DNA from: Candidatus Aenigmatarchaeota archaeon
GTDB lineage: Archaea; Aenigmatarchaeota; Aenigmatarchaeia; GW2011-AR5
Length of the DNA: 64,000 nucleotides
NCBI GenBank assembly: GCA_016187335.1
Contig: JACPJW010000001.1
Span: forward strand, 68,547 to 132,546
Reading direction: 5' to 3'
Both the position numbers and the translations under genes were made by a program. Positions within the stretch are counted from its first letter, which is position 1, and every line of letters starts with the position of its first letter. Positions 1 through 64,000 of the stretch are shown here, one piece after another. The notes beneath the pieces were generated by a model, which was not told the DNA's origin, did no database searches, and saw only the letters and a list, made by a program, of their open reading frames with translations.

Positions 1-18
1 GGCTATCCGAAAAGTATC

Positions 19-540
19 ATGGAACTTATTGATTTGATAGAGGTTGCTTACGGCGTGATTTACAATTCATGGGACGTGAGGACTACCGGACCTTACCCAG
101 GCAGGCGCATTCCTTTGGGAAAAAGGGAAAGAATAGGAGGGGACAATGACCTGTTCGGTATATGGAAAGCATTGAACGGCGTGGATGAGCCTGTATACAT
201 GGCCGGAATCGATTTAAGATCTGCAGCAGGTTTTCACAGGAAAGGCGTTCAGGCGGTTGTTTCCGGATTCAACACAATAAAGCATGCAGATTTTCTAAGT
301 GAACTGCAGGAAATCGGTGGATATGCCCGCGATCTGCGCTGGCAATATGGCTATAGAAGCCTGGAACCTGATGATGAATTGTCACCGAAAGAAGTCAGAA
401 AAATGTTAAAAACGATTTCAGATATAGGCGAAACTCAGCTCAAGGGAGAAAAACCAGGCGAAGAATTCAGAGAGCTTATGGCAAGCGGATTAAGAATAAC
501 GCATGATTTGGTCACAGATGCCTGGTTCGTGAGAAGCTGA
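19..540 (+). CDS. Hypothetical protein, possibly 5'-truncated by window edge
   Basis: I do not recognise this 173-residue protein. It is soluble, with no signal peptide or membrane segment, and mixes charged and hydrophobic residues. The reading frame is open to base 1 (six further codons upstream of the ATG), so the true start may lie outside the window. It ends 42 bp before the rhomboid gene, which has its own TATA box, so the two are probably separate units. Confidence 0.6.
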   Translation: MELIDLIEVAYGVIYNSWDVRTTGPYPGRRIPLGKRERIGGDNDLFGIWKALNGVDEPVYMAGIDLRSAAGFHRKGVQAVVSGFNTIKHADFLSELQEIGGYARDLRWQYGYRSLEPDDELSPKEVRKMLKTISDIGETQLKGEKPGEEFRELMASGLRITHDLVTDAWFVRS

Positions 541-553
541 TTTTTTAAATCAA

Positions 554-562
554 TTTATAAAT
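554..562 (+). promoter_or_regulatory. TATA box of rhomboid gene
   Basis: TTTATAAAT is centred about 25 bp upstream of the ATG at 583. This spacing predicts transcription starting at or next to the start codon (leaderless mRNA). Confidence 0.6.
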
Positions 563-582
563 TCCTTCTCAAATAAACAACC

Positions 583-1227
583 ATGCGCGTTACTCTTCTT
601 TTGATACTCGCTGCTGTTGCCGTTTTCTTCTATACGTTTCTTTCCGGCAGTCCCGGATTCGTTCTTGACACCTACGGCTTCTCCGGAAAAAATTTTGTTG
701 CAAATCCTTACGTGATGCTGACGTCAATATTCCTTCATGCTTCGCTGCAGCATCTTCTCGCCAACGTTCTTGTATGGCTCTTCGCCGGCGGCGCAGTGGA
801 GAGCGAAGTGGGCGCGCTGAGAATGCTGGCAATTTTCCTTTTGGGCGCTTTTATGGGAAATATCTTCTCGCTGGTTTTCTACGGCCCTGACATTGTCGGC
901 GTCGGCGCGTCCGCTGGGATTTTTGCTTTATTAGGCGCGGGAATGCTGCTGCGCCCGCTTGACCTGTCTTTTTATCCTTTAGTCATCCCTATACCGCTCG
1001 CCATGCTCGGGCTCGGCTACGCTTTGTACAACGTGTACGGCTTTGTAGCAAATTTAGAGCCGAATGTTTCATACGTCGGCCACTTCGGTGGCCTGTTCGT
1101 AGGATTGTTCTACGGATTCAGTAAGAAAGGCGTCGCGGAAGGGATGAAGATTATTTTCATTACGCTCGCGGTCATGCTGCTGATACCGCTGCTGTGGCTC
1201 GTGGCAAAGGCATATTTCGGGCTTTGA
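583..1227 (+). CDS. Rhomboid family intramembrane serine protease
   Basis: This 214-residue membrane protein has the rhomboid signature. An HASLQHLLAN segment (residues 52-61) matches the conserved HxxxxHxxxN helix. GVGASAG places the nucleophile at Ser110. SYVGHFGG places the catalytic His at 167. About six hydrophobic segments are visible. Rhomboids cleave membrane-anchored proteins within the bilayer; the substrate is unknown, though the neighbouring membrane-anchored pilins are obvious candidates (inference). The start is supported by a TATA box 25 bp upstream. The stop TGA lies in a TTTGATCAA word that resembles the edge of the dispersed repeat. Confidence 0.9.
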   Translation: MRVTLLLILAAVAVFFYTFLSGSPGFVLDTYGFSGKNFVANPYVMLTSIFLHASLQHLLANVLVWLFAGGAVESEVGALRMLAIFLLGAFMGNIFSLVFYGPDIVGVGASAGIFALLGAGMLLRPLDLSFYPLVIPIPLAMLGLGYALYNVYGFVANLEPNVSYVGHFGGLFVGLFYGFSKKGVAEGMKIIFITLAVMLLIPLLWLVAKAYFGL

Positions 1228-1267
1228 TCAATTTTCTGTGCACGCTTTCTTTTCCGTCCACGCTTTT

Positions 1268-1295
1268 TTGATCAAACTTTTTCTAAAAGTTTGAT
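1268..1295 (+). repeat. Dispersed hairpin repeat copy
   Basis: A T-run and GATCAAACTTTT are followed by TCT and AAAAGTTTGAT, giving a near-perfect stem with a 3-4 nt loop. It is one of about 20 copies in the window and lies between the rhomboid and the first lectin pilin. Just upstream (1239-1267) are pyrimidine-rich words also found near other copies. Confidence 0.75.
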
Positions 1296-1334
1296 AGGGT
1301 GCAAGGTATTTCCGTTTCTGAACCCGCCAAGAAA

Positions 1335-1343
1335 CTTATAAAG
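1335..1343 (+). promoter_or_regulatory. TATA box of lectin-pilin operon
   Basis: CTTATAAAG is centred 27 bp before the ATG at 1366, predicting a leaderless transcript for the two-gene pilin operon. Confidence 0.6.
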
Positions 1344-1365
1344 CAGACTTCACCAATAATCAATC

Positions 1366-2367
1366 ATGCGCGGCATAACCCCGGTCGTAGCAATAATACT
1401 TCTTTTACTCATAACAATCTCCATGGTCGGATTCGCTTTCATGTTCTTCACGCGCACGGCTCAGACATCCGCAGAAAGCGGCGAGGAGCAGCTGGAACAG
1501 CAGCTGCAGCAGGCTTCCGGGCAGTTCTCCATAGAAGGCACATCGCCTTCCGCGCAGGTTTACGTCAGGAACCGCGGTTCGGCTCCGCTGGCAAATTTCA
1601 GCGTTTACGTTGATGATGCGCTGGTGCAGTTTTCTGCTGTTGGCGTGCCGCCGGGATCCATCGGCTCGATAAACATTACGACCCAGCTGAGCGCGGGAAC
1701 GCATAGGGTGAAAGTATGCACCGCATCGTTGTGCGACAGCTACGCGCTTGTTAGGGATACATTAGGCGACGGGCTTGTCCTTTACCTGCCCATGAACGAA
1801 GGCAGCGGCTCATCCACCGCGGACGCGAGCGGCACAGGCAACAACGGCGCGATTTCCGGCGCGACATGGACATCAGGAAAGAGCGGCAGCGCCCTGCAGT
1901 TCGACGGGACGGATGACATGGTCCAGACCGGGACGAACCGCATGACGAAGGAAGCATTTACGCTTTCGTTCTGGATAATGCCCTTTTCCGTGCAGGACGG
2001 TGGCATCTATTTTATGTCCCCCATCCAAGGCGACTACGCTACACGCATGCGCGTGACGCCGTCCGGTCAGGTATGCTCCGGGGTAATGTGGATTACTGAC
2101 TGGTGCTACCAGGCGAACTACTCGATAAACACATGGCATCATTTCGCCGTCACAAGGCAATCCAACGAGACATGGACAGTCTACTTCAACGGCGTTCCTG
2201 TCAGAAGCGCTTTCCTGGAAACTCTGCCGCTATTGACAGGTTCGTTTATCGGAAGGTATGGGGACGGCTCGACATGGCATTATTTCAACGGCAAGATAGA
2301 CGAGGCGCGCGTTTACAACCGCTCGCTTTCATCGGCAGAAATAAGCCAGCTGTACGCAAAGGGATAA
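1366..2367 (+). CDS. Pilin-like protein with C-terminal LamG lectin domain
   Basis: This 333-residue protein starts MRGITPVVAIILLLL, a class III (archaeal type IV pilin) signal with predicted cleavage after MRG by the prepilin peptidase, followed by one hydrophobic helix. A short Gln/Glu-rich stalk (residues 35-55) and a beta-rich pilin domain follow. From about residue 138 there is a concanavalin A/LamG-like domain (YLPMNEGSG, FTLSFWIMP, WHHFAVTR, GKIDEARVYNRSLS). LamG domains commonly bind glycans. The first 50 residues are almost identical to those of the next gene, so the two share a filament-forming part with different tips. The next gene starts 3 bp after the stop, indicating an operon. 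Confidence 0.85.
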   Translation: MRGITPVVAIILLLLITISMVGFAFMFFTRTAQTSAESGEEQLEQQLQQASGQFSIEGTSPSAQVYVRNRGSAPLANFSVYVDDALVQFSAVGVPPGSIGSINITTQLSAGTHRVKVCTASLCDSYALVRDTLGDGLVLYLPMNEGSGSSTADASGTGNNGAISGATWTSGKSGSALQFDGTDDMVQTGTNRMTKEAFTLSFWIMPFSVQDGGIYFMSPIQGDYATRMRVTPSGQVCSGVMWITDWCYQANYSINTWHHFAVTRQSNETWTVYFNGVPVRSAFLETLPLLTGSFIGRYGDGSTWHYFNGKIDEARVYNRSLSSAEISQLYAKG

Positions 2368-2370
2368 ATA

Positions 2371-3129
2371 ATGAAAAAGGGAATTACGCCCATTATAGCT
2401 ATAATCTTGTTATTGCTCATCACGATTTCCATGGTCGGATTCGCTTTCATGTTCTTCACTCGCACGGCGCAGACGTCCGCGGAAAGCGGCGAGGAGCAGT
2501 TGCAGCAGCAGATTTCGCAAGCGGCTGTTAGTTTCAAGATTGAATCCGCGGCTTCCAACAAAATTTACGTGCGTAATCTTGGCGGTGAAAGCATCAACGC
2601 ATCGGTATTCGGCGTATACGCTGGCGACATGCCGGTGACATTTTCAGGTCCCGCAACGATATCCCCCAACGCAGTGGGCGAACTGGCGCTTTTCAGGCAT
2701 CTTTCCGGTACTCATGTTTTAAGGATTGAAAGCGGCGTCAAAAGCGATTTCATTACCGCAAATTTCGGCCCGTGCCCTTCAGGCTGGATTGAATATGACA
2801 GTCATTGCTATAAAACAGCGGGATCCGGCGTATGGAACAGCGTGGAATCGGAATGCCTCTCCAATAACGCGCACCTTGCGACGATAAGCAATGCGTCTGA
2901 AAATTCGTTCGTGAAAAGTCTGTGGCCGCTGAACGATGATGTATGGATAGGATATAATGACATGTCCCAGGAAGGAACATTCAGATGGGCCAGCGGGTCA
3001 TCGTCTTACCTGAACTGGGCAGCCGGGGAGCCCGATAATACAGCGGACAAGGACTGCGTTGAAATCACAGCCAGCGGCGCGTGGCAGGTCCGGGGATGCT
3101 TCAATTATTTCGTCGGCGTGTGCGAGTAA
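2371..3129 (+). CDS. Pilin-like protein with C-type lectin domain
   Basis: This 252-residue protein begins with the class III signal MKKGITPIIAIILLLL and shares its stalk with the upstream pilin. From residue 135 it carries a C-type lectin fold. Six cysteines (135, 146, 162, 229, 243, 251) are spaced as in long-form C-type lectins; WIGYND and WAAGEPDN mark the calcium/sugar site, with EPD where mannose-type lectins have EPN. It probably forms or caps a pilus that binds sugars. C-type lectin fused to an archaeal prepilin is unusual. It is the second gene of a two-gene operon and is convergent with the Nudix-like gene, ending 2 bp from it. Confidence 0.88.
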   Translation: MKKGITPIIAIILLLLITISMVGFAFMFFTRTAQTSAESGEEQLQQQISQAAVSFKIESAASNKIYVRNLGGESINASVFGVYAGDMPVTFSGPATISPNAVGELALFRHLSGTHVLRIESGVKSDFITANFGPCPSGWIEYDSHCYKTAGSGVWNSVESECLSNNAHLATISNASENSFVKSLWPLNDDVWIGYNDMSQEGTFRWASGSSSYLNWAAGEPDNTADKDCVEITASGAWQVRGCFNYFVGVCE

Positions 3130-3131
3130 TC

Positions 3132-3626
3132 TTACTCATATTTCCTCAGAAATTCCTCCAGTTCCTTCCTGGTCCACCACGCAAAGCTGCCGGGGATTTT
3201 GTTTTTGCTGAAAAATACAATTTCTGTAATCTTGCCGCTTTTTTCCGGTATCCTGTCAACTTCAGCAATCACGTGCGGGATTATGGCCCATTGACCGTCT
3301 TTTTCCTGGAGGACCGAGTCAATGGCAACAACACGCCATTTTCTTACATTAACACCTGCCTGTGCTTTCACAATTCTCTTTATGCATTTCTCCACGGATT
3401 CGCCGTAGCGTATAAGGTTGTGGCAGAAGTACAGGAGGCCCTCTGGATGATCAGCTGCGTGAGGAGGCAGTTCATGTTCCGGAATTCCCTTAGGCCTGCG
3501 CAGGGCTATGTACTTGTTTTTTCTTTTCAGCAGGATCTCGAATGTTACGTGCGTCCCGCCTTTCACCTGCCTAGGCAAAGGCAGCCCAAAATTCGCTTCA
3601 TTGTTTTTCCAACGGTACTCGAACAT
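3132..3626 (-). CDS. Nudix-like hydrolase domain protein
   Basis: This predicted 164-residue protein starts at an ATG 10 bp after the HerA stop; a longer frame overlapping HerA is less likely. It has a Nudix-like fold pattern (FEILLKRKNKYIALRRPKG, then GESVEKCIKRIVKAQAGV). The Nudix box is degenerate: the REUxEE catalytic core is not intact, so hydrolase activity is uncertain. It may bind rather than cleave a nucleotide. It is probably co-transcribed with HerA. Confidence 0.55.
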   Translation of the reverse strand: MFEYRWKNNEANFGLPLPRQVKGGTHVTFEILLKRKNKYIALRRPKGIPEHELPPHAADHPEGLLYFCHNLIRYGESVEKCIKRIVKAQAGVNVRKWRVVAIDSVLQEKDGQWAIIPHVIAEVDRIPEKSGKITEIVFFSKNKIPGSFAWWTRKELEEFLRKYE

Positions 3627-3636
3627 TCTTATCAGC

Positions 3637-4878
3637 TCACACAGCAACAGGGCTCGCTCCCGCGTGCCATGATTGCCTCGTTCGCATGCGCACCTTGTAA
3701 ATTCTTTCCGAATTGTCGTCGAGAATGATAGCAACGCCCTTGAGCTTAGGAAGCTCCGAGATGTACTTGCCGATGTCGTAGAGCATGTATGTCTGCATTA
3801 TCGAGCGCAGCGCGTCTATATCTGATTTAGCTGTTAACTGGTGGGAAACAATCAGGTCGCACTGCGCCAGCGCGTCGGGATGCAGCTTTTCCGGCCGCTG
3901 CGTCGCCAAAACCAGAGTGACGCCGGGCTGCCTGCCTTCCTTGACAATTCTGTTGAGCACTTCAGTAGCCGCGGTGCTGCCTTCGCTGGGCAAAAAGTTG
4001 TGGGCCTCGTCAATGAGAATCCACGGCATCGGTATCCTTTTCAGCGATGACAATTCTATTTCCGCCAGCTCCTCCTGCCTTCTTGCCAGAATCCTTTCTT
4101 CCAGAACCTTTTCGCACACCAGCGATACAAGAAGCGCCCTTACGTTCTGCGGCGTCAGACTAACGTCTATAACAGTCAGCTTGCCAGGCTCCAGCACTTC
4201 AGGCATTTTTGAATCGCCGAAGATGCCCCAGAGCTTTGCTGCCTCGAAATAATTTTCCAGCGACAGTTTTTCTGTGCCAAACCCTTCCTGCGATTTCACG
4301 GTGGATATTATATCATCGATGCCGAACTTTCCTTTCAGTTTCTTGAAAGCGCGCTGCAGCAGGATGCCCAGGGTTTCGTTTGCAGCAAGACCAAAAACGT
4401 TGAGCCAGTCCTCTGCGCTGAATTCAGAAGGGTGCAGCGAAAACGTAGAATCGTATTCAACGCCTGCTGATGAGAATATGCTCTCCTGCCCTTCTGGAAC
4501 GTAAACGTTCACGGGAAATCCCTGGGGCTTCATTCCCCAGTCCTTCAGCAGCACCAATTCTTTTTCGTTCGGCGACTTCATGGTCCAGAAAATTCCCTGC
4601 GTGTCGATGATTAGGCAGCAGAGATTATTGCGCACTTTCTCGGGCAGCTTGTGGATTTCTTCGACGAAAACTCCGAGCGAAAAACTTTTGCCCGCGCCAC
4701 GTTTGCCCGTCAGGCATATGATGTGGGGACGCAGGACATCAAGCAGCACGGGCGTCGTAAGGTGCGATTCCTCGCCCGTGCCCACAAGGTGCTTGCCGAT
4801 GTATATCGTTCCTTCGCTGCCGTATTTCCGCAGGTCTTCCTCGTCGCGTCCCACAACAATCTCGGGCATAAAAACCAT
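3637..4878 (-). CDS. herA: HerA-like DNA translocase ATPase
   Basis: This 413-residue P-loop ATPase is of the HerA/FtsK superfamily. Walker A is GKRGAGKS (58-65), Walker B is ILIDEAHNFLP near residue 290, and a downstream sensor region reads TLVLATQRPEKLHP. It lacks the N-terminal HAS barrel typical of the longer HerA that pairs with NurA. No NurA nuclease is visible nearby; HerA proteins translocate DNA in end resection. An alternative ATG three codons downstream is possible. The upstream region is shared with the divergent OB-fold gene. Confidence 0.75.
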   Translation of the reverse strand: MVFMPEIVVGRDEEDLRKYGSEGTIYIGKHLVGTGEESHLTTPVLLDVLRPHIICLTGKRGAGKSFSLGVFVEEIHKLPEKVRNNLCCLIIDTQGIFWTMKSPNEKELVLLKDWGMKPQGFPVNVYVPEGQESIFSSAGVEYDSTFSLHPSEFSAEDWLNVFGLAANETLGILLQRAFKKLKGKFGIDDIISTVKSQEGFGTEKLSLENYFEAAKLWGIFGDSKMPEVLEPGKLTVIDVSLTPQNVRALLVSLVCEKVLEERILARRQEELAEIELSSLKRIPMPWILIDEAHNFLPSEGSTAATEVLNRIVKEGRQPGVTLVLATQRPEKLHPDALAQCDLIVSHQLTAKSDIDALRSIMQTYMLYDIGKYISELPKLKGVAIILDDNSERIYKVRMRTRQSWHAGASPVAV

Positions 4879-4998
4879 CCATTAAGGTGAAAGCAGTTGC
4901 TCTTTCTACTTGCTTATTTATACTTTACGTTAAATAAAAATCAATACAAAAGTCGGGGCGGTTGCCTAAGCCGTTCCGTTTTTGCTTTGGTGATTTTC

Positions 4999-5283
4999 AT
5001 GCAGATAGCAGAACTGAAAAACGGCTCAAGCAAGGTCAGCATAACGGCAAAAGTTGTCGAGAAAGGCAAGACGCGCGAAGTGAATACCCGCTTCGGGCAG
5101 AACCAGGTCGCGGAAGCGACAATAGAGGACGCCTCAGGAAGCATTGTCCTGGTTCTCTGGGGCGACGAAATCATGAAAATAAACGATGGCGACAGCATAA
5201 AGATTGAGAACGGCTATGTCAAGGAATGGAACGGAACACTGCAGCTGAGCGTCGGCAAGTTCGGCAAGCTGACGGTTTTGTAA
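4999..5283 (+). CDS. Single-domain OB-fold nucleic-acid-binding protein
   Basis: This 94-residue protein resembles the OB folds of archaeal RPA/SOSS-B-type single-strand DNA-binding proteins (KVSITAKVVEKGKTREV, ATIEDASGSIVLVLWGD, IKIENGYVKEWNGTLQLSVGKFGKL). The start at 4999 is chosen because the domain begins there and a GGTGA ribosome binding site lies about 6 nt upstream. A longer frame exists, but its extension is low-complexity. The gene is divergent from HerA, which fits a DNA repair context. Confidence 0.75.
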   Translation: MQIAELKNGSSKVSITAKVVEKGKTREVNTRFGQNQVAEATIEDASGSIVLVLWGDEIMKINDGDSIKIENGYVKEWNGTLQLSVGKFGKLTVL

Positions 5284-5350
5284 TGACGGAAAGGCAGTCT
5301 TAAATTCTAGTTTCGTTAAAAAGATAAATATCCAGGCAATAATACCATTT

Positions 5351-5473
5351 ATGGGAATCAACATTTGGACATGCAGATTTTGCGGAGAAAAAAATACAGA
5401 CCTGAAAAATAAATCATTGAGCAATGAAATCGTTTGTCCTAAATGCGGCAAAAGAAATGAGGTTCCGTTCTGA
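5351..5473 (+). CDS. Small zinc-ribbon protein (40 aa)
   Basis: The short frame MGINIWTCRFCGEKN...CPKCGKRNEVPF contains two CxxC knuckles (CRFC and CPKC) separated by about 20 residues, the pattern of a single zinc ribbon. It may be a small nucleic-acid or protein-binding factor. It ends about 40 bp before the start of the M50 protease, whose longer frame would overlap it. No partner is known. Confidence 0.6.
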   Translation: MGINIWTCRFCGEKNTDLKNKSLSNEIVCPKCGKRNEVPF

Positions 5474-5483
5474 TTCTGATAAT

Positions 5484-5492
5484 CTTATAAAA
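5484..5492 (+). promoter_or_regulatory. TATA box of M50 protease gene
   Basis: CTTATAAAA is centred about 26 bp before the ATG at 5514. This supports that start over the longer overlapping frame and predicts a leaderless mRNA. Confidence 0.55.
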
Positions 5493-5513
5493 CCTGCCCG
5501 GTCAATTAAGAAT

Positions 5514-6110
5514 ATGCAGCTAAGGGAAATCCGCGACATTGTTGTGGCGTCAGCCGTTCTGGCGTTTGTGTTTTCATTTTCATATTCGGGCCCGGACCTG
5601 GGCAGGCTCCTTGCTTTCCTGCCCGTGGCCGTGTTCGCCGTTGTAGTCGGCTTTGTTTTGCATGAGCTTGCTCACCGCTACGTCGCGCGGCGCTACGGCG
5701 CTCACGCGGAGTTCCGCGCCTGGCGCGAGGGGTTGCTCCTCGCGATAGCGCTCGCGCTGGCGACGAACGGCGGATTCGTTTTCGCCGCGCCCGGAGCCGT
5801 GATGATTTATCCCCGCGCGAACCTGTGGGGGCAGCCGGCGGACCTGTCGAGAAGAAGGCTGGGCGTCATCGGGATATCGGGGCCCGTCGTGAACATGGTC
5901 CTCGCTGCCGCGTTCTACGCCGCAAGCCTTTTCTATCCTTCCATGATTTTCAGCTTCGGCGCCCGCGTGAACATATGGCTCGCGCTGTTCAACATGATAC
6001 CGCTGCCTCCGCTCGACGGCTCGAAGGTCTTTGCATGGGACAGGAGGATATGGCTCGCTTCCTTCGCGGCGATAATCGCGGCGTTCATCTTCCTGCCGCG
6101 GTTGTTCTGA
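5514..6110 (+). CDS. Site-2 protease-like M50 metalloprotease
   Basis: This protein is about 198 residues with five to six membrane segments. It contains the zinc-binding HELAH motif (VLHELAHRYVARRYGA) and the second conserved motif NMIPLPPLDGSKVF, in which Asp supplies the third ligand. This is the minimal core of site-2 proteases and of archaeal membrane-bound Zn peptidases. The ATG at 5514 has a TATA box at the right distance; an upstream in-frame ATG would overlap the zinc-ribbon gene. The substrate is unknown. Confidence 0.85.
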   Translation: MQLREIRDIVVASAVLAFVFSFSYSGPDLGRLLAFLPVAVFAVVVGFVLHELAHRYVARRYGAHAEFRAWREGLLLAIALALATNGGFVFAAPGAVMIYPRANLWGQPADLSRRRLGVIGISGPVVNMVLAAAFYAASLFYPSMIFSFGARVNIWLALFNMIPLPPLDGSKVFAWDRRIWLASFAAIIAAFIFLPRLF

Positions 6111-6144
6111 ATCGGTACGCCTTTAAGAATCTTTTCAGTGAACA

Positions 6145-6500
6145 TGGTTACGAGGCTAGGCCGGGTAGCTAGCGGTTGCCTGTAGAGACCCTTTTCTTTT
6201 GGAAAGAAAAGCGTCTACGGAAAAGAAACACATTATGATATGATAGGCGGAAGCCGTAGTTTTCGTAGACGTTTTTGAGCATGCTCAAAAAGGTCTTGGG
6301 CAAAACCGTCAGTCCGCTTCAGACGGGGCCGAAGCCCAAAGGCGGTGCAGTCGCTTCAAAAAGCCCGTTGTTCAAGCAACGAAGCCCAGCCCGCTGGGAT
6401 TTCTTCTGTAGCAAACCGGGTCAGGCGGGGAACCGAGCAGCCCTAAGTTATAGTCGGAATGCTCAGCGGTATCTGGGTGGAGCAAGAACTCCGGACAAAC
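6145..6500 (+). ncRNA. ffs: Signal recognition particle (7S) RNA
   Basis: The 5' domain has GGCTAGGCCGGG typical of archaeal SRP RNA. A GGGGCCGAAGCCC element follows near 6325-6337. The universally conserved helix 8 appears at 6419-6444 as GTCAGG, a GGAA loop, then AGCAGCCC, which binds SRP54. A TATA-like CTTTAAGA near 6121 is about 25 bp upstream of the RNA. The ends are approximate. Between the 5' domain and helix 6 lies a ~110-nt insertion, described separately. Confidence 0.85.
6186..6295 (+). other. Extra structured insertion inside SRP RNA
   Basis: Where archaeal SRP RNAs usually go directly from the 5' domain (TGTAACC-like) to the AAACCG helix, this gene has about 110 extra nucleotides. 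They are closed by AGACC (6186-6190) pairing with GGTCT (6291-6295). Inside are three hairpins: CTTTTCTTT/AAAGAAAAG, CGTCTACG/CGTAGACG, and the perfect palindrome TTTTTGAGCATGCTCAAAAA. The words match palindromes elsewhere in the window. It may be a tolerated expansion or an intron; the sequence does not decide. Confidence 0.6.
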
Positions 6501-6538
6501 TTTTTGCAGCTTCTGCATCCACTGCGGGCGCGCCTCTT

Positions 6539-6570
6539 TCAAACTTCTTTAGAAAAGAAGTTTGATCAAG
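6539..6570 (+). repeat. Dispersed hairpin repeat, AAACTTCTTT variant
   Basis: AAACTTCTTT, a TAG loop, and AAAGAAGTTT are followed by GATCAAG. A nearly identical copy lies at 35811-35840. Both sit just downstream of a structured RNA gene and just upstream of the twin hairpin described below. Confidence 0.7.
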
Positions 6571-6600
6571 AAAAAAAAGTTGTATCAAAAACGATAATAT

Positions 6601-6634
6601 GGTCTGGACAGAATTTCGAAGAAATTCTGGGCAG
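6601..6634 (+). ncRNA. Covarying 34-nt hairpin, copy 1
   Basis: This stem-loop has a CTG/CAG base, a 2x2 internal loop (GA opposite GG), an upper stem CAGAATTTC/GAAATTCTG and a GAA loop. A second copy at 35850-35883 keeps the lower part unchanged but has ATCGC/GCGAT in place of ATTTC/GAAAT. These compensatory changes indicate selection on RNA (or cruciform) structure. Function and strand are unknown. It lies between the SRP RNA and a convergent pilin gene. Confidence 0.5.
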
Positions 6635-6672
6635 GTAGACCTTCTCAGAGGTCTACGCAAGAAAAAATAGTC

Positions 6673-7071
6673 TTATTTGCATGCCACCGTGTCTTCTGCG
6701 GAAATGCCGACAACCCTCAGCTGCTTGCCGCTGCACGAGCTTCCAAGGGTGCATGAGCCTATTGAACCGGAAGTAATGTTAATAGGCGACCAAGTGCATG
6801 TCGCAGCAACGTTGTCGACATAAACAGATAAAGATGCGGTATTGAGGGCGGAAGTGCCTGTATTCCTTATCGTCACGGATGTTGCTGCAGCGTTCTCAAT
6901 CCTGAACGTCTGTCCTGTTGTTTCCGTTAACCTCTGGGTTTCCGTCTGTGTCTGCTGTGCCGACGTCGTGAAAACGCGCTGGAAGAAGCCGAAGGCGAAT
7001 CCGACTAAAGCAACTGTTATGAGCAGCAGGAGAATTATCGCCACTACCGGCGTTATTCCTTTTCTTGCCAT
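6673..7071 (-). CDS. Class III signal peptide pilin
   Basis: This 132-residue pilin starts MARKGITPVVAIILLLL, with predicted cleavage after MARKG, and has one N-terminal hydrophobic helix. A Gln/Thr-rich stalk (QQTQTETQRLTETTGQ) and a small beta domain with two Cys near its end follow. The N-terminal helix closely resembles the lectin pilins at 1.4-3.1 kb. It stands at the 3' end of the minus-strand pilin array but is separated from the next gene by 141 bp containing palindromes. Confidence 0.82.
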   Translation of the reverse strand: MARKGITPVVAIILLLLITVALVGFAFGFFQRVFTTSAQQTQTETQRLTETTGQTFRIENAAATSVTIRNTGTSALNTASLSVYVDNVAATCTWSPINITSGSIGSCTLGSSCSGKQLRVVGISAEDTVACK

Positions 7072-7174
7072 ACTTATTCCTTTTACTATCTTTGTTTCCC
7101 GCTATAAAAAGATTTCTGAATTCTCGCGGCAGCGTAGTTTCCTCAAACGCTTTTCTTATTCTTAATATTTTTCT

Positions 7175-7211
7175 TTCCATAGAGGCTTTCTTTTCCAAAA
7201 AGAAAGGCTCT
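7175..7211. repeat. Palindrome of the TTTCTTTTCC family
   Basis: GCTTTCTTTTCC and its near-complement AAAAAGAAAGGC form a hairpin adjacent to the pilin stop codon. Similar palindromes occur at 9691-9720 and inside the SRP RNA insertion. Confidence 0.5.
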
Positions 7212-7697
7212 TTAGCAGTTCTTCGGCGCCTGCGCAAACGTCTCAAAAGTGCATTCCGTTGTCACTACAACCTGGGAAAACGAGGCGCATGTGACGTTTC
7301 CTGTTATGTTGAACAGGAGATTTGTGACGTCGCCTCTTGCAAGGCTTACAGGAAATGTTGTCAGGGGCGCTGCCGTGAAGCCGGTTTTATTGAACATGGC
7401 AGCGGATATAATCGTTTCTCTCTGCTGGCCGTTGTTTCTTACGGCAACCCTTGAAACGTTCATGGGCCCCGTATCGAGGTATACCTGCGTTACGTCTATG
7501 TCGGAAGAGCTGCAATTAACGAAAGAAGCTGCCCGTGTCTGGACTTCCGCGCTTCCGGTCTTCGCGAGCCCTGAAATTGCCGTGGACACGATTACGGCTA
7601 TAACCAGCGTTATCGCTATGAGCAGCACGGCGGCAACGAGGGTGTTCATCCCTTTAGAGGAGAAGAAACCTAGCGGTTTCTCTCCCTCTACCCTCAT
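7212..7697 (-). CDS. Pilin with terminal cysteine and hairpin-coded leader
   Basis: This 161-residue prepilin starts at the ATG giving MRVEGEKPLGFFSSKG followed by MNTLVAAVLLIAITL; cleavage is predicted after SSKG. The leader is encoded by a palindrome (see the repeat entry at 7650-7697). The mature part has the pattern shared with the next three pilins: CASFSQVVVTTECT near the end and a final Asn-Cys. Paralogues follow upstream on the same strand, so this is an amplified pilin family. A longer frame adds 13 residues. Confidence 0.8.
   Translation of the reverse strand: MRVEGEKPLGFFSSKGMNTLVAAVLLIAITLVIAVIVSTAISGLAKTGSAEVQTRAASFVNCSSSDIDVTQVYLDTGPMNVSRVAVRNNGQQRETIISAAMFNKTGFTAAPLTTFPVSLARGDVTNLLFNITGNVTCASFSQVVVTTECTFETFAQAPKNC
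7650..7697 (-). repeat. Leader palindrome A (pilin start region)
   Basis: This 48-nt segment from the ATG to the AAAGGG of the SSKG cleavage motif folds as GAGAAACC/GGTTTCTTC. Four related copies lie at the starts of other pilin genes (12423-12469, 12914-12958, 14617-14662, 15257-15301). The copies differ in length by 1-3 nt. Confidence 0.65.
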
Positions 7698-7792
7698 TTC
7701 CCTAAATAAAATATTATGAAATTCCTTTAATCCCATTCATTTCCCTCTTTTCATTTTCTTTTTGAATCGAACACTTTCCTATTCTTAATATT

Positions 7793-7980
7793 TTCTTGCT
7801 CAGAGAAGCTTTGCTTCTCTGGCATCTCAACTCGAGGAAAGCAAAGCTTTCCTGAGTCTTCAGAAACCTTTGGTTTCTGCAAGAAGAGCTCTGCTCTTTG
7901 AAGATTTCCGTAGACGCTTTCTTTTTGATCAAACTTTTTCTAAAAGTTTGTTTTTGATCAAACTTTTTCTAAAAGTTTGT
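7793..7980. repeat. Palindrome cluster with tandem GATCAAAC repeats
   Basis: Successive hairpins fill this gap: AGAGAAGC/GCTTCTCT, AGGAAAGC/GCTTTCCT, CAGAAACC/GGTTTCTG and AAGAGC/GCTCTT. Two direct copies of the GATCAAACTTTT-TCT-AAAAGTTTG repeat follow at about 7924-7980. The last copy abuts the stop of the pilin at 7980. No coding sequence is credible here. Confidence 0.7.
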
Positions 7981-8426
7981 CAGCAGTTCTTCGGCGTTGA
8001 ATCAAATACTTCCGTAGTGCATTCCGTGGAAAGTATCACCTGGGAGAACGACGCGCAGGTGACGTTTGTCGTTATGTCAAAGTTCAGCGTCGCCAGAGAC
8101 CCTTTGGACACGGCGACGGGGAGCGTTGTTGCATTAAGGGCGGCTTCAACGCCTGTCTTGTTGTACATCTTGGCGGCAACAATGTTCTCGTTTATCTGCC
8201 CGGAGTTTCGCACTGTCACGCGCCCCCTGCTGGCAGCTGTGTCAAGGTAAACAGCCTCTATGCTCACGTCCGATGACGTGCAGTTCACCGCCTGCGAAGT
8301 TCTTGTCGCAACAGTAGCCGTCTGCTCCTTTGTTATCTGCGTGAAAGACGTGGAAACTATCAGCGAAATAAGAACGGTTATGGCCAGAAGCAGGACAGTC
8401 GCGATAAGGGTGTTTACTCCTTTCAT
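7980..8426 (-). CDS. Pilin with terminal cysteine
   Basis: This 148-residue prepilin has a short leader, MKG, before VNTLIATVLLLAITVLIS. Its C-terminal region NVTCASFSQVILSTECTTEV ends in PKNC, like its neighbours. It lacks the palindromic leader. It probably forms the shaft or a minor subunit of a type IV pilus-like filament. The stop codon touches the dispersed repeat. Confidence 0.82.
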   Translation of the reverse strand: MKGVNTLIATVLLLAITVLISLIVSTSFTQITKEQTATVATRTSQAVNCTSSDVSIEAVYLDTAASRGRVTVRNSGQINENIVAAKMYNKTGVEAALNATTLPVAVSKGSLATLNFDITTNVTCASFSQVILSTECTTEVFDSTPKNC

Positions 8427-8466
8427 ATTTCAATTTTGTTAAATCCTGCTTATATAGTTTTTAATC

Positions 8467-8528
8467 TTGGGAGAAGCGAAGCTTCCCCGAGATTCCGAAA
8501 ATCTTTGCTTTTCGGGGATTTTCATAAG
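8467..8528. repeat. Two palindromes between pilin genes
   Basis: GGGAAGC-type and CCGAAAA/TTTTCGG hairpins with loops of 3-5 nt lie between the start of one pilin gene and the stop of the next. They resemble other intergenic palindromes in the array, with different stem sequences. Confidence 0.5.
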
Positions 8529-8545
8529 TTGCTGCTGGTGCCAGT

Positions 8546-9052
8546 CTAGCAGTTCCTGGGCGACTGCCTGTAATAGTCAGAAGCGCACTCTGTTGAGACG
8601 CGCACCTGGGAGAAGTTCGGGCAGTTAGGCACTGCGCCCGTCGTGTTGAAAACAAGTATCTTTATGTCGCCGTTGGCTATGCCCAGCGGCAATGAGGTGT
8701 TCAGCGTGCCGTTGACGCCTGTCACGCTTAGTATCTGCGCTGAAATTATAGTCGCTGATGACCTGCCTGTGTTGCGTACGGTGACCCGCGATATGTTCGT
8801 GCCCGTGTCAAGGTATACGTCTTCTATGGCTATGCCGGCGGCAGAGCACGAAGTGATGCCTTCTGTCTTGTTGGCAACGGTCTTTCCCTGGTCCGTAGCG
8901 ATGCCGGATACCCAGCCGGAAATAATCGTTGCGACCACAAGGGCTATCGCTATCAGCAGGACGGCGGATATCAGGGGCGACACGCCCTTGGAATTGTTAA
9001 AGCGGAAGGTAAGGCTGGCTTCTGTTTTCATTTCCGCATTTGAAATTTCCAT
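8546..9052 (-). CDS. Pilin with terminal cysteine, longer leader
   Basis: This 168-residue prepilin starts MEISNAEMKTEASL and reads FNNSKG before VSPLISAVLLIAIALV, giving a leader of about 22 residues. An AGAGGAAG ribosome-binding-like stretch precedes the ATG. The C-terminal end shows the family pattern CPNFSQVRVSTECA and ends PRNC. A TTG five codons upstream would extend the frame but is less likely. Confidence 0.78.
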   Translation of the reverse strand: MEISNAEMKTEASLTFRFNNSKGVSPLISAVLLIAIALVVATIISGWVSGIATDQGKTVANKTEGITSCSAAGIAIEDVYLDTGTNISRVTVRNTGRSSATIISAQILSVTGVNGTLNTSLPLGIANGDIKILVFNTTGAVPNCPNFSQVRVSTECASDYYRQSPRNC

Positions 9053-9095
9053 TTTACTTCCTCTCAATTTTCCGTTTTGATGAAACTTTTCTGAA

Positions 9096-9156
9096 ATCTG
9101 CAGAGAAACAAAGTTTCTCTGAGATCCCGAAGAACTACGTTCTTCGAGGAAGTTTC
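9096..9156. repeat. Palindrome pair next to pilin stop
   Basis: AGAGAAAC/GTTTCTCT and CGAAGAAC/GTTCTTCG hairpins are spaced by GAGATCC-like linkers. The same linker (GAGATC) joins hairpins at 10455-10505 and 59461-59510, suggesting a recurring two-hairpin module. Confidence 0.55.
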
Positions 9157-9603
9157 CTAGCAGTTAGTTGCCGTTTTCTTGTAGGTATCGGTAACGCATA
9201 ATGTGGATATGCGTGCCTGCGAAAAGTTTGCGCATGCCGTTATTGTGCCGTTGATGAAAAACTGTATTGTCTTCATTTCTCCTTTCTTCAGCGTCACAGG
9301 GAGCGTTGAATTAAGGGTGGTGTTGACGCCCTGCTGGTTCAGCAAAAAAGCCGACACGATTGTCTCGTCAACCTGGCCGGTGTTCCTTACGTTCACGCGG
9401 GAAATGTTTGCTGTGAAGTCCAGGTACACGTCCTCTATCCTCATGTTCTTGCCTGCGCATTCTGTTATTTCTGTTGAGCGGTTCGTGAGCGTCACTGACT
9501 GGTCCTTTGTAAGCCCGGTGACCCACGTCGAAATCGTTGACGCGAGCAGCACTGCCACTGCTATCAGCAGTACAGTCGCGATAAGGGGCGATACTCCTTT
9601 CAT
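9157..9603 (-). CDS. Pilin with terminal cysteine
   Basis: This 148-residue prepilin starts MKGVSPLIATVLLIAVAVL, with cleavage predicted after MKG. The C-terminal region CANFSQARISTLCVTD ends TATNC, matching its neighbours in cysteine placement. It belongs to the tandem pilin family at 7.2-10.2 kb. Confidence 0.82.
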   Translation of the reverse strand: MKGVSPLIATVLLIAVAVLLASTISTWVTGLTKDQSVTLTNRSTEITECAGKNMRIEDVYLDFTANISRVNVRNTGQVDETIVSAFLLNQQGVNTTLNSTLPVTLKKGEMKTIQFFINGTITACANFSQARISTLCVTDTYKKTATNC

Positions 9604-9671
9604 AAGAAAACTTTGTCAGAAGTCCGTATATATAGTTTTTTGAAAGCCAGCTTCCCGCAACGGTTTTTCTC

Positions 9672-9722
9672 ATTCATAATATTTTCTTTTCCGTGAACGC
9701 TTTTCTTTTCAAAAGAAAAGGG
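9672..9722. repeat. CTTTTCTTTT palindrome
   Basis: CTTTTCTTTTC and its complement AAAAGAAAAG form a strong hairpin directly before the stop of the next pilin. The same word is the first hairpin of the SRP RNA insertion. Confidence 0.5.
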
Positions 9723-9724
9723 TT

Positions 9725-10234
9725 CTAGCAGCTCTGGAAAGAAACGTCGCTGCCCGGGAATGAATCCACAGCGTCCTTCGGGCAGGTCGTGCTGACAACG
9801 ATGACCTTGTCCGTGGCGTTCCTCAGGGAATTGCATTCCGCCGTGCTGACATTGGATACTGTCAAGACATCCGTTGCGTTCAGTTCCTTTGTTCCGTTCA
9901 GCTCGAAGGTGAACAATGCCCCGCTCGTGTTGAGGAAGTTTACGTCCCTCACGCTGACAGCTTTTTTCCCGCTGTTCACTATGGTTATCGTCATTGTATG
10001 GGATGTCCCCGCAGCGCAGTTGGAGTTGCAGTTGTAAGTGACGTTCCTAACATAGAGATCAGCAAACTGGCAGTCCAGTTTCGTTTTTGCAGTGTCCCTG
10101 ATGTCTTCGGAGCGCTCCCTGAAATTTGTCGTCAGCCAGTTGGAAACTATTATAGTAAGCGTGACTCCTATGGCAACTATGAGGACAGCAGAAAGCAGGG
10201 TGCTTATCCCCAGAGAGCTCCGTCCCTTGCGCAT
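9725..10234 (-). CDS. Pilin with terminal cysteine, divergent member
   Basis: This 169-residue prepilin starts MRKGRSSLGISTLLSAVLIVAIGV; cleavage after MRKG or SSLG is possible. It has more cysteines than its neighbours, including a CNSNC pair, and ends SFQSC. It is the most upstream member of the terminal-cysteine group and has an AT-rich promoter-like region upstream. Confidence 0.78.
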   Translation of the reverse strand: MRKGRSSLGISTLLSAVLIVAIGVTLTIIVSNWLTTNFRERSEDIRDTAKTKLDCQFADLYVRNVTYNCNSNCAAGTSHTMTITIVNSGKKAVSVRDVNFLNTSGALFTFELNGTKELNATDVLTVSNVSTAECNSLRNATDKVIVVSTTCPKDAVDSFPGSDVSFQSC

Positions 10235-10261
10235 GATAATTATTGAAGAAAGGTATATTTA

Positions 10262-10598
10262 TTTGTCAGGCAAAACAGGCCGGAGCGGGGCGGGCGCATG
10301 TCGTCCTTTTTCAGCTTCCCGAGAAGCAAATTTTGAACTATAGCCACTAATCTCTTTTGATCAAACTTTGGAGTGGCAAATTTTGGACTATAACAACTAA
10401 TCTCTTACCTTTTGATCAAACTTTACTTTTTGGTGCAACTTTTTTCTAAAATCTGCGAAAAGCAAAGCTTTTCGAGATCCTGAAGAACTTACGTTCTTCA
10501 AGGAAGTTGCTTTGGAGAAGCAAAGTTTACTTCCAACACGAGCCTCTTTTGATTTCCGTTTTGATCAAACTTTTTTGAAAAGTTTGGGAGAAGCAAAG
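10262..10598. repeat. Repeat-rich intergenic region
   Basis: No gene is seen. Two direct copies of a ~50-bp unit (GCAAATTTTG, ACTATA, ACTAATCTCTT, then TTTTGATCAAACTTT) start near 10325 and 10375. They are followed by hairpins GAAAAGC/GCTTTTC and GAAGAAC/GTTCTTC and a full GATCAAACTTTT...AAAAGTTTG copy at 10559-10586, which abuts the next stop codon region. Confidence 0.65.
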
Positions 10599-10599
10599 T

Positions 10600-11058
10600 T
10601 TAGCTTATGGAAAGCTTTGCCGTGAAGTCAGGGCCGCAGTTGCCCGCGTATACTTCGATGCGCAGCGGCTTGGTGGCGTCAGAAGTGTTGTAGATGAACC
10701 AGTCGCTGAATCCCGGCGGCATCGGGTCCGAGACGTTAAAGTTCTTCATGGCGATGTTGGAGTGCGCCTTGCTTTTTGCCGGGTCGGCGAAAATGACGTT
10801 GGCTGTAAGCGATGACAGGTTCAGGTTCGTCTTCAAATTTTTAACTTGTACGCTTACGATTTTGTCGGAAAACGCTGCGGTTGAAAGGTCAAGGGCGCCT
10901 ATGCAGTTTGATTTTTCCTCGGACGTGGCAAGTTTCTGCTGCGAGAACGTCGTCGCCCATGTCGCCATTATGCCCGCGATTGCCATGGTGAATGCTATCA
11001 GCAGTACGGCAGCGATGAGAGGCGACACGCCTTTGCGCCCGTAAGGTATTTTCTGCAT
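10600..11058 (-). CDS. Class III signal peptide pilin
   Basis: This 152-residue prepilin has the leader MQKIPYGRKG before VSPLIAAVLLIAFTMAIAG. The mature domain ends with DPMPPGFSDWFIYN and RIEVYAGNCGPDF. It is clearly paralogous to the pilin at 17708-18145, which has DPMPPGYNDW and RVEVFAANCG. The two thus bracket the cluster of non-classical pilin-like proteins. The gene is preceded by an AT-rich stretch suitable for a promoter. Confidence 0.82.
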   Translation of the reverse strand: MQKIPYGRKGVSPLIAAVLLIAFTMAIAGIMATWATTFSQQKLATSEEKSNCIGALDLSTAAFSDKIVSVQVKNLKTNLNLSSLTANVIFADPAKSKAHSNIAMKNFNVSDPMPPGFSDWFIYNTSDATKPLRIEVYAGNCGPDFTAKLSIS

Positions 11059-11102
11059 TTAAAAATCACTATAATTACTTTCTTTGCCCTGTTTAAATAA
11101 TT

Positions 11103-11807
11103 TTAAGGCGTCCTCACGTTGCGCACGTCTACCTTAAGGAAATCCGCGCCTGCGTACAGCGTGTAATAGACATCGTAAGATATGGAGTTTGAAACATTGA
11201 CGAATGCATGGGAGGTGCACGAAGGCAGCCCCCTTCCTGTGCGCAGGAGCTCCGTGAAGCCTGTCCCGCCGGCAAGGGTCGCGTTGCTGTCTATGGCTAT
11301 TGTCGAATTTGTCACGTTTATCTGCGTCCCGCTCTCCTTTTCTGTCAGCGATATTATTATGTCCTTCGTGCTGAGCGAAGGAAGCGGCGTTGCGTTGTTC
11401 ACTTTCAGCAGCACTGCTTTGAAGAAGGTGTTCTCCATCGTGAGGTTGGCCGAGCTGTCGCATATCACGTCGGCGCCGCCCATATAGAGGATATTCTTGC
11501 CGGTTTTTCTGGAAAGATAGTCAACAACCGCCACGTTTGATTCCGTTCTGTACTGCACGACATCTTCCTGGGGGATGACCTCAAGGCCGCCCGGCGACTT
11601 GAACTTAACTACCCTCTTTGAGCCCAGGCCTTCCTTTGCGACTTCGCGGACCGCATTGTCTATCTTTATCATGACGCTTTCCGCCTCCCTTATGCCTTCG
11701 CCTGTCCTTGCTGAATCCACGGCGGGCGCCCCTACATTCAGCGTTATGAATACGGCAGTGAGCGCTATTGCCGTCAGCAGCACGAAGGATACCACAGGGT
11801 TTGCCAT
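11103..11807 (-). CDS. Pilin-like membrane-anchored surface protein
   Basis: This 234-residue protein starts MANPVVSFVLLTAIALTAVFI, an N-terminal hydrophobic helix with no clear KG cleavage motif. A long helix (about residues 30-60) and a beta-rich domain with many N-x-S/T sequons follow. Its architecture resembles the protein at 16044-16847. It is the last gene of a same-strand run (11.1-17.6 kb) and begins 3 bp after the stop of the upstream gene, so it is co-transcribed. Function is inferred to be a minor pilin or assembly factor. Confidence 0.65.
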   Translation of the reverse strand: MANPVVSFVLLTAIALTAVFITLNVGAPAVDSARTGEGIREAESVMIKIDNAVREVAKEGLGSKRVVKFKSPGGLEVIPQEDVVQYRTESNVAVVDYLSRKTGKNILYMGGADVICDSSANLTMENTFFKAVLLKVNNATPLPSLSTKDIIISLTEKESGTQINVTNSTIAIDSNATLAGGTGFTELLRTGRGLPSCTSHAFVNVSNSISYDVYYTLYAGADFLKVDVRNVRTP

Positions 11808-11810
11808 TTT

Positions 11811-12536
11811 TCACCACGTTGCGTTGAAAGTGTTCTTTATCCTCAGGAAATCCTCCCTGCTTTTCAGCTTTATGTCGAAGAACCCGTGAAGCGCCGACTT
11901 TTCCTGCGTAGGCGGCGCAATCCTTGCAGGTATTGCCTCAATTACATTATCGCTGCGCCTTGCGTAAATAAGCGTGACATTGACAACTCCGCTTGAAACG
12001 CTTGAAGTGAACGACGCGCTGGCGTTGGTCTTGTCGTTCACTATGCCCATGGCAGCGGATGATGGCGTTGAGTCCGTTGCGTTGACCGTGACGTTTATGT
12101 TGTCATTCAGGAAATTGCCCACGGTCACCGTATATTTCGTGTTGTTTACAGAAACTAATGCGTAAAGGATTTCTATATCCTCTTCGCCCCGCAGGAACGT
12201 GGAGAAATCCGCCAGGTTGGCTATGGCCGAGCTGTTCGCATTGCCCTGGACCCTGCTTACAATGATTATTTTCTCGTATTCGTGGTATATGTTTCTCAGT
12301 TCCTTGTCGAGAATCATCGTTTCCTGGAACCTTTTTTCCTCCAGCGTATTGTATATGCCGAAAACTCCGCGCAGGAGGAAGAACGCTATCAGGATTATCA
12401 GCCCGGCTATCACGAACATCTGCCCTTTAGAGGAGAAAAACCTGGCGGTTTTTCTCCCTCTACCCTCATTTCCCTTATTATTTTTTGACCTCTGAGAAGG
12501 TCTTCCGTTTTGATTGAACTTTTTTGAAAAGTTCAT
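11811..12536 (-). CDS. Pilin-like protein with FFSSKG leader (out-of-frame leader copy)
   Basis: This protein reads ARFFSSKG then QMFVIAGLIILIAFFLL, a pilin-like helix. The chosen ATG at 12536 overlaps the upstream stop as ATGA, which suggests coupled translation and a 38-residue leader. The ATG inside its leader palindrome (12469), used by paralogues, is out of frame here because the palindrome is 1 nt shorter, and it runs into a stop. The mature domain is rich in N-x-S/T sequons. The start is therefore uncertain. Confidence 0.6.
   Translation of the reverse strand: MNFSKKFNQNGRPSQRSKNNKGNEGRGRKTARFFSSKGQMFVIAGLIILIAFFLLRGVFGIYNTLEEKRFQETMILDKELRNIYHEYEKIIIVSRVQGNANSSAIANLADFSTFLRGEEDIEILYALVSVNNTKYTVTVGNFLNDNINVTVNATDSTPSSAAMGIVNDKTNASASFTSSVSSGVVNVTLIYARRSDNVIEAIPARIAPPTQEKSALHGFFDIKLKSREDFLRIKNTFNATW
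12423..12469 (-). repeat. Leader palindrome B
   Basis: This 47-nt copy of the pilin leader palindrome has a perfect AGAAAAACC/GGTTTTTCT stem. One nucleotide is missing relative to copy A, so its internal ATG reads MRVEGEKPPGFSPLKG and terminates shortly after. Confidence 0.6.
12487..12536. repeat. Two-part palindrome overlapping stop/start
   Basis: GACCTCTGAGAAGGTC is followed by CCGTTTTGATTGAAC and a TTTTGAAAAGTTCA stem. The repeat supplies the ATGA overlap between two pilin-like genes (TGA of the upstream gene, ATG of the downstream one). A variant with GAACTCTGAGAAGTTC, showing compensated pairs, occurs at 15319-15335. Confidence 0.6.
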
Positions 12537-12958
12537 ATTTTTCTCCACATCCATAGTATCACTTTTTTGCCTGTGTATACGTTGCGGTAATCGGCGATGT
12601 AATATTTTACAGCCACCACGGTCTCGTTTCCTGCCACCGAAGCGGAAGAGCAGTTGGACTTGCATATGTTTACCTCGTAAGCGAGGTTCTTGGAAAGTAA
12701 AGGTGACAGGAGGCTTTTTAGTTCCGCTTCGTTGCTGCTGGACACGATGCGCCGCAGGTCGCCGTACTTGTCCATGTACTCCAGAGATTCAAAGCCCTGC
12801 TGCTTGATGTTGCTTATTTCCAGCTCGGGCCTCTGCGACGGCACGCTGAACATCACGCTTATGCTGATGAGTATCAGCGTGATTATGACAAGGGCTTCAA
12901 GTGTGTAGATGTACCCTTTAGAGGAGAAAAACCTTGGTTTTTCTCCTCCTATCCTCAT
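12533..12958 (-). CDS. Pilin-like protein with hairpin-coded leader
   Basis: This 141-residue protein starts MRIGGEKPRFFSSKG and then YIYTLEALVIITLILISISV; cleavage after SSKG is predicted. The ATG lies at the edge of leader palindrome C. The mature part has two Cys (CKSNCSS) and charged helices. It is upstream of, and overlaps by 4 nt, the gene at 11811-12536. Longer in-frame extensions upstream are composed of repeat sequence and are unlikely. Confidence 0.68.
   Translation of the reverse strand: MRIGGEKPRFFSSKGYIYTLEALVIITLILISISVMFSVPSQRPELEISNIKQQGFESLEYMDKYGDLRRIVSSSNEAELKSLLSPLLSKNLAYEVNICKSNCSSASVAGNETVVAVKYYIADYRNVYTGKKVILWMWRKI
12914..12958 (-). repeat. Leader palindrome C
   Basis: This 45-nt copy has the stem GGAGAAAAACC/GGTTTTTCTCC. 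Its ATG is in frame with the FFSSKG cleavage motif and the downstream pilin helix. Confidence 0.65.
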
Positions 12959-12971
12959 TTCCTTATTATTT

Positions 12972-13172
12972 TTTTGATAGAACTTTTTTTGTAAAAAAGT
13001 TCTACTCATTCCCTTATTATTTTCTTTCATTTCATTACCCTTTTCCTCGAAGAACGAAGTTCTTCGGGATTTCGAAGAAATTTTATTTCTTCGCAAATGA
13101 TGAAACTTTTCGGAAAAGTTTCGGTTATCCGACCATTTTATTTTTTTGATGAAACTTTTTTCTAAAAAGTTT
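12972..13172. repeat. Palindrome cluster with four hairpins
   Basis: From left to right: a GATAGAACTTTT/AAAAAGTTC hairpin (12975-13005), GAAGAAC/GTTCTTC (13048-13067), CGAAGAAA/TTTCTTCG (13073-13093), and two GATGAAACTTTT/AAAAGTTTC copies (13099-13122, 13148-13172). The last one abuts the stop of the LamG pilin. No gene is seen in this gap. Confidence 0.65.
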
Positions 13173-14816
13173 CTACCATACCTTCACGATCATCTTTCCT
13201 TTCCTTATTCCGGCAGTCGAGTTCTGCAGCAGTACGAAGCGCTGCAGCGAAACGACATTGCTCGTCTTCGGGAGCGTATCGCCGACATCCAGCGCCGTGG
13301 CATTTGTGTCCACATCAGTTATCTTTATCCTGAAGCTTCCTTCCATTCCCATGCCCTGCTTTATGTGCGTTGCGTTAGTGAGATTTATTTGCGCGAGCTT
13401 GTCGTACTGGATAACGTCAATTCTTTCCGGCGTGAAAACCGTTTCAGTCAGGTTGTCAACGCCGCTGACGGTGTTTGCGGGACCGGCAAAACGACGGCTG
13501 TCGTCGTCAAAAAAAGCGGTGTACCACCTTTCCTGGCTCGCGTTTACCTCAACGATGAAAGAAAAGTTCTGGCCGGCTCTCTGGTAAGGCACGGAGCGGT
13601 TGTAGTCGTCGTATATCACCACGGAATTCAGGTCGTAGCTCTCGGTGAACGATGAAATGTTGAAGACAACAAGCTCATTTGTTATTCTTGCAACAGGATC
13701 GCTGGCGTTGCGCAAAAACGGTGCCGTGTTGTTTATAAGTATGGGCATCTTGTACGCCGTTGTTTTCAGCCCCAGCCTGCGCAGCTTCCTGCCGAACTCG
13801 AAGTGCTCGCTTATTTCTGTAGTGTTCAGCGAGCGGTTGTACAAGCGCACCTCGTCTATGGTGCCGTTGAAGAACGAAGCAGCTGCGCCCCCTTTTCCGC
13901 CTACGGTTGTGGCTAAAGCCGGGCCGAAGACGGACGAAGGTACGCTGCTTTTGTTGCTGTTTTCAAGAACGCCGTTGACATACACATCTAAGGATGTATT
14001 CGTCCTGTAAACGCCGGCAACATGGTACCATACGTTGTTGGACAATGTCGTGTTGCTTGCTGCATTAAACACGCTTGTTCCGTCGCCGGATATCCTGAAG
14101 TCAGCATTATCGTTGCTGTTCAAGAACAATGCGTAGGATCTTTGGCTGTTTCCCGTTTCAAACTTGCTGACGATGGATTTCGTTCCGGATGATTCAGGAC
14201 GAATCCACGCCTCTATAGTGAAATTTCCGGTGACGTTTGTTGCTGCGTTGCTGCTGACATTGACGGCGCTGTTTATGCCGTTGAACGCGCATGCGCTGAG
14301 TATCATTCCCTGCACGGTCTGGTTGCAGTCAAGCCCCCCCGACCCAGTGCCGTCATTCCTTGAATTGCTTGAATCGTTTGTGGAATTATCAAGCCTGAGG
14401 AGGAATACTGTGCTGGCGTCAAGAAATGAAGGCGGCCAGTCCTTTGGCGTGTATTCACTGTCCGCTACGCCGCGCAGGGTTTCCGCCTCGCTGCGAATCT
14501 GCGCAATATCGGCGATATCCTTTATCGGCGTCACGAAATTGCTGAATGAAAGCACGATGAACGCAAATAGAACCAGAAACAGACCCGTGGCTATGACAAA
14601 ATCCAGCTGTATCGCGCCCTTCAAAGAGAAGAAACCTGCGGTTTCTCTCTCTTGACTCTCACGCTCGAAGAAACGAAGTTTCTTCGGCGTCTCAAAGAGC
14701 TTCGCTCTTTGCAGATTTCCCTTATTTAAAATATTATTTTTTTGATAGAAATTTTTTTCTAAAAAAGTTCTCCTAATTTCCTTTCTAGAAATATTATTTA
14801 AAATTTCTCTTCCCAT
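13173..14816 (-). CDS. Large pilin-like protein with LamG domain
   Basis: This protein is about 547 residues from the ATG at 14816, which lies 5 bp after the upstream stop. It contains FFSLKG then AIQLDFVIATGLFLVLFAFIVL, a pilin-like helix after a 67-residue leader that includes repeat sequence. Residues roughly 160-360 form a LamG/concanavalin A-like domain (FTIEAWIRPESSG, NNVWYHVAGVYR, GTIDEVRLYNRSL), followed by a beta-rich C-terminal part. It probably displays a glycan- or protein-binding domain. The start is uncertain because the GTG within its leader palindrome is out of frame. Confidence 0.65.
   Translation of the reverse strand: MGREILNNISRKEIRRTFLEKNFYQKNNILNKGNLQRAKLFETPKKLRFFERESQERETAGFFSLKGAIQLDFVIATGLFLVLFAFIVLSFSNFVTPIKDIADIAQIRSEAETLRGVADSEYTPKDWPPSFLDASTVFLLRLDNSTNDSSNSRNDGTGSGGLDCNQTVQGMILSACAFNGINSAVNVSSNAATNVTGNFTIEAWIRPESSGTKSIVSKFETGNSQRSYALFLNSNDNADFRISGDGTSVFNAASNTTLSNNVWYHVAGVYRTNTSLDVYVNGVLENSNKSSVPSSVFGPALATTVGGKGGAAASFFNGTIDEVRLYNRSLNTTEISEHFEFGRKLRRLGLKTTAYKMPILINNTAPFLRNASDPVARITNELVVFNISSFTESYDLNSVVIYDDYNRSVPYQRAGQNFSFIVEVNASQERWYTAFFDDDSRRFAGPANTVSGVDNLTETVFTPERIDVIQYDKLAQINLTNATHIKQGMGMEGSFRIKITDVDTNATALDVGDTLPKTSNVVSLQRFVLLQNSTAGIRKGKMIVKVW
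14617..14662 (-). repeat. Leader palindrome D
   Basis: This 46-nt leader palindrome has the stem GAGAAACC/GGTTTCTTC. Its GTG would read VRVKREKPQVSSL and stop, so it is out of frame with the pilin helix that follows, unlike copies A, C and E. Confidence 0.55.
14667..14775. repeat. Palindromes inside the leader frame of the LamG pilin
   Basis: GAAGAAAC/GTTTCTTC, AAAGAGC/GCTCTTT and a GATAGAAATTTT...AAAAAGTTC variant follow one another. They lie in the extended reading frame between the coupled start at 14816 and the FFSLKG motif, so they would be translated if that start is used. Confidence 0.5.
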
Positions 14817-14821
14817 ATCAA

Positions 14822-15301
14822 TCAAACGTTTGTTACGCTTACTTCGTCGGTGCCGTTGTCGTACCTGACATAGCTTATTTCGCTCTTTCCGCCGCTGGTG
14901 CCGCCCCTGAAGGTTGCGTTGAATCCCATGACGCACGTGTCGTTGATGTAAGGGGTGCCCAGGGTTTCAACAAGCAGCGTGTCGTTTGCAAATCTTGTCC
15001 TGTATTTCAGCCCGCCTATTTTTTCGGGCATTGAGACGATTATCCTGCCCAGAGTCGTGTTCGTCCTTGAAACGTATTCGCGCGGTATCATGAGCTTTTC
15101 AACGGATGTTTTCATTATGTCGCACGTCTGCAGAATCTCCTTTTTGCCGACGAATTTCTTGTTCTCGTCTATGAGCGAGTTCATCGTGGAAACTATAATC
15201 CATATCATGATCAGGCTGAAAGCAACGGCAAACGCATGCATCACGAGCTGCGACTGGCCTTTACGGGAGAAGAAACTACGTTTCTCTCCCTGTACCCTCA
15301 T
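14822..15301 (-). CDS. Pilin-like protein with hairpin-coded leader
   Basis: This 159-residue protein starts MRVQGEKRSFFSRKG and continues QSQLVMHAFAVAFSLIMIWII. The leader is in frame with its palindrome (copy E). An alternative ATG at 15424 overlaps the upstream stop as ATGA and would add 41 repeat-encoded residues. The mature domain includes one CDIMK segment and a late Cys. It is part of the 11.1-17.6 kb operon-like run. Confidence 0.65.
   Translation of the reverse strand: MRVQGEKRSFFSRKGQSQLVMHAFAVAFSLIMIWIIVSTMNSLIDENKKFVGKKEILQTCDIMKTSVEKLMIPREYVSRTNTTLGRIIVSMPEKIGGLKYRTRFANDTLLVETLGTPYINDTCVMGFNATFRGGTSGGKSEISYVRYDNGTDEVSVTNV
15257..15301 (-). repeat. Leader palindrome E
   Basis: This 45-nt copy has GAGAAAC/GTTTCTTC pairing across ACGTAG. 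Its ATG is in frame with the FFSRKG cleavage motif. Confidence 0.6.
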
Positions 15302-15318
15302 TTCCTTATTATTTTTTA

Positions 15319-15424
15319 CAGAACTCTGAGAAGTTCTACCGTTTTGATTGAACTTCCTTCGAAAACCACAGGTTTTCGGGGACTCAGGAAAGCTATGCTT
15401 TCCTCGAGTTTTTGAAAAGTTCAT
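15319..15424. repeat. Nested palindrome module
   Basis: GAACTCTGAGAAGTTC precedes CCGTTTTGATTGAACTT. The usual partner arm AAAAGTTCA lies 60 nt further on, and two hairpins fill the gap (CGAAAACC/GGTTTTCG and AGGAAAGC/GCTTTCCT). Thus a dispersed repeat appears to have received two palindromes in its loop. The end supplies the ATGA overlap at 15421-15424. Confidence 0.6.
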
Positions 15425-15987
15425 CGTATCACCGATATCCTGACTTTGGTCACATTGTTCTGGTTCCTGCCCAAGTTCTCAACGACAATTTCCCGCGCGC
15501 CGGGTCCGATAACGGAGCGCTCCACAATGTCCAGATCCGTATATTCCAGACGCATTATTATCGGCATTATCTTTGGCGCCGTGAAATTGTGCGAGCCGAA
15601 TCGCGTATCAACGACGCCGTAGATTTTTATCGAGTCTATTTTTCTTTTCAGCTGCTCCTCACTGCCGCCGGTAAATGTTATGAACAGCCTTGAATCAAGC
15701 GGCTGCCTCATCTCCAGAAGATACGACAAGCCGTCGTAGTTTGTGTTGTTCTTCGTGCCGAAGCCGTTTGAAGAAACCATCGCCAAAAGCAGCCCTCCGT
15801 CAGCGGCATCTATGTAGTCATTGCTCTGGTTTATGACGTCGTTGCTCTTGTTGTTTATGTTTGTGACCAGGGAAAATGCAGCGGAGCGCCCCAGTGTCGA
15901 GTATCCTGAAGATGCCGCATCCTGCGTGAACCCGACAAAAGAAATCATGGTAAGGGCAAGCAGCGCCAGCAGCGGTAAAAGCCTCAT
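15421..15987 (-). CDS. Secreted or anchored protein of pilin-like cluster
   Basis: This 188-residue protein has an N-terminal hydrophobic stretch (MRLLPLLALLALTMISFVG) without a KG motif, so it resembles a Sec signal peptide or anchor. The rest is predicted to be extracytoplasmic with several N-x-S/T sequons and no cysteines of note. Its function is not recognised. It overlaps the downstream pilin-like frame as ATGA. Confidence 0.6.
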   Translation of the reverse strand: MRLLPLLALLALTMISFVGFTQDAASSGYSTLGRSAAFSLVTNINNKSNDVINQSNDYIDAADGGLLLAMVSSNGFGTKNNTNYDGLSYLLEMRQPLDSRLFITFTGGSEEQLKRKIDSIKIYGVVDTRFGSHNFTAPKIMPIIMRLEYTDLDIVERSVIGPGAREIVVENLGRNQNNVTKVRISVIR

Positions 15988-16043
15988 GCGATCACTAGAT
16001 AGTATGGTTTCAGGCAGTTAAAATGTTTGGGGAGCTCGCTGCT

Positions 16044-16847
16044 TCAATACTTGTTTATGCTTTTCACCTGGAGCTCTATGAAATCAGAGGCGCCTGATAG
16101 CGTGAACTCGGCGATGTAAGAAATGTTGGCTGCCGTGCTGTTAAGAACAACCCTTATTGAATTGCTCGGCAGGAACGACTCGTTCCTCGTGAACTCCGTC
16201 CATCCGGTGCCGTATGTGGAGTTGTGCAGGTCGTTTATTGCTATGAGCGATACGGGCGCTGTCACGTTCAGCGGGATTGTTTTTGTCCTCATCTGCACTA
16301 TCAGGTTCGTAGTGTTTATTGCAACGGGACTTCCTGGCGTCCCGTTTTTTCTCATCGCGAAAAGAACCGCCCTGTTTTCCAGTACAAGGTCGTTTGATCC
16401 GTCGCCGTCAATGTCGCTTTCATAGGATTCCACATGCGGCCCCGACAGTATAAGCAGGTTTCCTTCCTGGAACCTGAGGCCTTCCTGAAAAAGCTGCCTG
16501 GGCAGGAGCAGCTGGTATTTTATGGTGTCAGATTTCCCGGAAACAACGAATTCCCCGCCCTCTATGTTTTCTACCTTCAGCACGCGGATTGCTCCGGGAG
16601 CTTCCGAGGACATCTCCCTTATTACGGCGTCAACTCCTGTAAGGACCTCCCTTGCAGCGCTGAAGCGCTGGCTGGACCTGCCCTCTTCCATGAAATTGTT
16701 TATGACGCTCACGACAATGAAAGACGAAACAATGACTATGACAAAGACTATGACTTCCAGCGTTATCGTAACGCCCTTCAGAAAGTTTCGCTCTTTGCAG
16801 ATTCCCTTTTTAGAAATATTATAATCACAAAATTTTGGATTTGCCAT
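16044..16847 (-). CDS. Pilin-like membrane-anchored surface protein
   Basis: This 267-residue protein has the segment ERNFLKG before VTITLEVIVFVIVIVSSFIVV, so LKG may serve as a prepilin cleavage site after a ~25-residue leader. It is beta-rich, with a DIDGDGSNDLV calcium-binding-like loop near residue 145. Its layout resembles the protein at 11103-11807. The ATG directly abuts the stop of the upstream gene, consistent with one transcript. Confidence 0.62.
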   Translation of the reverse strand: MANPKFCDYNISKKGICKERNFLKGVTITLEVIVFVIVIVSSFIVVSVINNFMEEGRSSQRFSAAREVLTGVDAVIREMSSEAPGAIRVLKVENIEGGEFVVSGKSDTIKYQLLLPRQLFQEGLRFQEGNLLILSGPHVESYESDIDGDGSNDLVLENRAVLFAMRKNGTPGSPVAINTTNLIVQMRTKTIPLNVTAPVSLIAINDLHNSTYGTGWTEFTRNESFLPSNSIRVVLNSTAANISYIAEFTLSGASDFIELQVKSINKY

Positions 16848-17609
16848 TTAATCCCTCACAATAATCTGGACCCTGTCGGTGGTTTCATTCTTCTCCAGGA
16901 CAAGCTTCGCCGAGCCCGCCTTCACGAAATCGCCCATGATGTCGACGTCAGGATATGACAGGATTATTTCGAGGGGCGACTTGCCCTGGAAGAAAGGCAT
17001 GAATGCCTGCGGCATGAAGCCGTGTATTTTTATTAGCTGGAATTTTCCGCGGACATTCGAGCAGCCGCCTGTTGTTATCGGCAGGACGAAGCGGTTCCTT
17101 TCCTGCGCCTGGGACAGCCGCAAGTTAGCTGAAGCTGCCTGCGTCGTGTTCCTGCTGAGGTTTATGTAGCTCAGCGCCTTGCCGGAGAACACGATGCCGT
17201 AAGCCGGCGTGCCGCTTATCGCAGTGTCCTCCATGCATAAGTAGAAATTGCTCAGGTTTGACGGCGTCAGCAGGAGGAACGTCTGGTTGCCTGAAAGCTT
17301 CTGCGCATCTGCTTCTGCTGAATCATTGGCAATTCCGTTTATGTTGAATTCCAGGGCAAATGTCACAGTCTGGTTCAGCGTTATGCCCAAAGGGGGGAAG
17401 TCAAAACCAAGGATTACGATGTAGCTGCTGCTGGATTCCTTCCCGGCAAAGGTTTCCACGGACGTGCGCGCCACAAGGCCGCTGCCGGTAACCACGCCGC
17501 CTTCTGTCGGCGTTGCCGATTCAATTTTGTACGATGAGCTGCTCATCTCTATTGCAAAAACTGCCGCAGAAAGTGCAACAATAAAAGCAAAAACAAGCGC
17601 GTATTTCAT
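16848..17609 (-). CDS. Secreted protein, first gene of pilin-like operon
   Basis: This 253-residue protein has a Sec-like signal peptide (MKYALVFAFIVALSAAVFA). The mature region is rich in Ser, Thr and Asn with two Cys (YLCMEDT and GGCSNV) and no recognised domain. It is the first gene of the run extending to 11.1 kb; an AT-rich stretch (TATATTAA near 17612-17635) upstream can hold the promoter. Confidence 0.6.
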   Translation of the reverse strand: MKYALVFAFIVALSAAVFAIEMSSSSYKIESATPTEGGVVTGSGLVARTSVETFAGKESSSSYIVILGFDFPPLGITLNQTVTFALEFNINGIANDSAEADAQKLSGNQTFLLLTPSNLSNFYLCMEDTAISGTPAYGIVFSGKALSYINLSRNTTQAASANLRLSQAQERNRFVLPITTGGCSNVRGKFQLIKIHGFMPQAFMPFFQGKSPLEIILSYPDVDIMGDFVKAGSAKLVLEKNETTDRVQIIVRD

Positions 17610-17707
17610 CAGCTATATATTAACGGCTCGTATATTAAATTTGTGAGATACTAAAACGGAAATAAGGGCTCAAAGAATCGTTGGGCCAGTTACTCTTTTT
17701 GTCTTAG

Positions 17708-18145
17708 TTAAGGAATGGCTATGTCCGCAGAGAAGCTGGTTCCGCAGTTCGCTGCGAAAACTTCCACGCGCAGCGGCTTCGTGCTGTCCTTCGTGTCATA
17801 AACAATCCAGTCGTTGTATCCAGGCGGCATGGGATCCATGAAATTCAGGTCCTTCATTGCTATGTTCGAGTGCGCTTTTGTTTTCGTGGCGTTGGCATAT
17901 ATGACGTTGGCAGCCATGCCGGATAAATTGAAATTCGTTTTCTGGTTTGTGACCTGCACGGTCAGTAATGTCCCGGAAAATGACGGCGATCTGAGCCCTA
18001 AAGCCCCGACGCAGCTTTCCTTTTCCTCGTTTTTTTCAAGACCTTGTTGCGAGAACCTTGTTGCCCAAGAGCCTAGTATGCCTGCAATAGCGAGGGTAAA
18101 TGCAATAAGCAGTATAGCAGCTATAAGCGGCGAAACACCTTTCAT
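17708..18145 (-). CDS. Class III signal peptide pilin
   Basis: This 145-residue prepilin starts MKGVSPLIAAILLIAFTLAIAG at the ATG at 18145. A longer frame would overlap the upstream gene and is rejected. The mature part matches the pilin at 10600-11058 (NIAMKDLNF, DPMPPGYNDW, FAANCG), so the pair are recent paralogues. It lies 32 bp downstream of the thioredoxin-like gene. Confidence 0.85.
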   Translation of the reverse strand: MKGVSPLIAAILLIAFTLAIAGILGSWATRFSQQGLEKNEEKESCVGALGLRSPSFSGTLLTVQVTNQKTNFNLSGMAANVIYANATKTKAHSNIAMKDLNFMDPMPPGYNDWIVYDTKDSTKPLRVEVFAANCGTSFSADIAIP

Positions 18146-18177
18146 GCCTAACTTATGGGATTCCTCCCTTAAAAAGT

Positions 18178-18786
18178 TCAGTCCATCGCGCATCCTGTCA
18201 GCTGCTCGTAAAGCTGCAGCGCCTGCACGCCGATGTAAGGCGTGTTGTTGTACACGGTTGTCGGAACCTGCGTGATGCCCACCTGCTGGCATAACTGCAG
18301 GTTTGCTCCGGTGCAGTCAACGTAGAATTTCCTGTAGAAAGAGCCGAGAACCTGCAGCTGCGCCTGCGTGTTCACCTCATTGATCTGCCCGAATACAAGC
18401 AGCTGCTTCCCTGCAAGACATTCTGCAAATGACTTCTCTTTCGTGATACGTTCAAGGAATGCCTGCGTATTTACGGCGCGGTCCGTGAACAGGGCGCCGT
18501 CACTGCTCACTAAAATTTCCTGGACCTGCCTGCTGCCCGAAGCGTCGCGCGTCGCTAAAATCACCCTGTACATTCCGCTTTCTTCCTTTACATTGAGCAC
18601 CTCAACGGGGCCTTCTGTTATCGTTTCATAGATTTTTTTTACTTTATCAACGGCTGCTTCCTGCTTTGCCGTTTTCTGGCCTGTTGCAATGTAGCTGTTG
18701 TAAACAATGAAAAGTAACGCAAGAACAAGCACGGCAATCAGGCCGTAAAGCAGTCTGTTGTCTTTTGCTGCAGCTTTATCAACCAC
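18178..18786 (-). CDS. Membrane-anchored thioredoxin-fold protein
   Basis: This 202-residue protein has an N-terminal membrane anchor (LLYGLIAVLVLALLFIVYN). The C-terminal domain resembles the thioredoxin-like part of VKOR/DsbA partners: LLVFGQI, YVDCTGANLQLCQQVGITQVPTTVYNN, then YIGVQALQLYEQLTGC. The classical CxxC is missing; cysteines are spaced C-x7-C. It may assist disulphide formation in the cysteine-bearing pilins (inference). The start codon is GTG, about 27 bp downstream of an AT-rich TATA-like element. Confidence 0.6.
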   Translation of the reverse strand: MVDKAAAKDNRLLYGLIAVLVLALLFIVYNSYIATGQKTAKQEAAVDKVKKIYETITEGPVEVLNVKEESGMYRVILATRDASGSRQVQEILVSSDGALFTDRAVNTQAFLERITKEKSFAECLAGKQLLVFGQINEVNTQAQLQVLGSFYRKFYVDCTGANLQLCQQVGITQVPTTVYNNTPYIGVQALQLYEQLTGCAMD

Positions 18787-18828
18787 GGATTATACCCCAC
18801 TCTTTCCTTAATAATGCAAATAAATCTT

Positions 18829-18862
18829 TTAAAGCCGAACTTTTTAACAAAAAGTTTGATCA
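18829..18862. repeat. Dispersed hairpin repeat copy
   Basis: GAACTTTTTAAC and AAAAAGTTTGATCAAAA form a hairpin in the gap between the two membrane-anchored protein genes. Confidence 0.6.
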
Positions 18863-18869
18863 AAAATTC

Positions 18870-19265
18870 TTACACGCACGTGTAGTTGTTGTAAGTTTTC
18901 CCTGCAGGACAGTCGCTTTGCCCGCACGCATCCACTGGCTCCGTGTGCGAATCGTAATATGTTTCCTCGGGGCAGTCAGGAAACGCCCCGTACCTGAAGC
19001 ATTCCCTTTCTTTGTACAACTGCTTCTTTGAGCATGAGCCGGACTGCCAGTTCCTGCACTGGTTCGCAGGGCATTGTCCCGGCGTCAGCGCCTGCGCGAT
19101 GCTTGGATTGACTCTTGGCAGTTCCTGCGAAACGTTGGCAGCAGGTCCTGTGGGTTCGGAAGGACCCAGCTTGACTTTTCCAAGAAAAATTAAAGCAAAA
19201 ATAGCGATTACAATAACAACTCCGGCAACGAGGTAGTTTCTGTTCTTTCCGTCAAAAGTCGCCAT
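18870..19265 (-). CDS. Membrane-anchored cysteine-rich surface protein
   Basis: This 131-residue protein has one N-terminal membrane segment (YLVAGVVIVIAIFALIFLG), a Pro/Ser linker, and an extracellular cysteine-rich region with about ten Cys (CPANQCRNW, SCSKKQ, ECF, CPEE, ACGQSDCPAG, YTCV). This suggests a disulphide-rich small domain. It lies next to a thioredoxin-fold protein and close to the adhesin. Function is not recognised. Confidence 0.6.
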   Translation of the reverse strand: MATFDGKNRNYLVAGVVIVIAIFALIFLGKVKLGPSEPTGPAANVSQELPRVNPSIAQALTPGQCPANQCRNWQSGSCSKKQLYKERECFRYGAFPDCPEETYYDSHTEPVDACGQSDCPAGKTYNNYTCV

Positions 19266-19374
19266 TCTTATCGTTTATCTAATTGTTGCAGCGGTTTATA
19301 AAAGTGATGCCGTTTTGTGCATGGTATTGTTTCTTCTTTTTATGTGAGTTTACGGTGCTCAAGAACAAGTAATC

Positions 19375-19424
19375 TTAACTTTAATAGTTAACTTTAAATA
19401 TTAAACTTAACTAATAAGTTTTAT
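19375..19424 (+). promoter_or_regulatory. AT-rich operator/promoter with repeated TTAACTTTAA sites
   Basis: The stretch contains TTAACTTTAA twice in direct orientation and TTAAACTTAA inverted. They overlap a TATA-like TTTAAATATTAA about 35 bp before the ATG at 19435. Such half-sites around a TATA box fit repressor binding; the HTH protein encoded next is the obvious candidate (inference). Confidence 0.5.
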
Positions 19425-19434
19425 ATGACCATCT

Positions 19435-19626
19435 ATGGCGCTCTATGACGAAGTCAAGGGCCGCGTCCATGCATCGCTGGGAAAAGAACCGCTGCCCATC
19501 AAGGTTATCGCTGACAAATGCTCGCTTTCCGTTAGCACTGCTTCTAAGTACTGCCACATTCTTGCCGCAGAAGGCAGGGCAGAAATCAAAAAGTACGGCA
19601 ACATGAAGCTGGTGAGAAAGAAATGA
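19435..19626 (+). CDS. Small winged-helix/HTH regulator
   Basis: This 63-residue protein carries one helix-turn-helix (PIKVIADKCSLSVSTASKYCHILAAEGRAEI) followed by a wing-like KKYGNMKLV. It overlaps the adhesin gene as ATGA, so both are translated from one mRNA. It probably controls its own promoter and thus the adhesin. An HTH of this size may act as a dimer. Confidence 0.7.
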   Translation: MALYDEVKGRVHASLGKEPLPIKVIADKCSLSVSTASKYCHILAAEGRAEIKKYGNMKLVRKK

Positions 19627-22600
19627 TGCTGAACCACACCCCGAGGAGAGAAGGAGAAAATAAGCAGTTCCGGTTTGGCATTCTTTGTGTAGCACTCCTT
19701 CTCTCCTTCATATTTTTCGCTTCGCTTGCCCATGCCGCCGTCCCGAACACGATGAATTTCCAGGCAAAGCTCACGGACACGAGCAACGTGCTTCTCACGG
19801 ACACGTACAACTTCACCTTTCGCATATTCAACGTCGTATCAGGCGGGACATACCTGTGGTCGGAAAACCAGGTGATTTACGTGGACAACGGCATCGTCAA
19901 CGCACTGCTCGGCAACAACACGCTTCTCAATTTATCGTTCGACGAATCGTACTGGCTGGAAATACGAATAGGCTCGGAAACCCTTACGCCAAGACGGCAG
20001 CTGGCAACGAGCGCCTACGCCTTCCGCGCGAATGTATCCGACGACCTCGTCTGCACGTCATGCGTCGGCAGCGGCGATATTGCAACCAACGCCGTCACGA
20101 CATCAAAAATAACCAATGATGCTGTTACATCAGCAAAGCTGGCTGATGATTTATCACTGGAAGGAAACCTGTCAGCTGCTTCAAGCCTGCTGTTTGTCAA
20201 CAACCAGAGCAGGTTTGCAGGTATCAATACTACGGCGCCGACGCAGACGCTGACATCTGTCGGAACACTAAATGTAACAAATAATGCAGGAATCCTGGGA
20301 TTATTCCAGGATGCGAACGCAAGGGTCGGCATAGGGGCGGCATCGCCGATAACTAATCTTGACATCCGCGGCAACGCAAACGCGTCGGGATTCCTGAATG
20401 CAACTGTCTTACAGTCAATAGGGAACACGTATCTTGCAACATCTACGGGGAGCGTTGGAGTAGGAACATCTTTGCCTTTGTACACGCTGGACGTCCGCGG
20501 CAACATCAACGCCAGCGGCTTCCTGAACGCCTCGCAGATATGCTTCCGCACGGACTGCCGCACCGAATGGCCCTCAGCGATATCAGGCTGGGCGACCACG
20601 GCTACGCTTGTCTACAACGACACGGCCGGCGTGAACGTGAGCATAGGCAGCAGCTCAGCCGCGCCCGCCGGGTACAAAGTGCTTATTGCCGGCAGCGTGA
20701 ATATCACCGGCATATTGAACGCTTCTTCCCTCGCTGACAGCATAGTGACGAGCGGCGCGATAGCCACGAATGCCGTGACAGCGAGCAAAATTACTGCCGG
20801 AGCTGTGACTTCGGCCAAGCTTGCGCAGGACCTCACATTAGAAGGCAACTTGTCTGCCGGCTCGAACATATTCTATGTCAGCAACAACACGAGGGCTGTG
20901 GGAATTAACACCACGTCGCCAACCCAGACATTAACCGTCGTGGGCCAGGCCAACATAACCGGAGGAGCGGGCAATATTGTCGGGCTGTTCGTCAATGACC
21001 TGGGAAGGGTGGCCATAAACACGTCTGTCCCTCAGGCGCTCCTGCACATAAACGCCTCTACTACTGCAACTCCTTTCAGGATAACCACGAACGCCAATGC
21101 GTCTACGTTCGTGGTAGACGGCGGCGGGCGTGTAGGCATAGGAACAGCATCGCCTGACCATAAGCTGCATGTTTTCGGGGATATCAACGCAACAGGAACA
21201 ATATACGGCAACATCAACGCCACCGCAGCTGACCTGGAGTGCACGGGCTGCGTGGGCTCGGACGACCTGGCGACAAGCGCGGTCACGGCATCGAAGATAG
21301 CCAGCGGAGCTGTCACGTCAGCGAAGCTCGCGCAGGATCTGACGATCGAGGGGAACCTGTCCGTGGCATCATCATTATTTTACGTTGCCAACAACACGAG
21401 GCGCGTCGGGGTGGGAACGACAAGCCCGCTTGGTCCGTTTCATGTGACCACAAGCACTGTACCCAACATTCTTGTCGTAAACATAAGCTCAGGCTTGGGC
21501 GTCGGCACAGCGACCCCGAATTACGCAGGCATCGGCGGGCTGGGCGTGACCATTGAGAATACGAACGGCGGCGCGTTTGAGCTTGTCCAGCTGAACAATA
21601 CCGGCTCCGTGACGATAGGAGGCGTAGAAGGCATCGTAAAGAGCGGCGCGACCGCGACGCTTACAGCAGACATGTACTTTGCCAAGGACGCCGCAGGCGA
21701 CACGGCCTCGGGCTACACGGTATTCAGGACAAAGACAGCTTCAGGATCACTCACTGAGCGGCTGAGGATAACAAGCAACGGCAGCTTCGTGTTTGGCAGC
21801 GATGGAATAGCAGACCAGACTCTGGATGTCACGGGCGGCGGCTATATTTCAGGCAGCCTTGGCGTCGGAACAGCGAGTCCGCTTGGAATAATCCACGCCG
21901 CAAGGGGCGACGGCAACAACCTGATTGTATACGAGCGCACCGGAGGCAACGCAGGCCGCTGGAACACATGGATAAGCGAGTTCGGTGCAGGGAGCAGAGG
22001 AAGCCTGTGGTTTGAATCGACTGTATCCACAGGAGATTTTGTAATTCGCAACAGCGCAGTGCAGGACGTATTCTATGTTGACACGACGCCGGGCTTCACA
22101 GGAATAAACCTGACTGCTCCGCAGGCTTTGCTTCACTTAAACGCGTCAAGTACGGTTAATTCATTCAGGATATCCACAAATACGAATCCAACCGCAGTCA
22201 TCGTGAATGGCACTGGCAGCTTAGGCCTTGGCCTTATTGATCCTAGAGCCACGCTGGAAATTGCCAACAGATCAGCGACGGATGCGTTTGGCACGAATCT
22301 TACGGCAATTCAGATAGACCACCAGAGCGAGAACGCTCCTTGGCTGTTCCTCAGCGACCCGGCGAGGGTAACAAGTTACGGCTGGAAATTCTTCCATTCG
22401 CATCTTAGCGGCGACCTTTACATCAACAGGAGGTCGAATGACGCTGAGTATGAAGTCATCCGTTTTACGCGCGATTCCGCTAAGGTCACTATCAACGGCA
22501 GCGTGGGTATAAACACGACGACGTCGACGGCATTGTTAGCCCTGAATCCCGCAGCCAACGTTGTTGGCCTGAACATAACCGGCACAGGGACCCAGGCTAA

Positions 22601-23408
22601 TCACTACATCTATGTGCAAAGCTCAACGGGCTCGCCTGTATTTCTAGTGAATTCAACCGGTGTCGGCATCGGGACAGGGAGTCCTAATACATATTTATCC
22701 GGCGACCCTAATGGCTTGGTGATTTCGACCAGCTTTGCTGCTTCAAACCGCGCGGCTTTGGTTCTGGTCGGGAATCGCGGCTCGGCCGACAATAGCGAAG
22801 CACTGGCGAGAATCCGGTTTGCCAACAACGAAAGCGGCAACCCGCAAAAAATCAATGCCGAGATAGCCGCGGTAATGGACGCCACGGCAAACGTCAACAG
22901 CTCCAACCTGGTGTTTTACACACATCCGCCCGGGACTGCTGGTGGAGCTCCTACAGAAAGAATGAGGATAAACAGCACGGGCAGTGTCGGAATAAACGAC
23001 TCCACACCTGACGGAGTTTTTGACGTGGATGTGAGCGGGACACCGAACGCGTTGGTTGTAACGGAGACGGGCGCTGTTTCTATCGCGTCAAAAACCGCTT
23101 TTAAAGTCAAGAGAACTACCAGCGTTTCAACGTCCTCCGTGACTATTTTTAATATCGATAACGACGGACCATTCGGCTTCAAGGGCGGGCTGGCCCTTGT
23201 TCAGGGCACTGACGCCGCTGACTCGAATCAGCACTTCTTTGATGTCGTAGCCGTGAGCCGCGCTGGCGGAGTCTATAACATATCTTCCACCGGAAACGGG
23301 GCTGGGCGGGCATACAGCAACATTAATGGTATTAGCTTTAATCTGTCAATGTCGGAGAACACCTACAACGTGGCTGTGACAGTCATCGGCATGGACCAGG
23401 CGCAGTAG
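19623..23408 (+). CDS. Giant secreted adhesin with tail-fibre-like repeats
   Basis: This 1,261-residue protein has a Sec signal peptide (about residues 17-38, ending SLAHA). An N-terminal domain of the NFQAKLTDTSN type follows, as seen in many bacterial tail-fibre-like surface proteins. It then carries many beta modules: RVGIGTASP, LDVRGNINASG and repeated blocks of AVTASKI, AVTSAKLAQDL, LEGNLS. Two CxxCVGS motifs recur. N-x-S/T sequons are very frequent. There is no C-terminal S74 protease or coiled coil, although decayed copies of such a tail lie downstream. It is translationally coupled to the HTH gene. Confidence 0.78.
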   Translation: MMLNHTPRREGENKQFRFGILCVALLLSFIFFASLAHAAVPNTMNFQAKLTDTSNVLLTDTYNFTFRIFNVVSGGTYLWSENQVIYVDNGIVNALLGNNTLLNLSFDESYWLEIRIGSETLTPRRQLATSAYAFRANVSDDLVCTSCVGSGDIATNAVTTSKITNDAVTSAKLADDLSLEGNLSAASSLLFVNNQSRFAGINTTAPTQTLTSVGTLNVTNNAGILGLFQDANARVGIGAASPITNLDIRGNANASGFLNATVLQSIGNTYLATSTGSVGVGTSLPLYTLDVRGNINASGFLNASQICFRTDCRTEWPSAISGWATTATLVYNDTAGVNVSIGSSSAAPAGYKVLIAGSVNITGILNASSLADSIVTSGAIATNAVTASKITAGAVTSAKLAQDLTLEGNLSAGSNIFYVSNNTRAVGINTTSPTQTLTVVGQANITGGAGNIVGLFVNDLGRVAINTSVPQALLHINASTTATPFRITTNANASTFVVDGGGRVGIGTASPDHKLHVFGDINATGTIYGNINATAADLECTGCVGSDDLATSAVTASKIASGAVTSAKLAQDLTIEGNLSVASSLFYVANNTRRVGVGTTSPLGPFHVTTSTVPNILVVNISSGLGVGTATPNYAGIGGLGVTIENTNGGAFELVQLNNTGSVTIGGVEGIVKSGATATLTADMYFAKDAAGDTASGYTVFRTKTASGSLTERLRITSNGSFVFGSDGIADQTLDVTGGGYISGSLGVGTASPLGIIHAARGDGNNLIVYERTGGNAGRWNTWISEFGAGSRGSLWFESTVSTGDFVIRNSAVQDVFYVDTTPGFTGINLTAPQALLHLNASSTVNSFRISTNTNPTAVIVNGTGSLGLGLIDPRATLEIANRSATDAFGTNLTAIQIDHQSENAPWLFLSDPARVTSYGWKFFHSHLSGDLYINRRSNDAEYEVIRFTRDSAKVTINGSVGINTTTSTALLALNPAANVVGLNITGTGTQANHYIYVQSSTGSPVFLVNSTGVGIGTGSPNTYLSGDPNGLVISTSFAASNRAALVLVGNRGSADNSEALARIRFANNESGNPQKINAEIAAVMDATANVNSSNLVFYTHPPGTAGGAPTERMRINSTGSVGINDSTPDGVFDVDVSGTPNALVVTETGAVSIASKTAFKVKRTTSVSTSSVTIFNIDNDGPFGFKGGLALVQGTDAADSNQHFFDVVAVSRAGGVYNISSTGNGAGRAYSNINGISFNLSMSENTYNVAVTVIGMDQAQ

Positions 23409-23409
23409 G

Positions 23410-23553
23410 GTGAATCTTGAGCAAGATAGAAGAGATAAGAAAAACGTGCGTCTAAAAAAGAAATAAAATGCTAAGCAGGAGCTCGCGGCGCTAAAAGCGG
23501 ATGTTTCAGAAATAAAGGCGCTGCTGAAGAACGGCGCGAACGGCGGGAAGTGA
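23410..23553 (+). pseudogene. Decayed adhesin-type 3' end, copy 1
   Basis: Immediately after the adhesin stop, a frame reads LEQD...KKK, a stop, then QELAALKADVSEIKALL and KNGANGGK-stop. This is a coiled-coil tail typical of tail-fibre proteins. One in-frame stop interrupts it, and it is in a different frame from the adhesin. Two more versions occur at 24255-24347 and 24851-24953. Confidence 0.6.
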
Positions 23554-23603
23554 AGCAAACTTCTTCCGATAAATATTTAATATCTCAGGACCTGAATATT
23601 ACT

Positions 23604-23804
23604 ATGACACAGGCAGTAAAGGAAAGCATAGAATCAAGGGTTGAAAGAATAGAAAAAGAGCTTTCGGTCATTAAGCTTACGATAAGGAAACAGAAATCAA
23701 GAAAAGTCAAATTGAACCGCCTCGTCAACAGAATAAGCGCAAAAGCCAAGCCGCTCGAAACTACTTCTTTAATAAGGGAAATGAGAAAAAAGAATTATGG
23801 ATAA
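23604..23804 (+). CDS. VapB-like antitoxin
   Basis: This 66-residue protein starts MTQAVKESIESRVER at an ATG about 27 bp after a TATA-like AATATTTAAT. It has a basic middle (RKQKSRKVKLNRL) and an acidic/basic C-terminal helix. It overlaps the PIN-domain gene by 8 bp, the usual antitoxin-toxin arrangement. It shows no clear AbrB or RHH fold, so the family assignment rests on context. Base composition is more AT-rich than the flanking adhesin. Confidence 0.6.
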   Translation: MTQAVKESIESRVERIEKELSVIKLTIRKQKSRKVKLNRLVNRISAKAKPLETTSLIREMRKKNYG

Positions 23805-24252
23805 GTTTGTCTTCGACACCACATGGATAGTCAAAGGACTGGTCAAGCCGAGAAGAAGGAAGGACGACGAAGAATTGCAACATCAGTTAAGATTGCACAA
23901 TAAAGCCAAAGAATACCTCCAGAAAGTCGAGGAAAATGAAATACGAATGATAATTCCTTCGCTTGCTTTAATCGAAACAGCTTCTGTCGTGTCAAGACTC
24001 ACAAACGATTCTAGTTTGTCTAGGGACGCTGTAAGCTTCTTGTGGGAAAATGCAGAAAAAATATTCTTTGATTTTGAAACACTTGACACTTCAATAGAAA
24101 TGGGGATAAAGACAAAATCAAGCGGTTTTGATACGCTTTACCTTGCTTTGCTGAAACTAACAGGCGCTGCTTTATTGACAGATGACTCAAAACTTCACGA
24201 TTTGGCAAAGTCAAATGGCTATGAATCAAAATTGTTACGGGAAATGTTATAG
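23797..24252 (+). CDS. vapC: PIN-domain toxin (VapC-like RNase)
   Basis: This 151-residue PIN-domain protein has FDTTWIVKGL (first Asp), a conserved Glu in LALIETASVVSRL, SGFDTLYLALL and LLTDDSKLHDLA supplying the remaining acidic residues of the metal site. VapC enzymes cleave tRNA or rRNA when freed from their antitoxin. It is paired with the upstream antitoxin by an 8-bp overlap. The cassette lies exactly between two decayed adhesin tails and is AT-rich. Confidence 0.82.
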   Translation: MDKFVFDTTWIVKGLVKPRRRKDDEELQHQLRLHNKAKEYLQKVEENEIRMIIPSLALIETASVVSRLTNDSSLSRDAVSFLWENAEKIFFDFETLDTSIEMGIKTKSSGFDTLYLALLKLTGAALLTDDSKLHDLAKSNGYESKLLREML

Positions 24253-24254
24253 AA

Positions 24255-24347
24255 AGAAAACGCTTGCTTAATCAGGAACTCGCGGCGCTGAAAGAGGATG
24301 TCTCTGAAATAAAGGCGCTGCTGAGGAGCGGGAACGGCGGAAAGTGA
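24255..24347 (+). pseudogene. Decayed adhesin-type 3' end, copy 2
   Basis: The frame reads RKRLLNQELAALKEDVSEI, then KALLRSGNGGK and a stop, closely matching copy 1 (QELAALKADVSEIKALL). No start codon or upstream body is present, so it is a remnant. It begins directly after the VapC stop. Confidence 0.6.
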
Positions 24348-24358
24348 GAAAAAGAAGC

Positions 24359-24559
24359 TTAAGCCTTCAGAACTTCATAGGAAACTTCCAGCGGCTTTTT
24401 TGTATGCTTTGACGCCTTCAGGACCTCGATAGAAACAATCTTGCCGTGCTTGTCATAATCGACTATAACGCCTTCCTTCACCTCGTCGCTTTCCTCTATT
24501 TCGGCGTCTCTCAAGATGAAATTCAGCGTGTCGGTTTCAGGATCGTATAAAACTTTCAT
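24359..24559 (-). CDS. DUF2283 family putative antitoxin
   Basis: This 66-residue protein reads MKVLYDPETDTLNFIL, GVIVDYDKHGKIVSIEVLKAS, the DUF2283 pattern. DUF2283 proteins are often adjacent to DUF4258 proteins and are considered candidate toxin-antitoxin partners. It overlaps the upstream DUF4258 gene by 4 bp (ATGA). Confidence 0.75.
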   Translation of the reverse strand: MKVLYDPETDTLNFILRDAEIEESDEVKEGVIVDYDKHGKIVSIEVLKASKHTKKPLEVSYEVLKA

Positions 24560-24816
24560 TTTTTCACCCAGTATTTCCTTATTTTTGACGTTTTGTAAGC
24601 TGTTATTACTTTCAAACCTTTTATATCTTCCTCGGCAAAGACTCTCAATAGCATTTCTTTCTTAAGAAGCTTGTCAAAATATTTTGACTGGCAAACCCAT
24701 ATTTCGCCTTTTTTCAGTTTTTGCTGCGGGTTTCTCGTCACCTTCAATACATGCTTCTTTTCTATCCTGCGCTTCTGGATTTCTATTTCTGCATGCAGGG
24801 AAAATGCAATTTTCAT
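24556..24816 (-). CDS. DUF4258 family putative toxin
   Basis: This 86-residue basic protein has the DUF4258 pattern: FSLHAEIEIQKRRI, VLRVTRNPQQKLKKG-type middle and a C-terminal VITAYKTSKIRKYW. The fold is related to RelE/BrnT-like small RNases by context and pattern. Paired with DUF2283, it probably forms a toxin-antitoxin module. The pair lies on the opposite strand between adhesin tail copies 2 and 3. Confidence 0.7.
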   Translation of the reverse strand: MKIAFSLHAEIEIQKRRIEKKHVLKVTRNPQQKLKKGEIWVCQSKYFDKLLKKEMLLRVFAEEDIKGLKVITAYKTSKIRKYWVKK

Positions 24817-24850
24817 GAAATAACTATTAAGTCAGTCAACTTAAATAATG

Positions 24851-24953
24851 AAACTGAAGAAAACGCCGCGGTGAAATCAGAGTTCGCATCGCTAAGGGTA
24901 GCGTTGATAAGATAAAGGCGATGCTGAAGAATGGCGCTAACGGAAACCTGAGA
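24851..24953 (+). pseudogene. Decayed adhesin-type 3' end, copy 3
   Basis: The sequence reads EENAAVKSEFASLR and, after a frameshift, VDKIKAMLKNGANGN. It thus matches copies 1 and 2 but is the most decayed. Three tails with a toxin-antitoxin cassette in each gap suggest repeated insertion or recombination at the adhesin 3' end. Confidence 0.5.
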
Positions 24954-25016
24954 AGTAGAATCAAAGTAGAAAACGGATATTTTGATGGAAAAATCTTTTC
25001 TGTTCGTTTTTGCTCT

Positions 25017-25886
25017 TCACCCGACCAGCACGAATGCCGTGTAGCCGAAGACCACAAGGACGAGGGCATGTTTCATCCCGGCGATGACTGTCCCCTCGGA
25101 CATCTTGCCTATGGCAATGCCGGCGAAGAATCCCTGTATGACAATCAGGTTGCGGAACAGCTCGATGTAAATTTTTGACAGGTCAGCGCCGGTGTTTTCC
25201 TGCAGCTGGAAAGAAGGAATGAGGAATGTTGACAAGCCTATCATGACGCCCAGAAATACCACGTAAATTAAATATCCGTTGATCATCTGGCTGTAGACGG
25301 ACGCTGATCTTTCTTTTTTGATGCGCTCCAGCTCCTGCACGGACTCGACGACAGCTTCCAGGACAGTGTCTATGGTTCCGCCGCTCTTGTGCGCCTCTAT
25401 GATTGTCTGCACCGTCCTTTTCAGGCTGTCGGAGCCGACGCGCTCCGCGAAATCCTTGAGCACCACGTCAAAAGGAATGCCCCACGAAATCTTTGCGCTG
25501 ATTTCATGGACGTAAGGCGTCAGGTCGTCGTAATAGTTTGTTGTTGCTGTCCTTATCGCCTGCGGAAGCGTCATGCCCGAGTGTATGTTCCCCGTGACAT
25601 CGCTGAGGAACTTGGGGAACATCTCCTCTATTTTCTTGACCCTCTTGTACTCGCTGTACTTGAACATAAGGGGTATGCCCAGGGTTATCAGGACGGCGGC
25701 AAGATTTATCATGGAAAAAATCTGCGGCTGCTGCGGAAAGAACCGCACGTTTATGTAAACAAGTACCACGCCGATGAACGTTGTTATCAGCGTCAGCTCC
25801 TTCAGGTCCATTCTTTTGTCCAGCTTGAGCTTTTTCTCTTTCTTTCCGAAAATGTCCCTGATGATTTTCGGGGTTTTGAACTTCAT
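25017..25886 (-). CDS. Type II secretion/pilus platform protein (TadC/ArlJ-like)
   Basis: This 289-residue membrane protein has the T2SF domain: FPKFLSDVTGNIHSGMTLPQAIRTA in the first half, SLKRTVQTIIEAHKSGGTI in the second, and membrane helices at both ends. Such proteins form the platform on which the secretion ATPase acts. A GTGAT ribosome binding site lies before the ATG. It follows the second platform gene on the same strand, with a 164-bp gap of unclear content. Confidence 0.82.
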   Translation of the reverse strand: MKFKTPKIIRDIFGKKEKKLKLDKRMDLKELTLITTFIGVVLVYINVRFFPQQPQIFSMINLAAVLITLGIPLMFKYSEYKRVKKIEEMFPKFLSDVTGNIHSGMTLPQAIRTATTNYYDDLTPYVHEISAKISWGIPFDVVLKDFAERVGSDSLKRTVQTIIEAHKSGGTIDTVLEAVVESVQELERIKKERSASVYSQMINGYLIYVVFLGVMIGLSTFLIPSFQLQENTGADLSKIYIELFRNLIVIQGFFAGIAIGKMSEGTVIAGMKHALVLVVFGYTAFVLVG

Positions 25887-26050
25887 GGAATCACTTCTGC
25901 CAAGATGGAAAGGTTGTCGGATTTATTCTAGTTGGAATTTTCTTTCCGATTCTGCTTTTCCTTTAATTTCATTTTCATCTTTGCCTGTTATTTCCGTTTC
26001 GTTTGATTTTCCTTCCGGTTTTTCTTTGGAATCCATCGCTTTCCGTTTTG

Positions 26051-26920
26051 CTAAACCTTCGGCTGCGTGTAGTGGATGAACAGCACGAACAGCGTGTTCA
26101 GCGCCGGTATCAGCACGTAAATGCCGAGGCGCATCGCCGTTGTTATGCTCAGCCCGCCGACGCTTCCGCCGACCAGGGACATTATGGAAAGTATGGAAAC
26201 GAAGAAAAGCGGCGCGGCGATGAGCACCGCCGTGTAGAAGTCCGCGTAGGTGCTCAGTGTCTGCAGGTATTTTTCCCTTTTCAGCCTGTAGTCAAACAAC
26301 GCCTCTTTTCCGCTGTTCTCCATATACTTTCTCAGGTCGCCGCCGGTGGTTATTGTCGACGTGATGCCGTACAAAAACTGCCTGAACTCCTCTGAAGGCG
26401 TCCTGTCGGCCACGTTTTTTATGGCTGACGTCACGTCCATGCCGAAAACGTCTATGTTCCTCACTATTCTTTTGAACTCGTTGCTCACCTCGCCGTATTC
26501 CTTGACGTTCATCAGCAGCTTGAATATAACGAAAGGCGGGACGCCGCTCGCGGATATGGCAGCCATGTGGTTGATGGCGAACGGCATGTTGGAGTCTATT
26601 GAAGTTTTCTTGGAAGTTATCAGCTGGAAAGGATACGAGTAGGAAACGAACAGCACGACAAAAAATACGGTCACCGCGCCTACAACGCCGGAAAGGACGG
26701 CCATCCACAGCGGTATGTTGAAAAAAGCCAGGAACAGGATGGATAAAAAGAGAAAGGCCGCCAGCGACGCTGCAACGGAATAGAAAACCATCTTGCCGAC
26801 GTAAATCTCGTAAAGGATGCCGAGGTTTGACTTTGAGAGCTCTTCTTTCAGCGTCGTCAGCTGTTTTGAAAGGTGCTTTGTCCCCATCCTGCTGCAGAAC
26901 TTTATTATGTCGTTGTACAT
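26051..26920 (-). CDS. Type II secretion/pilus platform protein (TadB/ArlJ-like)
   Basis: This 289-residue membrane protein has a T2SF domain (MPFAINHMAAISASGVPPFVIF, EEFRQFLYGITSTITTGGDLRKYMEN) and about five membrane helices. The ATG at 26920 is preceded by GTGATG, matching the anti-Shine-Dalgarno; an in-frame ATG eight codons upstream is less likely. Two platform proteins next to each other are common in archaeal Tad-like pilus loci. Confidence 0.82.
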   Translation of the reverse strand: MYNDIIKFCSRMGTKHLSKQLTTLKEELSKSNLGILYEIYVGKMVFYSVAASLAAFLFLSILFLAFFNIPLWMAVLSGVVGAVTVFFVVLFVSYSYPFQLITSKKTSIDSNMPFAINHMAAISASGVPPFVIFKLLMNVKEYGEVSNEFKRIVRNIDVFGMDVTSAIKNVADRTPSEEFRQFLYGITSTITTGGDLRKYMENSGKEALFDYRLKREKYLQTLSTYADFYTAVLIAAPLFFVSILSIMSLVGGSVGGLSITTAMRLGIYVLIPALNTLFVLFIHYTQPKV

Positions 26921-27005
26921 CGCATCACTGTGCCGGGATGTCAAGCCTGTAACGGCAATAATTTTCCAGCGGATTATCCTTCTATCCTTCCTGCTGCTTA
27001 TAATT

Positions 27006-27674
27006 TTACTTGTACGTCTTCGCTGAAACTACTATGCCCTTGTCGGTGATTTCGTAAGAATGAATCTTCCTTGTATGGTTGGTGAGCCTCATCTTCCAGA
27101 CGGTAAGCGCGCGCCTGTACTCGCCGTCCATGAACTTGTTATTGAGCAGGATTACGCCGTCTGTCAGGAACTCCTCGACGCCGAAGCGCGACAGCCCTTC
27201 TCCGACCACTTCGGATATAAGCAGCGACGTGCAGCCGTTTTTTCTCATGAGGCTGCTTATCATGAGCATCATCCTTCTCAGCTCGCCCTCGTCGTGGATG
27301 TAAATGCCCAGGGACGACACGGAATCTATGACGATCCTTTTCGCGCCTGTCTCGCGTATGTTGTTTTCTATCACTTCCAGGATATCTTCTATCCTGAAAG
27401 GGTCGTATTTCAGGAAGCGTACTTTGTCTTTTTTTTCCAGGGCGTCCACGGGCCAGCCGAAGTTTCTTGCAATAATCCGCAGCTGCTCTATTTCTTGCTC
27501 AAAGCTGACAAAAATGCCCGGCTCGCTTTCTGCGGCGCTGAGCAGGAACTGCAGGCCGAAAACAGTTTTCCCCGCGCCCGAAACGCCGCTGAGCAGGACA
27601 AGGTCTTTTTCAGGGACGCCTCCGCCGATAAGCTCGTCAAGCCCTTTCACGCCGGTGGAAATTCTTTTTACCAT
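27006..27674 (-). CDS. KaiC-like RecA-fold ATPase of pilus locus
   Basis: This 222-residue protein starts MVKRISTGVKGLDELIGGG. Walker A is GVSGAGKT and Walker B-like IVIDSVSSLGIY. It is a single KaiC domain, as in ArlH, which works with the motor ATPase of archaella. The ATG at 27674 is preceded by a GTGAT site; upstream extensions are rejected. Position between the ATPase and the platform genes suggests a regulatory role in filament assembly (inference). It could also be a RadA-like signalling ATPase. Confidence 0.75.
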   Translation of the reverse strand: MVKRISTGVKGLDELIGGGVPEKDLVLLSGVSGAGKTVFGLQFLLSAAESEPGIFVSFEQEIEQLRIIARNFGWPVDALEKKDKVRFLKYDPFRIEDILEVIENNIRETGAKRIVIDSVSSLGIYIHDEGELRRMMLMISSLMRKNGCTSLLISEVVGEGLSRFGVEEFLTDGVILLNNKFMDGEYRRALTVWKMRLTNHTRKIHSYEITDKGIVVSAKTYK

Positions 27675-27780
27675 ATCATCACAGAAAATTTTCCCCTCAA
27701 CACGGATCATTTGGCTTCGTTCTGGGCATTTGCAACGCGAATCTTTTGAAATTTGGCGGGAATTTACTGGACAGCTTTTA

Positions 27781-27878
27781 TAGTTCTCCAAGGAAACATT
27801 CAGGTATTAGTTTCCTTGGGAACTATACATGGTGAAGCTTCGCTTCACCTGTACAGGAGAACCTTCGGTTCTCCATGT
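27781..27878. repeat. Three palindromes overlapping ATPase 3' end
   Basis: A 16-bp stem, TAGTTC-CCAAGGAAAC/GTTTCCTTGG-GAACTA, flanks the stop codon. Then GTGAAGC-TTC-GCTTCAC and GGAGAACC-TTC-GGTTCTCC follow, enclosed by TACA/TGTA. The last two lie inside the coding frame and encode the final residues ENRRFSCTGEAKLHHV. This may be a transcript end or a palindrome that entered the gene. Confidence 0.7.
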
Positions 27879-30800
27879 ATGTGAAACCAGAAATCATGTC
27901 CAGATTCTTTTCTGGTTTCCTGTCAGCCGCTTCGGGGTCGCGCGCGTACATCCTCAGGTATTTGATGACGTCCTCCAGTTTCGTTATGTTGTTGTCAAGC
28001 ATCCAGTTGAGCAGCTTTTTCCTTCTTGAGATGTCCTTGAGTATCGTGTTCATAGGTATCCCTTTCTCCGTGGACAGCCTGCTTAGGACCCATGAACTGC
28101 CGTGGTATTCAAAGCTGTCCTCGGCGGGCAGCCATATGAAAACCTTCGCGGCGCGCGCCCTTCCAGTTTCAGGTTCGATGCTCTCTATTTCGGCAATTTC
28201 TTTTATGCGCCTCGCTGACTTGCCTTTTTCGCGCGCGTGGACCATGACCAGCACGACATCCAGCGCGTCAAGAAGCCCCGGCGAAAGGCTTATAGGCTTT
28301 GTCTGCAGCCGCTTGATGACATCGTCAACGCTGCCGGCGTGCATCGTTGCCATGGAAGGGTGGCCGGAATTGTGCAATAAAACGCCGCCAAATCCTCCGA
28401 CAAAATTTTGCTTGCCTGTAACAACCAGATCGTACACGTCAACAGGATTTTCAAAAGATAGTTTTTCTATATTCCGTACCCTGTCAAAGTATATGTCACC
28501 TATTATTTTGCCCCCGCCTTTAGACTTCGTATCCTTAAAGCTGTTTTTTTTCAGAGGTCTGATATATTTCAAAAATTCTCTTTTGTCATTTACTTTTCCA
28601 AATAGCACTTCATAATCCTTTGTGCCTCTTCCTTTTCTTTCCCTTTCAATAATGGTCGCTACAATTCCATAAACAAGAAGCAACTGCGTCAAGTCGCTGG
28701 CAAGCTCTTTGGAAATTGTATAGTATCCGAATCTTTTCCCGAAGGTGCCATCGCCGTTATACAATCCAGAAAGGAATTTACCTATTTTTTCCTTGCTCAA
28801 TCCAAATATGAAATCAGGTATTTTCTTTTCCTTTCCATGACCTGCATGCTGTTTCAGTAGCTCAAAAAGCACCTTGTGGTTGAATGACAGTTCAGTTGAA
28901 ACACCCCATCCGTGGGTTTCTCTTTCTTTCGGCTCCTTGCCTGTAACTGCCTTTATGCATTTCTTCATGTCTTCGATTATTTCAGGTTGTTTTGCATAAA
29001 GGCTGATGCGGTTTGATTTCCTGCCCATGTCCAAGCTTCCTTCAGAAATGTAATACCCTACTAATCGCAGCAGCTCAGGTGTAATAGGCAGATGCGCCGG
29101 AAATGACTCGCTTTTTCTGTCGTATCTCACTTGTATTTCTTCAGCAGTATACTTGATACCAGCCGCTTCCATAAGAGCCTGGAATATTTTTAATTTCATG
29201 GCTGAAGGCTTTCTTCCAGAAAAATCAGCATAGTAGCTCGAAACGCTCGGGCATATTCTGCACGCTGCTTCGTATCCGAGTTTCCTGACAGCCTCCCTAA
29301 CAAGCTTAGGTGCGTAAACCCTGCAGTCTATAAGCAATTTCGTAATATCAAGGTGCTCCAAGTCATTAAGTCCTGCCGGAAGTCTTGCAGGAATTAGGAC
29401 AACGCTCCCTTCCTTTAGTTCCTCGGTTCTAGAAACAGTTATTTTCCCATTCTCAAAGGAAAACAAAGAATGGTCTGGTGTAGTTATTACACTTCTTCCT
29501 GTCCGAGTTGTTATTTTATAAAGCTCCCTTCTTGGGGCGTGTTTTCGCTTCTGGAAAGGCATTAATTCTATTTTGAACTTGTTCGTGTCAAGGGCAGGTA
29601 CTCTGAAACTTGTCCGGGGCTCGAGCTTTCCGATAGGTATCCGCTTAAGCTGGTTGTCGTTCAAGATCAATACTTTCTCTTCTGCCGGAATAGAAGCCAT
29701 TGCCTGGAACATGACGTAAGCTTCCTTTCCCCTTATCTCGCCTACGATGAGGTAGTCGGGGTTCTGCCTGAACGATTCCTTTAGCAGTTCGAACATTGAA
29801 ACCTCGCCGACGCCGCTGCTGCCGAAGGATGTTCTCGCAACGCCGGGTATCCAGTTCTCGTGCGGCAAAGAAAGTTCTCGCGTGTCCTCTATGCTAACGA
29901 TTTTCGCTTCTTCCTTTATGAACAGCGAGAGCGTGTTGAGTATTGATGTCTTGCCCGTAGCGACCCCGCCTGTTATCAGCACGTTCGCGCCGTTCTCGAC
30001 AACAAACCACAGGTAGGCGAGCATTTCCTCAGAAGCTGTCCCGAGCTTTATCATGTCAACAGGGTTGAACGGCGTTTCCCTGAACTTCCTGATGGAGAAC
30101 GTGGGCCCTCTTGTCGTCACGTCGCTGGCTATTGACGCCTGCACTCGAGTGCCGTCAGGCAACGAGCCGTCCAGCAGGGGCTCAGCGTAGCTTATGTACC
30201 TGTCGCACCTCTCCGCAAGCTTCGTGACAAAATTTCTCAGCTTGTCAACGTCGCTGTAGACGATGCTTGTTTTTATTGAGCCGTATTTCTGGTGGACGAT
30301 GTAAACGTTGACGGAAACCCCGTCGCAGCCTATGTCCTCTATGTAGGGGTCGTGCAGGAAAGGCTCTATCTCGTTGAGCCCGATGAAGTCGCGGTAGATG
30401 TAGTACATTATTTTTATCAGCTCGATGTCGCTCAGCTTGAAGTCGTACTGCTTCACCAGCATGTCTATGTTTTCCTCAAGGAATTCCAGGAGTTTCTGCT
30501 CGTTCTTCACGTCGCCGAGGCTCACTTTTATCACCTGGACAAGCCCCTCCTTCAGCTTCTCAAGTATGTTTTTCTCTTTGCTGGTCAGCCTGGGCTCTGT
30601 GATCTTGTAAACAAGGGAGTGCTCCAGGGGGTCCCATTTTATGTTCGCGTAGGAATAAGGCGGTATAAGAGGGTATATGACTCCCGTGCGCTTCACCTCT
30701 TCCGGCGACGGCAGCGTTTTCAAGGTTTTCACAGGAATGATGCCGAACTTCAGGCCTTCCTTGTTCCGCGCCTTTATGGCGTAAATCATCTCGGCCGCCC

Positions 30801-30882
30801 TTGAGTTAAATACAGGAGGTTTTTCACTTTTTGATATCTTCCTGTAAAGGGCTCCTCTCAGGCTTTTTATTTTGTCGAGCAT
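27823..30882 (-). CDS. Pilus/secretion motor ATPase (VirB11/ArlI-type) with intein
   Basis: This 1,019-residue precursor becomes 577 residues after removal of the intein (397-838). The exteins form a GspE/VirB11/ArlI ATPase: N-terminal domain, Walker A GGVATGKTS (305-313), Asp box IEDTRELSLP, Walker B-like DYLIVGEIRGKEAY (376-389), and a His box MATMHAGS after the intein. It powers pilus assembly with the downstream KaiC-like and platform proteins. The ATG has a GGTGGA site upstream. The last ~18 residues are encoded by palindromes and look like a recent addition. Confidence 0.9.
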   Translation of the reverse strand: MLDKIKSLRGALYRKISKSEKPPVFNSRAAEMIYAIKARNKEGLKFGIIPVKTLKTLPSPEEVKRTGVIYPLIPPYSYANIKWDPLEHSLVYKITEPRLTSKEKNILEKLKEGLVQVIKVSLGDVKNEQKLLEFLEENIDMLVKQYDFKLSDIELIKIMYYIYRDFIGLNEIEPFLHDPYIEDIGCDGVSVNVYIVHQKYGSIKTSIVYSDVDKLRNFVTKLAERCDRYISYAEPLLDGSLPDGTRVQASIASDVTTRGPTFSIRKFRETPFNPVDMIKLGTASEEMLAYLWFVVENGANVLITGGVATGKTSILNTLSLFIKEEAKIVSIEDTRELSLPHENWIPGVARTSFGSSGVGEVSMFELLKESFRQNPDYLIVGEIRGKEAYVMFQAMASIPAEEKVLILNDNQLKRIPIGKLEPRTSFRVPALDTNKFKIELMPFQKRKHAPRRELYKITTRTGRSVITTPDHSLFSFENGKITVSRTEELKEGSVVLIPARLPAGLNDLEHLDITKLLIDCRVYAPKLVREAVRKLGYEAACRICPSVSSYYADFSGRKPSAMKLKIFQALMEAAGIKYTAEEIQVRYDRKSESFPAHLPITPELLRLVGYYISEGSLDMGRKSNRISLYAKQPEIIEDMKKCIKAVTGKEPKERETHGWGVSTELSFNHKVLFELLKQHAGHGKEKKIPDFIFGLSKEKIGKFLSGLYNGDGTFGKRFGYYTISKELASDLTQLLLVYGIVATIIERERKGRGTKDYEVLFGKVNDKREFLKYIRPLKKNSFKDTKSKGGGKIIGDIYFDRVRNIEKLSFENPVDVYDLVVTGKQNFVGGFGGVLLHNSGHPSMATMHAGSVDDVIKRLQTKPISLSPGLLDALDVVLVMVHAREKGKSARRIKEIAEIESIEPETGRARAAKVFIWLPAEDSFEYHGSSWVLSRLSTEKGIPMNTILKDISRRKKLLNWMLDNNITKLEDVIKYLRMYARDPEAADRKPEKNLDMISGFTYMENRRFSCTGEAKLHHV
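28369..29694 (-). other. Intein with LAGLIDADG homing endonuclease
   Basis: The 442-residue insert lies within FQAMA-SGHPSMATMHA of the ATPase. It starts with Ser397 and ends VVLLHN-type (GGVLLHN) with Asn838, followed by Ser839 as the nucleophile for ligation. The splicing domain includes TTPDHSLF (block B-like) and VYDLVVTGKQNFVGG (block F). Two LAGLIDADG-type helices are visible, LLRLVGYYISEGS and FLSGLYNGDGTF, so the endonuclease is probably intact. Its position next to the catalytic site is typical of inteins. Confidence 0.88.
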
Positions 30883-30903
30883 CAGTCCACCTTTGACCAG
30901 ACT

Positions 30904-30951
30904 TTTTGGTCAGATTTTTTTTTGATCAAACTTTTTTTCCAAAAAAGTTTG
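30904..30951. repeat. Dispersed hairpin repeat copy
   Basis: A T-run, GATCAAACTTTTTTT, CC and AAAAAAGTTTG form a long hairpin that abuts the stop of the eS26 gene and lies upstream of the ATPase gene start. Confidence 0.7.
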
Positions 30952-31242
30952 CTATTGGTTGCTTTCTTCGTCTCTTCCGAAGCGCGAGCCCCTTGAGCGG
31001 CCGATTTTCACAATGCCGCGGAAGCGCGCGCACGAAGGGCATACGTACATCTTCCTGCCGAACGTTGAAACAAATCTGCGGTCTATCTGTTTCCTCAGGA
31101 CAGGGTCGGTAATCCTGAAGCTCTTGATAACGCTTATCGTTTTCCATCTCGGGACGCTTTTGCTGCAGTAACCGCACGAGACGGTGGATTCGTGTCCCTT
31201 TGACTTTGTGTGATGATATCCTCTTTTGTAAGGTGCCGGCAT
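30952..31242 (-). CDS. rps26e: Ribosomal protein eS26
   Basis: This 96-residue protein has the eS26 pattern: HESTVSCGYCSKSVPRWKTI, then a basic middle, and YVCPSCARFRGIVKIGRSRGSR. The two CxxC motifs bind zinc. eS26 is part of the small subunit platform near the mRNA exit in eukaryotes. The ATG at 31242 is preferred over a TTG three codons upstream. eS26 is patchily distributed in archaea, so it may help to place the organism. Confidence 0.85.
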   Translation of the reverse strand: MPAPYKRGYHHTKSKGHESTVSCGYCSKSVPRWKTISVIKSFRITDPVLRKQIDRRFVSTFGRKMYVCPSCARFRGIVKIGRSRGSRFGRDEESNQ

Positions 31243-31319
31243 TTCTATCAACTCCGTTTTTATATATTCTATTGCCTGCCCTTATATAATAATTTAAGGT
31301 TAATTAAGAAATTGGGTTC

Positions 31320-32402
31320 ATGGGAGCAGCGACATCAGGAAATATTGAAAAAATCCTCGGGGAGAAGGCGCCTCTTATTGACAGAACAATAGAAAAATAC
31401 CTGCCGAAGAAATACAATGAAAAATCGATGGAGTTTACGTTTGGAAAGGCAAGATACCGCTTCAGCGCTGAAGCCGCGGACAAGGCACTGGCCGTTCCCG
31501 TATGGGACCTGCTTGGCAGGGGCGGCAAGAGGTGGCGCCCTTTTCTTTTTCTCACAACCTGCGAAGCGCTTGGCGGGAATCCTAAAAAATTTCTTGATTT
31601 CGTCGCGCTGATTGAACTCATACATAATGGGAGCCTTATCATTGACGACATCGAAGATAGCAGCGAATTGAGAAGGGGAAAGCCCTGCACGTACAAAATT
31701 TTCGGCACGGACACTGCCGTAAACGCCGGCAACTTCATGTATTTCGCACCACTTCTTGTCTTGCTAAAAAGTAAAATGCCTGAACAAAAGAAGCTCCGCG
31801 CCTACGAAATTTATGCGCAGGAACTCATCAATATCCATCTCGGCCAGGCCATGGACATTTTGTGGCACCGCGGGATTGCCGAGCCTGCTGGAGAGCAGGA
31901 ATATTTGCAGATGTGCGCGTTCAAGACCGGCACATTAGCAAGGCTAGCCGCGAAGCTCGGCGCGCTGTGCGCCGGCGCCGATGAAAAAACAATGGAAACA
32001 ATGGGCGCGCTTGCCGAATCCTTGGGCGTCGCTTTCCAGATACAGGACGATGTCCTCAACCTCACCGCCGCAAGCAACAAGGGCCAGTTCGTCAAGCATT
32101 ATTTGGGCGAGGACATCCATGAGGGAAAAAGAACTTTGATGGTAATCCGCACGCTTGAAAAAGCTTCCGCAACCGACAGGAAACGCTTGGTAAAAATTTT
32201 AAGCATGCACACGTCTGACAAAAAACTTATTAATGAAGCCATAGCAATATTGAATAGATACGGCGCGATAGATTATGCAAAAGAACGCGCGAAAAGCATT
32301 GTGAAAAAGTCATGGGGCGAAGCTGACAAAATCCTCAGGTCTTCGCAGTCAAAGGATAACCTGAAAGCCCTGGTCAGCTTTGCAATAGAAAGGGAATTTT
32401 AA
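31320..32402 (+). CDS. idsA: Polyprenyl (geranylgeranyl) diphosphate synthase
   Basis: This 360-residue trans-prenyltransferase has GGKRWRPFLFL, the first aspartate-rich motif LIIDDIEDSSELRRG and the second FQIQDDVLNL. It builds C15-C20 prenyl diphosphates for archaeal lipids. The second motif is DDVLN rather than DDxxD, so product length is uncertain. A TATA box at about 31283-31291 lies 30 bp upstream. It forms part of the lipid gene group with EgsA and GGGPS nearby. Confidence 0.88.
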   Translation: MGAATSGNIEKILGEKAPLIDRTIEKYLPKKYNEKSMEFTFGKARYRFSAEAADKALAVPVWDLLGRGGKRWRPFLFLTTCEALGGNPKKFLDFVALIELIHNGSLIIDDIEDSSELRRGKPCTYKIFGTDTAVNAGNFMYFAPLLVLLKSKMPEQKKLRAYEIYAQELINIHLGQAMDILWHRGIAEPAGEQEYLQMCAFKTGTLARLAAKLGALCAGADEKTMETMGALAESLGVAFQIQDDVLNLTAASNKGQFVKHYLGEDIHEGKRTLMVIRTLEKASATDRKRLVKILSMHTSDKKLINEAIAILNRYGAIDYAKERAKSIVKKSWGEADKILRSSQSKDNLKALVSFAIEREF

Positions 32403-32425
32403 TTCTTTCTCATCAATTATGGACT

Positions 32426-34588
32426 ATGCGCATAGAGGAAACAAATTTCCCGCCGCCAGTCCTTGACATCCTGAAAAAAGAGCTGAGCATTCTGAATCCG
32501 CCGCAGGCTGCAGCGCTGAACGCCGGCCTGCTGGAAAGGAAGAACATTGTCGTCGCTTCGCCAACGGCGTCAGGAAAGACGATGATAGCTGAGCTGGCAA
32601 TATTGAAAAACTTTCTCGCAAGCCGCGGAAAAGCGGTGTATATCGTGCCGCTGAAAGCACTGGCTTCGGAGAAGTACAGGGAGTTTGTCGGGAAATACAA
32701 GAAAATCGGCATGAAGATAGCGATATCCATAGGCGACCTGGACGGCAACGACACGTGGCTTGAAAATTATGACCTGATTATTGCAAGCAACGAGAAGATG
32801 GACTCGCTGCTCAGGCACGAGGCGAAGTGGGTTAGCAACGTCAGCCTAGTTGTATGCGACGAAGTCCACATGCTCAACGACGTATCGCGCGGCCCGACGC
32901 TAGAAATTGTCCTGACGCGGATGCGCGACATGTGCGACGCGCAATTCCTTGCCTTGTCCGCGACGATAAAGAACGCCGAGGAAATCGCCGAATGGATGAA
33001 AGCCAATCTCGTGAAAAGCGATTACCGCCCGGTGAAGCTTTACTACGGCGTCGCTTATCCTGATAAGGAAAAAATGGTTCTGGAATACGAAGGCAAGGGC
33101 GATTTCGTGCTCAGCGAAAGCGAGCCAGAAACGGCGCTGAGCAGGGACGTTGTTGCGCGCGGCAAGCAGGCGCTGTTCTTTGTTTCAACGCGCAGGAGCG
33201 CCGAGGCGGCGGCAGAAAGAATCGCAGAAGCCATTCACAAACATCTGGGCGATGAGGAAAAAGCGCAGCTGAAAAAAATATCCGACGAAGCCCTGCACGC
33301 CCTTCCCGGGCCGACAAAGCAGTGCAGGCGCCTGTCGGCATGCTTAGCAAAAGGCGCGGCGTTCCATCACGCCGGCCTTGTCGCAGCGCAGCGCACGATA
33401 ATAGAGGACAATTTCCGCAGCGGCATTATAAAAATCCTGGCTGCAACGCCCACGCTTGCGTTCGGCATAAACCTGCCCGCGTGGCGCGTATACATACGTG
33501 ATGTTAAGCGCTTCAGCGGTTATGGCTCTGATTACCTGCCGGTCCTTGAGGTGCAGCAGATGTGCGGAAGAGCCGGACGCCCTAAGTATGATACAGAAGG
33601 AGAAGCCATACTTGTCGCAAAGAACAGCTACGAGAAAAATGAACTGAAAGAGCGCTATGTTTACGGCGAGCCTGAGCCTATTTATTCAAAGCTTTCCGTG
33701 GAGCCCGTCCTGCGCATGCATGTTCTGGCTCTTGTCGCAAGCAAGGCGACGAAAAGCAAGTATGAACTCAGCGAATTCTTTGAAAAGACATTCTTTTCTC
33801 ACCAGTACAAGGACGTAGACGAGGTGATGAAAAGGGTTGAGAAAGTCATCGCCGAGCTTGCCAGCTACGGCTTCGTGGAAACAGAAAAAGAGCCTTTCAT
33901 GCTGCCGGATTTTGTCCCGGCTTTCGCGCTTGATAAAGATTATAAAGTTCAGGCAACCCGCACTGGCAGGCGTGTCAGCGAACTGTACGTAGACCCCGCA
34001 TCGGCTTTCCACATTATAAGCAATTTAAAGCCAAGAACGGATTTTGAATTTCTTTCTGTTATCAACAAGTGCATGGAAATGCGGCCGATGCTGCGCGTGA
34101 AGAAAAATGAATACGAAGATCTGGAAAAAGAAATAGAGCGCTTCGGCATAACCACGCCGGACGTATGGGACGTCGATTACGAGGAATTCGCTGCCTTGTT
34201 CAAGACTTCATTGATGTTCAACGAATGGATGAACGAGGCGTCGGAAGAGCAGATGATGGAAAAATTCGGCATAGCGCCCGGCGAGCTCCATGTAAAGATA
34301 AACAACGCCGAATGGCTTCTCTACGCAGGGCGCGAGCTTGCTCTTGTCCTGGGCAGAAGAAGCATCGCCAACAGGATGAACCGGCTCCGCTTAAGGATAA
34401 AGCATGGCGTGAAGGAAGAGCTGCTCCGGCTGGTAAAGCTGCGCGGGGTCGGCCGCGTGAGGGCTCGCATGCTTTTCAGGAACGGCATAAAGAGCGCAGC
34501 TGACATCAAGAACAACTTTGAAAAGGCTGAGAATCTGCTGGGCAAAGGGGTTGCAAGGCAGATAATGGAAGAGGTAAAATCGCAATAA
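32426..34588 (+). CDS. hel308: Hel308 family DNA helicase
   Basis: This 720-residue Ski2-like helicase has motif I ASPTASGKT, motif II CDEVHM, motif III LSATIKN, motif IV FVSTRRSAE, FHHAGL and motif VI QMCGRAGRP. A winged-helix and ratchet domain and a C-terminal helix-hairpin-helix-like end (LRGVGRVRARMLFRNGIKSAADI) follow. Hel308 unwinds forked DNA at stalled replication forks. It starts 24 bp after IdsA and may be co-transcribed. Confidence 0.93.
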   Translation: MRIEETNFPPPVLDILKKELSILNPPQAAALNAGLLERKNIVVASPTASGKTMIAELAILKNFLASRGKAVYIVPLKALASEKYREFVGKYKKIGMKIAISIGDLDGNDTWLENYDLIIASNEKMDSLLRHEAKWVSNVSLVVCDEVHMLNDVSRGPTLEIVLTRMRDMCDAQFLALSATIKNAEEIAEWMKANLVKSDYRPVKLYYGVAYPDKEKMVLEYEGKGDFVLSESEPETALSRDVVARGKQALFFVSTRRSAEAAAERIAEAIHKHLGDEEKAQLKKISDEALHALPGPTKQCRRLSACLAKGAAFHHAGLVAAQRTIIEDNFRSGIIKILAATPTLAFGINLPAWRVYIRDVKRFSGYGSDYLPVLEVQQMCGRAGRPKYDTEGEAILVAKNSYEKNELKERYVYGEPEPIYSKLSVEPVLRMHVLALVASKATKSKYELSEFFEKTFFSHQYKDVDEVMKRVEKVIAELASYGFVETEKEPFMLPDFVPAFALDKDYKVQATRTGRRVSELYVDPASAFHIISNLKPRTDFEFLSVINKCMEMRPMLRVKKNEYEDLEKEIERFGITTPDVWDVDYEEFAALFKTSLMFNEWMNEASEEQMMEKFGIAPGELHVKINNAEWLLYAGRELALVLGRRSIANRMNRLRLRIKHGVKEELLRLVKLRGVGRVRARMLFRNGIKSAADIKNNFEKAENLLGKGVARQIMEEVKSQ

Positions 34589-34686
34589 AAATTATGATAA
34601 AATATTTTATTAACTGACATCAATTCAGACCCGCTTTATTTTAGCATTCAGAAACCCGGGAAACATCGTTCTGAATATGACAAATT

Positions 34687-35538
34687 TTACAAGAAAACCT
34701 TCGCCAGCGTCAGCAGGACGCCAGCTCCGAAAAGCATTGCGGAACCTAAAATTACCTTCATCCTGATTTTCTTGTCCTTGATTTCCTTGAAGTAGAAAAG
34801 CCCCCAAAGAACGCCGACGAGCAGGGCAAGCTGCGTGAGCGGCGCGCCGATTGCAAGCCCCAGATAAGTTATTGCGTAGAGCGAGCTTAGCATAGCAACA
34901 GACCACATAAATCCGGAAATCATGCCCGGCTTCACCTGGTTTTTGACAACTTTTCTTACCTTCACCAGAAACAGGATTGACGATGCTGCAATTATGCCGG
35001 CGGCCATCGGAAACAGGAATTCGTTTATGCCTAAGTTGCTCAGCTTGAAAAGAAAGGCCGGTGCGCCGAAAAACAGTCCTGCAAAGAAGGCTGCGGCAAG
35101 CCCTTTATTGTCCGCATTTATTTTCTCTTTGCCCTGCGACACAAGCACAAGGCCGGCCAGAAATACAAGCACGCCAAAAGCGCCGAGCGCAATATTAAGC
35201 GGCTCCACGAAGAAAAATGTCCCTGAAAGGAACGTGATAATCAGCGGCATTCCTAACGGAATAGCCGTGCCCTTTGCGATGCCTATTCTTTCTATCGACA
35301 CGATATGAAGCACGTTCCCGATATTCCACAAGATTCCTGCAAGAATGCCGAAATAATTCAAGGCAAAAGGAAACCCCAGCATGAATGTCAGCGCGACGCT
35401 TGTTCCTAAAATTCCCAGCGCCATGAACATGTTGTAGTGCAGCATGTTCGGATTTTTCATCCGCTTTAAGGGCACGAACTGCGAGCCCCAGAATAAAGCA
35501 GAAACAGAAGCCGCCGCCACGCCAAGAAGCAGGGACAT
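34687..35538 (-). CDS. GRP/TMEM144-like sugar transporter, ten TM helices
   Basis: This 283-residue membrane protein is made almost wholly of hydrophobic helices. It has FWGSQFVPLKR near the N-terminus and LWNIGNVLHIVSIERIGIAKGTAIPLG in the middle, the pattern of the glucose/ribose porter (RhaT/GRP, drug/metabolite transporter) family. The substrate is not clear. It reads away from the tRNA gene. Confidence 0.72.
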   Translation of the reverse strand: MSLLLGVAAASVSALFWGSQFVPLKRMKNPNMLHYNMFMALGILGTSVALTFMLGFPFALNYFGILAGILWNIGNVLHIVSIERIGIAKGTAIPLGMPLIITFLSGTFFFVEPLNIALGAFGVLVFLAGLVLVSQGKEKINADNKGLAAAFFAGLFFGAPAFLFKLSNLGINEFLFPMAAGIIAASSILFLVKVRKVVKNQVKPGMISGFMWSVAMLSSLYAITYLGLAIGAPLTQLALLVGVLWGLFYFKEIKDKKIRMKVILGSAMLFGAGVLLTLAKVFL

Positions 35539-35630
35539 AAGATTACATGCGCCGTCAGATTAAAAAGCTTGCCCACTATGTTCATTTGATTCGGGCCTGT
35601 AGTCTAGCTTGGTAGGATTCGGGCTTCGGG

Positions 35631-35695
35631 CAAACTTTTCCAAAAGTTTGATCAAAAGGATGAGCTTCTAAGAGCTCAAGGAAAAGTTTAGAACC
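35631..35695 (+). other. tRNA-Pro intron 1 (position 37/38), repeat-derived
   Basis: The intron begins C, then AAACTTTTCC, which pairs with GGAAAAGTTT near its 3' end. Inside is AAAAGTTTGATCAAAAGG and a GAGCT/AGCTC hairpin. The first 29 nt are the reverse complement of the dispersed repeat at 45112-45141 with almost no change. The location suits the tRNA splicing endonuclease; an exact bulge-helix-bulge is not obvious from reading alone. Confidence 0.75.
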
Positions 35696-35717
35696 AGTCC
35701 GTGGCGGGAGTTCAAAT

Positions 35718-35763
35718 TGAACTTTTCCGAAAAGTTCAATCAAAAGGGAAAGTTCATGAAAAT
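35718..35763 (+). other. tRNA-Pro T-loop insertion, repeat-derived
   Basis: The insertion follows TTCAAAT of the T-loop. It starts TGAACTTTTCC and ends GGGAAAGTTCA plus TGAAAAT, the two arms pairing. Its inner part AAAAGTTCAATCAAAAGG copies the layout of intron 1. Non-canonical T-loop introns are known in some archaea. Its exact ends are ambiguous by 1-3 nt. Confidence 0.7.
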
Positions 35764-35779
35764 CTCCCCGGGCCCATTC

Positions 35780-35840
35780 AAACTTTGCTGCTCCAAAGTT
35801 TGATCAAACAAACTTCTTTGGAAAAGAAGTTTGATCAAGA
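35780..35840. repeat. Palindromes downstream of tRNA-Pro
   Basis: CAAACTTTG-CTGCTC-CAAAGTTTG and AAACTTCTTT-GG-AAAAGAAGTTTGATC lie in tandem. The second matches the repeat downstream of the SRP RNA (6539-6570) and leads into the second copy of the covarying hairpin. Confidence 0.65.
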
Positions 35841-35849
35841 AAATAATAT

Positions 35850-35883
35850 GGTCTGGACAGAATCGCAAAGCGATTCTGGGCAG
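35850..35883 (+). ncRNA. Covarying 34-nt hairpin, copy 2
   Basis: It has the same lower stem and GA/GG internal loop as copy 1 at 6601-6634, with the upper stem ATCGC/GCGAT and an AAA loop. The upstream 40 bp (AAACTTCTTT repeat, AATAATAT) are also shared. It lies between tRNA-Pro and the convergent TrmI gene. No function is known. Confidence 0.5.
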
Positions 35884-35898
35884 TGTGGTCAAAAGACA

Positions 35899-36645
35899 CT
35901 ACAAAACCTTCCTCCCGAAAGTGATGAATCCGGTGTGCACAATCTGGGAGGGACGGGGATGCGTGTAGTCGCTGACCTGCCAGTCGACCTGCTGCGTTGA
36001 TATCGTTTTTATCTGCGCGAACTTGTTCTTTTCCAGCTCCTTCACAGCCCTTTTCTGCTGCTCGATGTGCGGTGAGTAGATGCAAAGCCATCCGCCGCTT
36101 TTCAGCGCTGTTTTGCATTTTTTCACCATCTTGTCCGCGTCAATCATGTCCAGCGTTATCATGTCCAGGTTTTTTTCCGTAAAGCGCTCCGCCGGCTTGT
36201 TTTTTATATTCACTGTGCCAGCAAGACCACAGAACTCTATGTTCCTTTTTGCGTTCTCGTAGAATTTCTTGTTCTTCTCGTAAGTTGTTACGGAGCCGCT
36301 GGGCTTTACGATATTGCCGAGGAATATTGACAGGAAAGCAGAGCCCGTGCCTGCATCAAGGCAGTGCCAGCCGCTGCTTACGCCTGTGTGCGCAGCTATC
36401 TGGCCGGCGTCCTTGGGCATGATTATCTGCGGCATCCTCTTTGCCTTGCGAAGCAAATCCAGTATGGTGGGTTTTAGCACGACAAATTCGTGGCCGGTGT
36501 TGCTTTTCAGAACCTGGCCGTATTTCTTTATTTTCGTAAGGTCAAGAAGACCGTAATTCGTTGAAAACTTCTTCTGCGCAATGTCGGCGATGAAAGAACG
36601 CTCGCCCAAAAGAAGAATCTTGCCCGACGGTTTTTCTTTTTTCAT
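35899..36645 (-). CDS. trmI: tRNA (adenine-N1)-methyltransferase TrmI
   Basis: This 248-residue SAM-dependent methyltransferase has an N-terminal small beta domain and a Rossmann fold with HTGVSSGWHCLDAGTGSAFLSIFLG (motif I) and DMITLDMIDADKMV. The family makes m1A at positions 57/58 in the T-loop of archaeal tRNAs. The start overlaps the stop of the upstream DUF131 gene as ATGA. Its T-loop substrate lies on the same RNA class interrupted next door, which may be coincidence. Confidence 0.85.
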   Translation of the reverse strand: MKKEKPSGKILLLGERSFIADIAQKKFSTNYGLLDLTKIKKYGQVLKSNTGHEFVVLKPTILDLLRKAKRMPQIIMPKDAGQIAAHTGVSSGWHCLDAGTGSAFLSIFLGNIVKPSGSVTTYEKNKKFYENAKRNIEFCGLAGTVNIKNKPAERFTEKNLDMITLDMIDADKMVKKCKTALKSGGWLCIYSPHIEQQKRAVKELEKNKFAQIKTISTQQVDWQVSDYTHPRPSQIVHTGFITFGRKVL

Positions 36646-36875
36646 AAAAATCCCCTTAGCGCCATTACGATAAAAAGTATCGCGAGAACAGCGGAAATGA
36701 CTATGGCAATTTTCACCAGCTGCGGGTCGTTGCCGAAGCCGAACGGGATGAAACCAATCACCCCGCCCACGGCGACCTTTCCGTCGCTTTTTCCTGTTAA
36801 CGTGCCTACGAAAACAAGAAGGAATCCTAAAAGGATCATTGCGATGCCGATGGAAACTATATTTATCTCTGCCAT
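36642..36875 (-). CDS. DUF131/TIGR00304 small membrane protein
   Basis: This 77-residue protein has two membrane helices (NIVSIGIAMILLGFLLVFVGTL and LVKIAIVISAVLAILFIVMAL) with the loop VAVGGVIGFIPFGFGND conserved in the archaeal DUF131 family. Function is unknown. It overlaps TrmI by 4 bp. The ATG at 36875 is preferred to an upstream one that would overlap the divergent Nudix gene. Confidence 0.75.
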   Translation of the reverse strand: MAEINIVSIGIAMILLGFLLVFVGTLTGKSDGKVAVGGVIGFIPFGFGNDPQLVKIAIVISAVLAILFIVMALRGFL

Positions 36876-36925
36876 GATTCTTCTATTTGCTGATAAGATT
36901 TTAAACCATGCAGGCAATTTTTATC

Positions 36926-37369
36926 ATGCCTTTAAGGAAAAACGGCTGCATTGAAGGCGTCACCTTTGCTTTTGTAAGGAAAGGGAAAATACTGGCTGAA
37001 ATAAGAAACAGGAGAAACCGTTCAGAAATCATGATACCTTCAGGAATAATAGAAAAATCTGATGCAAAGAATGGCGACTACAGGATAGCTGCGCTGAAAA
37101 GGGAAATCAGGGAAGAAATGAATGTTGATGCAGAGGAATTCGTTTATCTTGGAAAATGCAGGCTGAGGACACGCCCTCTGGTCATGCATGTCTTTCTTAT
37201 TAAAAAATGGAAGGGAGAAATACCAAGCCATACAGTGGAAAACGGAAAAAAAGATTCAAGGCTGGTTTGGTTCCCGCTTGACGAGAGGTATTTCGTAAGG
37301 TACGGCTCGAATTTCACCTGCAGGAAAGTCCTTGAATACCTGAAAGCTGGATCGTCATCAAAGAAATAA
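36926..37369 (+). CDS. Nudix hydrolase
   Basis: This 147-residue Nudix protein has a recognisable box (GIIEKSDAKNGDYRIAALKR, then EIREEMNV) with a short insertion before REIREE. The box holds the metal-binding glutamates. It hydrolyses some nucleoside diphosphate derivative; the substrate is unknown. The ATG at 36926 is about 28 bp downstream of ATTTTAAAC, suggesting a leaderless start. An ATG six codons upstream is also possible. Confidence 0.75.
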   Translation: MPLRKNGCIEGVTFAFVRKGKILAEIRNRRNRSEIMIPSGIIEKSDAKNGDYRIAALKREIREEMNVDAEEFVYLGKCRLRTRPLVMHVFLIKKWKGEIPSHTVENGKKDSRLVWFPLDERYFVRYGSNFTCRKVLEYLKAGSSSKK

Positions 37370-37390
37370 TTTCGCCTGATTTCTTTGCTT

Positions 37391-38101
37391 TTATTTCCCG
37401 AACCTTCGTTTTCGCTGGGCGTATTCTTCCAGGCTTGCTGTAAAATCTTCTTTCGTTATTTCAGGCCATTTCTTGTCCAGGAAAATTAATTCCGAGTAAG
37501 CTGACTGGAAAGGAAGGAAGTTGCTTAACCGCTTCTCTCCGCCTGTGCGGATGATCAAGTCGGGAAAAGGGTGGCCGTTGGTGTATAAATGCTGCTTTAT
37601 TATTTCTTCGCTCAGTTCCGCCGGCTTTATTATTCCTTTCATGCCTTTCTTCAGTATTTCCCGCAGGGCGTCCACAAGCTCCTGCTGGCCGCCGTAGGCA
37701 ACGGCTATGTTCAGGCAGTGCTTCTTGTATTTCTTCGTTTTCTTTTCCACTTCCTTTATCTTGTGCTGCAGCCATAGCGGAAGCAGCTGCGTCCGTCCGA
37801 TGAAGCGCACGTTTATTTTTCTTCTGTTCACGACGTGATCCCTGTTTTTCATGATGTTGTCAGCCTCGCTGCCTATGTAATGGAGAATCAGTTGCAATTC
37901 CCTTTTCGGCCTTTTCTTTAGATTTTCCAGGGAAAGCGTGTAAGCCGTCAGGTATTTTATTTTTGAATCGCATGCCCATTCCAGAACCTCCCTGGATTTC
38001 TCAAGGCCGTATTTATGGCCTTCCCACGGCGTTTTCATCAGCTGCTTGGCAAAGCGCCTGTTGCCGTCAAGGATTATTCCGACATGGAGGGGTGCTTTCA
38101 T
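37391..38101 (-). CDS. uppS: Undecaprenyl/polyprenyl diphosphate synthase (cis-prenyltransferase)
   Basis: This 236-residue cis-prenyltransferase has HVGIILDGNRRFAKQL (Asp for diphosphate binding), NIAVAYGGQQEL and the C-terminal DLIIRTGGEKRLSNFLPFQSAYSEL. It makes the long polyprenyl carrier used for protein N-glycosylation in archaea, which agrees with the sequon-rich surface proteins. The 5' region is shared with the prepilin peptidase gene, transcribed divergently. Confidence 0.93.
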   Translation of the reverse strand: MKAPLHVGIILDGNRRFAKQLMKTPWEGHKYGLEKSREVLEWACDSKIKYLTAYTLSLENLKKRPKRELQLILHYIGSEADNIMKNRDHVVNRRKINVRFIGRTQLLPLWLQHKIKEVEKKTKKYKKHCLNIAVAYGGQQELVDALREILKKGMKGIIKPAELSEEIIKQHLYTNGHPFPDLIIRTGGEKRLSNFLPFQSAYSELIFLDKKWPEITKEDFTASLEEYAQRKRRFGK

Positions 38102-38210
38102 GAGAAATCACACTGTTTTGGACATCTTATATTTGTTTTGGGCGGTTCCTGCAAATAATTTTAGTTACGATACATTTTAAAAGCAAGGTTTTTAAGTGTT
38201 AAGCGATTGC

Positions 38211-38999
38211 ATGCCTGAAATCATCGTCTTTCTCGCTGTTCTCGGCTCAGCTGCAGCAGGATTGTGGGACCTGAAAACCACGGAAGTGCCTGATGAGATA
38301 CCGGCGCTGATGATCGTCGCGGGAATTTTATATTGGTTCGTGAGCGGCGTGAGCACAGGCGATGCGCAGCCTTTTCTTGTTTCTGTTGTTTCATCCGCTT
38401 TTATAGGGGCGGCGGGTTATGCCCTGTACAAGGCGGGAAAATGGGGGGGTGCCGACGCCTTCATTTTTTCAGCCATAGCAGCAATGGTGCCTGTCTACAA
38501 CGGCCGCTTGTTCATCTTAGACTACGCGATGAATTTCATAATCGTGAGCGGCGCATACCTTCTTCTTTACACGGCGGCGATCGGCGTGATGAACCCTTCT
38601 GTCTTTTCTTATTTCAGGAAAGACCTGAAGAAAACGTGGCTTTACGTTCTGGCTGTTCCCGCCGTATATTTCCCGGCAATATACCTCGCAGGCGCCGTGA
38701 ATTCCTTGACAATATTCTACGGCGCATTGCTGGCGTTCCTCGTGTTCTTCTGGCGCTACGCTTTCGTCATTGAGGAGAAAATATTCAAGAAAAAGATTGC
38801 TGTCTCAAGGCTGAAGCCGGGCGATGTCCTGGAAAAAATGGTATGGCGCGGCCTGACAGCCGAGGAAATAAAGGAGATAAAGAGGAAGGAGAAGTACGTC
38901 ACCGTCAAAGAAGGCGTGCGTTTTGTTCCAGCCTTTGCGATAAACCTGGTAATCACCCTTCTGTACGGAAATATCCTGCTCATGGTTTTCGGGCTTTAG
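38211..38999 (+). CDS. A24 family prepilin peptidase
   Basis: This 262-residue membrane protein has the two catalytic aspartates of type IV prepilin/preflagellin peptidases: one in LWDLKTTEVPDEI after the first helix, one in KWGGADAFIF (GxGD-like, here GGAD). About six to eight helices are present. It should cleave the class III leaders of the pilins in the window. The ATG at 38211 lies about 28 bp after TTTTTAAGTG. A C-terminal cytosolic loop (KPGDVLEKMVWRG) is typical of archaeal members. Confidence 0.85.
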   Translation: MPEIIVFLAVLGSAAAGLWDLKTTEVPDEIPALMIVAGILYWFVSGVSTGDAQPFLVSVVSSAFIGAAGYALYKAGKWGGADAFIFSAIAAMVPVYNGRLFILDYAMNFIIVSGAYLLLYTAAIGVMNPSVFSYFRKDLKKTWLYVLAVPAVYFPAIYLAGAVNSLTIFYGALLAFLVFFWRYAFVIEEKIFKKKIAVSRLKPGDVLEKMVWRGLTAEEIKEIKRKEKYVTVKEGVRFVPAFAINLVITLLYGNILLMVFGL

Positions 39000-39053
39000 G
39001 AACGCGCGGTAACAGAAACGCTTTCATACTTGACAGGACATAAGTGATTTGAG

Positions 39054-40079
39054 ATGATAATCAGTTTCCCGAAGAATGTCATGGTTGAAAAATCCGTGAA
39101 AGGGAAGGCAGCCGGGATGCTTTCACAGATGCGTCTGGGCGACAGCTGCGCTATTTTATGCGATCCCGACGTGCAGAAGATTATAGGCAATGACGTAAGA
39201 AAAGATCTCTCTTCTTCTTTCACCGCGGACATCATCAGCCCGGAATCGCTGGAAAAAAAACATCTGGAGAAGCTGGCGAAGCAACTGGGAGACTACGATT
39301 TCCTGATAGGCATGGGCGGCGGGCGCGCCATGGACATAACAAAATATTCTGCGCATCTCGCCGATACCGAGTGGGTCGCTTTCCCGACGATACTGAGCCA
39401 GGATGGCATCGTTTCATCCAACGCTGTGATCAGCGATGGCGGCCGCAAAACCTCGGTATGGTGCAAAGAACCCGCGGCGATCATTGCCGACATAAATACA
39501 ATAAAGCGCGCGCCTTACAGGTTCATAGCGGCGGGCGCGGGGGACCTTCTTTCCAATATTTCTGCCGTCGAGGATTGGCGCATTGCCGGCGAAGCGGGCA
39601 AGGAAAATTACAATCCGGTTACAGCCAGGCTGTCGCTTCTTGCTGCTGAAGCGGTGATGGAAAACCCTGAAAAAATCAGAAATAAGGACGCCGGGGGGCT
39701 GGAAATTCTGTTCTGGTCGCTGATGCTGTCGGGCTTCTCCAAGAACATGCACGGTTCGTCGCGGCCGACATCAGGCAGCGAGCATTATTTTGCGCATGCA
39801 TTGGAGCAGCTAGGCAGCAGGGCGCTGCACGGCGAGCAGGCTGCTTTGGGCGCATTAGTATCCGTATTCCTGCAGAAAGGCGACTGGCTGAAAATCAAGG
39901 CAGTGATGGAAAAACTGGGCCTGCCGGCAACGGCGAAGGATGCAGGCATGGAAAGAGACATGGTCATAGAAGCGCTGATGCTCGCGCCGAAAATCCGCGA
40001 CCGCTACACGGTTCTGGACAAGTATGATATCACGAGGAAGCAGGCTGAGAATATTTTGCAGAAGGTCGGGATAATCTGA
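39054..40079 (+). CDS. egsA: Glycerol-1-phosphate dehydrogenase
   Basis: This 341-residue NAD(P)-dependent enzyme of the iron/zinc alcohol dehydrogenase fold has DYDFLIGMGGGRAMDITKYSA, VAFPTILSQDG, and metal-ligand histidines in PTSGSEHYFAHALEQ and LHGEQAALGA. It makes sn-glycerol-1-phosphate, the archaeal lipid backbone. A GTGATTTGAG site precedes the ATG. The stop overlaps the next start (TGATG). Confidence 0.93.
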   Translation: MIISFPKNVMVEKSVKGKAAGMLSQMRLGDSCAILCDPDVQKIIGNDVRKDLSSSFTADIISPESLEKKHLEKLAKQLGDYDFLIGMGGGRAMDITKYSAHLADTEWVAFPTILSQDGIVSSNAVISDGGRKTSVWCKEPAAIIADINTIKRAPYRFIAAGAGDLLSNISAVEDWRIAGEAGKENYNPVTARLSLLAAEAVMENPEKIRNKDAGGLEILFWSLMLSGFSKNMHGSSRPTSGSEHYFAHALEQLGSRALHGEQAALGALVSVFLQKGDWLKIKAVMEKLGLPATAKDAGMERDMVIEALMLAPKIRDRYTVLDKYDITRKQAENILQKVGII

Positions 40080-40645
40080 TGGAAGAAAAACATCTTATTT
40101 TTATTTCCGCATTGCTTGCCGAGGTTTCTATGGCTTTCTATGTGATTCTCATATTCTCGTTTTTTGGCAACCTCGGCGGGATGGGCTTGCTTGAAAGCCT
40201 GCTGACAGGGTCTGTCCTTATGTTCATAATTCCCAACATTGCTGTTTACTATTTTTATAGGAGCATCGAACTGAGCAAAGTGAAAACCGAAGAAAGGTAC
40301 AAGTTTTATCTGACTGTAATTGCCTGTTATCTAGCTGCTTTTCTTGTATTCAATTATTTCAGCAACACTTTGCTGGCAAAGGTGGTGCTGTCGTATTTTC
40401 TGATATTCCTCATTTTATTTGTCATAAATTTCAGGTGGAGAATAAGCCTGCACGCCGCAGGTATAGGCGCAGCCTCGATGATTCTGTTTCTGAATAATTT
40501 CGTCATTCCTGCACTGATTTTCTTCGCACTAACGCCCTTTGTTTACTGGCTGAAAATGAGTCTTAGATCCCATGGAATTTACCAGATGCTTACAGGAAGC
40601 ATCGTTTCGTTTATCGTCAGCTATGCTGTTTTCGTGCTTCTTTAA
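40079..40645 (+). CDS. Membrane protein, possibly PAP2-like lipid phosphatase
   Basis: This 188-residue protein has about six membrane helices. A RISLHAAGIGAASMI segment and, near the end, LRSHGIYQMLTGSIVSF resemble the histidine motifs of PAP2-type lipid phosphatases, in degenerate form. It is translationally coupled to EgsA by a 1-nt overlap. A role in lipid metabolism is inferred from position and weak motifs only. Confidence 0.5.
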   Translation: MEEKHLIFISALLAEVSMAFYVILIFSFFGNLGGMGLLESLLTGSVLMFIIPNIAVYYFYRSIELSKVKTEERYKFYLTVIACYLAAFLVFNYFSNTLLAKVVLSYFLIFLILFVINFRWRISLHAAGIGAASMILFLNNFVIPALIFFALTPFVYWLKMSLRSHGIYQMLTGSIVSFIVSYAVFVLL

Positions 40646-40678
40646 AATAAATTTAGAATAAAGACAATTTTAATTCTC

Positions 40679-41461
40679 TTATTTCCCCAGCTTTCTTCTT
40701 CCTTCCTTTTTCACCGCCTGCACGAATTCTTCAAGAAGCTGGAGGGGGTTCTTTGTTCTTTCTGCAGCTGTTCCGATCTGGACCCAGTCAGCGCCTGCTT
40801 TGACAATCTCAGCAGCCTGCCTTGGCGTTCTTATGCCCCCTGCGACCAGGTAAGGAATATCTATTGCTCTTTTCACTGCTGAAACCATTTCCGTTGGCAC
40901 AGGTTCGTAAGCGGCGGAGCCGGCATCGGTGAATATTATCCTGTGCCCGCTGAACTGCGCTGCCAGCGCAAGCGCCGCAGCAATGTTCGGCTTGCTGCGC
41001 GGAACGAGGTTCGCGTCTCCGACCCATCCTACCGTGCCTCCGGGCTCGACAACTATGTAACCGATTGGCAGCGGCTCTATCTGCAGCTGTTTTATCAGGG
41101 GCGCTGCCAGCGTTTGCGCATGCGAAATCCAGTAGGGGTTCCTTGAGTTGAGCAGTGACATGAAATAAATGGCGTCCGCGAACGGCGTTATGGTGCCGAT
41201 ATTTCCGGGAAAAAGGACAACTGGCACGCTTACCTTTTCCTTTATCGACTTCGTCACGGTGTCAAGCAGTTTTCCCTGCGCGCCTATGCTCCCGCCCACG
41301 GCGATTATGTCAACGCCAGCCTCGTGCGCAGCCATTGCTGTATCTACAGCCCTCGAGGGATTGGGATAATCCACCGGGTCGATGATTATGGATATTATCC
41401 CCCCGTCCTTTTCTATCTTCTCAAGAATGTATTTCTCAACTTTTCCCGCCAAAATCGTCAC
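40679..41461 (-). CDS. Geranylgeranylglyceryl phosphate synthase
   Basis: This 260-residue TIM-barrel enzyme has IIDPVDYPNP, GVDIIAVGGSIGAQG, VVLFPGNIGTI, IVVEPGGTVGWVGDANLVPR, FTDAGSAA and YLVAGGIRTP. It joins geranylgeranyl diphosphate to glycerol-1-phosphate, the first ether bond of archaeal lipids. No ATG is available: either GTG (41461) or TTG (41452), the latter with a GGTGA 5 nt upstream. It overlaps the end of the upstream epimerase gene. Confidence 0.92.
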   Translation of the reverse strand: MTILAGKVEKYILEKIEKDGGIISIIIDPVDYPNPSRAVDTAMAAHEAGVDIIAVGGSIGAQGKLLDTVTKSIKEKVSVPVVLFPGNIGTITPFADAIYFMSLLNSRNPYWISHAQTLAAPLIKQLQIEPLPIGYIVVEPGGTVGWVGDANLVPRSKPNIAAALALAAQFSGHRIIFTDAGSAAYEPVPTEMVSAVKRAIDIPYLVAGGIRTPRQAAEIVKAGADWVQIGTAAERTKNPLQLLEEFVQAVKKEGRRKLGK

Positions 41462-42437
41462 CGTCCATCAGTCCTTTCTCTGCTATCTCAAAATCCGAAT
41501 AACCTTGTTTAGCCATTTGAAGGTATTTAATCGTTTCTTTCAAAGCCGTCCTTGTGTCGTATTTCGGTTCAAATCCGATAAGCTTTGCGTTGTTCATTGA
41601 AATCCTTCTGTTTCTCGTCAGGCGCTCAATGCTCGACCTCATCATCGTCAAGCTCGGCCTTTTGCCCCTGACCCTGCACCAGCCTTCGTAAACAGAAGCA
41701 GCAAATTTCATCGCAATAACCGGCACGTGCTTTCCCGTCATTTTTGTTTTCATTTCCTCGCACATCATTGTGTAGACCTCCTTGTACGCAGGAACGTCCT
41801 TTGTTGCAACGTGAAATATCCTGCCCGCCGCCCTGCTGTTTCCTTTCACGGAATTAAGCATGTCGGCGGCGTCCTTGATGTACGCGAGGTGAAATTTGTT
41901 CTCACCCGAGCCTATTATAGGGTATCTGTTTTTTGCCGCCTGGAATATCTTGTACCATATGTAATTTGGCCCTATTATCACAGGCGCCCTGACAATTGTG
42001 CAAGGGACGCCGGAACCTGTTACAAGTTTTTCCGCTTCTGCCTTGGATTTTTCGTATAGCGTTTTCGGATTGTACCCGCCGTCTTCTTCAGCAATTACGG
42101 CGTCGCCGAGGGCGCCGCACGATCCCATGAATACCAGATGCTTCGTCCTGTGCTTTATGCAAAGATCAACGACATTGCGCGTGCCCTCAACGTTTATTTC
42201 GTACATCTCCGGGTTTGACTCGTCCAGCTCGGCGGCAAGGTGGTATACGACATCGCAGGGGAACGCCTTTTCCAGGGCTTTTTTGTCGCGCACGTCGCCC
42301 GTGACAAAAAGCACCTTGTCTATGAGCTCGTCTTCCATCTTGCGCGAGAAAACAGTTATTTCATGCCTTTCTCTGAGCAGCCTTACAAGCAGGTGCTTTC
42401 CTAGAAACCCTGTTCCGCCCACTACCAGAATGCGCAT
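41436..42437 (-). CDS. NAD-dependent epimerase/dehydratase
   Basis: This 334-residue short-chain dehydrogenase of the extended type begins MRILVVGGTGFLGKHLLVRL (NAD-binding glycine motif). It has FMGSCGALGD and YEKSKAEAE (YxxxK active site). It probably acts on a nucleotide sugar or related substrate. The ATG at 42437 is preferred because the Rossmann motif begins there. It is followed by GGGPS with a 26-bp overlap. Confidence 0.8.
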   Translation of the reverse strand: MRILVVGGTGFLGKHLLVRLLRERHEITVFSRKMEDELIDKVLFVTGDVRDKKALEKAFPCDVVYHLAAELDESNPEMYEINVEGTRNVVDLCIKHRTKHLVFMGSCGALGDAVIAEEDGGYNPKTLYEKSKAEAEKLVTGSGVPCTIVRAPVIIGPNYIWYKIFQAAKNRYPIIGSGENKFHLAYIKDAADMLNSVKGNSRAAGRIFHVATKDVPAYKEVYTMMCEEMKTKMTGKHVPVIAMKFAASVYEGWCRVRGKRPSLTMMRSSIERLTRNRRISMNNAKLIGFEPKYDTRTALKETIKYLQMAKQGYSDFEIAEKGLMDGDDFGGKS

Positions 42438-42533
42438 ACCAAGAATAAAAACGCAATCAATAAAAAGAGAATCCGGTTTAAAAAGACTGTTTGTTGCCAA
42501 GACGGAGGCAGCGCCTGCGGAAGAACATATTAT

Positions 42534-43607
42534 TTATTCAACAACCACAGGCATCCTGTCCAGCATTTCCTTCAGCACGCTTGTCAGCTGGTCCAGCTTC
42601 CGCTCAACAGAATCCATCCTTCTTTCTATGGGCGTTGTATCAGGGACCTGTATGTAGCGAATCTTGTTGCTGATGTTCGCGGAGAACTGCTCGAATTCAT
42701 CTTTTGTGACAAGCTCCGGGACCTTCCTGTCGAGCGCCCTGGCGAATTCTTCCAGCCGCCGCGCAATTATCGGGGTTATTTCTGATTCAATCACCGCCGG
42801 CCTTTCCTTGTACAGGCCGCTCATTTTCATTTCAGCATCCTTCACTTTCTTCTCAAGCGAAGACCTGTAGGCGCTCTCGTCCTCCAGGAGCTTTCTGATT
42901 TCTTCCAGCTTCTTTGTCTCGTCTTCCAGGGTTTCCATCCTTCTTTCAATATCAATAAGGTTTCTGCCGCTGATTTCTTCTTCTATCTTGTCCAGCCTCT
43001 TGTGCACCGCCGCGACATCCGTGGCTTCCACCTTCCTCAGGCGCTCCTCAAGGTCCTTGTCAAACTGGTGCATCCTTTCTGTTGCCTTGTTGTCAAAATC
43101 CGTGAGCTTCTCGGTCCTGTTTTTGTCAAATTCGCCGGTTTTGCTGGAAATCTCCAGCTCTACGCGGTCCAGTTTCTTCCTCAGCTCGTCGGCCGTCTGC
43201 TGTATCCTGGAAAAGTCCTGGCTTGCCGCGGCCTGCAGCCTTTCCTCGAATTTTCCCAGCTCCTCCTTCACGTGCCTTTCAAGCTTGCCGAGCCTTTCCG
43301 GGCTTGAAGAAGCCTTCATGTATTCCACGTGCTTCTTCAGTTCGCTGACGTCTCCGGCAATTTTGGCCTTGTGCTCTTTCAGCTCGCTTATATGCGGCGA
43401 GTAGTCCGGAACTGATTCGACATGCGATTTGATTTCACGCAGCTCGTCCTTCATCTCCTCGACATCAGTTGCGATTTCATTCATCCTTTCCTTGACGTGC
43501 TCGGGCATCTCCGACGATTTTACCTCGCTTTCAAGCCTGTTCATCTCGCTCTTGACGTGCAGGGCTATCGCCTTTATTGCCTGCTCGATTTCCCGCTGGT
43601 TTGACAT
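42534..43607 (-). CDS. Long coiled-coil protein
   Basis: This 357-residue protein is almost entirely heptad coiled coil with no membrane segment or signal. It repeats patterns such as ELREIKSHVE, DVSELKKHVEYMK, LDRVELEISS. The C-terminal part contains EFARALDRKVPELVTKDEFEQF. It is followed on the same strand by no close gene; upstream is a second coiled-coil protein. A structural or scaffolding role is likely but unproven. Confidence 0.65.
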   Translation of the reverse strand: MSNQREIEQAIKAIALHVKSEMNRLESEVKSSEMPEHVKERMNEIATDVEEMKDELREIKSHVESVPDYSPHISELKEHKAKIAGDVSELKKHVEYMKASSSPERLGKLERHVKEELGKFEERLQAAASQDFSRIQQTADELRKKLDRVELEISSKTGEFDKNRTEKLTDFDNKATERMHQFDKDLEERLRKVEATDVAAVHKRLDKIEEEISGRNLIDIERRMETLEDETKKLEEIRKLLEDESAYRSSLEKKVKDAEMKMSGLYKERPAVIESEITPIIARRLEEFARALDRKVPELVTKDEFEQFSANISNKIRYIQVPDTTPIERRMDSVERKLDQLTSVLKEMLDRMPVVVE

Positions 43608-43738
43608 GTTTTTTCTCCTTTATCAAAGTTGAAACGATAGTTCGGTTTCTTTATCAGGATGGAATGCTTGGCTTGATTTTTTTCTTTTCTAAGTCGGGAG
43701 TTTATGTACCATTTTGCTTAAATTCCCTTCGTTCTTGG

Positions 43739-44428
43739 TTACTTATTTTTCAATATCATCTGGACTTCTTCCAGGATGCTTTTTTCTTCGTCGCGCGGCT
43801 TTGTTCTTTCAACCCGCGTCAGTACTTTCGGCGCTTTCTCAAGCCTTTCAATCCTTTCGTGCAGCTTGGATATTTCCTTTTCGTAGTGCTCTTTCAGCTC
43901 GCTTATTTTTTCTTCCCTGCCGTCGGCTGTTTCAGGGGCTTCTGTTTTTTCTTCGACGCCATGAGATTCCGTTTTTGCTTCCAGGATGCGCACCCTCTCT
44001 TCAATCCTGCTTGTTTCCGTATCCTGCGACAGCGAAAGCTGTTCCTCTATGCGGCTGAGGCGCTCGTTGATGTCGGGAGAAACAACAGCATGTATTGCCG
44101 CTTCCTCTGTTCCTGATATTCCTTCCCTCATCTTTGTGTTTTCCAGTTCTATCAGCAGCAGCAGGTCCTCAAGCTCCTGTATGCGCTCCTTCATGTCCCC
44201 GAGAGTTTCCATGCGGTCTTTTCCTTCAATAATAACCGGCTCTTCATCGCCTTTCTGCTCTGTTTGTTTTGCCCCGGAATGTTTCTGCTGCGGCTGTGCC
44301 GGTTTGGGCGGCTGGGCCTGCAGTTTTGTTTCTATAGAAGTAAGGCGTTTTTCCGTGGCGGAGTAAATGTTCCTGAGCGCGTCCTCAAGCCTTCTGATGC
44401 GCTTTTCCATTTCGTTGAGGTCGGGCAT
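43739..44428 (-). CDS. Coiled-coil protein
   Basis: This 229-residue protein starts MPDLNEMEKRIRRLEDALRN and has coiled-coil segments separated by a Pro/Gln/Lys-rich linker (residues 40-65). Motifs such as RLEDALRNIYSATEKRL, RIEERVRILEAKTE resemble the partner at 42534-43607. It lies 12 bp downstream of the archaeosortase gene and is probably co-transcribed. Confidence 0.6.
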   Translation of the reverse strand: MPDLNEMEKRIRRLEDALRNIYSATEKRLTSIETKLQAQPPKPAQPQQKHSGAKQTEQKGDEEPVIIEGKDRMETLGDMKERIQELEDLLLLIELENTKMREGISGTEEAAIHAVVSPDINERLSRIEEQLSLSQDTETSRIEERVRILEAKTESHGVEEKTEAPETADGREEKISELKEHYEKEISKLHERIERLEKAPKVLTRVERTKPRDEEKSILEEVQMILKNK

Positions 44429-44440
44429 ACTATTTATTTA

Positions 44441-45145
44441 TCAAAGGGGGTATTTTAAGTTTGGGAGATTGCTTCGCTTCATGCTTATCCTGAGCCACGC
44501 CAGCCAGAAAATAATAACAGCGGTTATCAGCCCCCAGCTCCACACCACGGCGTGAACCAGAGCAAAATTAGCGATATCAAAAGTGACGACGTACCAGAAA
44601 ATGAACCATATGCGGCCGATATTTACAAGATAAATAACCGGCGCAAGCAGCAAAAAGCCCTTTATTTTCGTGCGCAGCGGCAGCTCCGTGGCAAAAATGA
44701 GCGCGAACAAAGCAAGAACAGATTTCCATCCGACGCAGTCCCAGTTTATCAGCGCGCCCCAGCTGCCGTTCTTGACGGCAACGGAAATCACGTTCCCGTA
44801 GGCAGCGGGACTGAAGCCTGTTGCCGCAAGCAGTGAAAAGACAATATTGTACGTTGTATCTATGAGCAATCCTGATTGCCACCCTGTCAGAAGCAGAAAG
44901 TAAAGCGGTATAGCAAAAATATTGAACTTGGCAATAAAGCGGAATAGCGGGTAGTATTTATTCTTCCGGAATTCGTTAAAGACGGAACGGAAAGTTCTGC
45001 CCTTAATTCGAGATGCAATACTGACTTTACTTTTCTTGTTTCCAAAGAAGCCGCCTTTTCCTTCCGCCTTATTTCGCCTAAATCGGCGGCTTCGATTTTC
45101 ATTAACGATCCTTTTGATCAAACTTTTTGGAAAAGTTTGTTTCAT
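44441..45145 (-). CDS. Archaeosortase/exosortase family transpeptidase
   Basis: This 234-residue membrane protein has the catalytic Cys in NWDCVGWKS, an Arg in NIGRIWF and a His in ALVHAVVW, the archaeosortase triad. It removes C-terminal anchors and attaches proteins to lipid. About six helices follow a long basic N-terminal tail. The first ~15 residues are encoded by a dispersed repeat that also encodes the end of DUF460. No protein with an obvious C-terminal sorting signal was found in the window. Confidence 0.8.
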   Translation of the reverse strand: MKQTFPKSLIKRIVNENRSRRFRRNKAEGKGGFFGNKKSKVSIASRIKGRTFRSVFNEFRKNKYYPLFRFIAKFNIFAIPLYFLLLTGWQSGLLIDTTYNIVFSLLAATGFSPAAYGNVISVAVKNGSWGALINWDCVGWKSVLALFALIFATELPLRTKIKGFLLLAPVIYLVNIGRIWFIFWYVVTFDIANFALVHAVVWSWGLITAVIIFWLAWLRISMKRSNLPNLKYPL

Positions 45146-46154
45146 ATCTTTGCTTATAATCGCCCAGCCACGAGATAAAGTTTTTCTTTATCGCGCCGTC
45201 CACTGCGGCTTTTTCCGCGACCAGGAAGTCACCAACCTTTTTTACCGCAACAGAATCTTTTTCCAGGACAGGAACGTCAGCATCTTCCGTTTTTTCGGCA
45301 ATGATTGCTTTCGGCATTTTTTTTGCAACAGCAGCAACATCAGCCCTTTTATCAACGATTACAATCTTATCCCTCACGTCCGCGCCGGGCTCGTATTCAA
45401 CGAGGATGTAATAATCCTTTTCCAATCCGGCGGGCAGAGTTTCCTTCTTCATGACAGGCCTGCTTTTTGCTATAATGCCGGATATTTTCTTTCTCAGTTC
45501 CTCTTCGCGCTTCAGTTCGTAGCCGAGCTGCTTCATTTTCTGCTCCAGTTCTGCTATTTTCTTCCTAAGCTGGGCATTCTCCTTTTCATAGCGTTCTACC
45601 TGTTTTCTCAGCTCTAGAATTGACTTGGAATCAACAAGCCTTGAGACAATCCTTGTATCTTTCCTCTCTTCCGGCGCCAGCATTTTCAGCGCCTGCTCTA
45701 TGTTGCTTGCCTCGCCCTTTAACAGCAATTCTTTGACGTCGCCTTTCAGTTCCGCGAAGCCTTTCCTTTCAAGGATAGTGTCTATTTTTTCCAGAAATGA
45801 AGAGAAATGTTTTTTCGCTTCCAGAGCCGCAGCCAGAGCGTCCTGCTCGTGGTCGTTTGCAAAGGAAAATTTTCTGGTCAGCGTTTCTTTTTGTTCAACA
45901 GCCATGTTTTCTTTCGGCACATGAATTCTTGCGCCAAATGTCGCGGCTATTTTCTTCACGAAGTCCGGCGCGCTTTTCTTGTCCGTGGCGATGATGAGCG
46001 GGTCGCCTTTGCTCACAATATAGTCGCAGACCGCAGAGAACGAAAAGTCCTTTCTGCTGGCAACATCAGCAAGCGATGAATCTATGTCAAGCAGCGCGAC
46101 AGCCGTGGTCGTGCCGGGGTCTATGCCGACGATGAGCTTCCGGATGGGGATCAC
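45102..46154 (-). CDS. DUF460 family RNase H-fold protein
   Basis: This 350-residue protein starts VIPIRKLIVGIDPGTTTAVALLD (RNase H/RuvC-like first strand) and has LTRKFSFANDHEQDALAAAL with the acidic pair. A long coiled coil (about residues 185-220) and a C-terminal domain follow. The DUF460 family is archaeal and of unknown function. The GTG start is supported by TTTAAAGCC about 27 bp upstream. The last residues NFSKKFDQKDR are encoded by the dispersed repeat. Confidence 0.78.
   Translation of the reverse strand: MIPIRKLIVGIDPGTTTAVALLDIDSSLADVASRKDFSFSAVCDYIVSKGDPLIIATDKKSAPDFVKKIAATFGARIHVPKENMAVEQKETLTRKFSFANDHEQDALAAALEAKKHFSSFLEKIDTILERKGFAELKGDVKELLLKGEASNIEQALKMLAPEERKDTRIVSRLVDSKSILELRKQVERYEKENAQLRKKIAELEQKMKQLGYELKREEELRKKISGIIAKSRPVMKKETLPAGLEKDYYILVEYEPGADVRDKIVIVDKRADVAAVAKKMPKAIIAEKTEDADVPVLEKDSVAVKKVGDFLVAEKAAVDGAIKKNFISWLGDYKQRYETNFSKKFDQKDR
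45112..45141. repeat. Dispersed hairpin repeat, coding on both gene ends
   Basis: CCTTTTGATCAAACTTTT, TGG and AAAAGTTTG form the typical copy. It lies where the DUF460 and archaeosortase frames overlap by 44 nt, so it supplies coding sequence to both. Its reverse complement is nearly identical to the start of tRNA-Pro intron 1. Confidence 0.75.
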
Positions 46155-46213
46155 TGAATTAAATTGTCCTGAATGGCTTTAAAAAATTAAGCTGTTTAGT
46201 ACTGCTGATCAGT

Positions 46214-46594
46214 ATGGGAAGCCTTCAGAAGCTGGAAATGCGCCAAATAGCGCGGGGTTATACTAGAGATCCTGCAGGATTTATTAAGAGGATGCTCGAG
46301 AGCGGAAGGGCAACAACTGAGGATTCAGGCACTGTTATTGCAGGTCGGTTGGGTCTCTATATGCTGCCAGCGGGAACCGACCCCAATGAGATAATCTCAT
46401 GGCTTGGGCGCTACAAATCGTTATTCCAAGGAATAAATGCAAGGGGAAATATAAAGGGCCCTGTCATCTCTGGAGATTCTGGAGTGAAAGTTCAGATAGT
46501 CAGACCCGCTCGCGTCGAGAGAACACGATATACGTTCGATGTCGCAAGTGATGGTGACGGTTTGTATCACATTTCGAATCCTGCATCCGCTTGA
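46214..46594 (+). CDS. Hypothetical protein
   Basis: I do not recognise this 126-residue soluble protein. It has no Cys and no signal peptide; its C-terminal half is beta-rich (VKVQIVRPARVERTRYTFDVAS). It is flanked by minus-strand genes on both sides and stands alone on the plus strand. It could be a recent acquisition. Confidence 0.55.
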   Translation: MGSLQKLEMRQIARGYTRDPAGFIKRMLESGRATTEDSGTVIAGRLGLYMLPAGTDPNEIISWLGRYKSLFQGINARGNIKGPVISGDSGVKVQIVRPARVERTRYTFDVASDGDGLYHISNPASA

Positions 46595-46622
46595 AAACCT
46601 TCTCCTTATCTTTCTTCTTCGG

Positions 46623-47012
46623 TCACTTCGCCCCCTTAATCAGCACGTTCGCCCCGAACTTCCACACCAGAATCTCTCCGCCCTCAATGAGCTTGCCTTT
46701 TAATTCGTCGGGTATGGGCACCTCGCTCATATCGTAGGTTTCCAGATCCATCAGCTGAACGTTGTTCCCGGTTATGGCCACGACCTGCATGGACTTCTTC
46801 TCGACGATGGGAACGTCGACCTTCGCGCTGCCAGGCTTGACAATGATGCGCTTGATGCCGTCGAATATGCCTACCGCCGTCAATCTTGCTTTCGCCGAGC
46901 CGTGCTTGCCTGCCTTGCTTATCTGCACGTCCTCGACCCTGCACGGCGCTTCGTCGATGAGGATGAATCCGCCTTCCTTCAGGTCCTTTATCTCTGTAGA
47001 GCGCTTTTCCAT
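46623..47012 (-). CDS. Translation initiation factor aIF5A
   Basis: This 129-residue protein has SKAGKHGSAKARL, the loop with the lysine modified to (deoxy)hypusine, in an SH3-like N domain followed by an OB-fold. It helps translation of proline-rich stretches. The ATG at 47012 follows a GTGAT site; a GTG three codons upstream is less likely. Confidence 0.93.
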   Translation of the reverse strand: MEKRSTEIKDLKEGGFILIDEAPCRVEDVQISKAGKHGSAKARLTAVGIFDGIKRIIVKPGSAKVDVPIVEKKSMQVVAITGNNVQLMDLETYDMSEVPIPDELKGKLIEGGEILVWKFGANVLIKGAK

Positions 47013-47086
47013 ATCAATCACATATTAAGGAGAAAAAGTCATCTTCAGTTTTATTCCAGAATTAAGGATTATATACGGCATTTCAA

Positions 47087-47293
47087 TTACTCCAGCTTCC
47101 TGACAACAAACAGCACGTCGTTTTTCATCACAGTGCGGCGATTGGCGTGCTTTGAGATTTTGACGGCTTTCTCCGCTATTTCCAGGCCGAATTCTTCCAC
47201 GGCATCCCTCAATTCCTCAACGGCTTCCTTGGAAATGCGCCGCGCGCCCGCTTTTTTGGCGATGCGCTCAAAGGGATAAAGAGGAAGTGTCAT
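47087..47293 (-). CDS. Archaeal histone
   Basis: This 68-residue histone-fold protein has LPLYPFERIAKKAGARRISKEA at the start, a central helix and KHANRRTVMKNDVLF near the end, matching HMf-type histones. It forms dimers and DNA-wrapping filaments. It is a single-domain protein without tails. Confidence 0.93.
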   Translation of the reverse strand: MTLPLYPFERIAKKAGARRISKEAVEELRDAVEEFGLEIAEKAVKISKHANRRTVMKNDVLFVVRKLE

Positions 47294-47342
47294 GACAACA
47301 CTCTAAATTAATGGCAACGCAGGTATAAATTCGTGATCGGCA

Positions 47343-47603
47343 TCAGTCATCAAGCCAAGCAGTCGCGTTTATCATTAATCCGATTGCAGAAAAAACTGCT
47401 GCGTATGCCAAATCAGAAGGCACTGTGTCGGCGTTTCCTGACAGGTATCTGAAGACAGCTTTCCCTGCTAATACGGTAGCAGTCGAGTAGAAAGCAAAAG
47501 AGCCTGCATAAATAAATGGTTTTCTTTTTACATCTTTCCAACGCGAGGACGATATTTCCTTTAGGTGTTCTAATCTTCCCCTGAACTCTGCCATAATCCT
47601 CAT
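47343..47603 (-). CDS. Small membrane protein
   Basis: This 86-residue protein has two hydrophobic segments (FIYAGSFAFYSTATVLAGK and LAYAAVFSAIGLMINATAWL) after a basic N-terminal segment. It is not recognised. An in-frame ATG three codons downstream is an alternative start. It directly follows the flippase-like gene (15-bp gap) and may be co-transcribed. Confidence 0.5.
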   Translation of the reverse strand: MRIMAEFRGRLEHLKEISSSRWKDVKRKPFIYAGSFAFYSTATVLAGKAVFRYLSGNADTVPSDLAYAAVFSAIGLMINATAWLDD

Positions 47604-47618
47604 GACGCAGCAAAGTTT

Positions 47619-48590
47619 TTATTTCAGCCTGCGGAGGAAACGGTACGTTATCTTCGGGTTGAACCAGACCGCGGCGAAACCTGCGACCACAACGAGCCAG
47701 TAGGAGATGAAGCGGTCAAGGATTATGGCGGAACCGGCTATGTGCTGCGTCAGCCCCAGCTGTATCAGGGCCAGGATCATGCCGCCCTCCACCAGGCCCA
47801 GGCCCCCGGGCAGCCACGGCACAGCGGACAGGACAAGAAATACTACCCAGATGAGCACGACGACCTTGAATGAGACCACCTGCCCCAGCGCAAGCAGGAC
47901 AAGCCACATCCGCGCAAACTCCAGGAACTTCATGGATATGGAAATACCAAGCACTGAAAACATGGTCTTCTTGTCGCTGCTCAGCTCATGGAACGAGCCG
48001 TAGAAGCGGGCGGCATAATCCCTCTCTTTCAGCACGCCGAACTTCGGTATCTTTGAGACCGCCCCGACAACGCTGTCAAGCCACTCCCTGTTCGTGCACA
48101 CCTTGATGAAGACCAGGGTAAGGAATGCGGAGACTGCCAGAAAGACAAGCACTGCCGGTGACAGCTCGCCAGGTATGTCCTTGTAAAGGAAGAACACAGA
48201 AGCTATCACCACTATATATAGGGAGATGACTTCGGCAAGCACGTCCACAGCAATCACGGCAGAGCCCTTTTCAGGGGTGATTTTATCCTTCATCATGTAG
48301 ATTTTGACAGGCTCGCCGCCAAGGCGGGCTAAGGGCGACAAAAAGCCCACGAACATGCCGACCAGCGAGGTGTTGAATGCCTCCAAAAACCCCAGGCGGG
48401 CGTATTTCCTGGATATTACCATGAGCCGCAGGGCCGTGAACGCAAGAAGCAGCGCCTGGATGGACACTGCTATGGCAACAATCCCGAAATTTGCACCCGC
48501 CAGGGCCGCCAGAATCTGCTGCAATCCAAAGAATTCAGCTATGAAAATAATCATGGCTATGCCAAGAACGAGCAGGGCAGCTTCGAGCAT
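47619..48590 (-). CDS. Lysylphosphatidylglycerol synthase TM/UPF0104 flippase-like protein
   Basis: This 323-residue protein has eight or nine membrane helices and the UPF0104 signature: LVGMFVGFLSPLARLGGEPVKIYMM and VPWLPGGLGLVEGGMI. Such proteins are integral membrane parts related to MprF, often linked to lipid or glycolipid transfer or flipping. The partner is unknown. The gene ends near the target site of the IS element upstream of its start. Confidence 0.75.
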   Translation of the reverse strand: MLEAALLVLGIAMIIFIAEFFGLQQILAALAGANFGIVAIAVSIQALLLAFTALRLMVISRKYARLGFLEAFNTSLVGMFVGFLSPLARLGGEPVKIYMMKDKITPEKGSAVIAVDVLAEVISLYIVVIASVFFLYKDIPGELSPAVLVFLAVSAFLTLVFIKVCTNREWLDSVVGAVSKIPKFGVLKERDYAARFYGSFHELSSDKKTMFSVLGISISMKFLEFARMWLVLLALGQVVSFKVVVLIWVVFLVLSAVPWLPGGLGLVEGGMILALIQLGLTQHIAGSAIILDRFISYWLVVVAGFAAVWFNPKITYRFLRRLK

Positions 48591-48641
48591 GCTTGGATAA
48601 TTGAAAGCAGCGTTTTAAACGATATTGTAGGTTAACAAACC

Positions 48642-48649
48642 ATAATAGC
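48642..48649. repeat. Target site duplication, left copy
   Basis: ATAATAGC directly precedes the left terminal repeat of the element and is repeated exactly at 49827-49834. Eight base pairs is the usual duplication for IS6-family transposition. Confidence 0.8.
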
Positions 48650-48700
48650 GATAGTGTTGCAGGAAGCGTGCTGTAATGTGCCTGTTGCGTAATTGTTGTT

Positions 48701-49135
48701 TTATTCATTGCTATCTAAATAACTTTCTATTTCAAGAATTGTCTTTACAAGAATCTTCGGATAAGCATCTGGTTGGAATAGTGTCGTTATCATTTCTTTT
48801 TGTTCATCGTTTAGCACAACAAGATAAACATATTGTGCATCTCTTAATTTCAATGCGTGGAAGACCATTGAGTTCATTTCATCTCTTTCTGAATCATCTT
48901 CCATGCGGTCAATATAAGCATCTAACCTGAGAAAAAATTCTTTGGCTTTTTCTGGACTATTAAATTTTTCTTTGAAAGCCTTTTCTGTTTGTGTCGTAAC
49001 TCGGGCTTTCATTCCGTTATTACTCAAATGATCTAAGAACTTGAGTAGGATTAGTCTTTCACGACAACTAATTTCTCGTCTTTTGAGTTGTGCAAGTACA
49101 GAAGAATGGGGGAAAAATTCTCTCACCGTTGCCAT
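48701..49135 (-). CDS. Hypothetical cargo protein of IS element
   Basis: I do not recognise this 144-residue, mostly helical, charged protein. It has no membrane segment or catalytic motif. Its ATG overlaps the final base of the upstream 64-residue gene, so both are co-translated. It is AT-rich, unlike the neighbouring genes. The arrangement of a small upstream gene plus a larger one could be a toxin-antitoxin pair, without sequence support. Confidence 0.6.
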   Translation of the reverse strand: MATVREFFPHSSVLAQLKRREISCRERLILLKFLDHLSNNGMKARVTTQTEKAFKEKFNSPEKAKEFFLRLDAYIDRMEDDSERDEMNSMVFHALKLRDAQYVYLVVLNDEQKEMITTLFQPDAYPKILVKTILEIESYLDSNE

Positions 49136-49329
49136 TACTCATCACGTTCATCCTCAGGCAACGCTTTCATGAGCCACTCAGACGGCATGCCCTCTAATTC
49201 TTCCCATTCCACGCGGAATACGGGATTGAAAATTTTTTTTACGGCAAAGCCTTTGTGGTTTTTAAACTGAGCCCTAATCTCGTCTGGTAATTCTTGAATC
49301 TTATATACTTCATAGCCAACTAATCCCAT
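49135..49329 (-). CDS. Small hypothetical cargo protein of IS element
   Basis: This 64-residue acidic protein (MGLVGYEVYKIQELPDEIRA, later EWEELEGMPSEWLMKALPED) is not recognised. The ATG is preceded by GAGGTGA, a good ribosome binding site, 5 nt away. An upstream AT-rich TATATATAA lies near 49347-49360. It is the first gene of the two-gene cargo operon. Confidence 0.6.
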   Translation of the reverse strand: MGLVGYEVYKIQELPDEIRAQFKNHKGFAVKKIFNPVFRVEWEELEGMPSEWLMKALPEDERDE

Positions 49330-49585
49330 ATCACTCACCTCACTTTAATTATATATAAATGCTTGTCGCCAAGGGTAATAAAGATTTGTGTCCCAGTGTA
49401 ATTGCCGTGTAATTCTGACCACAAAGTAAGAAAAGATTGAATACTTGCTGTTAATTAGCACCTAAAATTATTTAATATCAAGCTGATAGGGTCAAGTGTC
49501 CGAATCGTCATCGTGCATATTTGTAGGTGCTACTGGTAGTGGTGGTAGGGCTGGTATAGCGCTAGTAGCGCAGGTCAGGAACTAA

Positions 49586-49789
49586 ATGTCAGACAAGACC
49601 GCTCAGGCATGGTCTAACGGCTTTCGGGTTTATTACAACTACATCCGTCCGCACACGGGCTTAGACGGGCTGACACCAGCACAGGCAAGCGGTCTTAACC
49701 TACCGCTTGAACAGAACAAGTGGCTGAGCCTCATAAAAATGTCAAACCAGCCACAAATTGAGGCATCAACAAACGTGCAACAGGGGTGA
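49586..49789 (+). pseudogene. C-terminal fragment of IS6-family transposase
   Basis: This 67-codon frame reads DKTAQAWSNGFRVYYNYIRP, HTGLDGLTPAQASG, NKWLSLIKMS, the end of the rve-type catalytic domain of archaeal IS6-like transposases (conserved YYNYIRPH and TPAQ). An in-frame stop precedes it. The DDE catalytic core is absent, so it is inactive. Traces of the lost region may continue to about 49560. Confidence 0.75.
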
Positions 49790-49826
49790 AAAACAGCAAA
49801 AAATCAACACTTCCTGCAACAAAGCC

Positions 49827-49834
49827 ATAATAGC
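49827..49834. repeat. Target site duplication, right copy
   Basis: ATAATAGC repeats the sequence at 48642-48649 exactly, directly after the right terminal repeat. Confidence 0.8.
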
Positions 49835-49871
49835 ATGGTTTTTTATATTTAAACCCTAAAAATACCGAAAC

Positions 49872-49881
49872 CTTTAAATAC
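49872..49881 (+). promoter_or_regulatory. TATA-like box of TFB operon
   Basis: CTTTAAATAC lies about 130 bp before the first gene at 50005. This predicts a leader of about 100 nt, long for this genome. The leader has no obvious hairpin. Confidence 0.45.
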
Positions 49882-50004
49882 TTTACGCCATAATGTTACC
49901 TTTTGTAATATTCCCGTAAATTTTCACTTTTTAGGAGTGAATGGGAATAAAGTGGGTTGTGGCTTGCAGTTACTAACCTACTTATTGAAGCAAAGGTGTG
50001 AAAA

Positions 50005-50244
50005 ATGGGATTAGAAAGCGGAGATTTGTCAGGAGTGCCGGTAATACGAAGCCTGGAAGAAATGAAGAGATATCTGGCGGAGGGTTCACATCGCGAACCT
50101 AGCGATGCTATTGCCGGTGCTTTATTAGAGTTTGTTCTAAACCAAGGTGCAGACCCTGCGCATTTGAGGATTGCTTATGCGGGTGGCGCTACAGACGCAA
50201 TAGGTTCATTATTGGAAGCTCGAGATCAATATAATAAAAGGTGA
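50005..50244 (+). CDS. Small hypothetical protein upstream of TFB
   Basis: I do not recognise this 79-residue acidic protein (SLEEMKRYLAEGSHREPSDA, IAGALLEFVLNQGADPAHLR). A GGTGTG site precedes the ATG. It ends 6 bp before TFB, suggesting one operon. It may be AT-richer than TFB and recently added. Confidence 0.6.
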   Translation: MGLESGDLSGVPVIRSLEEMKRYLAEGSHREPSDAIAGALLEFVLNQGADPAHLRIAYAGGATDAIGSLLEARDQYNKR

Positions 50245-50250
50245 TAATCA

Positions 50251-51180
50251 ATGGCAGCAAAATGTCCTGAATGCGGTTCAAAATACTTTTACGAAGATCC
50301 TGAAAAAGCGGAGAAGGTCTGCGCGAAGTGCGGTCTTGTTATTGAGCACAGCATGGTCGACACGGGCCAGGACTGGCGCGCCTTCGACCACGACCAGAAA
50401 GTCAAGCGCGCAAGAACAGGCGCTCCGCTTACGCACAAGCGTCATGACAAGGGTTTGACTACAGAGATAGGCAAGGGAGCAACCGAGCTTTTCAAGGTCC
50501 CGGCTAAAAAGCGCTCCCAGTTCTTCAGAATAAGAAAATGGCAGAAGCGTTTGCTTACAAGCAAGGACAGGAACATGTCCTTTGCCCTGTCGGAGCTCCA
50601 GAGGCTTGTTTCCTTCCTGGGCCTGCCGAAGACGCTTCACGAGGAAGTCGCGAACCTCTACGAGAAAGCCCTGCAGAAGGGCCTTGTTCGCGGAAGAAGC
50701 ATTGAAAGCATTATTGCCGCTTTAGTTTATGCGCTCGCGCGCGAATACGAGACGCCAAGGACGCTGACCGAGATTTCACAGGCATCAGGTATAGGCAAGC
50801 GCGAGCTTGGCAGGACTTATCGTTACATCTCGCGCAAATTGAGCATCAGAATTCTCCCGGCGAGAGCGGAAACATACATACCGCGCTTTTCCTCGATGCT
50901 GAAGCTTTCCGACCGCGTCCAGATGCGCGCAATAAAGATACTGAAAATCGCCAAGGAAAAGGACGTGATAAGCGGCAAGGGCCCTACGGGTTGCGCTGCC
51001 GCTGCTATTTACATAGCCAGCGTGCTTGAAGGTGAGCGCAAGACCCAGCGCGACGTCGCTGACGTAGTCGGTGTGACAGAGGTCACCATACGCAACCGCT
51101 ACAAGGAGATGGCCGAGGCGCTGGACATTGAGGAAGAGGTAGAGCGCAAAGCCAAGGAAGAGGAGAAGGCCGAGGTTTGA
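50251..51180 (+). CDS. tfb: Transcription factor B
   Basis: This 309-residue protein has an N-terminal zinc ribbon (CPECGSKYF, CAKCGLVIE), the B-reader/B-linker (DWRAFDHDQKVKRARTGAPLT) and two cyclin-like repeats (residues about 110-300) with KGPTGCAAAAIYIASV. It recruits RNA polymerase to the TBP-TATA complex. A GGTGAT site precedes the ATG. It is intact and of usual length. Confidence 0.95.
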   Translation: MAAKCPECGSKYFYEDPEKAEKVCAKCGLVIEHSMVDTGQDWRAFDHDQKVKRARTGAPLTHKRHDKGLTTEIGKGATELFKVPAKKRSQFFRIRKWQKRLLTSKDRNMSFALSELQRLVSFLGLPKTLHEEVANLYEKALQKGLVRGRSIESIIAALVYALAREYETPRTLTEISQASGIGKRELGRTYRYISRKLSIRILPARAETYIPRFSSMLKLSDRVQMRAIKILKIAKEKDVISGKGPTGCAAAAIYIASVLEGERKTQRDVADVVGVTEVTIRNRYKEMAEALDIEEEVERKAKEEEKAEV

Positions 51181-51207
51181 AGCCCTTTTCTTATAAGATG
51201 GAAATTT

Positions 51208-51801
51208 ATGAAACTAAGATTGCTAGCCGAAGAAATAACAAAAGCAGAGACTATTGAATACTTAGCTGAAGGTGTAAGAAGAGTCGTTCCTGTTCATTTA
51301 GATTTTTCGGTAATCGGTGAAAGATATTCTAAAGGTAATGTATGGATGTGCAATTTACATCATATAGGTATTAAATTCGTGCCTCCAAATTTAGACGAAT
51401 ACCTGTTAATTCTAACGCATTCACCATTTTCTTACAGGAGGAAAGATATCTCCGATCGATTTGAATGGATTGGGAACGCCCACGAAATTAGCTATGCTGG
51501 ATTATGTGATAATGAAAGTAGAATTCTCATCGTTGGCGGAGACAATTCTCCGAGTAATGGTAATGTTAAGGTTGCTAGCCATGAAATAGCTCATGCAGTT
51601 TTAGGTTATCCCGTAACTTGGGATTTTGAATCTATTCATTGTAAAAATTTTATTGGTAGCAAAAGATGTGTAATGAATACCGTACAGGAAGTAGGTCAGG
51701 GAGTAGGTAGAGACCTCGAAGAATTGTACTTAGGGTTTTGTCAGCCATGCACCGATGCAATGAAAGAAGTTGAAAAAAATAAATTCACTCCAAAATCCTG
51801 A
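51208..51801 (+). CDS. Archaemetzincin-like metalloprotease variant
   Basis: This 197-residue protein has HEIAHAVLG (125-133) with the catalytic Glu. A later IHCKN (H144, C145), RCVMN (C154, Met156) and FCQPC (C178, C181) match archaemetzincin, which normally has HExxHxxGxxH, CxM and a second zinc site with four Cys. Here the third His is displaced by about eight residues. The gene is very AT-rich compared with TFB. Its stop codon lies inside the 31-bp direct repeat. Confidence 0.7.
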   Translation: MKLRLLAEEITKAETIEYLAEGVRRVVPVHLDFSVIGERYSKGNVWMCNLHHIGIKFVPPNLDEYLLILTHSPFSYRRKDISDRFEWIGNAHEISYAGLCDNESRILIVGGDNSPSNGNVKVASHEIAHAVLGYPVTWDFESIHCKNFIGSKRCVMNTVQEVGQGVGRDLEELYLGFCQPCTDAMKEVEKNKFTPKS

Positions 51802-51819
51802 CGTCATCCACGACGCCGT
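51789..51819. repeat. 31-bp direct repeat, left copy (att-like)
   Basis: It is identical to 53775-53805, which is the 3' end of the wHTH/S-layer-like gene. Thus a fragment of that gene's end is duplicated 1,986 bp away. The block between holds M23, acetyltransferase and HTH genes. The pattern resembles attL/attR of a site-specific element, or a segmental duplication. Confidence 0.75.
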
Positions 51820-51824
51820 GATTT

Positions 51825-52499
51825 TTACATCTGCAATTTCTCTATTCTCAAAATCAGATTCGGGTCAGGGCACAATTTCAGGTATTTTTCTCTTTGCTCT
51901 ATGCTGGCAACGCCGGGGAAATCTCCCTTCATTCCATGCATGTCCGCGATTACCTGGAAATGAAGGTGCTCGAACCACTGGCCGTTAACACTAAAATTGC
52001 CTATCTCCCCGATAGCTTCGCCCATTTGGATTTCCTGCCCTTCTTTTCTGCCTTCCAGAGACTCCTCGCTTAGATGTCCGTAAAGCGTGTAAAATACCGT
52101 GCCGCCAAGCTCATGCTGCAGGATTATTGTAGGACCGTAATCGCCGTGTCCTCTGTTATTGTGGAAGCTGTGAACAGCAGCGTCAAGCGGCGAGAATATT
52201 TTTGTTCCGGCAGGCAGGATCACGTCGATTCCAAGATGAATTGTCCTTTCGGCAAAAAGGCTGCTGTGCCTGTAAATTGTCCTGTCCTCGTTGTATCTGC
52301 CAATGCCAACTGCCGCATTGTTTAGCCGCAAGGTTTCTTTCACGCATCTGTCAAATTCTTCGGCAGATCTTATGTCTATTTTCCGCAGCTCCTCATTGTC
52401 TTCAGTGAAATCGAAAACAAATATTTTCTCTTTGTTTAGGTCAAAAGAAATTACTCTGCCTATTCTGTCTTTATTTCTTCTCAGAATTTCTTCCAGCAT
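51825..52499 (-). CDS. M23-like peptidase domain protein
   Basis: This 224-residue protein carries an M23 (LytM-type) fold: HLGIDVILPAGTKIFSPLDA, ILQHELGGTVFYTLYGHLS and EHLHFQV, containing the HxxxD, and HxH zinc ligands. Archaea lack murein, so a role in cell wall cleavage is unlikely; some M23 proteins act on other peptides. It has no signal peptide, so it is probably cytosolic. It is downstream of the acetyltransferase (4-bp gap). Confidence 0.75.
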   Translation of the reverse strand: MLEEILRRNKDRIGRVISFDLNKEKIFVFDFTEDNEELRKIDIRSAEEFDRCVKETLRLNNAAVGIGRYNEDRTIYRHSSLFAERTIHLGIDVILPAGTKIFSPLDAAVHSFHNNRGHGDYGPTIILQHELGGTVFYTLYGHLSEESLEGRKEGQEIQMGEAIGEIGNFSVNGQWFEHLHFQVIADMHGMKGDFPGVASIEQREKYLKLCPDPNLILRIEKLQM

Positions 52500-52503
52500 T
52501 TTC

Positions 52504-53490
52504 TCACCTCGGTAGAAACCAGACGTTAAGGTCTTCGTAAGGCCCTTCCACTTCTACGTCCCTGTCAGCGTCTATCCTGCAGTGCCTGTTCAGCCTTCCT
52601 GCGTATCGAAAGCCAAGGTTCGCTGACTGCTGGTTGACGCCGCGCGAACAAGCCCTGTCCTCTTCGAAAATAAGGTGAATGTCATTGCCGTATCTTCCAA
52701 GAAGCTCGTTTACAAGCGTGGCAACGCATGCCTGGTTCAGTCCGTTGCTCCTGTGACTAGGATCCGTAGCCTCGTCGCTGAGCTCGCTTATTCTCAGCAA
52801 CCCTCTGCTTGTTTCGATCTCTGCTATTTCTGCTATTGCAACGGAAACAATGCTCCCGGAACCATGTCTTGCTAAAGCTACTATAGAAGTGGGTGTTTCG
52901 ACCAATTCTGCTACATTTTCTTCAGTGAGAGGAAAAACGTAGTCTCTGTAAACTGCCTGGTAAAGCCTGAAAAGTTGCCTTATGTCCCCGTCACTTCTTA
53001 TTCCAAGCTCTGTTACGTAGCCTCTTTCGGAAGCCTTTGAAAACGGGTCTCTTGAAGTAGCTGTTCTTAGCGATTCAAAAACTATTTCATCCTCTTTCAA
53101 TACCGCATTTCCCTGTTCGATTCTTCGGGCGGAGTTTTCTCCGAAATATTGAACCCCGTATCCTTGCCATTCTCCGCTTAAAGGAATGTATTCCGTCTCA
53201 AATCCCCGGCTGTAAAAATTTCCCAGCGGAGAAAAGCAATTTGGTTTTCTTATTCCAGACGATGCCAAGCATGTTCGTTCTGCTAATGGATATCTTGTTA
53301 CGAATCTGAGCGTTATTCTGGATGCATATCTCCAATCTCTTACGATTCTTGCTTGTTCTATGAACGGCATAGCTCCATCAGAATGTTCAAGAACAGTTGT
53401 GCAGAATCCTTTCACCCTGTCGTTATGCCTGTCAAAAACAGGCTCTCCTATTCTACCTATTGAACTGGCGCTTTGATATTCACCCTGCAT
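52504..53490 (-). CDS. GNAT-like acetyltransferase
   Basis: This protein is about 328 residues; the C-terminal half has a GNAT-like pattern (VSVAIAEIAEIETSRGLLRI, DPSHRSNGLNQACVATLV for CoA binding, NLGFRYAG). The N-terminal half resembles no domain I recognise; the whole resembles the beta-lysine acetyltransferase type (AblB) in length and layout only. The ATG at 53490 is preferred to TTG at 53499. It overlaps the upstream HTH gene by 11 bp. Confidence 0.6.
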   Translation of the reverse strand: MQGEYQSASSIGRIGEPVFDRHNDRVKGFCTTVLEHSDGAMPFIEQARIVRDWRYASRITLRFVTRYPLAERTCLASSGIRKPNCFSPLGNFYSRGFETEYIPLSGEWQGYGVQYFGENSARRIEQGNAVLKEDEIVFESLRTATSRDPFSKASERGYVTELGIRSDGDIRQLFRLYQAVYRDYVFPLTEENVAELVETPTSIVALARHGSGSIVSVAIAEIAEIETSRGLLRISELSDEATDPSHRSNGLNQACVATLVNELLGRYGNDIHLIFEEDRACSRGVNQQSANLGFRYAGRLNRHCRIDADRDVEVEGPYEDLNVWFLPR

Positions 53491-53710
53491 TGTTATCAAC
53501 TCGGCTATTAACTACAGCGTAAAGCAGTTTTCTTCTTCTGTCAGAAAACGAGAATGATTCCGCAATTGCTTTCCGCCTTCTGAGCACGGAAATATTGTAC
53601 CTTAGAGTTCTCTCTGGAACTCTGATTGATTCGCGCAACTGGCGGATATTCATAGGTCTAGAAGAAAGAGCTTGTAGAATTCTTCTCTGCAGGACGCTTT
53701 TCACGTTCAC
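53480..53710 (-). CDS. Small winged-helix regulator
   Basis: This 76-residue protein has a winged helix (LQRRILQALSSRPMNIRQLR, VPERTLRYNISVLRRRKAI). The start is GTG; no suitable ATG is in frame. It is the first gene of the three-gene block bounded by 31-bp repeats and may control it. Confidence 0.65.
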   Translation of the reverse strand: MNVKSVLQRRILQALSSRPMNIRQLRESIRVPERTLRYNISVLRRRKAIAESFSFSDRRRKLLYAVVNSRVDNNAG

Positions 53711-53770
53711 CCATCGGAATCACTTGCACTTCATGTACGTGCACACTTTTATTCCTTTTCATAGCGGCAA

Positions 53771-54688
53771 CTATTCCAAAATCCTGACGTCATCCACGAC
53801 GCCGTCGTAATCGCTGTCCAAGCCAAGGACAACGTGCGCGTTCTTTTTCTGTATTTCATCGAAGCGCTTGAGAAGAGCAAGCACGGCCGCGCGCGTTCCT
53901 GAAAACCTTTTCCCGGCTATGAGCAGCAGCTTGCTTTTCCGGTTGAAAGGGTTGTCCGCCTTGACGATGATGCCGCACTCGTCGCTCCTATAAGTTTTTT
54001 TCGTGAGCGATGAGTAGATGTTCTTTTTTGCGTCGAACCGGACGGGCAGCTTGTCATTGACCGCCCTGGTTATCCTGTTTATGACGGGCCCGCCGATTAT
54101 TATCAGGTTTTCTTTTACCTCATGCAATTCCGTGTCAAGAACAACAGAAGGCTCGCTTTTGTTAAGGAACGTTCCCAGAAACAGCGCAAGGTCTATGGCA
54201 TAGGAAGCATCGCGTGAGCGGGCGCGCTCAGGGCCGTGAGGGTCAGGCGAGCCCACGACGATCTTCGCATTGAAAACGCCTTCAGCAATGAAGGGTTCAA
54301 GGAATTTGTTGGCTGTTTTAGGAATTTTCTCCGTCTTCTCAAAGTCGCGGAATTTCAGGAAGAAAGAAGGCTTTGTCAAAACATAAATTTTTGCCAATGT
54401 TCCTCCTCTTTCCTCTTTCCTCAGGACCCTTATGATTCCTTGCTTCTCTAGGTTATGTACATGGTAGTAAACCTTCTGCTCGTGCATGCGCAGTTGCGCA
54501 GCCATTTCCTTGGGGTACGAAGGTTTTTTCGCGAGGGAATGCAGGATCTTCATCGCCGTCTCAGAAAAATCGGCCTTGCCAAGCTCCGCCGAGGGCAGCG
54601 CCAGCACCCTGCCGTCTTTTTCTTCAACTACAAATGCCATTATAACCACAAGTCTCTTTTGATTGAACTTTGGAGCAGCAAAGTTCAT
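53771..54688 (-). CDS. Winged-helix protein with S-layer-like outer domain
   Basis: The N-terminal half carries an ArsR-like winged helix (MKILHSLAKKPSYPKEMAAQ, MHEQKVYYHVHNLEKQGIIRV). The rest resembles archaeal S-layer-like domains (NLIIIGGPVINRITRAVND, LLLIAGKRFSGTRAAVLALL). There is no signal peptide, so it is probably cytosolic. A TATA box near 54711 favours the ATG at 54688, whose first 17 codons lie in a dispersed repeat; the ATG at 54640 is the other choice. The 3' end is the source of the 31-bp direct repeat. Confidence 0.65.
   Translation of the reverse strand: MNFAAPKFNQKRLVVIMAFVVEEKDGRVLALPSAELGKADFSETAMKILHSLAKKPSYPKEMAAQLRMHEQKVYYHVHNLEKQGIIRVLRKEERGGTLAKIYVLTKPSFFLKFRDFEKTEKIPKTANKFLEPFIAEGVFNAKIVVGSPDPHGPERARSRDASYAIDLALFLGTFLNKSEPSVVLDTELHEVKENLIIIGGPVINRITRAVNDKLPVRFDAKKNIYSSLTKKTYRSDECGIIVKADNPFNRKSKLLLIAGKRFSGTRAAVLALLKRFDEIQKKNAHVVLGLDSDYDGVVDDVRILE
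53775..53805. repeat. 31-bp direct repeat, right copy (att-like)
   Basis: This lies in the last codons of the wHTH/S-layer-like gene, encoding DGVVDDVRILE-type end. The identical copy at 51789-51819 bounds the other side of the three-gene block. Confidence 0.75.
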
Positions 54689-54690
54689 CA
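54657..54690. repeat. Dispersed hairpin repeat copy in leader or start of wHTH gene
   Basis: CTTTTGATTGAACTTTG, GAGCAG, and CAAAGTTCATCA form the hairpin. In the wHTH gene it either lies in a 5' leader or encodes the N-terminal residues MNFAAPKFNQKR. Confidence 0.6.
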
Positions 54691-54750
54691 CACTTCGTAA
54701 TACTTTACATTATAAATTTTCTTATAATACATTTATAAATTTTTTAGCAA

Positions 54751-54761
54751 ATCTATTTAAA
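54751..54761 (+). promoter_or_regulatory. TATA box of GlmU-like gene
   Basis: CTATTTAAAAC is centred about 29 bp before the ATG at 54785, predicting a leaderless transcript. A second AT-rich element on the other strand near 54711 serves the divergent wHTH gene. Confidence 0.5.
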
Positions 54762-54784
54762 ACATTCGTGCCCGTAGTCTTAGG

Positions 54785-55945
54785 ATGAAAGCCGTTATTC
54801 TTGCCGCAGGCAGAGGCACACGCTTCGAGCCTCTGACGCTCACGACGCCCAAGCCGCTTCTGGAAGTCGCCAACAAGCCTGTCCTTGAATGGAATCTGCA
54901 GCAGCTGAAAGGCGTTGCAAATGAAGTAGTCATAGTTGTCGGATACTTGGGAGAAAAAATAAAGGAAAGAATAGGCGATGAATATAACGGAATAAGAATC
55001 GAATACGCTGAGCAGAAAGAGCCTTTAGGGACGGGCCATGCCCTGGAAAGCGCCAAGCAGTTTCTGGACGGCCGCTTTATTGTCCTGAACGGCGACGACC
55101 TTTACCACAAGGATGACATAGAGGCGTGCGCGAAGCGCAAGTTTGCTGTTTTGGGAAAGGAAGTCAATAACGCCCGCGCCTTTGGTGTGATAAACGAAGA
55201 AGGCGGCAAATTGCTGTCGATAAAAGAAAAGCCCGACCAGGACGCCGGGCTTGCGAACACGGGTTTGTACGTTCTTGATGATTCTGTGTTTGATTTCCAG
55301 TTAAAAAAATCTTCCCGCGGCGAATACGAGATTATAGATTATGTCACGCATCTTGCTGATAATGGCGAAGTGCGTGCTGAAATTGTTAAAAAATTCTGGC
55401 AGCCGCTTACATATTCGTGGCATCTGCTGGACGCCAACGCCTTGTTGCTCAAAGAGCATGGAACGCAGATTGCCGATAATGCAGAAATCCGCTCCGGAGC
55501 GTACATAGAAGAGCCCGTGGCTATTGGTGCCGGCTCAATTGTCGGTCCCAACTGCGTTATCAGGAAGCACGTGTCAATAGGCAGCAACTGCTGGGTTGGC
55601 AGCACTGAAGTGAAAAACAGCATAATTATGAGCGGGACAAAGTCAAAGCATTTCGGCTACATCGGGGAATCTGTGGTAGGGCGCGGCTGCAACTTCGGCG
55701 GCGGCGTTGTTGTCGCTGACCTGCGCCTGGACGAGAAAAACGTTTTGGTCAGGATCAAGGGCGAAAAAATCGATAGCGGTCGCCGGAAGCTTGGAGCCAT
55801 CATAGGTGACAGCGTGAAGATAGGGGCAAACGTGACCATAATGCCCGGCAAGAAGATATGGCCCGGTATCATCGTGCCTCCTCTGATGGCCGTGAAAGAG
55901 GATATTGAAAAGCAGCCGGAACTGAAAATCAATCAAGAGGAATGA
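54785..55945 (+). CDS. glmU: Bifunctional sugar-1-phosphate nucleotidylyltransferase/acetyltransferase
   Basis: This 386-residue protein has the N-terminal nucleotidyltransferase motif KAVILAAGRGTRFEPLTLTTPKP and EPLGTGHALE. A left-handed beta-helix with hexapeptide repeats (about residues 240-370) forms the acetyltransferase part. With GlmS next door it should make UDP-N-acetylglucosamine from fructose-6-phosphate. Archaeal GlmU-like proteins have this shorter form. A strict glucose-1-phosphate thymidylyltransferase is the alternative. Confidence 0.85.
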   Translation: MKAVILAAGRGTRFEPLTLTTPKPLLEVANKPVLEWNLQQLKGVANEVVIVVGYLGEKIKERIGDEYNGIRIEYAEQKEPLGTGHALESAKQFLDGRFIVLNGDDLYHKDDIEACAKRKFAVLGKEVNNARAFGVINEEGGKLLSIKEKPDQDAGLANTGLYVLDDSVFDFQLKKSSRGEYEIIDYVTHLADNGEVRAEIVKKFWQPLTYSWHLLDANALLLKEHGTQIADNAEIRSGAYIEEPVAIGAGSIVGPNCVIRKHVSIGSNCWVGSTEVKNSIIMSGTKSKHFGYIGESVVGRGCNFGGGVVVADLRLDEKNVLVRIKGEKIDSGRRKLGAIIGDSVKIGANVTIMPGKKIWPGIIVPPLMAVKEDIEKQPELKINQEE

Positions 55946-55954
55946 AAGTATGTG

Positions 55955-56002
55955 TGAAAAACGGAGTTTTTCAACATCCAAAATCAACGGAGTTGATTTT
56001 TA
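55955..56002. repeat. Two ACGGAGT-loop palindromes between glmU and glmS
   Basis: TGAAAAAC-GGA-GTTTTTCA and AAAATCAAC-GGA-GTTGATTTT lie in tandem, ending just before the GlmS ATG. They could affect translation of GlmS, for example by blocking the start region. GlmS ribozymes are not suggested. Confidence 0.65.
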
Positions 56003-56003
56003 G

Positions 56004-57722
56004 ATGTGCGGGATAATAGGAATTGTTTCAAAGAATCTATTTTCATCAGAAGATTTATTGCGCGCCTTGAAGCGATTGGAGTACCGCGGTTATGATTCTT
56101 TCGGCTATGCGACAAATTCCGGAATACTTGAGAAAGACATCGGTGAAATTCGGCTCCTTTCTTCCAATGAATGCACGACAGCAATTGGGCATACGCGCTG
56201 GGCCACCCATGGAGGCGTTACAAAATTAAATGCCCACCCGCATGCTGACTGCAAAAATGAAATATTCATAGTCCACAACGGCATAATCGAGAATTACCTC
56301 GAATTGAAGGAAAAGCTTCGCGGCCACGTTTTCAGGAGCGAAACTGATTCAGAAGTCATAGCACATTATCTGGAAGAGAAATTGAAAACAAAGCCGATGC
56401 GTGAAGCGATTATTGACTTCATTAATGAAGCTGAAGGCACCTTCGCAGTTGTTGTTTTGCAAAAAAGTGGGCAGCAATTATACGCCTTCAAGCGCGATTC
56501 GCCGCTTGTCCTTGGATTGGCGGGGGATGCCAATATTTTTGCCAGCGACATTTATGCATTCAGCGACAAAACAAACAAGGCCGTGTTTTTCGAAGACGAC
56601 GAGTTTGCAGAAGTAAGCGACAGCAGCTATGCGTTTTACAACAAATCCGGGAACATGCTTGACAAAAAAATTTATGAATTCGAGTGGAAAGAAGAAGAAT
56701 CTGAAATGAAATTTGACCACTACATGCTCAAGGAAATTTATGAGCAGCCTGCTGTCGCTGAAAGGCTCATAAATTCGCTGCGGACGGTTCAGGCAGACAA
56801 ACTGGAAAATCTTGTCTCTCTGATAAAAAATTCGAGGCGCATTATTTTCATTGCTGTAGGAACATCTTACCACGCTTCGCTTCTCGGCGTTTACTTCCTG
56901 CACAAAGCGGGCGTTGAGGCGCAGACAATCATTGCTTCTGAATTCAAGGATTACGCCAACGTTGATGAAAACACTCTTGTAATAGCAATAACCCAGAGCG
57001 GCGAGACCATGGATCTCATAGATGCGGTAAAGCACGCGAAGCGGAAAGGCGCAAAGATAGCTTCTTTGGTCAATGTTCCCTACTCCACGGTGCAGCGTCT
57101 TAGCGATTTGTCCCTGCAGATAGAAGCCGGCCAGGAGATATGCGTCGCGGCCACGAAATCATTCATGAATCAGGTAATTCTTCTCTTATCTCTTGCTAGG
57201 GAGTTCGGCTACGATGTCAATCCTGAAAAAATATCTGAAGTCATGCGTTCAGTCTTTGGCAAAGAGGAAAAAATAAAATCTATAGCAAGATCGCTTTCAG
57301 CCAGCAAGGATCTCTATATCATCGGCCGGGGACTGTCCTATCCTGTATCAAGGGAGATTGCATTAAAGCTCAAGGAAATCTCCTACGTACACGCCGAGGG
57401 CATGATGGGCGGCGAGCTGAAGCACGGCACGCTGGCATTGATTGAGGAAGGAACGCCTGTTATTGCTCTGATTAATGGTAATCCGCATATAATTTCTAAC
57501 GCAATGGAAGTTAAGGCGCGCGGCGGAAGGATTATTGCAGTAACAAACCAAAAAAACCTTTCCGTAGCCAAGGATCTGATAGAAATTGATGCGGACAATG
57601 ACGCGGCCTTTGCAATAGCAGCGATAATTGCAGGGCAACTACTGACTTATTATATTGCCAAAGAAAAGGACCTGCCGATTGACAAGCCACGAAACCTAGC
57701 GAAGTCGGTCACAGTCAAGTAA
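56004..57722 (+). CDS. glmS: Glutamine-fructose-6-phosphate aminotransferase
   Basis: This 572-residue enzyme starts MCGIIGIVSK; Cys2 is the catalytic glutamine-hydrolysing residue. The glutaminase domain includes YRGYDSFGYAT and TRWATHG. Two SIS sugar isomerase domains follow, with ITQSGETMDLIDA and the end KDLPIDKPRNLAKSVTVK. It makes glucosamine-6-phosphate for UDP-GlcNAc with the upstream GlmU-like enzyme. Confidence 0.95.
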   Translation: MCGIIGIVSKNLFSSEDLLRALKRLEYRGYDSFGYATNSGILEKDIGEIRLLSSNECTTAIGHTRWATHGGVTKLNAHPHADCKNEIFIVHNGIIENYLELKEKLRGHVFRSETDSEVIAHYLEEKLKTKPMREAIIDFINEAEGTFAVVVLQKSGQQLYAFKRDSPLVLGLAGDANIFASDIYAFSDKTNKAVFFEDDEFAEVSDSSYAFYNKSGNMLDKKIYEFEWKEEESEMKFDHYMLKEIYEQPAVAERLINSLRTVQADKLENLVSLIKNSRRIIFIAVGTSYHASLLGVYFLHKAGVEAQTIIASEFKDYANVDENTLVIAITQSGETMDLIDAVKHAKRKGAKIASLVNVPYSTVQRLSDLSLQIEAGQEICVAATKSFMNQVILLLSLAREFGYDVNPEKISEVMRSVFGKEEKIKSIARSLSASKDLYIIGRGLSYPVSREIALKLKEISYVHAEGMMGGELKHGTLALIEEGTPVIALINGNPHIISNAMEVKARGGRIIAVTNQKNLSVAKDLIEIDADNDAAFAIAAIIAGQLLTYYIAKEKDLPIDKPRNLAKSVTVK

Positions 57723-59375
57723 TTATTTCTTCCGTCCCTGCATCCTGAAAAATTTCTCTATGTCCGCGACTGTATTGGCATCCTTCGGTCCCTTGTCTTC
57801 CTTTTCCCTTATCCTCAGAAGCCTCGGAAACCGCAGCGCATATCCTGACGGATATTTCGGCGAGCGCTGGATTTCCTCATAGCCGACCTCGACCACAATT
57901 TCCGGTTTCACTTTTACTATCTTTCCGTGCTCTTCCGTGATGAGCGGCTTCAGTTTCTTGGTCAGGTCTTCCATCTGCTGTTCCGTCAGGCCCGAAGCCA
58001 TCCTGCCCGTTTCAACAAATTCATTGCCGTGCCGCGCTGCCAGAATCAGCGAGCCGATCCACCTTGCCCTCTTGCCCTCGCCCCACTCGCCCCCGACAAC
58101 AACCAGATCCAGAGGCTCCAGGATTTCTTTGACCTTTAGCCAGAACCCGACCCGCTTGCCCGGCTGGTAGTGCGCGTCAAGGTTCTTCACGATAACGCCT
58201 TCCTGTTGCATCGCCAGCGAGCGTTTGTAGAATTTCTCCGCTTCCTCGTAGCTTTTCGGCTCGATGTGGTCGGCAAGGCGGAAATGGTCCGTTTCTTTTA
58301 TTATTTTCTTCAGCGCGTTCCATCTATCGCTCAGCGGCTTGTTCATGTAAGAAACGCCGTTAAGGTATAGGAGTTCAAAAAGATTTATCTGGACAGGTAT
58401 TTCCTTGACCGTTTTTTCTATGTCGTACTTTCTTTGTATTCTCCTGGACAAAACCTGGAACGGCAGCGGCTTCAGGTTTTTGTCAACAGCCAAAGCTTCT
58501 CCTTCAATGATGCATTCCTTTGCTTTGATATTTTCCCTTGCCCACTTAGCAATGTCCGGGAACTGGTTCGTAACATCTTCCATGCGGCGCGAGAATATTT
58601 TTATTTTATTTCCTGATTTATGCCCCTGAATCCGGAAGCCGTCGTATTTCCATTCGGCTGCGGCTTTCTCAAACTCGTCTAAAGCTTCTTTTAATCCCGG
58701 CGACCTGTCAGCAAGCATCACGCGGACAGGCATTCCTACGGTTATTTCGGCGTGCAGCTTGCCCTCGGCAGCGAGCTGCGCGACACGCCCGTAGTCGCCG
58801 ATGACGTCAAAGCATTTTTCTATGTCCTCTGAATTTTGCTCAAATGCCTTTGCTAATGCGTCCCTCACCAAACCTGCGGCAACGCCCACGCGCATCTCGC
58901 CCAGAACCGTCCTCATTATATAGCGCGCTTCTTTCGGGCTGGCTGATGAGAGCAGCTCGGCAATCAGCAATATTTTTTTATCCTGCGAACCCGTTCCGGA
59001 TATTTCAGGCAATTTGCGCAGGTTCTCGAAAACCTTCTCCACGGTCAGGTCTTTTCTGCCGAGCGTTTCCTGCTTTTTGTTTTTCAGCAGCTGTTCAGCA
59101 GCAAGACCCAGGTCGCCGGTTTCCTTGAATTTTTTCGTGACATCGGCTTCGCCCGCGCCGGTTACCTTTGCAATAACGCGCTTTATCGTCTCCTCGGCAA
59201 TGCCTAGTTCAAGTCCCCCTGCGGAAAACACAGCGCCCATTGAAAGCAGCGTTACCCTGTAAAGGTCATCCTCTTCGCAGTCCCTGTAAAGCCCGGCAAG
59301 AATATCCCTTTTCTCCAGCTTCTTTGTAGTTTTTTCCAGCTTTTCATAGCATTCCACAAGCTTCGCGTAGCGCAT
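57723..59375 (-). CDS. lig: ATP-dependent DNA ligase
   Basis: This 550-residue ligase has an N-terminal DNA-binding domain, the nucleotidyltransferase motif EWKYDGFRIQ (lysine adenylated), EGEALAV, EGVIVKNLDA and the OB-fold with WLKVKE. It seals nicks in replication and repair. It is convergent with GlmS, the stop codons meeting at 57722/57723. Usual length for archaeal Lig. Confidence 0.94.
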   Translation of the reverse strand: MRYAKLVECYEKLEKTTKKLEKRDILAGLYRDCEEDDLYRVTLLSMGAVFSAGGLELGIAEETIKRVIAKVTGAGEADVTKKFKETGDLGLAAEQLLKNKKQETLGRKDLTVEKVFENLRKLPEISGTGSQDKKILLIAELLSSASPKEARYIMRTVLGEMRVGVAAGLVRDALAKAFEQNSEDIEKCFDVIGDYGRVAQLAAEGKLHAEITVGMPVRVMLADRSPGLKEALDEFEKAAAEWKYDGFRIQGHKSGNKIKIFSRRMEDVTNQFPDIAKWARENIKAKECIIEGEALAVDKNLKPLPFQVLSRRIQRKYDIEKTVKEIPVQINLFELLYLNGVSYMNKPLSDRWNALKKIIKETDHFRLADHIEPKSYEEAEKFYKRSLAMQQEGVIVKNLDAHYQPGKRVGFWLKVKEILEPLDLVVVGGEWGEGKRARWIGSLILAARHGNEFVETGRMASGLTEQQMEDLTKKLKPLITEEHGKIVKVKPEIVVEVGYEEIQRSPKYPSGYALRFPRLLRIREKEDKGPKDANTVADIEKFFRMQGRKK

Positions 59376-59423
59376 GAATTAAATTGCAGGGGAAGGTTAA
59401 AATTGTTATAACATGCTCTAATA

Positions 59424-59703
59424 TGAACCCACGACTTTAGTCGTGGGTTTTATGTGCATCTTCAAAGAGCAAAGCTCTTTGAGATCTCAAAAACCTCTGG
59501 TTTTTGAAGATGTTATCCAGAATACGTTGTGTTTCATCTGCTGTCTGAAGACAGCAGTTTTCAACGTATTCTCGGATAAACATAATCCACCGACTAAAGT
59601 CGGTGGTATTTCGGAGAAATACCACATATCTTATTAGTGGATTATGTTATACAGAACATACCACTTTAATACCACCATCTAAAGATAGGTGGTATGTTCT
59701 TGT
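59424..59703. repeat. Highly structured palindromic region, IS200/IS605-like ends
   Basis: No gene is seen between the ligase and eS1. Hairpins include AACCCACGACTTTAGTCG-TGGGTT, CCACCGACTAAAGTCGGTGG, GGTATTTC/GAAATACC and ATACCACC/GGTGGTAT. ATCTTCAAA/TTTGAAGAT (59458-59511) encloses two inner hairpins of the dispersed type. GAATACGTTG/CAACGTATTC encloses CTGTCT/AGACAG. The GACTTTAGTC and GACTAAAGTC words are typical of IS200/IS605-type ends, but no TnpA or TnpB gene is present. It may be a remnant or a structured RNA. Confidence 0.6.
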
Positions 59704-59807
59704 ATCAAAATGAAGGGGGTGTCAGATTTTCTTAATGAAACCGGAAAGCATTTTCCGTCTTAATTAAAGCCTTTTAAAAGTTCTTCTCAATTATTGATGC
59801 TGATATT

Positions 59808-60353
59808 ATGGCCTTGAAAAAGCAGTGGTACGAAATAACCGCCCCGAAGATGTTCGGCGAGCGGGTTGTCGGGGAAACTTTAGCCGTTGACCCCAAGCAG
59901 CTTGTGGGCAGGAAAGTACAGGTAAGCATAGTGGAAGTGAGCAAGGATTTTTCCCGCTTTTTTGTAAAACTGAACTTTAAAATCACGGACGTCAGCGGCA
60001 CGAGAGCCGCCACAAAGCTTGTGGGCCACGACGTGATGAGCGAGCGCATCTACAGGATGGTCCAGCGCTACGTGCGCAGGGTTGACGTTATACAGGATGT
60101 TGTCACAAAGGACGGCGTGAAAGTCCGCGTCAAGACGGTGTTCACGCTTGCAAGGCGCGTCAACAGCGCCCTGAAAACAGCCGCAAGAAAGGTTGCTTTT
60201 GACTTTATTGAAAAAACCGCCACGGCAATGAATTTCGACGACCTGATGCAGTCGGTGATCAAGGGCGACATCCAGCACAGGCTCCGCAGGGAATGCTCAA
60301 AGGTTTATCCCGTAGCCAATGTGGAAATCCGCAAAACGGAAGTTATGGGGTAA
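59808..60353 (+). CDS. rps3ae: Ribosomal protein eS1 (S3Ae)
   Basis: This 181-residue protein has KKQWYEITAPKMFGERVVGET, ISHAAT-like VSGTRAATKLVGHDVMSERI and KTVFTLARRVNSAL, matching archaeal eS1/S3Ae. It belongs to the small subunit platform. CTTTTAAAAG about 33 bp upstream is a plausible TATA box. It is convergent with the next gene. Confidence 0.93.
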   Translation: MALKKQWYEITAPKMFGERVVGETLAVDPKQLVGRKVQVSIVEVSKDFSRFFVKLNFKITDVSGTRAATKLVGHDVMSERIYRMVQRYVRRVDVIQDVVTKDGVKVRVKTVFTLARRVNSALKTAARKVAFDFIEKTATAMNFDDLMQSVIKGDIQHRLRRECSKVYPVANVEIRKTEVMG

Positions 60354-60354
60354 A

Positions 60355-61020
60355 CTAAACAAAATTGCAGAGAAAAGAAATAACTGAAGGATCGAAATGT
60401 TCCCGATCGATGTGACCGTAATAACCCACTAGCTTCTTTGCTGTTTTCAGATTTCTGAATTTTTCAAGCGCCTTTTCGCGTTCTTGGCGGACATATTGCG
60501 GCGATACCCCCAGTAATTTTCCTACTTGGCTGAGACTCCTTGGTGTATCCCCGCCGAACCCGTAAATTAATTTAATAATCTGTCTCTGCTTGGGTGTAAC
60601 GATAGAAAGAGCTTCGTGCATAACAGTGACAAGATCTTCCCTTGCAACGTGATCCACAAGTTCCTCTTCATACCATACAAATTCTGAATGTGTTCCCATA
60701 ACATCGCGGAAAGGCACTTCTTGGACTGTTTTGTCAGGCCGGGAAACAAATTCCTTTAGATATAGAGGAAAAGTATTTTCCGGTTCAAGTGGTACGCCCC
60801 TTCCTGAGTAGAATTTGCATATGTTCTCCTGAATGTGACGGGGAGGATATGTTCTTATGGTTTCAATCTGACTGAAATAACATACACTGATGCCTGCTCC
60901 TCGTGCGACATCTTTTTGGAGCAGCCCCAAGTCCTTTCTTGCTCTTACCAGAACATCGTTTCTTAACGTCGTATTTCCGCGTTGCCTGTGAAGACCATTA
61001 GAAACGGGATAAACCATCAT
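60355..61020 (-). CDS. XRE-type HTH fused to a sigma-70 region 4-like domain
   Basis: This 221-residue protein has an N-terminal XRE/Cro-type HTH (residues 24-60: VLVRARKDLGLLQKDVARG, AGISVCYFSQIE). After a linker, residues 135-192 closely follow bacterial sigma-70 region 4: VTPKQRQIIKLIYGFGGDTP, SLSQVGKLLGVSPQYVRQER, EKALEKFRN. Archaea have no sigma factors, so the domain probably serves as a DNA-binding element. The ATG at 61020 is chosen over a TTG three codons upstream, with an AT-rich GATAATTAAAG about 30 bp before it. No autolytic or enzyme domain is visible. Confidence 0.75.
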   Translation of the reverse strand: MMVYPVSNGLHRQRGNTTLRNDVLVRARKDLGLLQKDVARGAGISVCYFSQIETIRTYPPRHIQENICKFYSGRGVPLEPENTFPLYLKEFVSRPDKTVQEVPFRDVMGTHSEFVWYEEELVDHVAREDLVTVMHEALSIVTPKQRQIIKLIYGFGGDTPRSLSQVGKLLGVSPQYVRQEREKALEKFRNLKTAKKLVGYYGHIDREHFDPSVISFLCNFV

Positions 61021-61089
61021 GCCAATCAAATTCTGTATAGAAAATCTTTAATTATCTTAAGCTTTCTTTCGGCTTCTTGTGAAAATTTC

Positions 61090-61347
61090 TTACTGCCTTA
61101 TCATCTCGTATATTTCTCCCGGTCTCGCCAGGACAAGATTTCCGGCTGGAATTGCCCTGCCAGAAATTTCATAATCTTCTTGCAGTCTTACAACAACCCA
61201 TGTTTCTGTGGGCCCCCATTCAACGCTTACCATTGCATGAGCCTTTCTTTCATCCTCCATCCCCCTGTAAAATAATCGGGCTCCCCGCTTTAGGTTTGGA
61301 AAACCTTCATACCCGACGGGAACGAAAATGCTTCCAAGTTCTTGCAT
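61090..61347 (-). CDS. Hypothetical protein
   Basis: I do not recognise this 85-residue soluble protein (beta-rich, ETWVVVRLQEDYEISGRA). A GGTGA site lies 6 nt before the ATG. It lies 69 bp upstream of the XRE/sigma4-like gene on the same strand and may form an operon with it and the following membrane protein. Confidence 0.55.
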   Translation of the reverse strand: MQELGSIFVPVGYEGFPNLKRGARLFYRGMEDERKAHAMVSVEWGPTETWVVVRLQEDYEISGRAIPAGNLVLARPGEIYEMIRQ

Positions 61348-61351
61348 TTAT

Positions 61352-61753
61352 TCACCTTTCCTCTTCCTTCATGACTTCCTTTATTTCTTCTATATCCTTC
61401 TCTATTTTCTTTATCAGCCTTTTTTCGCCGTTTTCCTTGGGGGGCGTTGCTGCTTCTTCCTCTTTCATGGCATCCTTGATTTCCTTGACTTCCTCCTTTA
61501 TTTCCTTGACGTCTTCCTCCCCGTGGCTTCCCCACGGCTCTTCCGTCCTGTCAATGGCAGCGTTCGTGCCCGCGGAAATCCACATCAGGCCGGCTATGGC
61601 AAAAAGCGAGAAGGAAAGCAGTATTGCCAGCGTGAACGACGCCTCCGTGGTGCCCTCTACCCATCGCAGGTTCCCGGCTATGATAGCGCCTATGAAAAAG
61701 AACACTGCCCCCAGAATCCACAGGCCGTGAACGTAAAAATCAAAGCGGGGCAT
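61352..61753 (-). CDS. Membrane protein with charged coiled-coil tail
   Basis: This 133-residue protein has two membrane helices (LWILGAVFFFIGAIIAG and SFTLAILLSFSLFAIAGLMW) and then a long acidic/basic heptad tail (VKEIKEEVKEIKDAMKEEEA...). It ends 4 bp before the next downstream gene's ATG, so they are probably co-transcribed. Not recognised. Confidence 0.55.
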   Translation of the reverse strand: MPRFDFYVHGLWILGAVFFFIGAIIAGNLRWVEGTTEASFTLAILLSFSLFAIAGLMWISAGTNAAIDRTEEPWGSHGEEDVKEIKEEVKEIKDAMKEEEAATPPKENGEKRLIKKIEKDIEEIKEVMKEEER

Positions 61754-61771
61754 GATTATCTACCATTCATT

Positions 61772-62116
61772 TTAAGGCATCTTTAGAAGTTCTTGATCAA
61801 TGTCATCAATGCGTCCTAATGTACCACGAGTCAGCACGAAGCCCAGCGCCGCGCCCGCGGCTGTACCTGTTGCGAGAGAGCGCCGGCGCTCGCCCGTCGA
61901 ATCATGATGCAGATAGTCTTTCGCTTTGTCTACGAGTTCCCTAGCCACGCGGTACAATAAGGTAGCCGCTGCCGCGCAAACAATCCCGTCTGCCGTGTAA
62001 TGTCCCGCTCCTGTTCTCGGTTTTCCTCTCGGTTGCGTGCCATCAGGCAGAGGCCTGACGAGCCTCAGGTGTGGATGAGATCCTCTCGCGGATACCGGAT
62101 TTCTTTGATAATGCAT
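61772..62116 (-). CDS. Hypothetical protein with glycine-alanine hydrophobic segment
   Basis: This 114-residue protein has a basic N-terminal half (HYQRNPVSARGSHPHLRLVR) and two moderately hydrophobic stretches (GIVCAAAATLLYRVARELV and ATGTAAGAALGFVLTRG), maybe membrane-associated. It is not recognised. It lies 4 bp downstream of the 68-residue gene. Confidence 0.5.
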   Translation of the reverse strand: MHYQRNPVSARGSHPHLRLVRPLPDGTQPRGKPRTGAGHYTADGIVCAAAATLLYRVARELVDKAKDYLHHDSTGERRRSLATGTAAGAALGFVLTRGTLGRIDDIDQELLKMP

Positions 62117-62120
62117 TGTT

Positions 62121-62327
62121 TCACCTTTGATACATTGCTGGCGTGATTCCGAGAGCCCTGTACATTTCTGCTGTCCTTTGGCGCTCCTCTATTTCTAGTC
62201 TCATTTCGCTGACTGCTCCCTCAATGTCGAAATCAGCACGTGAGAGATAATCTCCCATCCGGACTGCAGCCGTGGCTCCTATAGCGGTGATTGCGACTAA
62301 CGCAGCAGCCTTTTGCAGTAAACGCAT
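62121..62327 (-). CDS. Small membrane-associated protein
   Basis: This 68-residue protein starts MRLLQKAAALVAITAIGATAA, a hydrophobic or signal-like N-terminus, followed by a charged helix (EMRLEIEERQRTAEMYRALG). The ATG at 62327 is preferred over an upstream TTG. It shares a promoter region with the divergent gene at 62390. Not recognised. Confidence 0.5.
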   Translation of the reverse strand: MRLLQKAAALVAITAIGATAAVRMGDYLSRADFDIEGAVSEMRLEIEERQRTAEMYRALGITPAMYQR

Positions 62328-62358
62328 TAAACCACTTGTAATTACTAACAAGTGAAAG

Positions 62359-62366
62359 GTTTAAAA
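62359..62366 (+). promoter_or_regulatory. TATA box of the gene at 62390
   Basis: TTTAAAAG lies about 27 bp before the ATG at 62390, predicting a leaderless mRNA. Confidence 0.5.
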
Positions 62367-62389
62367 GGTTATTTTTTTACATAGCTGTT

Positions 62390-62773
62390 ATGACGGAATT
62401 CGTTCTCGTTCATGACGGAATAGAACTAGAAAGCCGGGAACGCCTGAACAGACGCGGCATCAAGACTTATTGGAGGCAACACCCTCTCTTTGGATCCTCC
62501 ATATTCAGCCTCTTCCCGTGGCGCGACAGCGTGTACAAGCGCGCGATTATCGTTGATGGGTCTAATCCAGAAAGCTACTTGAGGGAATTGATCGTAATAA
62601 GGTTTGTTCTCGAGCAAGGCGGCTGCGACGTATTAAACTTCCGCGAGCCTGCACGAGCTCTTGCTGCATATGGTCCTGATACTGACCTGGTCGTAGCCTA
62701 TTACCACATTAACAAGAATTCGACTGGTATCGGTACGATAGAAGAAATGATGGAAAAGGCGAAGCGGTCTTGA
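62390..62773 (+). CDS. Hypothetical protein
   Basis: I do not recognise this 127-residue soluble protein. It has one central region KRAIIVDGSNPESYLRELIVI that could form a Rossmann-like or other alpha/beta fold. It is convergent with the MNT-HEPN gene, the stops abutting. It is the only plus-strand gene in the 60.3-64 kb region. Confidence 0.55.
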   Translation: MTEFVLVHDGIELESRERLNRRGIKTYWRQHPLFGSSIFSLFPWRDSVYKRAIIVDGSNPESYLRELIVIRFVLEQGGCDVLNFREPARALAAYGPDTDLVVAYYHINKNSTGIGTIEEMMEKAKRS

Positions 62774-63967
62774 TTACTTCTTCTTGCCCTTGCTTATCTT
62801 CAGCCTTCCTTCCAGAATCGGCTCTAAATCGCGCACAAACCTGCGGACGTATTCTCTTGTCAGCTCAATGTCGCGCTGGGGGATTTCTCCGACCTTGTCC
62901 TCGTCCAGCAGCTTCCGCATCGTGACGACCTGCCGGAAAACCTCGGAGAAGTACGGGTCAACATGCCCCTGGTCTATCAGATAGTTTTTTACAGCGTGCG
63001 GCAGGTCCTTGGGATCCTCCGGAAGGTGCTCCATCTTCTTCAAAGCAGCAACAGCCGCCTTGATCATCACTTCATAGTTTTTCTCGACAATGTTTTCCTT
63101 CTTCTTTTTCTGCAATTGCATCAGCAGCTGCTCCATCCTTGAAACGAACTGCTTTGACTTTGTTATGAACTCGTCCACTTCGGCTCCTGATATGTCCTTT
63201 ACTTCCTTGTGCTCTATGCGCTTCCTGAAGTCAATGATTTTCTCAAGGTCCTGCAAATAATTTTCCTCCAGCAGCTTCTGGTCAACAAGGTGCTCCTTGA
63301 CGGCAACGGGCGTGTGCTTCGGCGACGGCGGGTTCTGCCCTAAATACATTAAAACTGCCTGCGCGCTGTTGAGCATGGCGTAGTAGAGGTCTTCAGCGAC
63401 CATGTACAATTTTGCTGTTTCCACGCGGTTTATTTTCTGCGGCGCGGCTTCCATGAACTTTTCCACTGCCTCAAGCGTTGTGGGTATCTTTCCCAGCTCA
63501 AGCAGCTTTCTCACGGGGATGAAAAATCCCGTGTCGTAGAGAGCCCACCCGTCCCTGACTATGGTGAACAGCAAAGGATGCCCTATGCGGGCCATGTCCC
63601 AGAATTCGGTGAGCGACCACGCGGGCTGCACTGTGATGTATTCTGAAATCTTTTTGGACAAATCATACAATTCGTCGTCAAACCTGTCCTTCATCTCCGG
63701 CGTAAAGCGGGCGAACGTATCATCGTAAACAACAAGTATGTCTATGTCGCTTTTTTCATGGAAGTCGCCGCGCACCAGCGAGCCGAACAGGACAACGCTC
63801 TTGATTATGTTCTTGTAGCGCTTCAGAACCTCGTCCTTGTATTTGTTCGCGAGCGCCATCTGCTTCTTGCGCAGCTTTTCCCGCGCTTCGTCAACCTTTT
63901 TGTGGGGCTGCTGCGGAATAACCTGCTGGGGCATGAATGCTTCCGTCATGCTTTCTTGATGCTTCAT
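62774..63967 (-). CDS. MNT nucleotidyltransferase-HEPN fusion protein, possibly partial
   Basis: This protein is at least 397 residues. Residues 57-80 show the nucleotidyltransferase signature VVLFGSLVRGDFHEKSDIDI (GSx10DxD, D74 and D76). The C-terminal two thirds hold two helical repeats of HEPN type; the first contains RKRIEH (Rx4H, residues 248-253), the RNase motif, and the second is degenerate. Separate MNT and HEPN proteins form toxin-antitoxin pairs; here they are one polypeptide. The frame stays open to the window end, so the start may lie upstream. Confidence 0.7.
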   Translation of the reverse strand: MKHQESMTEAFMPQQVIPQQPHKKVDEAREKLRKKQMALANKYKDEVLKRYKNIIKSVVLFGSLVRGDFHEKSDIDILVVYDDTFARFTPEMKDRFDDELYDLSKKISEYITVQPAWSLTEFWDMARIGHPLLFTIVRDGWALYDTGFFIPVRKLLELGKIPTTLEAVEKFMEAAPQKINRVETAKLYMVAEDLYYAMLNSAQAVLMYLGQNPPSPKHTPVAVKEHLVDQKLLEENYLQDLEKIIDFRKRIEHKEVKDISGAEVDEFITKSKQFVSRMEQLLMQLQKKKKENIVEKNYEVMIKAAVAALKKMEHLPEDPKDLPHAVKNYLIDQGHVDPYFSEVFRQVVTMRKLLDEDKVGEIPQRDIELTREYVRRFVRDLEPILEGRLKISKGKKK

Positions 63968-64000
63968 CTTGTAGGCTTTTTTCGCTTCCTTTGCCGGCTT

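What the first reader, a model, noticed from the sequence alone, without database searches (positions are those of the whole stretch)
35593..35776. tRNA-Pro gene interrupted twice by copies of a dispersed genomic repeat
The tRNA folds well only if 65 nt after position 37 and about 46 nt in the T-loop are removed. Seen directly: both insertions share one plan (arm AACTTTTCC, inner AAAAGTTT-GATCAAAAGG or TTCAATCAAAAGG, closing arm GGAAAAGTT). They match, in reverse complement, the repeat found at gene borders, for example 45112-45141. Known: archaeal tRNA introns sit at 37/38 and more rarely in the T-loop and are cut by a splicing endonuclease. Inference: the repeat can colonise structured RNA genes because it can be spliced out, making it an intron-like mobile palindrome.
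Basis: partly seen in the sequence, partly recalled or inferred. Interest (0 to 1): 0.92.

Follow-up and report, generated by a model that had tools for sequence, protein, structure and literature searches.

The report
tRNA introns from a jumping hairpin
In a tiny uncultivated archaeon, a proline tRNA gene is cut in two places by introns that belong to a small hairpin repeat scattered through the genome, and the same repeat families interrupt many of its other essential RNA genes, so this looks like a very active, intron-like mobile element in an archaeal genome.

Summary
Confirmed. Window 35593-35776 is a tRNA-Pro(CGG) that is complete only after removing 65 nt at 37/38 and 46 nt at 59/60. 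Both inserts sit in bulge-helix-bulge (BHB) splice motifs: the T-loop one is perfect, the 37/38 one has one G.A mismatch. Both belong to a dispersed hairpin family, xyAACTTTTCnRAAAAGTTy'x'ATCAAAA: 84 copies in the genome, 0 in simulated genomes, outer pairs covarying in 82/84. Members also interrupt other tRNAs, 16S and 23S rRNA; a sister family interrupts tRNAs, rRNA and SRP RNA. A congener lacks the T-loop introns of tRNA-Pro and tRNA-Ile, and of 32 conserved gene borders carrying a copy in either genome only one carries it in both. The own 16S intron is 47/50 identical to a tRNA-Ser intron of the congener. In RNA genes the 5' splice site is the hairpin foot. Splicing is predicted, not shown. 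How the hairpin moves is unknown; no Y1 transposase or reverse transcriptase was found. Intron transposition among tRNAs is known in Thermoproteales; spread across RNA classes and gene borders appears new.

The parts
35593..35630 (+). tRNA-Pro exon 1 (positions 1-37; anticodon CGG at 35627-35629)
35631..35695 (+). intron 1, position 37/38, 65 nt: arm A CAAACTTTTCC, arm B AAAAGTTTG, tail ATCAAAAGG, second hairpin GAGCTTCTAAGAGCTC, arm C GGAAAAGTTT, then AGAA|CC
   Evidence: BHB with bulges GG^C and CC^A, central helix TTCG:AGAA (3 pairs + G.A), inner helix of about 10 bp
35696..35716 (+). tRNA-Pro exon 2 (positions 38-59)
35717..35762 (+). intron 2, T-loop position 59/60, 46 nt; arms TGAACTTTTCC, GAAAAGTTCA, tail ATCAAAA, GGGAAAGTTCA, then TGAA|AA
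   Evidence: perfect BHB: outer 5 bp, bulges AA^T and AA^T, central TTCA:TGAA 4 bp, inner 11 bp; 44/46 identical to the tRNA-Ile T-loop intron at C1:25956-26010
35763..35776 (+). tRNA-Pro exon 3 (60-73)
45112..45139 (-). gene-border copy of the hairpin (CAAACTTTTCCAAAAAGTTTGATCAAAA), sense to its gene; forms the C-terminal codons of the 350-aa ORF and overlaps the next ORF; no third arm, not a split gene
12508..12535 (-). dispersed copy followed by second hairpin AGACCTTCTCAGAGGTC, the same two-hairpin plan as intron 1
7923..7979 (-). tandem pair of dispersed copies
54657..54687 (-). copy of the CTTTGCTGCTCCAAAG sub-family (same plan and tail)
6149..6539 (+). SRP RNA gene carrying an insert of about 120 nt that begins with a family-2 unit (GACCCTTTTC..GAAAAGCGTCTACGGAAAAG)

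Best explanation
The locus is a functional tRNA-Pro(CGG) gene with two BHB introns. SHOWN: the two inserts belong to a dispersed, polar hairpin family (A arm, B arm, ATCAAAA tail) that has been gained and lost repeatedly between congeneric species and that enters tRNA and rRNA genes. INFERRED, likely: in RNA genes the copies that persist carry a third arm C, so that A pairs with C and a 4-bp helix with the 5' exon completes a BHB. The splicing endonuclease EndA cuts at the hairpin foot and 16-38 nt after the tail, and RtcB joins the exons. INFERRED, weaker: the unit moves as a short hairpin of about 34 nt (DNA, or an RNA copy of it), mobilised in trans or by ectopic recombination. Insertions between genes persist because they are harmless; insertions in RNA genes persist only if spliceable.
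For: Two-excision recovery of the tRNA by blind genome scan. BHB score of copies in RNA genes is far above null, with the 5' splice site at the hairpin foot (offset 0 or -1 in most strong cases); intergenic copies are at null. In T-loop introns the exon/intron central helix covaries: TTCA/TGAA in Pro and Ile, TTCG/CGAA at C2:821272, TCCG/CGGA at C2:431603. Congener's tRNA-Pro lacks the T-loop intron, has a D-loop intron instead, and keeps the same 37/38 splice end AGAACC around a different repeat family. Empty T-loop site in congener's tRNA-Ile. 21 own-only, 10 congener-only, 1 shared gene-border copy among 235 conserved borders. 16S intron 47/50 identical to congener's tRNA-Ser anticodon intron. 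9 of 10 third-arm copies lie inside tRNA/rRNA genes. EndA and RtcB present. CCG is the commonest Pro codon and no other CGG-Pro gene was found.
Against: No RNA data. Intron 1 has a G.A mismatch in the BHB central helix. The nearest-neighbour minimum-energy fold (-66.6) is not the BHB/cloverleaf fold (-46.2), although it contains both A:C intron stems. No mobilising enzyme identified. 72 kb of the genome is withheld.
Confidence: 0.82

Rival explanations
1. RNA-level mobility: excised intron RNA is re-inserted into other transcripts by reversal of EndA/RtcB chemistry, copied to DNA and recombined.
For: Gene-border copies between co-directional genes are 29 sense to 4 antisense; the intron's 5' splice site equals the hairpin foot; the same intron occurs at 59/60 in two tRNAs and in 16S versus tRNA-Ser.
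Against: No reverse transcriptase domain in the genome; border copies lack the third arm and BHB; antisense copies carry U-runs that may be purged as terminators, which would also give the bias.
Confidence: 0.25
2. DNA-level miniature element (REP/MITE-like single-strand hairpin) mobilised in trans by a transposase; orientation bias is later selection.
For: About ten of 160 copies are flanked by 11-27-nt direct repeats, several starting exactly at the hairpin foot; motif with the same stem and tail recurs across archaeal phyla; hairpin with a conserved single-stranded tail.
Against: No Y1 transposase in own genome or congener, though some relatives have one; the two outer stem bases differ freely between copies, unlike copies of one master.
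Confidence: 0.35
3. The T-loop and anticodon introns spread only by gene conversion between tRNA genes; the gene-border hairpins are an unrelated regulatory or terminator motif that resembles them.
For: T-loop introns sit at one position in several tRNAs; border copies are not BHB introns; tandem and near-stop placement.
Against: Same core, loop, tail and two-hairpin extension in both classes; sharing between tRNA and 16S; near-complete turnover of border copies between congeners.
Confidence: 0.15
4. The locus is a decayed tRNA pseudogene.
For: Interrupted twice.
Against: All exon pairings and T-loop intact, congener retains the same gene with other introns, only CGG gene found, CCG is the commonest Pro codon.
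Confidence: 0.04

Closest known systems
BHB tRNA introns of Thermoproteales, large-scale tRNA intron transposition (Fujishima et al. 2010, cited in PMC4033280)
   Same: Several introns per tRNA, non-canonical positions, similar intron sequences in different tRNAs, EndA-type splicing.
   Different: Different phylum; here the families also occupy 16S, 23S and SRP RNA and 60-odd gene borders, have a defined three-arm plan, and turn over between congeners.
Intron-rich tRNA genes of Atabeyarchaeia and Freyarchaeia (PMC11291895)
   Same: Most tRNA genes interrupted, often several times and off 37/38.
   Different: In the passages read of that paper no dispersed repeat was linked to the introns.
Thermoproteales 16S rRNA introns (PMC4496867)
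   Same: BHB introns in rRNA; the own 16S also has two introns of about 600 nt, at least one with a LAGLIDADG-like frame.
   Different: The 44-50-nt rRNA introns here encode nothing and share sequence with tRNA introns.
Eukaryotic introners / introner-like elements (from memory)
   Same: A short repeat that spreads and is removed as an intron.
   Different: Protein-only tRNA splicing, RNA genes instead of mRNAs, border copies not spliceable.
REP/MITE-like palindromes and IS200/IS605 derivatives (from memory)
   Same: Short hairpin with conserved single-stranded tail, many copies between genes.
   Different: No Y1 transposase in the genome; orientation bias; intron form.

Membership tests
Archaeal BHB (EndA) introns | Two 3-nt bulges separated by a 4-bp helix at the exon/intron borders | tested here: met
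   Intron 2 perfect; intron 1 with one G.A mismatch in the helix
Archaeal BHB (EndA) introns | Removal restores a functional RNA | tested here: met
   Mature tRNA-Pro(CGG) recognised by ARAGORN
Archaeal BHB (EndA) introns | Splicing endonuclease and RtcB ligase in the genome | tested here: met
Archaeal BHB (EndA) introns | Observed excision in vivo or in vitro | not testable with these tools
   needs RNA
Transposed tRNA introns (Thermoproteales type) | Near-identical introns in different tRNA genes, with empty sites in relatives | tested here: met
   Pro and Ile T-loop introns 44/46 identical; congener empty at both
IS200/IS605 (Y1) derived elements | Y1 transposase able to act in trans | tested here: not met
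   No PF01797 in own genome or congener (72 kb withheld, congener 56% complete)
Group II introns / retroelements | Reverse transcriptase in the genome | tested here: not met
   No PF00078 in the own genome (72 kb withheld)
Spliceable intron (for gene-border copies) | BHB above null | tested here: not met
   5% of 66 copies against 2% null at score 18
Described Rfam family | Match to a curated RNA model | tested here: not met
   No match at E<=1 in 35401-36000

The most novel reading that the evidence does not exclude
An archaeal introner: a self-spreading hairpin of about 34-50 nt that enters structured RNA genes of every class (tRNA, 16S, 23S, SRP) and gene borders, whose 5' end is the 5' splice site, and whose spread, possibly through an RNA intermediate, is a main source of archaeal tRNA and rRNA introns in DPANN and other archaea.
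Probability: 0.4. Interest if true: 0.9.

Novelty: new variant of a known kind. Interest (0 to 1): 0.76.

Why it matters
Where archaeal tRNA and rRNA introns come from, and how they reach new genes, is open. Here a single sequence family links tRNA introns, rRNA introns and gene-border repeats, with empty and filled sites in two congeneric genomes, so intron gain becomes directly testable in metagenome reads. It also warns that ordinary tRNA and rRNA finders miss most such genes: ARAGORN called only two complete tRNAs with an assigned anticodon in the visible genome.

Tried and rejected
Protein-gene introns: the two ORF junctions that carry a copy (C2:113658, C2:752052) looked like split genes, but reading the frames shows two separate genes with the hairpin at the stop codon. 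Border copies as introns: no BHB signal. Y1 transposase and reverse transcriptase as movers: absent. Thermodynamic folding as proof of the BHB: not informative; the MFE keeps the A:C stems but mispairs the 5' half, and my first hand-drawn fold had a register error corrected. ARAGORN single excision recovered few tRNAs because most carry several introns. Literature search with the repeat's letters returned only unrelated papers. Viral contigs: only two hits, not followed. A C2:898998 copy with a third arm first looked like an intron but lies antisense beside a tRNA.

Full report
WHAT IS THERE. The window is C2:68547-132546 of a 1.01-Mb two-contig genome. Its congener G001 is the public MAG JACQIH, Candidatus Aenigmatarchaeota NC_groundwater_1120 (contig C1 is 11,255 bases with matches at the same positions as JACQIH010000037), so the host is an aenigmatarchaeon (inference). 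Window 35593-35776 reads as tRNA-Pro(CGG) with introns of 65 nt (35631-35695, position 37/38) and 46 nt (35717-35762, position 59/60). ARAGORN sees no tRNA in the raw window. I scanned the whole visible genome for BHB-like segments, removed them in pairs and ran ARAGORN: 2.1 million variants gave tRNA-Pro(cgg) here with exactly these two segments.

THE SPLICE SITES. Intron 2 has a textbook BHB: GGGAG / TTCA / AA^T ... TGAA / AA^T / CTCCC, inner helix 11 bp. Intron 1 has bulges GG^C and CC^A, a central helix TTCG:AGAA with one G.A mismatch, and an inner helix of about 10 bp. EndA (202 aa) and RtcB genes are present. No other CGG-Pro gene was found; TGG-Pro is uninterrupted at C2:580252, and CCG is the commonest proline codon. 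Splicing itself is inferred.

THE REPEAT. Both introns contain xyAACTTTTCnRAAAAGTTy'x'ATCAAAA. The genome has 84 such copies; order-3 Markov genomes have none. The two outer stem pairs take nearly every identity yet pair in 82 of 84 copies each; the next base, the A of ATCAAAA, does not pair. A pattern of 22 fixed bases from this motif hit 67 contigs in GTDB representatives, 65 of them labelled archaeal, with the same stem length and tail (78/78 and 74/78 pairs). In the class sample, copies concentrate in the own genus (37 and 9). Intron 1 also shares the second hairpin (..CTTCTnAGAG..) with gene-border copies (by eye).

RNA-GENE COPIES. Members interrupt tRNA-Thr (D-loop), tRNA-Arg(TCG) (D-loop), tRNA-Ser(GGA), an apparent tRNA-Leu, tRNA-Ile (T-loop) and others, 16S rRNA twice and 23S rRNA (C2:209925 inside the LSU span). 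The SSU and LSU genes span 3.3 and 5.8 kb. A second family with the same plan (CCCTTTT..AAAAGCGTnnACGGAAA, 28 strict copies) interrupts tRNAs, 16S and the SRP RNA. In RNA genes the copies have three arms: A can pair with B (local hairpin) or with C. Of 18 scored copies in RNA genes half reach a strong BHB score (null 4%), with the 5' splice site at the hairpin foot; 66 gene-border copies do not exceed the null. Of ten third-arm copies nine lie in tRNA or rRNA genes.

MOVEMENT. Against congener G001 (median protein identity 71%), conserved gene borders show 21 own-only, 10 congener-only and 1 shared copy. G001's tRNA-Pro lacks the T-loop intron, has a D-loop intron instead, and keeps the 37/38 splice end AGAACC around a family-2 interior. 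Its tRNA-Ile T-loop is empty (TTCAAAT), whereas the own gene carries a 46-nt intron 44/46 identical to the Pro one. The own 50-nt 16S intron matches the anticodon-loop intron of G001 tRNA-Ser at 47/50. About ten of 160 copies are flanked by direct repeats of 11-27 nt, several starting at the hairpin foot. Copies between co-directional genes are sense 29 to 4 (p about 1e-5; copies of tandem pairs are counted separately, so p is somewhat optimistic); archaea-wide the bias is weaker, 24 to 11.

MECHANISM AND LIMITS. I commit to spliced introns derived from a mobile hairpin (0.82). How it moves is open: a DNA hairpin mobilised in trans (0.35) or RNA-mediated insertion (0.25). No Y1 transposase or reverse transcriptase was found in the own genome; some relatives have Y1. 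72 kb of the genome is withheld, G001 is 56% complete, and gene calls are simple longest-ORF calls.

PRIOR ART. tRNA intron transposition in Thermoproteales and multiply interrupted tRNAs are known (PMC4033280, PMC11291895), as are rRNA introns (PMC4496867); a mobile-element origin of a tRNA intron has been proposed in Caldiarchaeum (PMC3293823). I found no report of one dispersed repeat serving as introns of tRNA and rRNA and as gene-border repeats; the library holds only open-licence papers.

Noticed in passing
window 6149-6539 (C2:74695-75085): SRP RNA gene holds an insert of about 120 nt between consensus positions ~36 and 59 that starts with the second repeat family; probably also an intron.
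   Followed up: partly
C2:239678-242953 (-) and C2:208275-214038 (-): 16S and 23S rRNA genes are about twice normal length; the 16S has at least eight inserts, two of them about 600 nt, at least one with a LAGLIDADG-like reading frame.
   Followed up: partly
C2:738831-739030 (-): The first 16 nt of a tRNA gene (GCCGAAGTGGCTCAGT) are duplicated on both sides of one hairpin copy, like a long target duplication.
   Followed up: partly
genome C2 and G001: A further dispersed repeat, AATAATAAGGRAATGAG..GAGAGAAACCGnnAGGTTTCT, recurs at gene borders and in introns of both congeners.
   Followed up: no
L101, L126, L135: In Diapherotrites and a 'Ca. ainarchaeum' MAG, copies sit in frame next to a duplicated QGT/QGS-E motif that looks like a class III signal peptide (pilin-like) gene.
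   Followed up: no
C1:25956-26250: tRNA-Ile D-loop insert contains a short unit (AATGCACGGAAAGAAAAAG) repeated several times in tandem.
   Followed up: no
C2:580364-580467 (-): tRNA-Pro with apparent anticodon AGG, unusual for archaea, and a 30-nt intron apparently inside the 3' anticodon stem (about 40/41).
   Followed up: no
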